A DNA stretch of 36,825 nucleotides from Peptococcaceae bacterium BRH_c4a. GTDB taxonomy: Bacteria; Bacillota; Desulfotomaculia; Desulfotomaculales; Desulfocucumaceae. Under the pieces are notes generated by a model that worked only from the letters and a program-made list of their open reading frames with translations, made no database searches and was not told the DNA's origin. Location of the stretch: positions 1-36,825 of the forward strand of contig LADN01000072.1 of NCBI GenBank assembly GCA_000961585.1, given 5' to 3'. Positions 1 to 36,825 of the stretch are shown piece by piece; position 1 is the stretch's first letter; each line of letters begins with the position of its first letter. The position numbers and the translations under genes were made by a program.

Positions 1-25
1 TTCGATACGTTTTTTTGAGATACAT
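1..25 (-). CDS. Transposase, 5' end only (cut by the window edge)
   Basis: Reading the minus strand, a GGGAGG ribosome-binding site (complement of 33-38) sits 7 bases before an ATG at 25-23. It opens a frame reading MYLKKTYR and runs off the left edge. This N-terminus resembles the start of IS1634/IS4-family transposases, which often begin M-[YF]-[IL]-[KR]-K-T. Only eight codons are visible, so the family is a guess. A TATAAT -10 box on the same strand (67-72) supports real expression. No terminal inverted repeat of the element can be recognised in the bases that follow. Confidence 0.45.
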
Positions 26-66
26 ACAAGAAGCCTCCCATATCTCATAGTTGTAACCATATCTTT

Positions 67-95
67 ATTATAACATATTGTGCCATATTATGCCA
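67..95 (-). promoter_or_regulatory. Possible promoter of the partial transposase gene
   Basis: On the minus strand, TATAAT (67-72) lies about 40 bases before the start codon. A weak -35 (TGGCAT, 90-95) is 17 bases upstream. The -35 lies in a short imperfect direct repeat (TGGCATAATA / TGGCACAATA). Confidence 0.35.
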
Positions 96-240
96 CACAA
101 ATATGACGTAAAACTAAAATAAAAAATCCCCTTGCAGCCTTATACCACAGGGAGATTAGGGTTTGCACTTTTCAATTATGCTGTCAAACTAACGGGTTAG
201 AAAACTTGTAGGAAATGACCTCAGAGCCATTTCTAGCTTA
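96..240. other. Non-coding stretch, nothing recognised
   Basis: AT-rich sequence between the transposase promoter and the first heptamer array. No open frame with a ribosome-binding site, no tRNA and no clear terminator was seen. It may contain the end of the insertion sequence. Confidence 0.4.
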
Positions 241-275
241 ATCCGACTTCCGACTTCCAACATCTAACCTCCAAA
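241..275. repeat. Heptamer tandem array (5 units)
   Basis: Five consecutive 7-bp units of the form NTCCRAC: ATCCGAC, TTCCGAC, TTCCAAC, ATCTAAC, CTCCAAA. This is the same 7-bp periodicity seen in other gaps of this window. The units vary but the register is exact. Confidence 0.7.
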
Positions 276-402
276 TTCGTAGGCTCGGTCGTTAAGAGAC
301 AGTAGCATCCTCCGGTACATTCCGCACGGACTTAAATCACTCCCCCTCACTGCATGTCGCTGTGGGGTCGCTTGAGGGCCACTTTTAAAGCAGGCTTCAC
401 TA

Positions 403-437
403 TTCTGGCTCCTGGCTCCTGGCTTCTGGCTTCCGCC
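403..437. repeat. Heptamer tandem array (5 units)
   Basis: Units TTCTGGC, TCCTGGC, TCCTGGC, TTCTGGC, TTCCGCC in exact register. The last unit joins the sequence TTCCGCCGTCT, which also ends the arrays at 36138-36165 and 36635-36669. Confidence 0.8.
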
Positions 438-448
438 GTCTAAGCATC

Positions 449-500
449 GGGGACATTCCTCTGACCCCCAGAGGCAGTCACACTGGAGAGGTGTGTCCCC
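449..500 (+). repeat. GGGGACA hairpin repeat, left copy
   Basis: GGGGACA (449-455) pairs with TGTCCCC (494-500). Inside is a perfect CCTCTG/CAGAGG hairpin (458-463 with 469-474). The right-end copy (36177-36228) keeps both stems and differs mainly in loop bases. The compact, GC-rich, dispersed form is REP-like. That it is mobilised by a RAYT-type transposase is only an inference. Confidence 0.7.
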
Positions 501-522
501 TTTCCTTATTATTGCAAACACC

Positions 523-552
523 TTGCCATCCGATGGTTTTTTGTGTTAAAAT
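523..552 (+). promoter_or_regulatory. Probable promoter of rpsB
   Basis: TTGCCA (523-528) and TAAAAT (547-552) are separated by 18 bases, a good sigma-A match. Transcription would begin near 559 and leave a leader of about 235 bases before rpsB. No better promoter was seen closer to the gene. Confidence 0.5.
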
Positions 553-602
553 ACAGCTTGGCGTAAATTACACACGTCGGCGGATCTTGGCAAGGGTGCC
601 TC

Positions 603-730
603 TAAGGAAAGGGGACACACCTCCTCTTCTTGAGTAACAGGGAAAGGGGACACACCTCTATTTGGAGCTTGGCTCTGGGGTCGGAGGAATGTCCCCAAAT
701 AATGAGGTAGTCGGAGGAATGTCCCCAATT
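603..730 (+). repeat. Cluster of GGGGACA motifs in the rpsB leader
   Basis: Two copies of GGGGACACACCTC (611-623, 646-658) are followed by two copies of the inverted form GAGGAATGTCCCC (684-696, 714-726). The GGGGACA and TGTCCCC cores can pair, so the leader can fold in several alternative ways. The same 13-mers form the hairpin repeat at 449-500 and at 36177-36228. No reading frame here has coding features. Confidence 0.75.
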
Positions 731-794
731 GATGGGGCTTTGCCGGAAATGATGTTGGCGGAGGACCAAAAACCAGGCAGGAAGGAGGTGTACC

Positions 795-1499
795 ATGGCT
801 GTAATATCAATGAAGCAACTCCTGGAGGCGGGGGTTCACTTCGGGCACCAGACAAGAAGATGGAACCCTAAAATGGCTCCTTTTATATTTACCGATCGGA
901 ACGGAATTTATATTATTGATCTGCAGAAGACGGTACGTAAGGTTGAAGAGGCCTACGAATTTGTCAAGTCTCTTTCAACCGGAGGCGAAACCATTCTTTT
1001 TGTGGGAACCAAAAAGCAGGCTCAGGAAGCGGTCAGGGAAGAAGCGGAAAAGTGTGGCATGTACTATGTAAACCAGCGCTGGCTGGGTGGAATGCTGACC
1101 AACTTCCAGACCATTCGCCGCCGCATCGACAGGCTCCACGAGTTGGAGAAGATGGAGGATGACGGCAGGATGAGTCTGCGCCCCAAAAAAGAAGTGGCGG
1201 AGCTCATGCACGAAAAGGAACGGCTGACAAAGTTCCTGGGCGGTATAAAGGAAATGCGCCGTTTACCCGGAGCAGTTTTTATAATTGATCCCCGCAAGGA
1301 AAGGATTGCTGTGGCGGAAGCGCGCAAATTGGGTATTCCCATCGTGGCAATAGTGGATACCAACTGTGATCCCGATGAAGTGGACTATATAATACCGGGT
1401 AACGACGACGCCATAAGGGCTGTAAAGCTGCTGACAGGCAAGATGGCTGACGCGGTGATGGAAGGTAGGCAGGGAGAGCAGTTAGCGGAACAGCAGTAA
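795..1499 (+). CDS. rpsB: 30S ribosomal protein S2
   Basis: This is a component of the small ribosomal subunit that binds late in assembly, near S1 and the mRNA exit side. The 234 residues match the usual length. Family signatures are visible: the N-terminal [20 protein letters not shown], then [19 protein letters not shown], and the C-terminal [13 protein letters not shown] with [10 protein letters not shown]. The start is well supported by AAGGAGGTG six bases before the ATG. It is the first gene of the rpsB-tsf-pyrH-frr series, but a 323-base repeat-bearing gap separates it from tsf. Its own leader carries the GGGGACA motif cluster, which is unusual for a ribosomal protein gene. Confidence 0.98.
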
Positions 1500-1511
1500 C
1501 AGTGTTTTTGC

Positions 1512-1648
1512 CTGGTGGGGGCCGTTGGTGGTCGTCAGTGGTCGGTCGTCGGACGTCGGTAAAGATGACATTTGATCTTCAAACAAATGTCAATGAGACT
1601 TGCGACTTGCGGCTTGCGGCTGACGACTGAAAGGGCCCCTGCCTTTTT
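1512..1648 (+). repeat. Folded element between rpsB and tsf with inverted heptamer arrays; possible terminator
   Basis: Two heptamer arrays (1521-1562; 1597-1631) lie in opposite sense. GTCGTCAG (1531-1538) pairs perfectly with CTGACGAC (1620-1627), and GGGGCC (1518-1523) with GGCCCC (1634-1639). At the centre is a separate perfect 8-bp hairpin, GACATTTG (1567-1574) with CAAATGTC (1584-1591). The outer stem is followed by TTTTT (1644-1648), so the fold could act as an intrinsic terminator after rpsB. The rest of the 1500-1822 gap holds only the candidate tsf promoter. Confidence 0.65.
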
Positions 1649-1722
1649 AATATAAGGGCGCTGGTAATTGCTGGGGTAGACGGTGCTATGTGGCGCACCT
1701 TGGTTTAACTGGTACAGCCGGT

Positions 1723-1751
1723 TTGTACGGGCTCATTTTGGGAGATAATAC
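1723..1751 (+). promoter_or_regulatory. Possible promoter of tsf
   Basis: TTGTAC (1723-1728), a 17-base spacer and TAATAC (1746-1751). It lies downstream of the putative rpsB terminator and about 70 bases before tsf. Confidence 0.4.
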
Positions 1752-1822
1752 ATAATATTGGGAACGCCGGGAAAATAACCGTTTTAATAATTATTACCTG
1801 ATATCTATAAGGAGGAAAGGCT

Positions 1823-2476
1823 ATGGCAGAAGTAAACGCAGGAATGGTGAAAGAACTTCGTGAGCGGACCGGAGCGGGTATGATGGACTGCAAGAAGGCC
1901 CTCAATGAGGTTAACGGCGACATGGAAAAGGCCATTGATTACCTTAGAGAAAAAGGATTGGCTGCGGCAGCCAAAAAATCCGGCAGGATTACAGCGGAAG
2001 GACTGGTGGATTCCTATATCCACGGTGTGGGACGGATCGGAGTCCTGGTGGAGGTTAACTGTGAAACCGACTTTGTGGCCAAGACAGATCAGTTTAAGGC
2101 TCTGGTCAGGGACATTGCTATGCAAATAGCGGCTTCCAAGCCGGAATACATACGGCGGGAGGAAGTTCCAGCCGATATCATTGCCAGGGAGAAGGATGTA
2201 CTGGCAGCCCAGGCGGCTAATGAAGGTAAGCCGGAAAAAATTATCCGGAAGATGGTGGAAGGACGCATAGAGAAATATTATAAAGAGGTGTGCCTGTTGG
2301 AGCAACCCTTTATCAAAGACCCGGATATCTCAATAAACCAGCTTTTGACCGGGAGCATTTCTAAAATAGGGGAAAATATTTCTGTGCGCAGATTTGTAAG
2401 ATTCGAACTGGGAGAAGGTCTCCAGAAACGATCAGATGATTTTGCCGCCGAGGTGGCCTCTGCCACCAAGTGCTAA
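1823..2476 (+). CDS. tsf: Translation elongation factor Ts
   Basis: EF-Ts is the cytoplasmic guanine-nucleotide exchange factor for EF-Tu. The 217 residues correspond to the compact form common in Firmicutes and thermophiles. The N-terminal UBA-like module is clear ([19 protein letters not shown], about residues 9-27), followed by the core [18 protein letters not shown] (residues about 72-89), which contains the conserved TDFVA contact to EF-Tu. The C-terminal half carries the second core repeat in reduced form. AAGGAGG lies 6 bases upstream of the ATG. Its usual partner rpsB is upstream but separated by a folded repeat, so the two genes may be transcribed separately here. Confidence 0.97.
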
Positions 2477-2504
2477 TTGGGCTGAAACCAAAAAGTGTTT
2501 CCAT

Positions 2505-2533
2505 TTGAAGGGAATAGCTTATGCTTGTAGAAT
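2505..2533 (+). promoter_or_regulatory. Possible promoter of pyrH
   Basis: TTGAAG (2505-2510), 17 bases, TAGAAT (2528-2533), 23 bases ahead of the pyrH start. The gap between tsf and pyrH (80 bases) shows no terminator, so this may be an internal promoter. Confidence 0.35.
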
Positions 2534-2556
2534 AAGACATGACGGGAGGCTGTTGA

Positions 2557-3285
2557 ATGGAAACTCCCAGGTATGGCCGGGTGGTACTTAAAATAAGTGG
2601 AGAGGCCATGGCCGGTAAACAGGGTTATGGGATTGACCCCGGGGTTGTAACCTCCATCACTTCTCAGATAGAGGATATTTCCAAGCTGGATGTTCAGATG
2701 GCCATTGTGGTGGGCGGCGGGAATATCTGGAGGGGCGTGGCCGGGAGCGCCAAGGGAATGGACAGGGCAACGGCAGACTATATGGGAATGCTGGCCACTG
2801 TCATAAATGCCCTGGCACTTCAGGACGGGCTGCAAAAACAGGGGGTTGACTCCAGGGTTCAGACGGCCATTGAGATGAGAGCTGTGGCTGAACCCTATAT
2901 AAGGCGCAGGGCCATTCGCCATATGGAGAAGGGAAGGGTGGTTATATTCGCCGCCGGAACCGGAAATCCCTATTTCTCCACCGACACCACCGCTGCTTTG
3001 CGGGCGGCCGAAATAGAGGCCGAGGTTATACTTATGGCAAAACAGGTCAACGGGGTTTATGACTGCGATCCGATGAAGCATCCCAACGCCCAGAAATTTG
3101 AAAGACTGACTTATATTGATTTGCTGAACAAAGGTCTGGCGGTAATGGACGCCACGGCCACATCTCTGTGCATGGACAATAAAATCCCCATTATTGTTTT
3201 TAATCTCAATGAAAGGGGAAACATCATGAGGGCAATTATGGGAGAAACAGTAGGTACATATGTAGGGGGTGAATTGATTGGCTAA
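2557..3285 (+). CDS. pyrH: UMP kinase (uridylate kinase)
   Basis: The enzyme phosphorylates UMP to UDP with ATP, committing pyrimidines to UTP/CTP synthesis; it is usually a GTP-activated, UTP-inhibited hexamer. The amino-acid-kinase fold is evident: N-terminal [10 protein letters not shown] (phosphate loop), [10 protein letters not shown] (about residues 49-58), the central region with [20 protein letters not shown], and the C-terminal [17 protein letters not shown]. The 242 residues match the family. GGGAGG lies 8 bases before the ATG. The last 8 bases overlap the frr start, so pyrH and frr are translationally coupled. Confidence 0.97.
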
Positions 3286-3835
3286 GGAGATTGTTGCTGA
3301 AGCAGAGGCCAACATGAAAAAGACCGTTGAGGTGGTTAAGAAGGAATTCGCTTCCCTGAGAGCGGGTCGCGCAACCCCGGCCTTACTGGATAAGATTAAC
3401 GTAAATTATTACGGTACACCTACTCCGGTAAGCCAAATGGCCAACATAACTGCGCCCGAAGCAAGACTTTTGCTGATTCAGCCCTGGGATAAATCATCCC
3501 TCCCCGAGATTGAGCGGGCAATACATAAATCGGATCTTGGGATAAATCCCTCCAGCGACGGCACAGTGATACGTCTTGCCATTCCTCAACTCACCCAGGA
3601 AAGGCGGCAGGAACTGGTCAAGGTGATCCGGAAAAAGTCCGAAGAAGGCAGGGTGGCCATCCGCAATGTGCGCAGGGACACCAATGACTCATTAAAAGCC
3701 GGTGAGAAAAAGGGGGAACTGTCGGAAGATGATCTGCGCAGGTTCCAGGAAGAAGTTCAGAAGCTGACCGACAAATATATCAAGGAAGTGGATCAGGCTA
3801 CCCATACCAAAGAGCAGGAGATTATGCAGGTTTGA
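3278..3835 (+). CDS. frr: Ribosome recycling factor
   Basis: RRF works with EF-G to split the post-termination ribosome. The 185 residues are standard. The family pattern is clear: the coiled-coil start [31 protein letters not shown], then [16 protein letters not shown], and the C-terminal triple-helix part with [12 protein letters not shown]. The TTG start at 3278 lies inside the end of pyrH and follows the GGGGTGA element of the preceding codons. The stop overlaps the next small gene in a TTGA junction. Confidence 0.97.
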
Positions 3836-4044
3836 CCAGTCTGGAAAACGAGATATTGGCGGTTTTTTTGGACGAAGCAGTTGAAGTTCTAAAAAAGTCC
3901 GGTCTTAAATATGTAATTGAGTACACCGGTTTTGCAGGCAGCGGCACTGCCGCTGCGGGGAGGGAAAGGGTTGTGCGCTTTAACCTCCGGGGGGAAACGG
4001 GTTTTATTACCATTGCCTGTGAACAATCGAAAAAGGAGGTGTAG
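3832..4044 (+). CDS. Small PASTA-like protein of unknown function
   Basis: A 70-residue protein starting at TTG 3832, which overlaps the frr stop (TTGA). It has no signal peptide and no membrane segment. The run [19 protein letters not shown] followed by [20 protein letters not shown] resembles one PASTA-type module: helix, strand, then a turn before the final strands. PASTA modules in other proteins bind cell-wall fragments, but they normally occur as extracellular repeats. This one appears to be free and cytoplasmic. It sits 5 bases before a ferredoxin gene, so the two are probably co-translated with frr. The PASTA resemblance is by eye; the function is unknown. Confidence 0.7.
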
Positions 4045-4049
4045 ATTTA

Positions 4050-4217
4050 ATGGCGTATCGTATCACTGACGAATGTTTGTCTTGTGGGACATGTATGGAA
4101 TCCTGCCCCACCGAGGCGATTATTGAAGGGGAAACGTACAAGATTGACTCTGAAAAGTGCGAAAACTGTGGAACCTGTATAGATACCTGCCCCACCGGAG
4201 CTATTATTGAGGAATAA
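4050..4217 (+). CDS. 2[4Fe-4S] ferredoxin, 55 residues
   Basis: A short clostridial-type electron carrier. Two complete cluster motifs are visible: C9-x2-C12-x2-C15-x3-C19-P and C37-x2-C40-x2-C43-x3-C47-P, each giving three ligands to one cluster and one to the other. The protein begins MAYRITDECLSCGTC and ends TGAIIEE. AAAGGAGGTG (4031-4040) lies 9 bases before the ATG. It is the last gene of the frr unit and is followed by a strong terminator. Such ferredoxins carry low-potential electrons for hydrogenases and oxidoreductases of anaerobes. Its place behind a ribosome recycling factor gives no hint of its partner. Confidence 0.95.
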   Translation: MAYRITDECLSCGTCMESCPTEAIIEGETYKIDSEKCENCGTCIDTCPTGAIIEE

Positions 4218-4221
4218 GTAT

Positions 4222-4250
4222 AAACCCCCTCAAAAAGGAGGGGGTTGTTT
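4222..4250 (+). terminator. Rho-independent terminator after the ferredoxin gene
   Basis: AACCCCCTC (4223-4231) pairs with GAGGGGGTT (4238-4246) around a short A-rich loop, followed by GTTTT. It closes the pyrH-frr-ferredoxin unit. Confidence 0.88.
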
Positions 4251-4255
4251 TATAG

Positions 4256-4459
4256 AGCTGTAAGCTTTCAGCCGTCAGCTTTTCCGGGACTGACTCATTG
4301 GCAAAAGAAATATATTTAAAAGCGGGACTTCTATAATATAATGATTGTGTCACCATGTTTAAGACAATCAAGTGTTTGTCTTTCTTTTGGGAGTAAAGCA
4401 AGAAAAAATTATCAGATGAGTCACCATCTGATAATTTGAGCTTACAGCTTACAGCTCAT
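4256..4459. repeat. Inverted pair of heptamer arrays around a 13-bp hairpin, upstream of uppS
   Basis: The left array (4256-4283) reads AGCTGTA, AGCTTTC, AGCCGTC, AGCTTTT. The right array (4439-4459) reads AGCTTAC, AGCTTAC, AGCTCAT. AGCTGTAAGCT in the left arm is the reverse complement of AGCTTACAGCT in the right arm. Inside lies a perfect 13-bp stem (4406-4418 with 4425-4437; loop AGTCAC). No convincing promoter for uppS was found here, only isolated TATAAT-like bases near 4331-4342. The gap has no coding frame. Confidence 0.65.
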
Positions 4460-4473
4460 TGGAGGTTGACCTG

Positions 4474-5268
4474 ATGATAAAGAATATTGTAAATCTTATG
4501 CGCAGGTCGTCAGACAGGGAAGTGGAGGAAAGTGAAGAGGTGTTAAAGGCTTCACTGGATACCACCCGCATTCCCCGGCATGTGGCCGTAATTATGGACG
4601 GAAACGGACGTTGGGCCCGGCGCAAGGGAATGCCAAGATCCTTCGGCCACAGGGCTGGTGTTGAGTCACTTCGTGAAGCAGTACGGGTAAGCGCCGAAAT
4701 TGGTCTGAAGGTACTGACGGTATACGCTTTTTCGACGGAAAACTGGAAACGCCCCCAGGAAGAGATAAATATTTTAATGGACTTGCTGGTGGAGTATCTT
4801 AATAAAGAAATAGATGAACTCTGTGAAAAAAATGTAAAGATCAGGGCCATAGGCGGGATACAGGAACTTCCCCCCAAGGCCAGGGAGGCCATTGCCGTGG
4901 CCCATGATCGGAGTAAAAACTGCAGCGGGCTTAATCTGAATATCGCCTTGAATTACGGGGGGCGGGCTGAGCTGGTGGAGGCGGTGAGGGGAATCTGCGC
5001 CAAGGTGGCTGAAAATGAGCTTGCTTTGGAGGACATAGATCAGGAGCTTATCTCCCGGCATCTGTATACCGCCGGGCAGCCGGATCCGGATTTGCTGATA
5101 CGTCCCTCCGGTGATTACCGGGTTAGTAATTTTTTATTATGGCAGCTGGCATATACCGAGTTTTGGCTTACCGATATAATGTGGCCTGATTTCAAGGGTG
5201 TTCACCTTGTCCGGGCGGTGTTGGACTTTCAGAGAAGAAACCGCAGGTTCGGCGGATTAAATAAATAG
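4474..5268 (+). CDS. uppS: Undecaprenyl diphosphate synthase (cis-prenyltransferase)
   Basis: It condenses farnesyl diphosphate with eight isopentenyl diphosphates to make the C55 lipid carrier for peptidoglycan and other wall polymers. Conserved regions are all present: VIMDGNGRWARRKG with catalytic D42, then FGHRAGVESLR, YAFSTENWKRP, and the C-terminal DLLIRPSGDYRVSNFLLWQ. GGAGG (4461-4465) is 8 bases before ATG 4474. An in-frame TTG at 4459 would overlap the ribosome-binding site, so 4474 was chosen (264 residues). It starts the envelope/isoprenoid cluster, with cdsA 15 bases downstream. Confidence 0.96.
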   Translation: MIKNIVNLMRRSSDREVEESEEVLKASLDTTRIPRHVAVIMDGNGRWARRKGMPRSFGHRAGVESLREAVRVSAEIGLKVLTVYAFSTENWKRPQEEINILMDLLVEYLNKEIDELCEKNVKIRAIGGIQELPPKAREAIAVAHDRSKNCSGLNLNIALNYGGRAELVEAVRGICAKVAENELALEDIDQELISRHLYTAGQPDPDLLIRPSGDYRVSNFLLWQLAYTEFWLTDIMWPDFKGVHLVRAVLDFQRRNRRFGGLNK

Positions 5269-5283
5269 GCTGGTGAAGGGTTT

Positions 5284-6072
5284 TTGCTTTATAAAAGGGT
5301 CTTAAGCGCCGTGGCAGGGATGCCCATTCTTCTGCTGGCGGTTTGGTACGGCGGCTTTGCGCATTTTGCCTTAACAGTGTTAATAATGGTTTTCGCTCTT
5401 TATGAGCTGAATAAGATATTTGGGGGAATGAATCTTAAGACTTCCTTCCCGGTGATGCTGGCCGGCGTACTGGTATTATCGGCAAGCGCCTTCATCGGAG
5501 GGCCTGACGCCCTTGGAGCGGCGGTAATGCCGGTGGTGGCGCTGCTTCTTTTGAGCGGTGTTTTTCGCTATCCAGAGTTGGCCCCCGGGGATGTTTCTGC
5601 GGGTCTGGCCGGAACTCTATATATTGCACTTTTTATATTTTTTTATTTAATCAGGACTCTGGACGGCGGTCTGGCCTGGATCTTGATCATGCTTTCCGGC
5701 ACCTGGGCCGGTGATACAGTGGCATATTTTGTGGGAAAAAAATTCGGCAGAATAAAGCTGGCCCCCCTGCTCAGTCCGGGCAAGACGGTGGAGGGAGCCC
5801 TGGGCGGGATTGTGGGAAGCACTCTGGGGGCGGTTTTGGTTTATACCCTTTATCCCGTTGTGCTGATTTACAAGGTTATTGCCCTGGGCCTTTTGGTGGG
5901 TATATTCGGCGTCCTGGGAGACCTCTTCGAGTCCAGTCTTAAACGAACTGCCGGGGTTAAGGATACTGGTTTGATTATACCCGGACACGGAGGGGTGCTG
6001 GATCGTTTTGACAGTATGCTGTTTACAGCTCCGGCCGTATATTACTTCGTTATTTTATTTATAAACGGATGA
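5284..6072 (+). CDS. cdsA: Phosphatidate cytidylyltransferase (CDP-diglyceride synthase)
   Basis: The enzyme turns phosphatidic acid plus CTP into CDP-diacylglycerol, the branch point for phosphatidylglycerol and cardiolipin; the later PgsA step is encoded at 29920. The 262-residue protein has about eight hydrophobic segments. It carries the family signature near the C-terminus: S-S-L-K-R-T-A-G-V-K-D-T-G-L-I-I-P-G-H-G-G-V-L-D-R-F-D. The TTG start at 5284 follows GAAGGG. It is 15 bases after uppS. Confidence 0.95.
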   Translation: MLYKRVLSAVAGMPILLLAVWYGGFAHFALTVLIMVFALYELNKIFGGMNLKTSFPVMLAGVLVLSASAFIGGPDALGAAVMPVVALLLLSGVFRYPELAPGDVSAGLAGTLYIALFIFFYLIRTLDGGLAWILIMLSGTWAGDTVAYFVGKKFGRIKLAPLLSPGKTVEGALGGIVGSTLGAVLVYTLYPVVLIYKVIALGLLVGIFGVLGDLFESSLKRTAGVKDTGLIIPGHGGVLDRFDSMLFTAPAVYYFVILFING

Positions 6073-6082
6073 GGTGTTTACC

Positions 6083-7150
6083 ATGACCAGGCATATCCAG
6101 GTAATTATTATGACGGGGGCGGCTCTTGCTCTGGTGTATTTTTCGGCCATATATTTTGTGCCTGAGGTACTAAGTATAATTTCAAAAACCTTTTCTGTAA
6201 TAATTCCTTTTATCATAGCTGCCCTCCTGTCCCTTCTAATGGAGCCGGCTGTTAATTTTTTGTCCGCCGGAACCCGTATGAGCCGGCCCCTGGCGGTGGG
6301 GCTTTCCATGCTGGCCATTTTCGGTGGCGCAGGCCTTATTGTGGTGCTGGCGGTATTCAGGCTGGTAAAGGAACTTATCGACCTGTCGGTCACCCTTCCA
6401 CAATATGTTAAGCCTGTTCATGAGTTTATATTATATTCTTTTGAGAAAAGCAAGGTTTTTTATTTCAGCCTTCCTCCTGAAATATCCGGCAGGATAAATG
6501 AAAGCCTGGGCACTATAACCGGGGCGCTGTCCAATTTTACCCGATCCCTGGCTCACTTTTTACTGGGATTCGCCTCGGCGCTGCCGGAGGCTATCCTGGG
6601 GATAATTGTGGCCATCATAGCCACATATTTTTTCAGCCGGGACCATAGCCTGCTGGTAAAACTGTGGCTTGGCGCCGTTCCGGAACCCTGGGGCGAAAAG
6701 GTCCTCAAGGTGGTCCGGGAGGTGGGTCACGCATTTTTAAGTTATGTGCGCGCTCAGGCCGTATTGGTGTCTCTGACAACTGTACAGGCCATTGTGGGAC
6801 TGTATTTTTTGGGGGTTGACTATGCTCTGACTGTTGGTCTTTTGATTGGTTTTTTCGACATTCTCCCGGTCTTTGGCCCGGCCACCATAATCATACCCTG
6901 GGCTGTCTGGAGCTTCATAAGCGGAAATGTGGCTTTCGGTGTTAAGCTGATTATACTGTACCTGATCATATGGGTGGTGCGCCAGTCCCTTGAAGCCAGG
7001 GTGGTGGCCGCCAACCTGGGTCTGCATCCCCTGGCGGTGCTGGCTGTGATGTATATTGGCCTGAGGCTTATGGGGGTGCCGGGGCTTATTTTCGGGCCCA
7101 TACTGCTTATAACCGCCCAGGCTGCCCATAAGGCGCTGAAGGGATCTTAA
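6083..7150 (+). CDS. AI-2E/UPF0118-type membrane protein, YtvI-like
   Basis: A 355-residue polytopic protein with a pair of N-terminal membrane helices, a long middle segment, and a C-terminal helix bundle. It contains FFDILPVFGPATIIIPWAVW and VVRQSLEARVVAANLGLHPL, motifs of the AI-2E/PerM family, and most resembles the sporulation integral membrane protein YtvI subgroup. The substrate is unknown; YtvI-type proteins are conserved in endospore formers. ATG 6083 was chosen because GAGGTG (6071-6076) is correctly spaced; a GTG at 6074 lies within that site. It follows cdsA by 10 bases and is probably co-transcribed. Confidence 0.85.
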   Translation: MTRHIQVIIMTGAALALVYFSAIYFVPEVLSIISKTFSVIIPFIIAALLSLLMEPAVNFLSAGTRMSRPLAVGLSMLAIFGGAGLIVVLAVFRLVKELIDLSVTLPQYVKPVHEFILYSFEKSKVFYFSLPPEISGRINESLGTITGALSNFTRSLAHFLLGFASALPEAILGIIVAIIATYFFSRDHSLLVKLWLGAVPEPWGEKVLKVVREVGHAFLSYVRAQAVLVSLTTVQAIVGLYFLGVDYALTVGLLIGFFDILPVFGPATIIIPWAVWSFISGNVAFGVKLIILYLIIWVVRQSLEARVVAANLGLHPLAVLAVMYIGLRLMGVPGLIFGPILLITAQAAHKALKGS

Positions 7151-7160
7151 TTTCATTGCG

Positions 7161-7170
7161 GGTGATCACC
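7161..7170. promoter_or_regulatory. Palindrome upstream of dxr
   Basis: GGTGATCACC is a perfect 10-bp palindrome, extended by GC/GC flanks, in the 59-base gap before dxr. It could be an operator or simply a chance feature; no promoter elements lie around it. Confidence 0.25.
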
Positions 7171-7209
7171 TGCGGTGGTGAAAGCCACTGCGCAACAGGG
7201 TAATATTAT

Positions 7210-8388
7210 GTGTCAGTGAGGTGTGTTTTTATAAAAGGGATTTCAATACTGGGCAGCACCGGATCCATAGGCCGGCAGGCACTGGATGTGGTGGACCTCT
7301 TTCCTGAACATTTTTTTATCGTGGGGTTGGCTGCCGGGAAAAATATAGAGGTTTTGAAGGAACAAATCAAAAAATACCGGCCCCGTATTGTGTCGGTATC
7401 GGATGACTGCGACGCCGCGACACTGTATGATGAATTTGGCCCCAAAGGTCCCCAAATACTATGGGGAGAAGAAGGTATGAGGGCGGTGGCCGCCTGTTCC
7501 GGCGCCGACACGGTTCTCACCGCCGTTACCGGCACGGCTGGTCTCGTCCCAACCGTTGAAGCCATCAGGGCCGGCAAAAACATTGCTCTGGCCAACAAGG
7601 AAACTCTGGTGGCCGCCGGAGCCCTGGTAACCAGCCTGGCATCCGGGCATAATGTTCAAATACTTCCGGTTGACAGTGAACACTCAGCCATCTGGCAGTG
7701 CCTTCGGGGTTCCGGTCCCGGTGAGGTAAACAGGATAATTCTTACGGCCTCCGGCGGCCCTTTTCGGAAGCAGCCCCGGGATCTGGCGAATGTAACGGTG
7801 GCAATGACTCTTTCACATCCCAACTGGAACATGGGTAAAAAGATAACCGTGGACTCGGCCACTTTGATGAACAAGGGGTTGGAAGTTATAGAAGCCAGGT
7901 GGCTTTTTGGGCTGGACTACGATAGGATAGGGGTGGTGGTTCATCCACAGAGTATAGTTCACTCCATGGTAGAATACACGGACGGGTCGGTGCTTGCGCA
8001 GATGGGCATCCCGGATATGAGGCTGCCAATCCAGTACGCCCTGACATATCCCAGGAGGCATTTCAGCAACATGCCCAGACTGGACTGGCTGGGCATGATG
8101 GAATTAACCTTCGAGCCCCCGGATACTGACCGCTTTCCCATGCTGGACCTGGCATACCGGGCCGGGAGGCGGGGAGGCACCCTCCCGGCGGTGATGAATG
8201 CAGCCAATGAAGTTGCGGTGGATCTATTCCTGGAAGGTAAAACAGCCTTTGCCTCCATTCATCCCATTGTGGAAGAGGTGGTGGGCCGTCACAGTGTTAT
8301 TGAGAACCCCGGTTTGGACGACATTCTGGAGTGCGACCGTGAGGCCCGTAATTTGGCCCGGGGACTGGCGGCCAATGCAAAAGGTTGA
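7210..8388 (+). CDS. dxr: 1-deoxy-D-xylulose 5-phosphate reductoisomerase
   Basis: This is the second enzyme of the MEP isoprenoid pathway (DXP to MEP, using NADPH and a divalent metal). The NADPH loop GSTGSIG lies at residues 15-21. ANKETLV follows, then the metal ligands in LPVDSEHSAIWQ (D155, E157), the flap region with NWNMGKKITVDSATLMNKGLE, and HPQSIVHSMVE. The 392 residues are normal. GTG 7210 is preferred because AGGG lies about 10 bases upstream, but GTG 7216 is also possible; the family usually starts close to ISILGSTG. With ispG it supplies precursors for UppS in the same cluster. Confidence 0.95.
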   Translation: MSVRCVFIKGISILGSTGSIGRQALDVVDLFPEHFFIVGLAAGKNIEVLKEQIKKYRPRIVSVSDDCDAATLYDEFGPKGPQILWGEEGMRAVAACSGADTVLTAVTGTAGLVPTVEAIRAGKNIALANKETLVAAGALVTSLASGHNVQILPVDSEHSAIWQCLRGSGPGEVNRIILTASGGPFRKQPRDLANVTVAMTLSHPNWNMGKKITVDSATLMNKGLEVIEARWLFGLDYDRIGVVVHPQSIVHSMVEYTDGSVLAQMGIPDMRLPIQYALTYPRRHFSNMPRLDWLGMMELTFEPPDTDRFPMLDLAYRAGRRGGTLPAVMNAANEVAVDLFLEGKTAFASIHPIVEEVVGRHSVIENPGLDDILECDREARNLARGLAANAKG

Positions 8389-8445
8389 TCCTTTGCGCAT
8401 TGCTATAGTTTTGAAAAAATAACAATCAGGTAAAGGGTGAACAGA

Positions 8446-9474
8446 ATGTTTACTTTTATAGCTTCTATTGTGATTTTCGGAGTATTGATTTTCTTCCACG
8501 AACTGGGTCACTTCGCAGTGGCCAAGTTCGTGGGTATCAAGGTTCACGAGTTCAGCCTGGGCTTCGGTCCGAAGATCATATCGCTGCCCAGGGGGGAAAC
8601 CGCATATAACCTCAGGGCCATACCGCTGGGGGGTTTTGTGAGGATGGCCGGCATGGATCCCACCGAAGCGGAGGAGGAAGACGAGCACAGGCACTTTAAC
8701 AGAAAGCCGGTATTACACAGGGTGGCAGTCATCTTTGCCGGACCGTTAATGAATTTCGTGCTGGCCATACTGCTGCTGGCAGTTATTTTCATGTCTTACG
8801 GTCTTCCTGACGTACCCACCACCAAGGTACAGGATACTCTGGAGGGCAAACCGGCCCAGGTGGCGGGTATTCGGGCCGGGGACGTCATTTCCGAGATCGG
8901 TGGGAAAAAGATTGAGAGCTGGGATCAGCTCAGTAATACGGTGGGCGCCAATCCCGGACGGGAACTGGATATTACCTTTATCCGGAACGGGGAGAGGCTG
9001 ACCGTAAAAGTGGTTCCCTACCAGGACGAAAGGGGACTGGGTAAAATAGGCATTCACCCGGCGCCTGAAAAGGTGGGTCCAATAAAGGCCCTGATGTCCG
9101 GAGGAAAATATATTTTTCTGATGTCGTTTCAGATACTGGATTACCTGGGAAAAGGGATTGCAGGCCTGGTTCCCCTGGAGTTGGGCGGACCGGTGCGCAT
9201 CGTGGCCACCATCAACGAGGCCGTTCGCAGCTCCAGTTGGTTTATAAATCTTATGAGTCTTTCGGCCTTTCTGTCTGTAAGCCTCGGACTGTTTAACCTG
9301 TTTCCCGTACCCGCCCTGGACGGCAGCCGGATACTGTTTTTACTCATTGAAAAACTGCGGGGCAAACCGGTGGAGCCCCAAAGGGAAAATTTCATACACA
9401 TGGTGGGTTTTGGGCTGTTGATGGCCCTTATAGTGGTGATAACCTATAACGACGTGCTGCAGCTGATTATGTGA
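8446..9474 (+). CDS. rseP: Site-2 zinc metalloprotease, RseP/RasP family
   Basis: An intramembrane protease that cleaves anti-sigma factors and signal-peptide remnants inside the membrane. The first helix carries HELGH (H18, E19, H22). A PDZ domain follows at about residues 125-200 (PAQVAGIRAGDVISEIGGKK). The C-terminal helix has the third zinc ligand in NLFPVPALDGSRI (D292). ATG 8446 was chosen because AAAGGGTG precedes it at correct spacing; an in-frame GTG at 8437 overlaps that site. The 342-residue length is typical. In Firmicutes this gene commonly sits between dxr and ispG or proS, as here. Confidence 0.95.
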   Translation: MFTFIASIVIFGVLIFFHELGHFAVAKFVGIKVHEFSLGFGPKIISLPRGETAYNLRAIPLGGFVRMAGMDPTEAEEEDEHRHFNRKPVLHRVAVIFAGPLMNFVLAILLLAVIFMSYGLPDVPTTKVQDTLEGKPAQVAGIRAGDVISEIGGKKIESWDQLSNTVGANPGRELDITFIRNGERLTVKVVPYQDERGLGKIGIHPAPEKVGPIKALMSGGKYIFLMSFQILDYLGKGIAGLVPLELGGPVRIVATINEAVRSSSWFINLMSLSAFLSVSLGLFNLFPVPALDGSRILFLLIEKLRGKPVEPQRENFIHMVGFGLLMALIVVITYNDVLQLIM

Positions 9475-9480
9475 AGCAAC

Positions 9481-9508
9481 CTACAGCCAATAACTAATAA
9501 CCAAACTC
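9481..9508. repeat. Short heptamer array between rseP and ispG
   Basis: Four 7-bp units: CTACAGC, CAATAAC, TAATAAC, CAAACTC. It is a weaker member of the heptamer family seen elsewhere, and lies 20 bases before the ispG start. Confidence 0.45.
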
Positions 9509-9527
9509 TTAGAAGGGATATTTTACC

Positions 9528-10592
9528 ATGCACAGGAGCAGGACCCGTCCGCTGATGGTGGGCAGTGTCAGGGTAGGTGGCGGTTCGCCTGTGTCGGTAC
9601 AGTCCATGACCAATACCGATACCAGGGACGCAGTTTCAACGGTGGCGCAGATTAACGGCCTGGCCGCAGCCGGGTGCGAGATAGTTCGGGTTGCGGTGCC
9701 CGACCGGGAGGCAGCCCTGGCCCTGAAAGCCATTAAAAGGCAGAACAGTCTCCCTCTGATAGCCGATATCCATTTTGATTACCGGCTGGCCCTCATGGCC
9801 CTTGAATCCGGTGTTGACGGTCTGCGCATAAACCCTGGCAATATAGGTGGCAGGGATAAGGTGCAGGCTGTGGTTGAAGCCTGCAGGGATAGAAAAATAC
9901 CGGTACGTATAGGGGTTAACGCCGGTTCCCTGGAGAGGGAGCTCCTGGAGAAATATGGCGGCCCCAGTGCCGGGGCCATGGTGGAAAGCGCCCTTGGTCA
10001 TATACAAATACTGGAGGATCTGAATTACAGGGAGATCAAGGTTTCTCTCAAGGCCTCCGATGTGCCCATGATGATAGAGGCCTACAGCCTTATGGCCGAA
10101 AAGTCAGACTATCCCCTGCATGTGGGAGTTACCGAGTCAGGAACCCTAAGATCCGGAACGGTAAAGTCAGCCGTTGGAATAGGCGCCCTCCTGTCCATGG
10201 GGATTGGGGACACCATTCGGGTTTCCCTTACCGGGGATCCTGTCCACGAGGTCAGGCTGGGGTACGAGATACTTAAAACCCTTGGCCTGAGGAGGCGCGG
10301 GGTGGAGTTTATATCATGCCCCACCTGTGGCAGAACCCAGATTGACATAATTTCCATAGCCAACAGGGTTGAGGAACTGCTGGACGGCCTGGAAGTTCCT
10401 ATTAAGGTGGCGGTAATGGGCTGTGCGGTAAACGGTCCCGGTGAAGCCCGCCATGCGGATGTTGGAATCGCCGGGGGCAAGGGGGAAGGGCTGGTTTTTC
10501 GGAAGGGACAGGTTGTACGGAAAGTGCCGGAGGATCGTCTGGTGGATGAGCTTATGAAGGAGATTTCAGACCTCATCAAGGGGTCTGTATAA
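9528..10592 (+). CDS. ispG: 4-hydroxy-3-methylbut-2-en-1-yl diphosphate synthase (flavodoxin)
   Basis: This is a MEP-pathway enzyme that reduces MEcPP to HMBPP using a [4Fe-4S] cluster. The N-terminal TIM barrel has [12 protein letters not shown] and the [10 protein letters not shown] region. The C-terminal domain supplies the cluster ligands: C264 and C267 in SCPTCGRTQ and C299 in [12 protein letters not shown]. The 354 residues match the compact bacterial form. Reducing power could come from a ferredoxin such as the one at 4050, which is an inference. AGAAGGG precedes the ATG. Confidence 0.97.
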
Positions 10593-10612
10593 TTTTTTGC
10601 TGAGGAGGAGCC

Positions 10613-12346
10613 TTGTTGCGAGTTTCAGAATTTTTAATGCCCACGCTGAGGGAAACCCCTGCAGAGGCCGAGGTGGTCAGTCACCAGCTGATGGTCAGGG
10701 CGGGGTATATCAGGAAGTCGGCCGCAGGTGTTTATACACTGCTTCCCCTGGCCTGGCGGGTGATAAAAAAGATTGAGGGCATTGTAAGGGAAGAGATGGA
10801 CCGGGAGGGCGGGCAAGAAATAATGATGCCCATCATCCAGCCGGCAGAGCTGTGGCAGGAGTCGGGCCGCTGGGATGTTTACGGGCCCGAGCTGTTCCGG
10901 CTGAAGGACAGGCACGGAAGAGATTTTTGCCTGGGTCCCACTCATGAAGAAATCATCACAGATCTGGTGCGGGGAGAGGTTAGCTCTTACAAGCAGCTGC
11001 CACTCCTTCTGTATCAAATACAAAACAAGTACCGGGATGAGAGGCGGCCTCGCTTCGGGTTGATGAGGGGCCGTGAATTTATAATGAAAGACCTCTACTC
11101 CTTTGACAGGGATGAGGAATCGCTGGATGTCAGCTACTGGAAGATGTACCGGGCTTACACCCGTATTTTCCGGCGGTGCGGACTGAAATTCAGGCCGGTG
11201 GAGGCCGATTCCGGCGCCATCGGTGGAAACGACACCCATGAGTTTATGGTGCTGGCCGAGTCCGGTGAGGCTTTGGTGGTATACTGTCCCAATGATTCGT
11301 GCGGATATGCCGCCAACGTGGAGAAGGCGGTGAGCCCTCCCGAAAGACCTGTATACGAGACAGGGGCCAGGCCGTTGGAGGAAGCGGCCACACCGGAAAT
11401 GCGCACCGTGAACCAGGTTGCCTCCTTCTTGGGTATTTCCCCGAAAACATTGATTAAAACACTTATTTATAAGACCGAAAAAGGTCCCGTGGCCGCCCTG
11501 GTAAGGGGCGACCGGGATGTAAACGAAATAAAGCTGATCAGGGCGGTGGGTGTGATAAACCTCGAACTGGCGCCCCCGGAAGAGGTTGAGAGGATTACCG
11601 GCTGCGCCCCGGGCTTTGCCGGGCCGGTAGGCCTGGGCGGGGTAAAGGTTGTGGTCGATGAGGAGGCTCTGATGGCCAATGCAGTCTCCGGATCGAACAA
11701 AAAAAATATTCATTTTGTCAATGTCAATGCGGGAAGGGACTTTAAACCTGATTTGGTAACCGACATAAGGCTGGTCAAAGCGGGTGATCCCTGCCCCTCC
11801 TGCGGTATACCCCTGGCGGAGGCCAGGGGTATAGAGGTGGGCCAGGTATTCAAGCTGGGGGATAAATACAGCAAGGTTTTGGGGGCCACCTTCCTGGATG
11901 AGAAGGGGCAGAGCAGGCCCATAGTAATGGGCTGCTACGGTATCGGGGTTACCAGGACCATGGCTGCAGCCATAGAGCAAAACTATGATCAGAACGGGAT
12001 AATCTGGCCGTCTTCCATCGCTCCTTTCCAGGTGGTGGTGATACCGGTAAGCGCAAAGGACATCCGTCAGGACGAAATGGCCCGCAGGGTCTGCGAGAAG
12101 CTTCTGAAGGCAGGAGTTGAGGTTATTATTGATGACCGCAACGAGAGACCGGGGGTAAAATTCAAGGATGCCGACCTGGTGGGCTACCCCGTTCGCATCA
12201 CTGTTGGATCCAAAGCGGTGGATTCCGGGGATCTTGAGCTGCGCCTCAGAAGAGACGGAAACAATATAATGATTCCAGAAGCGGATCTGGTGAACAGGGT
12301 CTTGGAAATACTGAGTGAGGATCAGGAGATTACAGATGCCGGATAA
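10613..12346 (+). CDS. proS: Prolyl-tRNA synthetase (bacterial type with editing domain)
   Basis: A class II aminoacyl-tRNA synthetase that charges tRNA-Pro. Motif 2 region is seen around [21 protein letters not shown] and motif 3 near [15 protein letters not shown]. An INS editing domain that removes mischarged alanine lies between, at about residues 230-390 ([15 protein letters not shown] ... [14 protein letters not shown]). The anticodon-binding domain is C-terminal ([10 protein letters not shown] onward). The 577 residues match family length. The TTG start at 10613 follows GAGGAGG. There is no room for a T-box leader in the 20-base gap after ispG. The last 11 bases overlap the next gene. 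Confidence 0.96.
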
Positions 12347-13571
12347 AAGGAATATAATAATTCTGTCGGTTAGCGCAGGGTCTGGTCATGTAAGGGCCGC
12401 AGAAGCGTTGAGATCAGCCTTTCAGAAAGAAGATACGGATTTGGAGGTAAATATGCTGGATACCTTCAGGTATGCCAGCCCCATTATGGAAAAGCTGGTG
12501 CTGGGCACCTACATGGAAATGCTCAGGCTGACTCCTTCATTATACGGCTATATTTACAGGCAGTCAGAAAAGGGACAGCCCCTGTCAGGCTTTGCCAAAA
12601 AGGAATTCGGCAGGATTTTGAGCACATTTTCAGCCTCAAGGCTGGTTGAATATATAGACCAGCACAGTCCGGAGGCCGTTATCTGCACCCACCCATTCCC
12701 GCTGGGAGTGCTGTCGGGTTTGCGAAAACGGGGAAAATCCCAATACCTCACGGTGGGTGCAGTCACCGACCTGACCATACATCCTTACTGGGTTTTTCCA
12801 GAGGTGGACCTTTACCTGGTGGGGGCCGAAAGGCTGGTCGAAGACCTTGTGGACTTCGGTATACAAAAGACAAGGGCTTATGCCTCCGGGATACCCATAG
12901 ATCCCATCTTTAGCCGCCGGGTAGACCGTAAGGCGGTAATGCAACACTACAACCTGGATCAAAGCCTTGCCACCATACTTGTTATGGGTGGAGGTCTGGG
13001 CCTGGGCCCCCTGGAGGAATCGGTCCGGGCACTGGGATCCATGGAACTGAAGTGCCAGATAATTGTTGTTGCCGGCAACAACCGGCAGTTGAAAGAAAAA
13101 CTGGAACAAATGGCGCCGGGCCTATCCAACCGGCTTTGTGTCCTGGGTTATACGGATAATATCCATCAGCTTATGGACGCTGCCGATATGATGGTAAGCA
13201 AGGCCGGGGGTCTTTCCTGTGCAGAAGCCCTGGCTAAAAGACTCCCCCTGTTTATAATGAATCCCCTGCCGGGCCAGGAGGAAAGAAATACTCAGTTTTT
13301 GGTTTCAGCCGGAGCTGCCGTGGCGGTCAGCAGCGTGGAGGACTTGGCGGATAAAATCACCCGGCGTGTTAACAACCCCAGGGAGCTTATGGAAATGTCC
13401 CAGGCGGCCGCCCAACTGGGAAGGCCCGAGGCGGCCAGGGTGGCGGCAGCAATAATAAGGCAGCGCATATCCGCCAAATGCGCCGGGGGATACCGGCGCA
13501 TAACGGGCATGGATAAGGACAGGGACGGTATTTCCCGCTGGATTTATAATAAAATATTTATTAAGAGGTAA
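12336..13571 (+). CDS. Glycosyltransferase of the MGDG synthase/UgtP family
   Basis: A 411-residue GT28-type enzyme. The N-terminal domain has the lipid-acceptor motif [15 protein letters not shown]. The C-terminal domain has the nucleotide-sugar part VMGGGLGLG and [19 protein letters not shown] followed by PGQEERN. Relatives transfer glucose or galactose from UDP-sugar to diacylglycerol, giving glycolipids and lipoteichoic-acid anchors at the inner membrane face; the exact sugar cannot be told here. ATG 12336 was chosen for its AGGAG at correct spacing; it overlaps the proS end by 11 bases. It is the last gene of the envelope cluster. A basic C-terminal tail ([11 protein letters not shown]) may aid membrane contact. 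Confidence 0.85.
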
Positions 13572-13646
13572 TACTACATTATAATTATGTCTGATTCAAA
13601 AAAAATGGTCCATACTACAGAAGTGCCATATTTAATAGGTTTTCAC

Positions 13647-13675
13647 TTGTAAATACTTATTTGCTGTGGTATACT
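13647..13675 (+). promoter_or_regulatory. Promoter of the rimP-nusA-infB operon
   Basis: TTGTAA (13647-13652), 17 bases, TATACT (13670-13675): a strong sigma-A match. It is the first good promoter after the envelope cluster and drives a leader of about 145 bases. Confidence 0.7.
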
Positions 13676-13692
13676 AATTGTGGTTTTAAGGG

Positions 13693-13741
13693 AAGACACA
13701 GATTTTTCCGAAGGAGTGGGTAATTCCCACTCTTTCGTCTT
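13693..13741 (+). ncRNA. Structured leader of rimP
   Basis: A 12-bp stem with one G-U pair forms between CGAAGGAGTGGG (13709-13720) and CCCACTCTTTCG (13726-13737), loop TAATT. AAGAC (13693-13697) can pair with GTCTT (13737-13741) to form an outer stem; the two stems share base 13737 and cannot both use it. Hairpins of this kind often precede the rimP-nusA operon in clostridia. Because NusA and IF2 are made from this transcript, an attenuator role is plausible but not shown. The rest of the 13572-13825 gap holds only the promoter. Confidence 0.5.
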
Positions 13742-13825
13742 ATACCTAACCTGCTTTTTGGCTGTGGATACAAGGCCGGTTTGCCTTGGCGCCGGAGACC
13801 GTCATTTCAGCAGAAGGAGGATGCG

Positions 13826-14290
13826 ATGGTGGTAAAAGAGAACGTGGCCGCCGTTGTTGAAAGAATATCCGCTCCTGTGGCGGAAGAACTGGGCCTGGAG
13901 CTTGTGGACGTCGAGTTTGCAAAGGAAGGCGGGAGTTGGATACTGCGGGTGTATATCGACAAGCCCGGGGGGATCGATCATGGTGACTGCGAACTTGTTT
14001 CCCACAGGCTGGATACATTGCTGGATGAAAAAGATCCTATCCCCCGGGAGTATTACCTGGAGGTGTCATCTCCGGGGATAGAAAGGCCTTTGAAGAAACT
14101 GCGGGACTTCCAGCGGTTTCATGGGCATTTGGTGAATGTTACCACCTACGCTCCCCTTGGGGGACGAAAAAAGTTCACCGGTAAACTGGAAGGGGTTGAA
14201 GCGGGGATGATCTTCCTTGAAGAGAAGGGGGAAATAATCTCCATACCCATGGTTCAGGTTTCGTCGGCCCGTTTACACGTAGAATTTTAA
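13826..14290 (+). CDS. rimP: Ribosome maturation factor RimP
   Basis: RimP helps assemble the 30S subunit by aiding S12 and neighbouring proteins. The N-terminal domain shows ELGLELVDVEF and LRVYIDKPGGIDHGDCE. The YYLEVSSPGIERPLKK motif is at about residues 75-90, and the C-terminal SH3-like domain follows. ATG 13826 is chosen because AAGGAGG lies 5 bases upstream; an upstream in-frame ATG at 13781 would add 15 residues with no family match. Length is 154 residues, as usual. It heads the nusA-infB operon. Confidence 0.95.
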   Translation: MVVKENVAAVVERISAPVAEELGLELVDVEFAKEGGSWILRVYIDKPGGIDHGDCELVSHRLDTLLDEKDPIPREYYLEVSSPGIERPLKKLRDFQRFHGHLVNVTTYAPLGGRKKFTGKLEGVEAGMIFLEEKGEIISIPMVQVSSARLHVEF

Positions 14291-14320
14291 ATTTCTTTTG
14301 GTTTGGGAGGCAAAAAAGGG

Positions 14321-15457
14321 ATGAATACCGAGTTTTTGGATGCCCTTAATGATTTGGAAAAGGAAAAAGGAATTGCCGTCAGCGTTTTGCTTGAGGCCAT
14401 AGAAGCTGCGCTTCTTTCGGCTTACAAAAGAAATTTCGGTTCGCTGCAAAACGCAAGGGTACATATAGACAGGGATACCGGCGAGTTCAAGGTATATTCG
14501 CAGCGGACGGTTATTGATGAGGTGATCGATCCCAGGCAGGAAATAACCCTTGGGGAGGCCAGGGAAATCGATCCCCGTTATGATTTTGGTGATATTGTTG
14601 AAAATGAGGTGACACCAAGAAATTTTGGCCGAATAGCCGCCCAGACAGCAAAGCAGGTGGTGGTCCAGCGTATCCGTGAGGCCGAGCGGAATATCATATA
14701 TGAAGAGTTTGCCAACCGCGAGGGAGATATTATAACCGGCGTTATCCAGCGGGTGGAGCAGAAAAATGTATTTATTGAACTGGGTAAAACCGAGGCCGTC
14801 CTCACCCCCTCGGAGCAGATGTCCGGTGAGGATTACCGCCACGGGACCAGGGTAAAGGCATACATTGTGGAGGTCAAAAAGACCAATAAGGCTCCCCAGA
14901 TCATTGTTTCCAGGACGCACCCGGGGCTCTTGAAAAGGCTGTTTGAACTGGAGGTTCCGGAGTTATACGAAGGGGTTGTGGAATTGAAGGCGGTGGCCAG
15001 GGAGGCTGGCTACAGATCCAAGATAGCCGTTTACTCCCGGGATGAAAACGTCGACCCGGTGGGAGCCTGCGTGGGTCCCAAAGGGATGAGGGTGCAGTCC
15101 ATTGTTAACGAGTTGAACGGGGAAAAGATCGATATAATCAAGTGGAATCCTGACCCTTCGAAGTTTGTGGCGGCCTCCCTGAGCCCGGCCAAGGTGGTGG
15201 CCGTGGAGATATGGGATGAAGAAAAGGTGGCCCGGGTAATTGTACCGGACTACCAACTTTCACTGGCCATCGGAAAAGAAGGGCAGAACGCCCGGCTGGC
15301 CGCAAAGCTTACAAACTGGAAAATAGACATAAAGAGTGAGTCCCAGATGGAAGAAATATACCGGCAGGGCGGCTATGAGGACGACTATTGCCAGGAAAAG
15401 GATGATGAGGAAGACTATTTGAAGGATGACTCTTTGCAAGAAGACTATGTAAAATAG
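14321..15457 (+). CDS. nusA: Transcription termination/antitermination factor NusA
   Basis: NusA binds RNA polymerase and nascent RNA, tuning pausing, termination and antitermination. The order of domains is an N-terminal RNAP-binding domain (about residues 1-125), S1 domain (GDIITGVIQRVEQKNVFIELG, about 130-200), KH1 (VGACVGPKGMRVQSIVNEL) and KH2 (LSLAIGKEGQNARLAAKLT). After KH2 is a short, very acidic tail rich in D, E and Y. There are no C-terminal acidic repeat domains of the enterobacterial type, which is normal for Firmicutes. ATG 14321 was chosen over an in-frame start at 14303 that precedes the GGGAGG site. Length is 378 residues. Confidence 0.97.
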   Translation: MNTEFLDALNDLEKEKGIAVSVLLEAIEAALLSAYKRNFGSLQNARVHIDRDTGEFKVYSQRTVIDEVIDPRQEITLGEAREIDPRYDFGDIVENEVTPRNFGRIAAQTAKQVVVQRIREAERNIIYEEFANREGDIITGVIQRVEQKNVFIELGKTEAVLTPSEQMSGEDYRHGTRVKAYIVEVKKTNKAPQIIVSRTHPGLLKRLFELEVPELYEGVVELKAVAREAGYRSKIAVYSRDENVDPVGACVGPKGMRVQSIVNELNGEKIDIIKWNPDPSKFVAASLSPAKVVAVEIWDEEKVARVIVPDYQLSLAIGKEGQNARLAAKLTNWKIDIKSESQMEEIYRQGGYEDDYCQEKDDEEDYLKDDSLQEDYVK

Positions 15458-15468
15458 GAGGGGGAAAG

Positions 15469-15735
15469 TTGCCCAAGGTTAGAAAAATTCCTCAGAGGAT
15501 GTGTGTGGGTTGCCAGGAAATGAAGTCCAAGAAGGAATTGATCAGAGTTGTGCGCACCCCCCAGGATAGCATAGAGATCGATCCCACAGGCAAAAAGTCA
15601 GGCCGGGGGGCCTATGTATGCCCCCGGGTAGAGTGCATGCAGAGGGCGTGCAAGGAAAAGAGGCTGGAAAAGGCCCTGCAGAGGCAGATTTCCAAGGAAA
15701 TATACGAAACGCTGATACAGAGGTTGAACAGTTAA
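15469..15735 (+). CDS. ylxR: YlxR family RNA-binding protein (DUF448)
   Basis: A basic 88-residue protein with the family signature PQRMCVGCQEMKSKKELIRV and the later GRGAYVCP. YlxR proteins are thought to bind RNA and are almost always found between nusA and infB, as here. The TTG start at 15469 follows a strong AGGAGGGGG. The stop overlaps the ylxQ start by one base, so the pair is coupled. Cysteines in CVGC and at YVC could bind metal; this is not proved for the family. Confidence 0.93.
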   Translation: MPKVRKIPQRMCVGCQEMKSKKELIRVVRTPQDSIEIDPTGKKSGRGAYVCPRVECMQRACKEKRLEKALQRQISKEIYETLIQRLNS

Positions 15736-16052
15736 TGGCAGGTACCGTGTTAAATATGATTGGCCTTGCCCGGAGGGCCAGACAGGTGGAAAGCGGTGAC
15801 GCAGCCGTACGAAGTGCGGTTGGCCGCAATAAGGTAAGGCTTATTATTTTGGCTGAGGATGCCGCAGAAAGAACCAGGAAGGCTTTTGAGCTAGTAGCCG
15901 GTGATGCCGGAATACCCCTGATATCATATGGCAGCAAAATTAATCTGGGCAGAATACTAAATAAACCATCCCGATCAGTGGTGGCTATCATTGATGACAA
16001 TTTTGCCAGAGCAATTGTCATGGCGATGGAAAAAGGGGGGGGCAAAGCTTGA
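15735..16052 (+). CDS. ylxQ: L7Ae/L30e-type RNA-binding protein YlxQ
   Basis: A 105-residue protein of the ribosomal L7Ae family, which recognises kink-turns in RNA. Visible motifs are MIGLARRARQVESGDAAV at the N-terminus, VRLIILAEDAAERT in the middle and IPLISYGSKINLGRIL after it. ATG 15735 overlaps the ylxR stop (TAATG) and gives the standard start. An in-frame start further upstream at 15618 lies wholly inside ylxR and was discarded. Its targets in Firmicutes are unclear. It sits in the standard place before infB. Confidence 0.93.
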   Translation: MAGTVLNMIGLARRARQVESGDAAVRSAVGRNKVRLIILAEDAAERTRKAFELVAGDAGIPLISYGSKINLGRILNKPSRSVVAIIDDNFARAIVMAMEKGGGKA

Positions 16053-16117
16053 CTAGAGAAAAAAGCCGGTTGCGGTTAATGGAATTATTTACTATGTCAA
16101 AATATGGGAGGTGAATA
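16049..16117 (+). CDS. Possible 22-codon leader ORF before infB
   Basis: TTG at 16049 overlaps the ylxQ stop (TTGA) and opens a frame of 22 codons ([20 protein letters not shown]...) ending at a TGA inside the infB ribosome-binding site. A strong GGGG run precedes the TTG. Overlap at both ends would allow ribosomes to pass from ylxQ to infB. It may equally be meaningless; no homologue is recognised. Confidence 0.2.
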
Positions 16118-16118
16118 C

Positions 16119-19106
16119 ATGATAAAAAAACGGGTGCACGAACTTGCCAGGGAACTTAACATAGAAAGTAAGGATATCATCAGAGTAATGTCTCATATGG
16201 GGGTTGAGTTGAAGTCCCACATGAGCACCATGGAAGACGGGGAAATTGATTTGTTTATGAAAGATTACAACAGAAAAAAGGATCAGGGTGCCGCGGAAGC
16301 CGACAGGGAGGCTCAGAAAACTCCCGTCAACAGGCCAGCCCCGGGACCTTCAGCAATACATGAAAACCAGGTTCCGAGGGAACAGGATAGACCGCGCCAG
16401 GAAACTGCGCAGGATAACAGGATGAACGGCAGAAAAATGCCGGAAAAGAGAAGACCGCCGGACAGAAAAGATTTCAGGCCTGATCGCAGTCCGGGGCTGG
16501 TTGATCGGGTGCCCTCGCGTCCTCCCGACAGAAGGTTTGATGATCGCACAGCCCGTCCGGCGCCGCCCAGACAAACAGGACCCATGGCCCCAGCCCCCTC
16601 CCAGAGACCGGAGGCCAGGCAGCAGCCTGCACCGCCGGTACCGGCCGGGTCGTCTACGCAGCCCTCTGCACAATCTTCCACAGAAAGGGCAGGGAGGGAC
16701 ACAAACGTATCCAGGCCAGCAGCACCTGTACCCCAGCAGCCATATAAAGAAAGGCCCCAATACCCTGATCGCCAGAGGCCTGCGGCCCAGGATCAGCACA
16801 GGGACCACAGGCCGCCATTCAATCGCCCCGCAGGTGAGGCCAGGCCCGCCGGTGACCGGGGCTTTCAGCAAAGGGGTCCGGCCCCGGCAGGTGGGGGATA
16901 CGACCGGCCCAGGCCTGCCGGTGACCGGGGCTTTCAGCAAAGAGGCCCGTCCCCGGCAGGTGGGGGCTTCGATCGGCCCAGACCCGACGGTACAAGGCCT
17001 CCCAGGTTTGGCGACAACGCCCGGCCCGGTGGCGGGGCTCCTCCAGGCAGGCCTTTCCAGAATAGAGGTCCAGCCGGCCCGAGACCGGCGCCGACAGGCG
17101 GCGCTCCCGGTGGGAGACCCAGTCCCGGGGGGCTTAAGGTTCCCAAAGTGCCCGATCAGGCCAAGGGCGTGGATAAAATCAAGGCATCCGAAAAATCCAG
17201 AACCAGGCTGCAGCAGACCCAGGCCAAAGGAGGATTTGGCAAGCGCGACAAGGTTCGTCATGATGAGGATGATCGCGGCGGCCGTCTGAAGAGGAAGGGA
17301 CCGCAGAAGGGCAGGGCCGATCTCAGACCCACTCCTCCCTTGGAAAAGAAGCCCGTTGTGATTGGTGAAACAGTCACCGTTCAGGAACTGGCTGAAAAAA
17401 TGAAAAAAAGCCCTGCTGAGCTGATTAAGAAGCTCATGGTGCTTGGTATATTGGCCACCATAAATCAGGAAATCGACTCCGATACAGCAATAATTATTGC
17501 CGGTGATTTTGGCTTTGAAGTGGAGATAAAGATACATCTCGACGCCGAGGCCCAGATGGAGCAGAACCTGGAAGACAAGGCCGAGGACATGATCATAAGG
17601 CCCTGTGTGGTAACCATAATGGGACACGTTGACCACGGGAAAACCTCCCTGCTGGATGCCATAAGGGAAACCAATGTTATTGCCACCGAGGCCGGGGGCA
17701 TTACCCAGCATATAGGCGCCTACCAGGTGGAGCATAACAATAAAAAAATAACCTTTGTGGATACTCCTGGTCATGAGGCCTTTACCGCCATGAGGGCGCG
17801 GGGATCCCAGGTTACAGATATAGTGGTTTTGGTGGTGGCCGCCGAAGACGGTGTCATGCCCCAGACCATTGAGGCCATAAACCATGCCAAGGCTGCCGAA
17901 GTTCCCATTATAGTGGCCATTAATAAAATGGACAAACCGGATGCCAATGCCGACAGGGTTAAGCAGCAGCTTACCGAGTATGGCCTGGTGTCCGAGGAGT
18001 GGGGCGGAGATACCATATGTGTTCCGGTCAGCGCCAAGGCCAGAATTGGCATTGAAGATCTGCTGGAGAACATTTTGCTGGTGGGCGAGGTCAATGAACT
18101 GAGGGCCAATCCCAACAGACCGGCCCGGGGCACCGTGATAGAGGCTGAGCTGGACAAGGGCCGCGGCCCATTGGCCACCGTGCTGGTACAAAACGGAACC
18201 CTTCACATAGGTGACGGCATTGTGGCCGGAACGGCGTTCGGCAAGGTAAGGGCCATGGTGGACGACAAGGGCAGGCGCATCAAAAAGGCCGGTCCCTCGA
18301 CTCCGGTTGAGGTGCTGGGATTCCACGACGTCCCCCTGGCTGGCGATGCCTTTTATGTGGTTAAAGATGAAAAGGCAGTGAGGCAGATAATAGACAAGCG
18401 GGTTACCAGGAGAAGGCAGGAAGAGCTTAAAACACCGGCCCTTCGGGTTACTCTGGAGGATCTTTTCAAACACATCCAGGAGGGCCAGGTAAAGGAACTT
18501 TGCCTTATCGTAAAGGCCGATGTGCAGGGTTCCGTGGAGGCAATCAACCAGTCCCTGGTGAGGCTTTCCACCGAAGAGGTAAAGGTGAATATAGTTCACG
18601 GCGGTGTAGGAGCTATCAGGGAATCGGATATTATGCTGGCTTCGGCCTCAAACGCCATCATCATAGGCTTTAATGTCCGGCCTGACGTCAACGCCCGCAA
18701 GGCGGCTGAAAATGAAAAGGTTGACATACGCCTATACAGGGTCATTTATGACGCCATTGATGACATCAAGGCGGCCATGAGCGGTCTTTTGGATCCTGAA
18801 CTGAGAGAGGTTATATTAGGCAGGGTTGAGGTCCGTAAGGTGTTCAAGGCCTCAAAATTGGGCAATATAGCCGGATGCTATGTTACCGAGGGCAAGATAT
18901 CCAGGGATGCTGGCATTCGCCTGATCAGGGACGGCATTGTGGTATTCGAGGGCAAGGTTGACTCCCTCAAGCGTTTTAAAGACGATGCCAAGGAAGTGTT
19001 ACAGGGATACGAGTGTGGTCTGACCCTTGAAAATTACCAGGATATTCGCGAGGGAGACACTATAGAGGCTTTCACCACCGAACAGATTAAGCGGGAATTG
19101 GCCTGA
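16119..19106 (+). CDS. infB: Translation initiation factor IF-2
   Basis: IF-2 is the GTPase that brings fMet-tRNA to the 30S subunit and promotes 50S joining. At 995 residues it is long for the family. The start [19 protein letters not shown] is an IF2-N domain. A Pro/Arg/Gly/Gln-rich disordered linker follows from about residue 60 to 405, and contains an in-frame 23-residue tandem repeat. A second IF2-N domain lies at about 420-470. The G domain begins with GHVDHGKT (502-509), then DTPGHEAF and NKMDKPDAN; domains II, III and C-terminal fMet-tRNA-binding domain IV follow. ATG 16119 was chosen by its GGGAGGTG site. The large minus-strand open frame across it is a codon-bias shadow. Confidence 0.97.
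16842..16979 (+). repeat. 69-bp in-frame tandem repeat in the infB linker
   Basis: Two adjacent 69-bp units (16842-16910, 16911-16979) each encode [13 protein letters not shown]-[AS]-PAGGG-[YF]-DRP, 23 residues. DNA identity is high, with scattered third-base changes. It indicates that the disordered linker grows by duplication. Confidence 0.85.
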
Positions 19107-19166
19107 TCAAAAACACGGTGTGCAAAGGTGATGGTTAGGGCATAATTGCCATGGGGGGTGAATTAA

Positions 19167-19523
19167 TTGTCTCATAGACCGGGAAGACTGGCAGAGGCCT
19201 TAAAAAAAGAAATATCCGACTTGCTTATGCATGATATAAAGGATCCCCGGCTGGGCTTTGTTACCATCACCACGGTGGAGGTGTCTTTGGATTTGCGTCT
19301 GGCCCGGGTTTACGCCAGTGTGCTGGGGGACGCCGATCAGCAAAAAGCCACCGCTGAGGTGCTGAATAAGGTTACAGGCTATATCAGGTCGGAAATAGGC
19401 AAAAGAATAAGGCTTAAATACGCACCGGAAATAGTGTTTAAACTGGACAACTCCATCGAGAGAGGCGCCAGGATTATCAAACTGATGGAAGAGGTCAATA
19501 GCGGGGGAGAAGCCGGTCAATGA
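19167..19523 (+). CDS. rbfA: Ribosome-binding factor A
   Basis: RbfA is a 30S assembly factor acting near the 5' end helix of 16S rRNA, important in the cold. The 118 residues form a KH-like fold with [17 protein letters not shown] at the start, [17 protein letters not shown] in the middle and [17 protein letters not shown] toward the end. The TTG start at 19167 follows GGGGGGTGA. The stop codon overlaps the nrnA start. The ylxP gene found between infB and rbfA in Bacillus is absent; only 60 non-coding bases lie there. Confidence 0.96.
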
Positions 19524-20500
19524 GCAGTTTGCAAGAGGTTGCGGAGGTAATTGCCGGGTCAGCCCGGGTACTGATATGCGGACACATTGTGCCGGACGGT
19601 GACTCGCTGGGTTCGGTGGCCGCCCTGGGACTTACCCTGGAAGGCATGGGAAAAAAGGTAGTGATGGGAAGCCCCGATCCCATCCCCGAAGCCCTTATGT
19701 TCCTGCCGGGGACGGACAAATTCGTTATTGGGTGTGACAATCTCCGCCATGAGGATTACGATACCTTTGTGGTGCTGGACTGTTCGGTGCCCAAGCGACT
19801 GGGCTCCTTCAGGAAGTTCCTTGAAAAAGATTTGATGATAGTCAATATTGACCACCACGTAAGTTCTGAGAGCTTTGCCCACTACAATTATCTGGATGCC
19901 GGGGCTGCAGCCACCGGGGAGATCATGACCGACCTCATCGACCTGATGGGAACGGGCATAAACAAGGATGTGGCCACCTGCCTGTACGTGGCCATGGTAA
20001 CCGATACCGGATCATTCCAGTATGAAAACACCTCCTCCGGGACTCTGAGAAAGGCCGCCAGACTTATGGATGCCGGAATTCAGTCTCCCTCTATAAATGT
20101 CCGCCTGTATGAGGAGAGACCCATTCAAAATATACAGATGATGGGAGCGGTCCTGGAAAAGCTGGAAATCAGCCCCTGCGGCAGGGTGGCCTGGTCAGTG
20201 GTGGAAAGAGATTTGCTGGACAGGTTTTCGGCTAAGGACGAACACACTGACGGACTGATTAATTTTCTGCGAACCATTAAAGGTGTGGAAGTTGCTATGC
20301 TTTTCAGGGAAATTGAAAAGGGGAAATTTAAGATTGGCTTTCGTTCCAAGGGCGAGGTTGACGTCAATCGTCTGGCCTCAAAATTTGGCGGGGGTGGACA
20401 CGTCCGGGCTTCTGGGTGTATCCTTACCGGAAATCTGCAGAAAATAACCCAGGCAGTGGTTGGAGAGGCAGTAAAGGAAGTATCGGCGAGGTCCTCATAA
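19520..20500 (+). CDS. nrnA: DHH/DHHA1 phosphoesterase, NrnA-like oligoribonuclease
   Basis: NrnA hydrolyses short RNA oligonucleotides and 3'-phosphoadenosine 5'-phosphate. The manganese-binding motifs are present: GHIVPDGDS (H22, D26, D28), a middle FVVLDCSVP, and the DHH triad D111-H112-H113. Further on is [11 protein letters not shown]. The C-terminal DHHA1 domain contains the substrate-binding GGGGH (H294). The 326 residues fit the family. The position between rbfA and truB is normal in Firmicutes. ATG 19520 overlaps the rbfA stop by four bases. Confidence 0.93.
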
Positions 20501-20501
20501 G

Positions 20502-21416
20502 ATGAACGGCCTTATTAATGTATTAAAAACTCCGGGAATGTCATCCCATGATGTGGTTAATCATATACGCCGGCTGACAGGGATAAAAAAGGTGGGGCAC
20601 ACCGGCACCCTTGATCCCGGCGCCGCCGGAGTGCTTCTGGTCTGTTGCGGCAGAGCCACCCGGTTAATTGAATACCTGAACCATGAGAAGAAATACAGAG
20701 CTGAAATAACCTTTGGAATTGTTTCCTCCACCGGGGATTCCTTCGGAGACCTTTCGGAAAGAGAGATTCCGGGCAATTTATCGAGAAAGCTGGTGGAGGA
20801 TACCCTTTCCCAGTTTACCGGGGAAATCAGTCAGATTCCCCCCATGACATCGGCGGTGCGTCACCGGGGCAAAAAGCTTTACCAACTGGCAAGGCAGGGA
20901 AAGGTGGTTGAACGCCAGGCCCGAAAGGTTACCATAACAGACCTTAAAATGGCCGGGTGGTACAATGATGGAGAGAACCCCAGGGCGCTTCTGGATATCC
21001 GGTGCTCGGCCGGGACGTATATCAGGACCCTGTGTCAGGATATCGGGGAAGAACTGGAATGCGGCGCCTACATGAGTTTTCTCTTGCGCACGGGGGTAGG
21101 CGGCTACCCTATAAACCGGGCCTTCACCCTGGAAGAACTAAAAAGATTGGCCGAAAACGGGAAACTGTATGAGGCTGCCATCAGCGTAAAAGATGCGCTG
21201 TCTTTTTTCCCTACGGTGGAAATAAAAGAGCAGGCGATTAAATCAGTTGGGTCGGGAGCCACCCTCTATCCTCCGGGGATAAAACACATGCCTTTGGATA
21301 TAAAGGCTGGAGACATGGTTATCCTGGCGGAAACGGAAAACCCGGTGGCCGTGGCCAGAGCCGTGGCCGATGAAAGGGAAAGACTATGTTTTAAGCCGGA
21401 AAAAATAATAGTATGA
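20502..21416 (+). CDS. truB: tRNA pseudouridine-55 synthase
   Basis: TruB makes the universal pseudouridine at position 55 in the T-loop of tRNAs and also acts as a tRNA chaperone. The catalytic motif GHTGTLDPGAAGVL gives D38 as nucleophile. KKYRAEITFG, the PPMTSAVRHRGKKLYQLAR loop and the RCSAGTYIRTLCQDIG motif follow. A PUA-like C-terminal region is present from about residue 245. Length is 304 residues. ATG 20502 is one base after the nrnA stop, so the genes are closely coupled. Confidence 0.96.
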   Translation: MNGLINVLKTPGMSSHDVVNHIRRLTGIKKVGHTGTLDPGAAGVLLVCCGRATRLIEYLNHEKKYRAEITFGIVSSTGDSFGDLSEREIPGNLSRKLVEDTLSQFTGEISQIPPMTSAVRHRGKKLYQLARQGKVVERQARKVTITDLKMAGWYNDGENPRALLDIRCSAGTYIRTLCQDIGEELECGAYMSFLLRTGVGGYPINRAFTLEELKRLAENGKLYEAAISVKDALSFFPTVEIKEQAIKSVGSGATLYPPGIKHMPLDIKAGDMVILAETENPVAVARAVADERERLCFKPEKIIV

Positions 21417-21418
21417 TA

Positions 21419-21447
21419 TTGTCGAAAGAATTCTGTCCTGATAATAA
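21419..21447 (+). promoter_or_regulatory. Possible internal promoter before ribF
   Basis: TTGTCG (21419-21424), 17 bases, TAATAA (21442-21447) in the 71-base AT-rich gap after truB. No terminator separates truB from ribF. Confidence 0.3.
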
Positions 21448-21487
21448 TTATAATATCAGATAAATCATCTTGGGGGTTAGGGAAACT

Positions 21488-22426
21488 TTGGAAATATACA
21501 ACACTTGGAAGGGTGTTAAGGAGAAACACAGAGATCTGGTAATCGGGCTGGGGAACTTCGACGGGGTTCACGTGGGTCATCAGCGGCTGATTTCAGGGCT
21601 GGTGGAGGAATCCAAAAAAATAGGCGGTACACCGGCCGTTTTTACTTTTTTTCCGCACCCCATGGAAGTGCTTACCGGAAAGGCGCCGCCAAGACTTCTT
21701 ACGCATGGGGCCAAGCAGGACACCATCAGGCAGTTGGGAGTCAAAGTTCTGTTACTGGTTCCCTTTACCCTGGAATTTGCCGACCACAGCCCCGATGTAT
21801 TCATAGAGAATATTTTGGTCAGGGATTTGGATGTGCGGGAGGTATTTGTGGGGTATAATTATACCTTCGGAAAGGGCGGCAGGGGTAATCCCGAAACGCT
21901 CATAGAGGGAGGCGGGAGGCACGGCTTCAAGGTGTGCGTTATTCCGCCTGTGGCTGTGGAAGGTGTGCTGGTCAGCAGCACGTTAATAAGGGGTCTCCTG
22001 ACCGATGGCGAAGTGGCTGCGGCAAGAAAATTTTTAGGCTATCCTCCCTTTGTACAGGGGGTCGTGGTAACCGGGGAATGCAGGGGCAGAACGCTGGGGT
22101 TTCCCACAGCCAATCTCCTTATTGAGGAAGATGGGCTCACGGTACCGGCAAATGGGGTTTATGCCGTCAAGGTACAGGTGGATGGCGAACATTATCTGGG
22201 CGTGGCAAACATAGGAGTTAAGCCCACCTTCCACGGTTTCAACTTCAAGCCCAACCTGGAGGTCCACCTGCTGGACTTTCATGCCGACCTGTACGGTAAA
22301 GAAATAAAGGTTTTTTTCATAAGACGTATAAGAGAAGAGAAAGTATTTTCTTCCCCCGGGGAATTGGCGGAACAGATACGGGCTGATATTAACAGGGCCA
22401 GGTCTGCCTTTTGCGGAGTAGAATAA
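21488..22426 (+). CDS. ribF: Bifunctional riboflavin kinase/FAD synthetase
   Basis: It converts riboflavin to FMN and then to FAD. The N-terminal adenylyltransferase domain shows LGNFDGVHVGH (22-31) and FFPHPMEVL. The C-terminal riboflavin kinase domain has RTLGFPTANLLIEED, GVYAVKV, NIGVKPTF and VHLLDFHADLYG. TTG 21488 gives the family start MEIYNTWKG (312 residues), behind GGGGGTTAGGG; an in-frame TTG at 21470 is possible but overlaps that site. It ends the nusA-truB operon as usual in Firmicutes. Confidence 0.95.
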   Translation: MEIYNTWKGVKEKHRDLVIGLGNFDGVHVGHQRLISGLVEESKKIGGTPAVFTFFPHPMEVLTGKAPPRLLTHGAKQDTIRQLGVKVLLLVPFTLEFADHSPDVFIENILVRDLDVREVFVGYNYTFGKGGRGNPETLIEGGGRHGFKVCVIPPVAVEGVLVSSTLIRGLLTDGEVAAARKFLGYPPFVQGVVVTGECRGRTLGFPTANLLIEEDGLTVPANGVYAVKVQVDGEHYLGVANIGVKPTFHGFNFKPNLEVHLLDFHADLYGKEIKVFFIRRIREEKVFSSPGELAEQIRADINRARSAFCGVE

Positions 22427-22479
22427 ACTTTTATTTAAGTAATATAATATGTTAGAATAAGCTGATCATGGGAGTTTAA

Positions 22480-22728
22480 TTGGAAGGGGATAGGCGGCTT
22501 ATGGGGATCCCCAAATTTGATTCTCCTGAGGAAGAAATAAAGAAATGGCTTAATCACATTGCCTTGATATGTCTCAGCGAAGATTTCCAGAAACTAAAAA
22601 AGGAACTGGAAACCATATACAGCCGGTCCGATGTTAAAGATTACAGGATAACCGCCTTTCAGGATGCGCTTTACGCATTCCTGGCCCAGGAAGATGAAGC
22701 CTCCTCGGTTAATATCGGCAGATGCTGA
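22480..22728 (+). CDS. Small acidic protein of unknown function, possible antitoxin
   Basis: An 82-residue, acidic, mainly helical protein (PEEEIKKWLNHIALICLSED, then QKLKKELETIYSRSDVKDY). No family is recognised. TTG 22480 follows GGGAG with six bases between; ATG 22501 is an alternative start that removes seven residues. The gene ends 13 bases before a small basic protein gene. Both are wedged between ribF and rpsO, which are usually closer together. An acidic, helical protein upstream of a compact basic one is the common layout of type II toxin-antitoxin pairs; this is an inference from layout alone. Confidence 0.65.
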   Translation: MEGDRRLMGIPKFDSPEEEIKKWLNHIALICLSEDFQKLKKELETIYSRSDVKDYRITAFQDALYAFLAQEDEASSVNIGRC

Positions 22729-22741
22729 ACAGGGCTAGCAT

Positions 22742-22963
22742 ATGAAGGTAATTATAACCGAACATGCGCATAAACGTCTTAAAGACATGAGGCAAGACAA
22801 GATTACCGTTTCCGATATCAATAGCGCAGCCGTGGGTATCCCGGGACGGATACCCACGGCAACCCGGTTCAGAGGTTTCTTTGCGAAATCGGGGCGCATG
22901 TTTGATATAGTTGCCAAGGACATTCCGGGAGGTCGCTTGGTTATTACCATTATTGGAAAATAA
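22742..22963 (+). CDS. Small basic protein, RelE/DUF4258-like
   Basis: A 73-residue protein: TEHAHKRLKDMRQDKITVSD, then strands with RFRGFFAKSGRMFDIVAKD and GGRLVITIIGK at the C-terminus. The pattern (EHA-x-x-R-helix, then three or four strands ending in a V-I-T-I strand) resembles DUF4258 and the BrnT/RelE-type RNase fold by eye. No catalytic residues can be assigned with certainty. The ribosome-binding site is weak (CAGGG). It follows the acidic small gene by 13 bases, so the two are probably one unit. Confidence 0.65.
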   Translation: MKVIITEHAHKRLKDMRQDKITVSDINSAAVGIPGRIPTATRFRGFFAKSGRMFDIVAKDIPGGRLVITIIGK

Positions 22964-23051
22964 TTTTCCATGAACTGTGAGCTAGGGGATGCGTTTCACC
23001 GGCGGTTCACTTGGCTGGCAGCGATTATCCGGAGTTAGGAGGTGATATTAA

Positions 23052-23321
23052 ATGGCAATGAATCAGGAAATCAAGCAGGCCGTTATATTGCAGCACAAGC
23101 TGCACGACACTGACACCGGATCACCGGAAGTTCAGGTTGCCATACTTACCAAACGTATAAAGGGACTGACCGAGCACCTGAAGATTCACAAGAAGGACCA
23201 TCACTCCAGGAGAGGCCTTTTGAAAATGGTGGGACAAAGAAGGGCACTGTTGAATTACCTCAAAGACCGTAATTTTGACCGCTACCGTTCTTTGATTGAA
23301 AAACTTGAGCTGCGCAAATAG
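23052..23321 (+). CDS. rpsO: 30S ribosomal protein S15
   Basis: S15 binds the central domain of 16S rRNA and is a primary organiser of the platform. The 89 residues are standard: [36 protein letters not shown] and [20 protein letters not shown] are all visible. GGAGGTG precedes the ATG with 7 bases. S15 commonly represses its own mRNA by binding a leader fold. The 88-base leader here contains several possible short stems, but no clear S15 site was identified. A terminator directly follows. Confidence 0.98.
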
Positions 23322-23326
23322 TTTTA

Positions 23327-23361
23327 TAAAAAAAGCGGGATATATTTTCCGCTTTTTTTTT
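23327..23361 (+). terminator. Rho-independent terminator after rpsO
   Basis: A-rich arm ending AAAGCGG (to 23338) pairs with CCGCTTT (from 23349), then a run of eight or more T. It lies within 10 bases of the rpsO stop and separates rpsO from pnp. Confidence 0.88.
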
Positions 23362-23496
23362 ATGCAACTCCCATTTTAGGGGCTCAAAGTTTGTAATGAC
23401 GTATTTTTAAGTTCTCCAGCAGGAAATACTATGAAATATGTAGAAATACCATTGATTGCTAAAAATATGAAAAGATGATTGGGAGGATTTATCCGG

Positions 23497-25746
23497 ATGT
23501 CAGATGGATCAATATTGAGAAAAGAAATTGAAATAGGCGGTCGTAAGATGGTTCTGGAAACCGGCCGGCTGGCCAAGCAGGCCGGCGGAGCCGTGCTGGT
23601 CAGTTACGGCGATACGGTCACCCTTGTAACTGCCACCATGGCAAGGAATAAAAGGGAGGGTATAGACTTTTTCCCCCTAACCGTTGATTACGAAGAAAGG
23701 CTCTATGCAGTGGGTAAAATCCCCGGCGGATTCATCAAGAGGGAATCAAGACCCAGTGAAAAGGCTGTCCTGTCGGGCAGGCTTATCGATCGTCCCATAA
23801 GGCCTCTTTTCCCCAAGGGCTTTAGAAACGAGGTCCAGGTGATTGCCACCGTCATGTCGGTGGACCAGGACCATGCCCCTGAAATGGCGGCCATGATGGG
23901 GGCTTCAGCCGCTCTCCATATTAGCGGGATACCCTTTGGCGGACCCATAGGCGGGGTTATAGTGGGCCGGGTTGACGGAAAACTTATTATCAACCCCAAC
24001 CAGGAGGAAGCCGCCAAAACCGATTTGCACCTGGTGGTGGCTGGTACTTCTGAGGCAGTTATGATGGTGGAGGCCGGTGCGTCCGAGGTTCCTGAAAAGG
24101 TAATTCTGGAGGCTATAAATTTTGGGCACCAGAAAGTCCGGGAGATTGTGGCCTTTATAGAAAAATTCAGGGAAGAAGCCCTTTCCATGGGCCTGGCCAG
24201 GGAAAAGGTGGTGCCCGAGATTGCAGCCGTCGACCCTTCCCTGGAAGAAGCGGTTTTTCCCGTGGCACTGGATAGAATGACCCAGGCGGTAAGGCGCTGC
24301 GTATCTGAAAAGCTGGATAAAAAGAGCAGAGAGAATTTCATGGATGAAACTGCGGCTGAAATCGTGGCGCAGTTTTCCGAAACCTTCCCGGAACAGAAGT
24401 CTTCGGTGGTCAGCGTAGTTGAAAAAGCCGAGAAAAAGGCTATGCGCCAGATGATACTTAACGATAAAATACGCATTGACGGACGCAGCACCACAGAGGT
24501 AAGGCCCATTGCGGTGGAGGTGGGCGTACTGCCCAGGACTCACGGCACAGGGCTTTTTACCAGGGGGCAGACCCAGGTGCTGTCTGTGGTTACCCTTGGT
24601 CCCGTTTCGGATGAGCAGAGACTGGACGGGCTGGGTACCGAGGAGAAAAAGAGATTCATGCATCACTATAATTTCCCCCCGTTCAGCACAGGGGAAACAA
24701 AGCCCATGCGTTCACCGGGCAGGCGGGAAATAGGCCACGGGGCGCTGGCCGAGAGGGCTCTGGAGGCAGTGGTGCCCTCGGTGGATACCTTCCCATACAC
24801 CATCAGAATTGTGTCCGAGGCCATAGAGTCCAATGGATCCACCTCCATGGGAAGCGTGTGCGGAAGCTGCCTGGGGCTTATGGACGCCGGCGTGCCCATC
24901 AAGGCTCCGGTGGCGGGAGCGGCCATGGGATTGATCAAAGAAGGGGACGAAGTTGTCGTCCTTACTGATATTCAGGGAATTGAAGACCATCTGGGAGACA
25001 TGGATTTCAAGGTTGCCGGAACGGCCAACGGAGTGACCGCCCTTCAGATGGACATAAAGGTGGCCGGAGTAACTCCGGAAATTCTTGAAAGGGCCGTAGC
25101 CCAGGCCACTGACGCCAGGATGCATATACTGGGCAAGATGACCGATGTAATATCAAAACCCAGGGAAGAGATGTCTCCCTATGCTCCCAGGATCATACAC
25201 TTCAACATAGACCCCGATAAAATAAGGGATGTAATAGGCCCCGGCGGCAAAATAATTAAAAAGATCGTGGAGGAGACCGGGGTGGATATTGACATTGAGG
25301 ATGACGGCCGCGTTTATATATCGGCCATTGACCCCGAGGCCGGCAAGAAGGCGCTTAGAATCATCGAAGGCATTACAAAAGAGATCCAGGTGGGAGAAAT
25401 ATACAACGGCAGGGTAACCAGGGTAACCGACTTCGGCTGTTTTGTGGAAGTAATCCCTGGAGTTATGGGGCTACCCGGAAAAGAAGGTCTTGTGCACATA
25501 TCACAGTTGGCCCACCACCGGGTGGCAAAGACCGAGGATATTGTCAGCGAAGGGGATTCGGTACTGGTTAAGGCCATTGGTTATGACAACCAGGGACGGC
25601 TGAAGCTTTCCCGCAAGGAGGCTGTGCCGCCGGAGCCGGGTGAACTGGAGGCTGCCAGGGCACAGGAGCAGTCCGCTCCGCCCAGAAGGGAACCGCAAAG
25701 GGACTCCCGCAGTCCTCAGGGTGGTTATGGCAGACGTAATTTCTAA
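23497..25746 (+). CDS. pnp: Polyribonucleotide nucleotidyltransferase (PNPase)
   Basis: A phosphorolytic 3'-to-5' exoribonuclease that acts in RNA decay. It has two RNase PH-like domains: the first from about residue 10 to 210 ([24 protein letters not shown]), an alpha-helical linker, and the second from about 315 to 550 ([37 protein letters not shown]). A KH domain ([17 protein letters not shown]) and an S1 domain ([20 protein letters not shown]) follow. The 749-residue length assumes ATG 23497, 10 bases after GGGAGG. No strong promoter was seen in the preceding 117 bases. Confidence 0.97.
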
Positions 25747-25770
25747 ACAATAAAAAACGGAACCCTGTTA

Positions 25771-25816
25771 AATAATTAAAACAGAGAGCGTTTATACGTC
25801 CTCTGTTTTAATTATT
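25771..25816 (+). terminator. Long hairpin after pnp, probable terminator
   Basis: AATAATTAAAACAGAG (25771-25786) and CTCTGTTTTAATTATT (25801-25816) form a perfect 16-bp stem with a 14-base loop. The T-rich 3' arm resembles a terminator tail; the AT-rich arms make it functional in both directions. It is longer than an ordinary terminator stem. Confidence 0.7.
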
Positions 25817-25818
25817 TG

Positions 25819-25857
25819 GTAACATAAAGTTAATAACAAGCTATCTTTATTTTAACC
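25819..25857 (+). promoter_or_regulatory. Pho-box-like hexamer array before the sensor kinase
   Basis: Four hexamers lie exactly 11 bp apart: GTAACA (25819), TTAATA (25830), CTATCT (25841), TTAACC (25852). The Firmicutes PhoP consensus is repeated TTAACA-like hexamers with about 5-bp spacers, so three of the four are plausible. A TAGAAT -10 box (25868-25873) follows with no good -35, which fits activator-dependent transcription. Confidence 0.45.
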
Positions 25858-25907
25858 GGCTCTGTGATAGAATTGTTGTGATATTCCATGGGCGGGAGGA
25901 ATGGACT

Positions 25908-27290
25908 ATGCCGGATAGAATTAAGGATTTGGCCAGGAGCATAAGCTGGCGGCCGTTGGCCAGCTACTTTTTTATGCTGTTTGTTTTTTATGTCGCCCTT
26001 AGATTTTACGTCGGTGAAAGTGTAAACGCCTGGGTAGTGGTGTTTATCTCCCTGCCCTTTGCCATTGTCCTGTACTGGATTCTACTGATCAGGATAAGGG
26101 GGCCTCTGGCCGAAATATCGGAGGTCACCAAGGAAATGGCCCGGGGTAGTCTGGACAGGGAAATAAGGATTTACTCCGATGATGAGATAGGAGATCTGGC
26201 GAAGAACATTAACCTTCTGGGGAGGCAGCTGAAGCAGACCATCGGTGAAATCACCGAGGAGAAGGACCGCATGGGCGCCGTGCTGAATAGTATGGCTGAC
26301 GGAGTGGTGGCTGTGGACGGTGATGGCCGCATACTGCTGCTGAACCCCGCAGTGGTCAGAGCGCTGAATATTTCCGGTGAGTCCTGCAAGGGAAAAGATA
26401 TAGTAGGTGTTATAAGACACCTGGAGTTTGAGCAGAGCTTGAAAATTGCCCTGGAGACACAGAAGGAACTGGCCCTGGTAATCAAGGCCCTTACTCCGGA
26501 CCCAATGTATTACCGGGTTATTTTTACGCCCCTGAAGGGAGCCGGGAAGGGAGGGGTGGTGGCTTTGCTGAGGGACATTACCGAGAGGAGGGAACTTGAC
26601 CAGATGAGGTCGGAGTTTATTGCCAATGTGTCCCATGAGTTGAGGACCCCCCTGACATCCATTAAGGGCTTTCTGGAAACACTGCTGGACGGCGCCCTGG
26701 AAGAAAGGGAAACGGCCATACGTTTTTTGAAGATAATAAATGCCGAAACCGACCGCATGACCCGCCTCATAGGGGATCTTTTTTCCCTTTCCGAGATAGA
26801 AAGCGGCAAGGTGGTGCCAGACAGGGAAGAAGTAAGTATGGCCAGGATAGTGGAGAAGGTTTTTTCTATTTTCAGTCATTCCGCCGGGGAGCGGGGAATA
26901 GAGCTGAATTGCCATGTACCCGCTGAATTGCCGGTGATCATAGGGGATGAGGATATGCTTACCAGGGTTGTTATAAATCTTGTTGACAACGCCATAAAAT
27001 ACAGCCCGGACAACAGCCGGATCACCGTCGAAGCCGGCTGTTCCGGTAAAAACGAGGTGATGGTTTCAGTTTCTGATCAGGGCATCGGCATTCCCGAGGA
27101 AAACCTGCCCCGGGTATTCGAGCGGCTCTACCGGGTGGATCGGGCAAGATCCAGGGAATACGGGGGATCAGGGCTGGGTCTGGCCATTGTAAAGCATATA
27201 GTGGATGTGCACGGCGGCAGGATTGAAGTGACCAGCAGGCTGGGCAGGGGCAGCCGGTTTACGGTGTACCTTCCTGTAAAATTAAAATAA
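25908..27290 (+). CDS. PhoR-like membrane sensor histidine kinase
   Basis: A 460-residue two-component kinase. Two membrane segments (about 18-35 and 40-60) with almost no external loop are followed by a HAMP domain (RIRGPLAEISEVTKEMARG), a PAS domain (about 115-225, MADGVVAVDGDGRILLLNP), the HisKA box FIANVSHELRTPL with phospho-acceptor H243, and the ATPase domain (NLVDNAIKYS, DQGIGIPEENL, GGSGLGLAIVKHI). The absence of an extracytoplasmic sensor domain is typical of PhoR types that sense through other membrane proteins. PhoU follows, but there is no response-regulator gene next to it. ATG 25908 follows GGGAGG by 8 bases. Confidence 0.93.
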   Translation: MPDRIKDLARSISWRPLASYFFMLFVFYVALRFYVGESVNAWVVVFISLPFAIVLYWILLIRIRGPLAEISEVTKEMARGSLDREIRIYSDDEIGDLAKNINLLGRQLKQTIGEITEEKDRMGAVLNSMADGVVAVDGDGRILLLNPAVVRALNISGESCKGKDIVGVIRHLEFEQSLKIALETQKELALVIKALTPDPMYYRVIFTPLKGAGKGGVVALLRDITERRELDQMRSEFIANVSHELRTPLTSIKGFLETLLDGALEERETAIRFLKIINAETDRMTRLIGDLFSLSEIESGKVVPDREEVSMARIVEKVFSIFSHSAGERGIELNCHVPAELPVIIGDEDMLTRVVINLVDNAIKYSPDNSRITVEAGCSGKNEVMVSVSDQGIGIPEENLPRVFERLYRVDRARSREYGGSGLGLAIVKHIVDVHGGRIEVTSRLGRGSRFTVYLPVKLK

Positions 27291-27293
27291 ATG

Positions 27294-27323
27294 TTAACAC
27301 ATTGCCTAGCCAGGGTGTAAAAT
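27294..27323 (+). promoter_or_regulatory. Possible promoter before phoU
   Basis: TTAACA (27294-27299), 18 bases, TAAAAT (27318-27323). The -35 hexamer is also an exact Pho-box hexamer. The 88-base gap between the kinase and phoU has no terminator. Confidence 0.35.
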
Positions 27324-27378
27324 ATTCTATATTACCTCATCACCTCGCAGTCTGGAAACGATTAGGAGGAATGCCGGC

Positions 27379-28035
27379 GTGAGCAGATACTTGTTTGACA
27401 AATCTCTCAGAGAGATACAGAACGATATTCTCCGGATGGGGGGGCTGGTGGAAAAGGCTATTTACGATTCCGTTGACGCCTTTATGAACCAGGACGTTAC
27501 TTCGGCTGCCGGGGTAATAATGGGGGACGAGAGAATTGACGAGTTGTTTCTTGAGATTGAGGACAAATGCATCAAGCTCATAGCCACCCAGCAGCCCATT
27601 GCCAAGGATTTACGGATAGCAGTCACAGGAATAAAAATATTAACCAGCCTGGAAAGAATGGCCGACCACGCAGTTGATATAGCCAGAGCCACCATGTGCC
27701 TTTCGGGCCACCCCATGTTGGTGCGCCCGATACAAGAAATACCGCGTATGGCAAGGATTGCCCGGCAGATGGTGAAGGACGGTCTGGACTCCTACGTTCA
27801 CCGGGATGTGGAAAAGGCCAGGGAAATGTGTTCCATGGACGACCAGGTGGATTTTATATTCTCACATGTTTTCAGGGATACTATCATATCTATGGGTGAG
27901 AACCCGGATGTGGTAACCCAGGGGGCTTATCTCTTGTACGTTTCCCGCTACATTGAGCGCATTGCCGATCACGCCACCAACATAGGGGAGTCTGTTATCT
28001 ATCTGGTAACCGGGGAGCGCCGCGAGTTGAACTGA
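27379..28035 (+). CDS. phoU: Phosphate signalling protein PhoU
   Basis: A helical cytoplasmic regulator that links the Pst phosphate transporter with PhoR and dampens phosphate uptake. The 218 residues show two repeats of three helices each. In both repeats the family metal-site motif E-R-[MI]-[AG]-D-H-A is present: SLERMADHAVDIARA in the first and YIERIADHATNIGESVIYL in the second. The GTG start follows AGGAGG. No pstSCAB genes are nearby, so the target transporter must be encoded elsewhere. Co-location with the PhoR-like kinase supports a phosphate-sensing pair. Confidence 0.95.
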   Translation: MSRYLFDKSLREIQNDILRMGGLVEKAIYDSVDAFMNQDVTSAAGVIMGDERIDELFLEIEDKCIKLIATQQPIAKDLRIAVTGIKILTSLERMADHAVDIARATMCLSGHPMLVRPIQEIPRMARIARQMVKDGLDSYVHRDVEKAREMCSMDDQVDFIFSHVFRDTIISMGENPDVVTQGAYLLYVSRYIERIADHATNIGESVIYLVTGERRELN

Positions 28036-28070
28036 AAACTCTTTATCACTATTTCCAAGGGGGTGTATAT

Positions 28071-28568
28071 TTGTCGAAGGATAATACTTTTGATATCGTA
28101 TCCAGGGTTGAACTGCAGGAGATTGACAATGCTTTAAATCAAGTGATGAAAGAAATAAGGAGCAGGTTTGATTTCAAGGGAAGTAAGAGCAGCGTGGAGT
28201 ACTCGGAAGGTGTCTTAATGATACATGCGGACAATGATTTTAAGCTGAAAAGTGTTGTGGAAATACTGGAAGCAAAGATGGTCAAAAGGGGAATTAATCT
28301 TAAGTCCCTTCGTTACGGCAAAATAGAAAAGGCGGCCGGGGACAGCGTCCGGCAGAAGGTGGATGTTGTTCAGGGAGTGGACAAGGATCTGGCCAGGGAA
28401 ATCGTCAAGCTTGTAAAGGACGCAAAACTGAAGGTGCAGGCCACTTTCCAGGACGATCAGGTACGGGTAAGCGGCAAAAACCGTGACGACCTGCAAAAAA
28501 TTATCAACCTGATAAGGGAAAAGGACTGGGAGATACCCCTGCAGTTTGTCAACATGAGAACTTTTTAG
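28071..28568 (+). CDS. yajQ: YajQ family nucleotide-binding protein
   Basis: A 165-residue protein of the UPF0234/YajQ family. The motif DIVSRVELQEIDNALNQV at the start, then FDFKGSKSSVEY and the C-terminal VRVSGKNRDDLQKIINLI are clear. In Xanthomonas a YajQ member binds cyclic di-GMP and acts on transcription; other members are reported to bind nucleic acids. The ligand here is not known. The TTG start at 28071 follows AAGGGGGTG. Thirty-five bases separate it from phoU and 14 from rimO. Confidence 0.93.
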   Translation: MSKDNTFDIVSRVELQEIDNALNQVMKEIRSRFDFKGSKSSVEYSEGVLMIHADNDFKLKSVVEILEAKMVKRGINLKSLRYGKIEKAAGDSVRQKVDVVQGVDKDLAREIVKLVKDAKLKVQATFQDDQVRVSGKNRDDLQKIINLIREKDWEIPLQFVNMRTF

Positions 28569-28582
28569 TTGAGAGGTGAGAT

Positions 28583-29923
28583 GTGGGAATTGGGATTAGG
28601 GTTGGAATTATCAGCCTGGGATGCTCCAAAAACCTGGTTGACTCGGAAATAATGCTGGGGCTTTTGTCCGGGGCCGGATACACCGTTACGCCACCGGACG
28701 CCGAGGCCGAGGCCGTCATTATAAATACATGCGGATTTATTGCGCCTGCCAAGGAAGAGGCCATAGAAACCATATTAAAGACCGCCCGCCTTAAAGAAGA
28801 GGGGAGCCTCAAAGTTCTCCTGGTTGCGGGCTGTCTGGCCCAGCGCTACGCTGGGGATCTGATGGCTGAAATTCCCGAAATAGACGGCGTTTTTGGCCCG
28901 GGGGAAATAGAGAGTGTGGCGTCGTGCATTGAAAGCGCCCTGGCAGGAGGCAGGCCACATCTGGTGGGAAGCCCGGAATATGATTACGGCAGGGTAATGC
29001 CCCGGGTTCTGACCACTCCACAGCACTGGGCATATTTAAAAATAGCCGACGGCTGCGGCAACCGGTGCTCATACTGCGCCATTCCGGGCATTCGGGGAGG
29101 TTACCGGAGCAGGCCCATGGAGGTTTTGGAGGCCGAGGCTGCGGATCTGGTGGGAAGAGGTATAAAAGAGATCATATTGGTGGCCCAGGATTCTACGGCC
29201 TACGGCTTTGATATATATGGGCGGCCTATGCTGTCGGAATTGCTGAGAAGGCTTTCCGGCAAGGGAGCGCCTTGGGTGAGGGTTATGTATTGTTATCCTA
29301 CGGGATTTACCAGTGATCTGATAAAGGTTATGGGTGAGAAAGAAAACATCTGCCGTTACATCGATCTTCCTCTCCAGCATATAAATGATCGCATTTTGAA
29401 AAGCATGAACCGGAGGGGCCAGTCGGACGAAGTCAGGCGGCTGGTATACAGTCTCAGGGAACACATCCCCGGCCTGACTCTAAGGACGACGTTTATAGTT
29501 GGTTTTCCCGGCGAAGATGAGGCCCGCTTTGAAGATCTGTACAGGTTTGTGGAGGAAGCCCGGTTCGAAAGGATGGGAGTATTCAAGTTCAGCCCCGAAG
29601 AGGGAACAGCTGCCGCAAACATGGAGGACACTGTTTCTGATGAAGTAAAGGAATACAGGTATGACAGGCTCATGACCCTGCAGAAGGAGATTTCCCGCAG
29701 CAATAACCTGTTAAAGGTTAATACCGCCGTGAAGGTTATGGTGGACGGAAAGAAGCCGGGCGTCTCAAACTTTTATATAGGAAGGACCGAGGGCGATGCT
29801 CCTGAAATCGACGGGTCGGTGCTTTTTTCCAGCGGGCCCCGGGGCGCTTTTCCCGGAGAAATTATAAGCGTGCGGGTGACCAGAGCCTTTGATTATGGCC
29901 TGAGGGGGGTGCTGGCTCCATGA
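28583..29923 (+). CDS. rimO: Ribosomal protein S12 methylthiotransferase RimO
   Basis: A radical-SAM enzyme that methylthiolates an aspartate of ribosomal protein S12. The N-terminal cluster is bound by C14 (SLGCSKN), C50 (INTCGF) and C84 (VAGCLAQRY). The radical-SAM cluster is C158-x3-C162-x2-C165 (DGCGNRCSYCAIP). A TRAM domain ends the protein (about residues 370-440). The sequence IRGGYRSRP after the radical-SAM motif and the CSKNLVDSE start favour RimO over MiaB. GTG 28583 follows GAGGTGAGAT. The stop overlaps the pgsA start (ATGA). Confidence 0.95.
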   Translation: MGIGIRVGIISLGCSKNLVDSEIMLGLLSGAGYTVTPPDAEAEAVIINTCGFIAPAKEEAIETILKTARLKEEGSLKVLLVAGCLAQRYAGDLMAEIPEIDGVFGPGEIESVASCIESALAGGRPHLVGSPEYDYGRVMPRVLTTPQHWAYLKIADGCGNRCSYCAIPGIRGGYRSRPMEVLEAEAADLVGRGIKEIILVAQDSTAYGFDIYGRPMLSELLRRLSGKGAPWVRVMYCYPTGFTSDLIKVMGEKENICRYIDLPLQHINDRILKSMNRRGQSDEVRRLVYSLREHIPGLTLRTTFIVGFPGEDEARFEDLYRFVEEARFERMGVFKFSPEEGTAAANMEDTVSDEVKEYRYDRLMTLQKEISRSNNLLKVNTAVKVMVDGKKPGVSNFYIGRTEGDAPEIDGSVLFSSGPRGAFPGEIISVRVTRAFDYGLRGVLAP

Positions 29924-30450
29924 ACCTGCCAAACCGTCTGACCATGGTTCGGATATTCCTCATACCTGTCTTTGTGGCCGCTGTTACTCTCAAAATTCCC
30001 CACGGGGATTATATAGCCGCCTCGATTTTCATATTGGCGGCCAGCACCGACGGACTGGATGGATATATAGCCAGGAAGCGCAAAATGATTACCAATCTTG
30101 GCAAGATCATGGACCCTCTGGCCGATAAGCTGTTGGTAACTGCGGCCTTGCTTGTGCTGGTGGAGCTTCACCGGCTGCCTTCCTGGGTGGCGCTGATCAT
30201 CATTGGCCGTGAATTTGCGGTGACCGGTTTAAGGGCAATGGCGGCGGCTGAAGGTAGTATAATATCGGCCGGTCGGTTGGGCAAGGTTAAGACGATAACC
30301 CAGATTGTTGCCATGGTGGCCCTGTTTATAAAGGATTTGCCCATTGTGCTGGGTTATACGGCTCTGTCGGTGGCGGTTTTTTATACTGTGTGGTCTGGAT
30401 GGGACTATTTTTATCGCAGCTGGCGGGTTATAAAAAAGAACGGAATCTAA
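29920..30450 (+). CDS. pgsA: CDP-diacylglycerol-glycerol-3-phosphate 3-phosphatidyltransferase
   Basis: An integral membrane enzyme that makes phosphatidylglycerol-phosphate from CDP-diacylglycerol, the product of CdsA (5284-6072). The CDP-alcohol phosphotransferase signature is complete: D47-G48-x2-A51-R52-x8-G61-x3-D65-x3-D69. About five to six membrane segments are present in 176 residues. The start ATG overlaps the rimO stop in an ATGA junction. Its place beside rimO is common in clostridia. Confidence 0.96.
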   Translation: MNLPNRLTMVRIFLIPVFVAAVTLKIPHGDYIAASIFILAASTDGLDGYIARKRKMITNLGKIMDPLADKLLVTAALLVLVELHRLPSWVALIIIGREFAVTGLRAMAAAEGSIISAGRLGKVKTITQIVAMVALFIKDLPIVLGYTALSVAVFYTVWSGWDYFYRSWRVIKKNGI

Positions 30451-30479
30451 AATTGCTTTCGGGTACTGCTTTTCGGTCT

Positions 30480-30500
30480 GAATCCAGAATCCAGAATGAG
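30480..30500. repeat. Heptamer array (3 units) after pgsA
   Basis: GAATCCA, GAATCCA, GAATGAG in exact register. It is followed by CTG, giving GAATGAGCTG, the same 10-mer as at 31427-31436. The remaining bases up to the hicAB promoter show nothing else. Confidence 0.55.
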
Positions 30501-30614
30501 CTGTACATAGCAGTAAAGGGTAGGTAATGCATACAGTCCATTATACCATTAATAAGCAGTTAAGGTAAACCGGCCAAAGCTTTCCGGGGTGCGTTGAGAT
30601 TTAACCCGACTTTA

Positions 30615-30644
30615 TTGACACGCATCTACAATGCGTATTATAAT
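30615..30644 (+). promoter_or_regulatory. hicAB promoter with operator palindrome
   Basis: TTGACA (30615-30620) and TATAAT (30639-30644) are consensus hexamers with an 18-base spacer. The spacer holds a perfect inverted repeat, ACGCAT (30620-30625) and ATGCGT (30631-30636). A ribbon-helix-helix antitoxin binding here would block RNA polymerase. The intact promoter contrasts with the decayed toxin gene behind it. Confidence 0.75.
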
Positions 30645-30664
30645 ATCAGCAGGAGGGCCATCAG

Positions 30665-30769
30665 ATGAGGCACTATTCGGCGAAGGAAATTGAAAAAATC
30701 CTCCTGGCTGACGGCTGGGATCAAATTTTAACCCCTCTCTGCTCCTCAAAGGAGGTTTCTATAAAATGA
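30665..30769 (+). pseudogene. HicA toxin remnant (34 codons)
   Basis: The frame begins MRHYSAKEIEKILLADGWDQ, which matches the N-terminal helix and first strand of HicA mRNA interferases (typically K-Y-S-x-K-E-[VI]-x-K-x-L-x-x-D-G-W). It then ends after 34 codons, whereas HicA proteins have about 60-80. The GSHH(K/Q)-type segment with the catalytic histidine and the following strands are missing. Its TGA overlaps the hicB ATG (ATGA), as in intact hicAB operons. The simplest reading is an internal deletion of about 40 codons that kept both ends. No AGGAGG is lost: AGGAGGG precedes the start. Confidence 0.65.
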
Positions 30770-31227
30770 TTAAAAACAAAAATTATTATGTATACCCCGC
30801 AGTTTTCCATTTTTGGACTGACGAGGACGGCCAGGAGCAGTGCAGCGTCAGCTTTCCCGACCTCCCCGGCCTTATAACCGGCCCCGGCCCCGGAGCCACC
30901 TTTGAGGAAGCCCTGGACGCCGCCAGGGAAGGACTTGCTCTGCACCTGGAAGGACTCATTGAGGATGGCGACGAGATTCCCGTTCCGGTCTCCATTAATA
31001 AGCTGGAATATGACCGGAACCCGCCGGAGGGAGGAGCGGTCACGGTGGCTATGGTTGACGTTGTCCTGTCCTTATGCCGGAACCGTAAAACTGATTATTC
31101 GAGGGTCAACGTCACTCTCCCGAAGTGGCTAAAAGAGCTGGGAGAAGAAAAGAACATAAATTTTTCCAAGGTTCTCCGGGAGGGACTTATCGACGTTCTG
31201 GACCTCCAGAGGGTCGAGAGGGAATAA
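30766..31227 (+). CDS. hicB: HicB family antitoxin
   Basis: A 153-residue antitoxin. The N-terminal degenerate RNase-H-like HicB fold shows FPDLPGLITGPGPGATFEEA and ALDAAREGLALHLEGLIEDG. The C-terminus (about residues 112-145, VNVTLPKWLKELGEEKNINF, SKVLREGLIDVL) is a ribbon-helix-helix DNA-binding segment. In intact systems HicB neutralises the HicA RNase and represses the operon. Here the partner is a fragment, so HicB is probably a solitary regulator. AAAGGAGG lies 8 bases before the ATG. Confidence 0.88.
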   Translation: MIKNKNYYVYPAVFHFWTDEDGQEQCSVSFPDLPGLITGPGPGATFEEALDAAREGLALHLEGLIEDGDEIPVPVSINKLEYDRNPPEGGAVTVAMVDVVLSLCRNRKTDYSRVNVTLPKWLKELGEEKNINFSKVLREGLIDVLDLQRVERE

Positions 31228-31265
31228 CCTTTCGTTTATGGGGTTGAATTTGAGGTGTGAAATCG

Positions 31266-31382
31266 ATGGTAAAACAAGAGGTTATCAGCACAAGTGAAAT
31301 GGTGTCGTATTACTGTGGGGTTTCTAAAGTCACTCTTAACTCGTTGATAAAGAATTACGAGGACGAATTAAATAGTCAGTAA
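31266..31382 (+). CDS. 38-residue HTH-like fragment
   Basis: The frame reads MVKQEVISTSEMVSYYCGVS and continues KVTLNSLIKNYEDELNSQ before a TAA. The segment SEMVSYYCGVSKVTLNSLIK has the spacing of a helix-turn-helix. A weak GAGGTG lies 10 bases upstream. A normal protein of this sort would be several times longer, so this is probably a truncated remnant or a very small regulator. It lies 38 bases after hicB and could be co-transcribed with it. Confidence 0.4.
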   Translation: MVKQEVISTSEMVSYYCGVSKVTLNSLIKNYEDELNSQ

Positions 31383-31437
31383 CCGGAGGGAGCCTGGATA
31401 AAAATATGGTAAGGAGCTAGGAGCCGGAATGAGCTGA

Positions 31438-31457
31438 ACCTTCCCCGGGAAGGTTTT
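31438..31457 (+). terminator. Hairpin followed by T-run
   Basis: ACCTTCC and GGAAGGT flank a CCG loop, followed by TTTT. It lies 56 bases after the HTH-like fragment and would end the hicB transcript. Confidence 0.65.
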
Positions 31458-31478
31458 TAAAACCATTGAGCATTGCAG

Positions 31479-31523
31479 TAATAAGCAGGTATTGTTTACA
31501 GCCATTACCTGCTTATTATTTTG
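31479..31523 (+). terminator. Second strong hairpin before the FtsH-like pair
   Basis: AATAAGCAGGTA (31480-31491) and TACCTGCTTATT (31506-31517) form a perfect 12-bp stem that a T-A pair extends to 13, followed by ATTTTG. With the hairpin before it, this gives two terminators in tandem. AATAAGCAG also occurs at 30549-30557 without its partner arm. Confidence 0.65.
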
Positions 31524-31608
31524 CTGTCCTATGCTATAATATCTTGTTGTCAGCCCCAAAATAGCTATCAGCCGTCAGATATTATACTATTCAAGGGGAT
31601 GGTGGATT

Positions 31609-32169
31609 ATGCAGTGGAATGGGATAAAGATTCCAGTGGTGCTTTTGGCCCTGCTGGTGGGTATGGGCGCCTTATGGGGAGCCCAATGGACCTTTAAAAG
31701 GTATAATTACGAACGTCCCCTGACCCGTATCCTGGGGGAAAACACAGAGGTGGCTGCCTATAAAGTTAACGACCATGGGCCTGTTCTGGAGATTGAGGTA
31801 AAGCTGCGGAAAGTGGACAACCTACAGGATTCATACAATGGCGTCAGCCGCTCGGTGCAGCAGGTTGCAGGCCGGAGAAACACAAAAATAACCATAAAAG
31901 ATGAACGAAACGCCACACTTGAGGGAATATATTACCACACCAGGCTGGCGGCCTACGAGGCCATGGAGCGGGGCAACTACCTGGAAATGGAGAATTACAT
32001 CGTCCGCCGGGCAGACCGGGATGGCGCCAGCGCCAGGGTTTTTATGGACGGTGAGCGGATGTACATCCAGATTAAACACAAAGACAACTATCTTTACGAG
32101 ATAATACCCCGCGCCGGGGAAAGCGGGGCGGCATATTCCGGAGACGGTGAAGGGAGGCGGGTATCCTGA
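31609..32169 (+). CDS. Single-pass membrane protein of unknown function, partner of the FtsH-like protease
   Basis: A 186-residue protein with a short N-terminal cytoplasmic start, one membrane segment (VVLLALLVGMGALWGAQW, about residues 10-27), then about 155 residues likely outside. The outer part has EIEVKLRKVDNLQDSYNGVS and several charged amphipathic segments. No family is recognised. No lipoprotein cysteine or cell-wall anchor is present. AAGGGGATGG precedes ATG 31609. The TGA stop overlaps the likely start of the FtsH-like protease gene. Tight coupling and topology suggest the outer domain works with that protease; this is inference. Confidence 0.8.
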   Translation: MQWNGIKIPVVLLALLVGMGALWGAQWTFKRYNYERPLTRILGENTEVAAYKVNDHGPVLEIEVKLRKVDNLQDSYNGVSRSVQQVAGRRNTKITIKDERNATLEGIYYHTRLAAYEAMERGNYLEMENYIVRRADRDGASARVFMDGERMYIQIKHKDNYLYEIIPRAGESGAAYSGDGEGRRVS

Positions 32170-33644
32170 TTAAGGAGATGGGTATCGGTTTTGGCCTGGC
32201 TGCGGTGATATTTCTGGCAGTGGCCGGTTACGACGTTATACCGCTGATTTTCCTTGCCGGAGCAGGTGCTGCCCTTTACTTTATAGTCCGGTCCAGGGGT
32301 GTGGTGGCAAAGAACTTTAACGAGGGTAAAACGGTCGGGAGGCAGGAGGCAGCCTTCACCGACATAGGTGGTCAGACCGCCGCCATAAAGGAGCTGCAGG
32401 AGGCCCTGGACTTTATAAAGAACCACAGTGACATACAGAAACTGGGCATCAGGCCGCTGAAGGGGATACTGCTGACCGGTCCTCCAGGGACAGGCAAGAC
32501 ATTGCTGGCCAAGGCCGCCGCCGGATACACCGATTCAGCCTTTGTGACGGCATCGGGCAGCGAATTCATTGAAATGTACGCAGGGGTAGGGGCGCAGAGG
32601 GTAAGGAAGCTGTTTCAGGCCGCCCGGGAAACATCCCTGAAGATGGGTAAAAACAATTCCATTATTTTTATTGACGAGATTGAAATACTGGGTGGGAAAC
32701 GGGGTCAGACCAGCAGTCACCTGGAATATGACCAAACACTCAATGAGCTTTTGGTGCAAATGGATGGAATCAGGGTGGATGATAAGGTCAGGGTGCTGCT
32801 CATAGCGGCCACCAACAGGGTGGACATGCTGGACCCAGCCCTTTTAAGGCCGGGGCGTTTTGACCGGCAGGTGAAGGTGGAGCTCCCGGACCGGGAGGGG
32901 AGACTTGAAATACTGAGGCTCCATACCAGGAATAAGCCTCTGGATGATGATGTTAACCTTGATTCTCTTGCCAGGGAAACTTTCGGATTCAGCGGGGCTC
33001 ACCTGGAAAGCCTGGCCAACGAGGCCGCCATACTGGCCATGCGTGAAAGTCTCACCCTGGTTTACCACAGGCATTTTCACGAAGCCGTGGACAAGGTTAT
33101 GATGGGTGAGCGGCTGGATCGCAGGCCTTCTCCGGCGGATTTGAACAGGGTGGCCATCCACGAGGCGGGGCATGCGTTTATGAGCGAGGAGCTAAGGATG
33201 GGCTCGGTGTCCACCCTTACCATAACCCCCCGGGGTCAGACCCTGGGTTACATGAGGCAGACCCCTGAAGACGACACCTACCTTTATACCAGGGATTATC
33301 TGGAGAACCAGATAGCCGTCATGCTGGCCGGAGCTCTGGCCGAGGAAATGATGCTGGGGGGGCGGAGCACCGGCGCCGGCAACGATTACCTGCAGGCCAC
33401 CAAAACCGCCGACCAGATCATAAATTCAGGAATGTCGGAACTGGGTGTGGTGGATCCGGAGACTCTTCCCAGGAGCTTCCGCTACAGGACTCAGAAAAAA
33501 ATTCTCCAGTGCCAGGAGGAAAGGGTCCAGATCTTTCTCGAAATGCGGAAATGCCAGCTTTCACAGGTGGCGGACCTGCTGCTGGAGCAGGAGAAAATTA
33601 CGGGTACCCAGTTGAGAAAGATTATGGGTACGCTCACTGCCTGA
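32166..33644 (+). CDS. Short FtsH-like membrane AAA+ protease (M41 peptidase)
   Basis: An ATP-driven membrane zinc protease of about 492 residues, against roughly 600-650 for FtsH. Numbering from ATG 32178: Walker A GPPGTGKT at 101-108, Walker B IIFIDEIE, arginine fingers in LLRPGRFDRQ, HEAGH at 328-332 and the third zinc ligand D403 (STGAGNDYLQAT). All catalytic residues are intact. The pore loop reads EMYAGVGA rather than EMFVGVGA. Two N-terminal membrane segments are separated by only a few residues (GYDVIP), so the usual 70-100 residue outer domain is missing. ATG 32178 has no usable ribosome-binding site; AGGGAGG (32151-32157) fits CTG 32166, which overlaps the upstream TGA. The 5' end therefore remains uncertain. 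Confidence 0.85.
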   Translation: MIKEMGIGFGLAAVIFLAVAGYDVIPLIFLAGAGAALYFIVRSRGVVAKNFNEGKTVGRQEAAFTDIGGQTAAIKELQEALDFIKNHSDIQKLGIRPLKGILLTGPPGTGKTLLAKAAAGYTDSAFVTASGSEFIEMYAGVGAQRVRKLFQAARETSLKMGKNNSIIFIDEIEILGGKRGQTSSHLEYDQTLNELLVQMDGIRVDDKVRVLLIAATNRVDMLDPALLRPGRFDRQVKVELPDREGRLEILRLHTRNKPLDDDVNLDSLARETFGFSGAHLESLANEAAILAMRESLTLVYHRHFHEAVDKVMMGERLDRRPSPADLNRVAIHEAGHAFMSEELRMGSVSTLTITPRGQTLGYMRQTPEDDTYLYTRDYLENQIAVMLAGALAEEMMLGGRSTGAGNDYLQATKTADQIINSGMSELGVVDPETLPRSFRYRTQKKILQCQEERVQIFLEMRKCQLSQVADLLLEQEKITGTQLRKIMGTLTA

Positions 33645-33873
33645 TGTATGCCGGGAGAAAAAAACGGTAAAACTGGAAAATGAGGCTGTGAAGACAACAT
33701 TTTTCTGCGGGCGCACCTGTGCTTTCAGTTACCGCTGGCGCCCCGGGAAGTCTTTGCAGTTTTTTACATAGAAAAAGAGGTATTTTCTCGCCACTGGCGA
33801 ATAATATATTGTTTTGGGGATTTTCTGAAGATTGTGGGTGGGCCGTTTGACTGGCTGCTATGGAGATCATGGT
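33645..33873. other. Gap between the FtsH-like gene and cinA
   Basis: This 229-base gap shows no clear terminator. It contains the 11-bp palindrome CGCCACTGGCG and AT-rich runs. No convincing promoter pair and no coding frame were found. Confidence 0.4.
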
Positions 33874-34383
33874 TTGGAGGAGGAAACAGGAAGGCTATTG
33901 GGAGAACAGGGTCTTTCCCTGGGCCTGGCCGAATCCTGCACCGGCGGGATGATTGCCTCCAGAATTACCCGTGTGCCCGGAAGTTCCGTATACTTCGCCG
34001 GGGGCGTGGTGGCCTATGATAACCGGGTAAAGGAAGGTGTTCTTGGAGTTCCGGACGGGGAACTGGCTGTATATGGCGCTGTCAGCCGGGAAGTGGCTCT
34101 ATCCATGGCCAGGGGAGCCAAAAGGGTTTTGCGGACGGACATAGGCCTTGCCGTAACCGGAATAGCCGGGCCGGGGGGGGAGACCCCCGCCAAGCCGGTG
34201 GGATTGGTGTATGTTGCCCTGGAGGGGCCCCGGGGGGCCTTGTGCAGGGAGCTGCGACTCAAAGGTGACCGGCGGGAAATCAGGGAGGCCGCCTGCGGGG
34301 CTGCCCTGGAGCTGTTGCGTTCCTATCTACTGGATAATAAGCTTAGTTATTTACAAAAAAAGGAGAATGAAATTTGCCGATAG
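33874..34383 (+). CDS. pncC: CinA C-terminal domain protein, nicotinamide-nucleotide amidohydrolase
   Basis: A 169-residue stand-alone CinA_C domain, which converts NMN to nicotinate mononucleotide and so recycles pyridine nucleotides. The hallmark LAESCTGGMIASRITRVPGS is followed by YFAGGVVAYDNRVKEGVLGV and LAVTGIAGPGGETPAKPVGL. The N-terminal molybdopterin-binding domain of full-length CinA is absent. TTG 33874 gives the normal family start (EEETGRLLGEQGLSL), with GGAG at 6-9 bases; an in-frame GTG at 33832 would add 14 residues that do not match. Its end overlaps the helicase gene by 10 bases. Confidence 0.9.
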   Translation: MEEETGRLLGEQGLSLGLAESCTGGMIASRITRVPGSSVYFAGGVVAYDNRVKEGVLGVPDGELAVYGAVSREVALSMARGAKRVLRTDIGLAVTGIAGPGGETPAKPVGLVYVALEGPRGALCRELRLKGDRREIREAACGAALELLRSYLLDNKLSYLQKKENEICR

Positions 34384-35972
34384 AATTTGTTGATTTTGGA
34401 GAATTGAAAGTAAGCAGAAAAGTTGCCCAGGCTTTAACGGATATGGGGTTTGAAGAGCCGACTCCAATCCAGGCCAGGGCCGTCCCCCTTTTGTTGGAGG
34501 GGAAAGATGTCATCGGTCAGGCCCAGACCGGAACCGGTAAAACGGCGGCCTTCGGCATCCCCATCGTGGAAATGCTCAATCTTAAAGTGGGAGTGCAGGC
34601 CCTTGTGGTGACGCCAACCCGGGAGCTGGCCATACAGGTGGCCGAAGAAATATCCCGTATCGGCCGTCACCGCAGAGTGAGGACCCTTCCCATATTCGGG
34701 GGCGAATCCATTGACAGGCAAATCCGGGTGCTGAGACAGGGTGTGCAGGTGGTCATAGGGACCCCGGGCAGGCTTCTGGATCACCTCAGGAGGAGAACAC
34801 TGAACCTTGACGAGGTAAAGATGCTGGTGCTGGATGAGGCCGATGAAATGCTGGACATGGGTTTCATCGATGATGTGGAGACCATATTGAAGTCTACCCC
34901 GGAAACCAGGCAGACTCTGCTTTTTTCGGCCACCATGCCCCGTGAGGTGCTGGACCTTTCCAACCGGTATCTGAAAAGCCCGGAATATGTCACCGTCAGC
35001 AAGGGAAATATCACTGTCCCGCAGATTGATCAGGTTTACTACGAAACCAAGGAGCGTTCCAAGGTTGAAACCATGACCCGGCTGCTGGACGCCCTGGACA
35101 TAACCAAGGCCATAGTCTTTTGCCGGACCAAAAGAGGTGTGGACGAGCTGGTGGCCAGAATGGAGGCCAGGGCCTATCGTGTGGCGGGCCTTCACGGTGA
35201 CATGAGCCAGCTTCAGAGAAACCAGGTGATGAGGAGGTTTAAAATCAACCAGATAGAGGTGCTGGTGGCCACCGACGTGGCAGCCCGGGGCCTTGACATA
35301 GAAAATGTTTCCCACGTTATAAACTATGACTTGCCCCAGGACGCCGAGTTTTACGTTCACCGCATTGGCAGAACCGGCAGGGCAGGGAAAACCGGCACCG
35401 CCGTCACCCTGGTAACCCCCAGGGATTACGGTCAGCTGCGCCTTATTGAAAGACTGACCAAGTCCAGGATCCGCAGGGAACATCTCCCTGAGCTGGCTGA
35501 CATAGCTGAAAGGCAGAAGGAGGGGCAGAAGGAAAGGCTTCGCATGATCATCGAAGAGGGTAAGCTGGGTTATTTCAGGACCATGATCGATCCCCTGCTG
35601 GATGACTATGATCCTGTTGATATTGCGGCTGCAGCACTGAAGATGTCCTTCGACCCGGTTGAGGAGGAGGGCGTGACTACGAACGATCTCCCCGATGACC
35701 ACTCTTTTGAAAACACAGGTGCCAAGCCCGGCATGGTCAGGCTCTTTGTAACCGTGGGACGGGCCGACAACATCCGGTCGCCCGAACTGGTTCGCATAAT
35801 GTGCGATGAAACCGGCATACCTGCTAACCTAGTGGGAGATATCAGGGTTTATGACAAATTCACCTTTGTGGAAGTCCCGGATGAGTGGGCCGGCTGTGTG
35901 ATGGGTTACATGCACCGTCAGACCACCATAAAGGGCCGGAAGGTAAGCGTGGAGCCGGCCAGAAAAAGGTAG
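34374..35972 (+). CDS. deaD: DEAD-box RNA helicase, DeaD/CshA type
   Basis: An ATP-dependent RNA helicase for ribosome assembly and mRNA turnover. All motifs are present in order: Q motif (PTPIQARAVP), AQTGTGKT, PTRELA, GG, TPGRLLDH, LDEADEMLD, SAT, IVFCRTKRGVDELV, VATDVAARGLDI and HRIGRTGRAG. After the two RecA domains lies a linker rich in acidic residues and a C-terminal DbpA/CsdA-type RNA-binding domain (about 455-530, VRLFVTVGRADNIRS, GDIRVYDKFTFVEVPDEWA). At 532 residues it fits the CshA/DeaD group. The TTG start lies inside the end of the cinA-like gene, after AAAGGAG. Confidence 0.95.
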   Translation: MPIEFVDFGELKVSRKVAQALTDMGFEEPTPIQARAVPLLLEGKDVIGQAQTGTGKTAAFGIPIVEMLNLKVGVQALVVTPTRELAIQVAEEISRIGRHRRVRTLPIFGGESIDRQIRVLRQGVQVVIGTPGRLLDHLRRRTLNLDEVKMLVLDEADEMLDMGFIDDVETILKSTPETRQTLLFSATMPREVLDLSNRYLKSPEYVTVSKGNITVPQIDQVYYETKERSKVETMTRLLDALDITKAIVFCRTKRGVDELVARMEARAYRVAGLHGDMSQLQRNQVMRRFKINQIEVLVATDVAARGLDIENVSHVINYDLPQDAEFYVHRIGRTGRAGKTGTAVTLVTPRDYGQLRLIERLTKSRIRREHLPELADIAERQKEGQKERLRMIIEEGKLGYFRTMIDPLLDDYDPVDIAAAALKMSFDPVEEEGVTTNDLPDDHSFENTGAKPGMVRLFVTVGRADNIRSPELVRIMCDETGIPANLVGDIRVYDKFTFVEVPDEWAGCVMGYMHRQTTIKGRKVSVEPARKR

Positions 35973-36002
35973 ATCGGAACAGAGGGGGAAGGGTCATTTT
36001 TA

Positions 36003-36023
36003 GTCTGGCTTCTGTCTCCTGAT
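36003..36023. repeat. Heptamer array (3 units) before the helicase terminator
   Basis: GTCTGGC, TTCTGTC, TCCTGAT in exact register, between the deaD stop and its terminator. Confidence 0.55.
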
Positions 36024-36052
36024 AAAAAAGCCGCCCTCAAGGCGGCTTTTTT
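36024..36052 (+). terminator. Rho-independent terminator after deaD
   Basis: AAAAAAGCCGCC (36024-36035) pairs with GGCGGCTTTTTT (36041-36052); loop CTCAA. This is a textbook bidirectional terminator. Confidence 0.93.
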
Positions 36053-36053
36053 A

Positions 36054-36165
36054 CACAGAATACAGAACTCAGAACACAGGACTCAGAATAAAAAAGAAAA
36101 AGACGATAACCGATGCCTTCTATCCCGGCCCGGAAGATTCTGAGTTCTGAGTTCTGAGTTCCGCC
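36054..36165. repeat. Inverted pair of heptamer arrays
   Basis: The left array (36054-36088) has five units: CACAGAA, TACAGAA, CTCAGAA, CACAGGA, CTCAGAA. The right array (36138-36165) has TTCTGAG three times and then TTCCGCC. CTCAGAA is the exact reverse complement of TTCTGAG, so the two arrays can form a long stem around about 50 bases. Confidence 0.75.
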
Positions 36166-36264
36166 GTCTAAGCATCGGGGACATTCCTCTGACCCACAGA
36201 GGCAGTCACGTTAGAGAGGTGTGTCCCCTTTCCTTAGCCGGCAACGCCCTTCAGGGCGTTTTTT
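36159..36264 (+). repeat. GGGGACA hairpin repeat, right copy, with T-run hairpin
   Basis: From TTCCGCCGTCTAAGCATC onward this matches 431-507 closely. The outer stem GGGGACA/TGTCCCC (36177-36183 with 36222-36228) and inner CCTCTG/CAGAGG stem are kept. It is followed by a terminator-like hairpin AACGCCCT/AGGGCGTT (36243-36250 with 36253-36260) and TTTT. The left copy has no such terminator. Confidence 0.75.
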
Positions 36265-36682
36265 ATCGTTAAGGAAAGCATATACCATATTAAAGTATTA
36301 AAGCGCTAAATCGCCAAAGCATTTTTATGTAGCCCAGAGTTTTTCTGGGGTCGCTCCTGGGTCACTCTGTGGCCGGTGGAGGGGTTTGAGTCCGATCTAC
36401 TTATCCTCCGGCTGAACTGGCTCTAAGCTCGTCGCCTAACGGACTGCCGACCGCCTCCAACGCCGCATCCATGCGTCGATTCCGGCTACCGGCTGCGTCC
36501 TGCAGCCGGTTCGGCAGTCCGTACGGCTCTGTCGCCAAGAGCCAGATAACAGCCTCCGGAACATCCGCCTGGACTAAAACCCCTCCCCCTCACTGCATGT
36601 GCTGTGGGGTCGCTTTTATAGCAAGCTGTCACAATTCTGTCTCCTGAATTCTGAGTTCTGAGTTCCGCCGTCTACAAGACGG
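36265..36682 (+). repeat. Hairpin-rich GC element, right copy of the composite repeat
   Basis: A chain of inverted repeats is visible: CCCAGA/TCTGGG (36333-36338 with 36344-36349), GCCGG-t-GGAGG with CCTCCGGC (36372-36412), and a large imperfect pair, 36419-36453 with 36507-36543, that includes CGGACTGCCGA and TCGGCAGTCCG. Inside that pair are an imperfect CGCCGCAT/ATGCGTCG hairpin and a perfect ACCGGCTGC/GCAGCCGGT (36488-36510). Bases from about 36519 on resemble 278-437, and the heptamer array 36635-36669 ends TTCCGCC. No coding frame is credible. Confidence 0.7.
36635..36669. repeat. Heptamer array (5 units)
   Basis: TTCTGTC, TCCTGAA, TTCTGAG, TTCTGAG, TTCCGCC in exact register. Its length, position and final unit match the array at 403-437. 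Confidence 0.8.
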
Positions 36683-36708
36683 CAACGCCCGTCAGGGCGT
36701 TTTTTTCC
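36667..36708 (+). terminator. Twin hairpins with T-run ending the right repeat
   Basis: GCCGTCT-ACA-AGACGGC (36667-36683) is followed at once by AACGCCC-GTCA-GGGCGTT (36684-36701) and six more T. It looks like an intrinsic terminator, yet no gene lies between it and the previous terminators. It probably belongs to the repeat itself. Confidence 0.6.
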
Positions 36709-36825
36709 TACAGCAGGCATCTGCCGAATACCGTCTATTGTCGTGCTGTAATCTGAAAAACAGTGACTGAAAAAGAGTGGACGGGCTATGCAACATTAAG
36801 GTAAAATAATTGTAGATCAGAAGTC
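36709..36825. other. Right edge, nothing recognised
   Basis: About 117 bases with no open frame of note. It may be the upstream region of the next gene, but no promoter could be assigned. Confidence 0.4.

Follow-up and report, generated by a model that had tools for sequence, protein, structure and literature searches.

What is the GGGGACA hairpin that stands near both ends of the window (the whole 36,825-nt stretch analysed here, contig LADN01000072.1 of Peptococcaceae bacterium BRH_c4a), and what moves it, if it moves? A sequence-only reading of this DNA had placed a hairpin motif with conserved stems at 449-500 and 36177-36228 and had taken it for a REP-like mobile element. The coordinates proved right. 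A 52-nt element with the ends GGGGACATTCC and GGTGTGTCCCC is present in two copies at these positions, and the copies differ at 4 of the 52 positions (20, 34, 35 and 37), every one of them in the loop. GGGGACA by itself is not enriched in the window, where 10 occurrences were found against a shuffle mean of 8.5. The 13-mers GGGGACATTCCTC and GGGGACACACCTC, allowing at most 2 mismatches each, gave 8 sites in the window as compared with 1.6 and 1.1 in shuffles, none of 100 of which attained 8. The predicted DNA folds of the two copies are stabler than most dinucleotide shuffles (z -2.4 to -3.7). Similarity among own copies reaches approximately from 441 to 508 around copy 1, from TAAGCATC to TTTCCTTA (main subfamily, 12 copies aligned). 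The observation is confirmed: GGGGACA hairpins form a genuine family of short DNA repeats that look mobile. The features of the window referred to below are as follows.

449..500, forward strand: element copy 1, 52 nt, left end GGGGACATTCC, right end GGTGTGTCCCC
589..744, forward strand: rpsB leader hairpin, arms at about 589-600 and 734-744, apical loop holding a nested pair of elements
611..726, reverse strand: outer element of the nested pair, left end 714-726, right end 611-623, split by the inner element
646..696, reverse strand: inner element, 51 nt, inside the loop of the outer element; the GGAAA side (641-645) seems its own
795..1499, forward strand: rpsB (ribosomal protein S2), downstream of the nested pair
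36177..36228, forward strand: element copy 2, 52 nt, between the GCCGTCTAAG and CTTAGCCGGC arms of a composite repeat
36403..36561, reverse strand: TwoAYGGAY RNA (RF01731, Rfam match), part of the composite repeat beside copy 2
36665..36690, forward strand: composite hairpin without element (GCCGTCTACAAGACGGC), an empty counterpart of the same kind as the hairpin around copy 2

A genome-wide count, the check proposed in the sequence-only reading, returned many further copies. In the 3.49-Mb genome GGGGACATTCCTC has 40 exact and 23 one-mismatch matches, as against 8 for the reversed pattern, and GGGGACA-N16-46-TGTCCCC pairs number 41, as against 1 for a control pattern, 36 of the 41 being exactly 52 nt long. 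These copies are dispersed and, with respect to long ORFs, mostly extragenic: ORFs of 150 aa or longer, which span 67% of the same 131 kb, enclose 3 of 40 own elements. Among the 40 copies with context, unique DNA is found on both sides of 10 and on at least one side of 25. Twenty left contexts form a single cluster, a composite repeat, indicating that a good part of the copies multiplied with the composite despite their dispersal. In two other elements of this genome (G000), at C10:16381-16674 and C89:34248-34542, about 200 nt of intervening sequence beside CTAG separates the two parts; it resembles another small mobile element.

The ends of the element differ and yet pair, the left being GGGGACATTCC and the right GGTGTGTCCCC, then [TA]TTCC. 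Stem statistics were obtained on 98 distinct elements from the own genome, its genus and family, and the phylum. Because GGGGACAT..TGTCCCC, or a longer pattern in relatives, served to retrieve them, the mode of retrieval accounts in part for the invariant foot and for the T.T mismatch seen at position 9. Positions 1-7 form G-C and A-T pairs that are invariant across the 98 elements, as selected; position 8 is T.G in 97 and position 9 the T.T mismatch in 96; positions 10 and 11 are C-G in 98 and 97, respectively. Beyond these, 96% of the elements have a pair at position 12 (T-A, C-G or G-C) and 97% at position 13 (59 C-G, 28 G-C, 3 T-G and 3 T-A); the highest values reached in 300 shuffles were 92% and 69%, respectively. 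Covariation at positions 12-13 is the strongest sign that end-to-end pairing is kept. The looser GGGGACA..TGTCCCC pattern additionally detected ATACC variants in one genome, G049. That loops vary while stems are conserved was borne out in 29 own copies, where the minor fraction averages 0.09 for loop positions and 0 for stem positions, a contrast that is partly built in, since these copies were chosen by their ends. A fold into two small separate hairpins per copy (CCTCTG..CAGAGG and CACAC..GTGTG) was rejected: it partly fits the own main subfamily and, by eye, is absent from the elements of relatives.

The boundaries are also conserved. In 36 own and 54 relatives' elements the left end is preceded by AT[CT], with A, T and C each at 76-96%, and [TA]TTCC trails the right end (87-100% per position). 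Direct repeats of at least 5 nt flank the element in none of 57 independent contexts, a set cleared of redundant contexts and of the 52 of 141 elements that have a second half-site no more than 45 nt away; 4-nt direct repeats occur in 2 of the 57, with 0.4-0.5 expected.

The rpsB leader discloses a further property of the element. Four loose half-sites had been claimed there; the GGGGACA half-sites at 611, 646, 684 and 714 actually make up two complete inverted pairs, that is, two complete copies, one nested in the other. The paralogue most similar to the outer copy is C41:57361, and the two match best once the inner copy is removed together with TTTCC (score 86; two alternative cuts score 78 and 81). 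The nested pair plus about 17 nt fills the loop of the leader hairpin. The leader common to relatives has a hairpin with a variable loop, which is short in 7 relatives; the closest rpsB among the relatives' contigs is that of Pelotomaculum sp. DTU098 (88%). The pair was presumably either inserted in the own lineage or lost in the others, and insertion appears more economical. These nested copies, if the mobile reading is right, show how a ribosomal-protein leader can hold more than 100 nt of mobile DNA in a loop. The leader itself (about 560-795, TACACACGC..GGAT..GCGGAGGA) is conserved and common to distant Bacillota, and it has no Rfam match at the gathering threshold.

Nesting is not confined to this leader. 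Denoting left and right ends by L and R, 55 end clusters in fetched regions of four genomes (G001, G002, G003 and G006) comprise 22 LR, 2 LRLR, 27 of the form L..LR..R with two or more ends of at least one kind, and 4 with L, R or LL alone. Nested multi-copy clusters thus number 27 versus 2 side by side, a ratio that is merely indicative and not a random-sample estimate, since the regions were picked by end pattern or for unpaired ends. The end order at G006:C38 is LLLRRRR. Another end lies within 45 nt in 52 of 141 elements, and inner copies often stand behind GATC or AATC within the loop of the outer copy. Simple nested insertion is not the whole story, since some clusters have unequal numbers of L and R ends (LLR 8, LRR 6). 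Hairpin loops in general are unsupported as an insertion target (57 contexts, Mann-Whitney p 0.25); 6 of the 57 contexts reach -12 kcal/mol, with 3.7% expected. In another genome six near-identical units are arranged in tandem with a 60-nt period, shortly before an apparent gene start (L379, G143:C17). Literature searches found no account of nested GGGGACA arrays or of asymmetric ends conserved phylum-wide. If the reading of the nested arrays is right, they record the order of insertion and make self-targeting directly testable.

The family extends far beyond this genome. The GGGGACA..TGTCCCC pair is present in 41 of 60 relatives (controls 0-4), with 80 and 88 pairs in genomes of the same genus, 137, 69, 15, 1 and 0 in those of the same family and up to 71 elsewhere in the order, counts that include members of other GGGGACA families such as GGGGACAGGCTACTTTT in G022. 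Of 398 genomes sampled across the phylum, 28 contain the strict end pair and 0 the reversed pattern. The elements of these 28 have other inner stems (CTG/CAG, CCC/GGG, GCG/CGC), and their minimal forms measure 29-31 nt. If this is right, recognition of one end pair holds throughout much of the Bacillota despite drift of the inner stem, and such conserved ends with a drifting stem would be an experiment of nature on the features that a single-strand transposase recognises.

Which enzyme, then, might move the element? The sequence-only reading had looked to a RAYT (Y1 transposase) gene flanked by the same stems. The own genome has one RAYT-type Y1 gene, which is cut by a contig end and has a different repeat downstream, GAGAACCGTCCCC, as well as a weak second Y1 match. 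Elsewhere, 40 RAYT-length Y1 genes were collected from relatives and element-rich genomes, leaving out Y1 fragments of 106 and 86 aa, an ORF clipped by a contig start (L361), a 151-aa ORF (L376) and the own contig-cut gene. ATTCC/ACACC ends surround none of the 40. The REP-like and mobile-looking character of the repeat thus stands, and a link to RAYT finds no support in these genes. Exact inverted repeats of at least 12 nt lie across 32 of the 40 genes, versus 8% in mismatched pairs, and in 22 of those 32 they contain GGGG[AT][CG]. In a wider set of 95 Y1 loci, in which some loci are the same gene and IS200-like TnpA genes are included, none has the element ends as its own; 1 of the 95 has them in the examined flank, several hundred nt away. 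One genome, G182 (96% complete), has 7 elements and 0 Y1 matches. In another, G044, GGGGACA ends (two left, several right), mostly GGGGACAC, surround a Y1 gene in nested order. Two of four Y1 proteins scanned gave weak C-terminal helix-turn-helix matches (Sigma70_r4, Bac_DnaA_C), below the Pfam cut-off. An autonomous element was sought at left ends (all places listed for G002, the first of those for G001), in 20 G002 regions chosen mostly for an exact right end that is missing or far off, and in 4 viral contigs, and none was found; plasmids searched for the element gave no match. One viral contig with an extra inverted left end (L348) has, by eye, no recognisable ORF between the ends.

Tens of extragenic copies made of two inverted palindromic halves at a fixed distance, probably moved in trans, are the mark of REPINs in the REP-RAYT systems, in which a 5' GTAG (or GTRG) tetranucleotide sits at the hairpin foot and the RAYT gene is flanked by the same repeats. 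The element resembles REPINs in its many extragenic palindromic copies and in its two inverted halves with fixed spacing (52 nt in 36 of 41). In contrast, it is flanked by AT[CT] and has no 5' GTAG tag, its hairpin forms mainly by pairing between the halves rather than within each half, and none of the 40 RAYT-length genes carries its halves. Non-autonomous elements of the IS200/IS605 type are similar in having hairpin ends, no target duplication (here, none of at least 5 nt in the 57 contexts) and a short fixed sequence before the left end, AT[CT] in this case; a parent with the element's ends, however, was not seen among the 95 Y1 loci scanned. The fixed-length target-site duplication of DDE-transposase MITEs is absent from the 57 contexts.

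Another close likeness is to the TIRtrons. In PMC3733652, Y1 genes of this kind are called TIRYT, their repeat motif is GGGGWSAS, and many of the repeats occur as dimers or clusters; most TIRYT are placed in TnpA-REP subclass 2.1 in PMC6006769. Like them, the element has inverted repeats tagged GGGG-A-C on their outer side (PMC3733652; PMC6006769) and occurs away from a gene, as dimers or clusters, and Y1 genes of such size in the same hosts bear these repeats. Its right end, GGGGACAC, fits GGGGWSAS, whereas its left end, GGGGACAT, misses the last position. The two ends are unequal (ATTCC versus ACACC), they have no gene between or beside them, and nested arrays of this kind are not mentioned in the available parts of PMC3733652 and PMC6006769. 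As a repeat flanking a subclass 2.1 Y1 gene the element was not encountered, either at the 95 Y1 loci or at the 40 RAYT-length genes. The GGGG[AT][CG] repeats at Y1 genes, the G044 locus and the published TIRYT motif nevertheless favour, as a best guess, action in trans by a TIRYT-like enzyme. Since the gene link came out negative, the element is filed as neither a REPIN nor a TIRYT member, and it may work like a REPIN or a TIR dimer.

Starting from what is observed, namely a repeat family with paired ends, conserved boundaries, no target-site duplication, extragenic position and nesting, I favour, at somewhat better than even chances, a non-autonomous REPIN-like palindrome of TIRYT type that is moved in trans by single-strand Y1 transposition and is prone to insert into its own loop. 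The single-stranded ends would pair into one hairpin with a constant 7-bp foot, a T.G / T.T kink and CC/GG, above which 2-3 further pairs would vary in sequence between lineages while remaining complementary. A Y1 (HUH) transposase, probably of the TIRYT/RAYT kind and with the GGGGAC tag at the ends of its own gene too, would recognise such hairpins in trans and cut behind AT[CT] at the left boundary and behind [TA]TTCC at the right one. Easy targets would be offered by the loops of copies already in place, and concentric arrays would result; a host function need not be invoked. Excision and insertion are here predicted from sequence. A broader hypothesis, which I put forward tentatively and at less than even chances, is that phylum-wide two-ended mobile hairpins transpose preferentially into their own loop, generating concentric arrays, and persist without a gene bearing their ends, being served in trans by a TIRYT enzyme with other ends or by another enzyme.

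An unlikely though serious alternative is that the element is mobile and moved by an enzyme other than a Y1 transposase, the GGGGAC likeness being convergence. The failure to find a Y1 gene with the element ends (95 loci, 40 RAYT-length genes) would be explained, as would the elements of G182, which has no Y1 match, and the asymmetry of the ends as compared with the mirror-like repeats at Y1 genes. Yet the GGGGAC tag is common to most Y1-gene repeats in the same lineages (GGGG[AT][CG] in 22 of 32), the missing target duplication speaks against most DDE transposases, and the G182 elements may be relics only. It is improbable, to my mind, that no transposase was involved and that the copies spread within larger repeats, with replication slippage or template switching at hairpins also making the nested arrays. 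The cluster of 20 own left contexts, together with 11 elements at most 250 nt from a TwoAYGGAY copy where about 1 is expected, does indicate that some copies rode on the composite repeat; the six near-identical tandem units of G143 (period 60) and the unequal ends (LLR 8, LRR 6), which suggest one-sided duplications, point the same way. Such passive spread, however, leaves aside the unique DNA that adjoins 25 of 40 copies (both flanks in 10 of them), and the same ends in 28 of 398 phylum genomes need transfer or sequence-specific recognition.

Less probable still is a functional RNA or DNA signal selected by the host, such as a terminator, an attenuator, an mRNA stabiliser or a protein site. 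Stem covariation might be read in this way, but it is equally expected if a DNA hairpin is the substrate; the stable predicted RNA folds are to be set against the lack of any Rfam family match for the element. The scarcity of copies in long ORFs and their presence in the rpsB leader also agree with a signal, whereas nested copies would be odd for one and the element is missing from the rpsB leader of 7 relatives. A terminator was rejected, the single call, at 485-505, being weak. Finally, the element might merely be part of the composite repeat containing TwoAYGGAY, since TwoAYGGAY is found at most 250 nt away from 11 of the 41 copies and the own-genome flanks GCCGTCTAAG and CTTAGCCGGC belong to the composite. 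The counts already disfavour this reading, which I hold to be barely credible: 30 of the 41 copies are not near TwoAYGGAY, distinct composite hairpins without the element number 26 versus 8 with it, and the element occurs in genomes without TwoAYGGAY matches (G003, G006).

The composite repeat deserves mention in its own right. It measures about 400-450 bp and combines terminator-like hairpins with a GGATTCTG-like tract. The own genome has 115 TwoAYGGAY matches, 98 of them above the gathering score, so that an RNA family listed in Rfam as cis-regulatory (RF01731, type Cis-reg) behaves as a dispersed repeat. TwoAYGGAY is also multi-copy in G017 (at least 38), G016 (at least 28) and G013 (at least 10), 38 candidates per genome having been scored. 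Twenty of the 115 matches start within 600 nt of a contig start, with about 2 expected, and the repeat probably breaks the assembly. In the window, a truncated reverse-strand piece of the composite with TwoAYGGAY sequence is discernible by eye at about 279-357, upstream of copy 1. Two TwoAYGGAY copies (L067 and L068), unlike the others, lie beside TTAACTTATTAACTCAACTTTCG-like sequences, which are inverted in L068.
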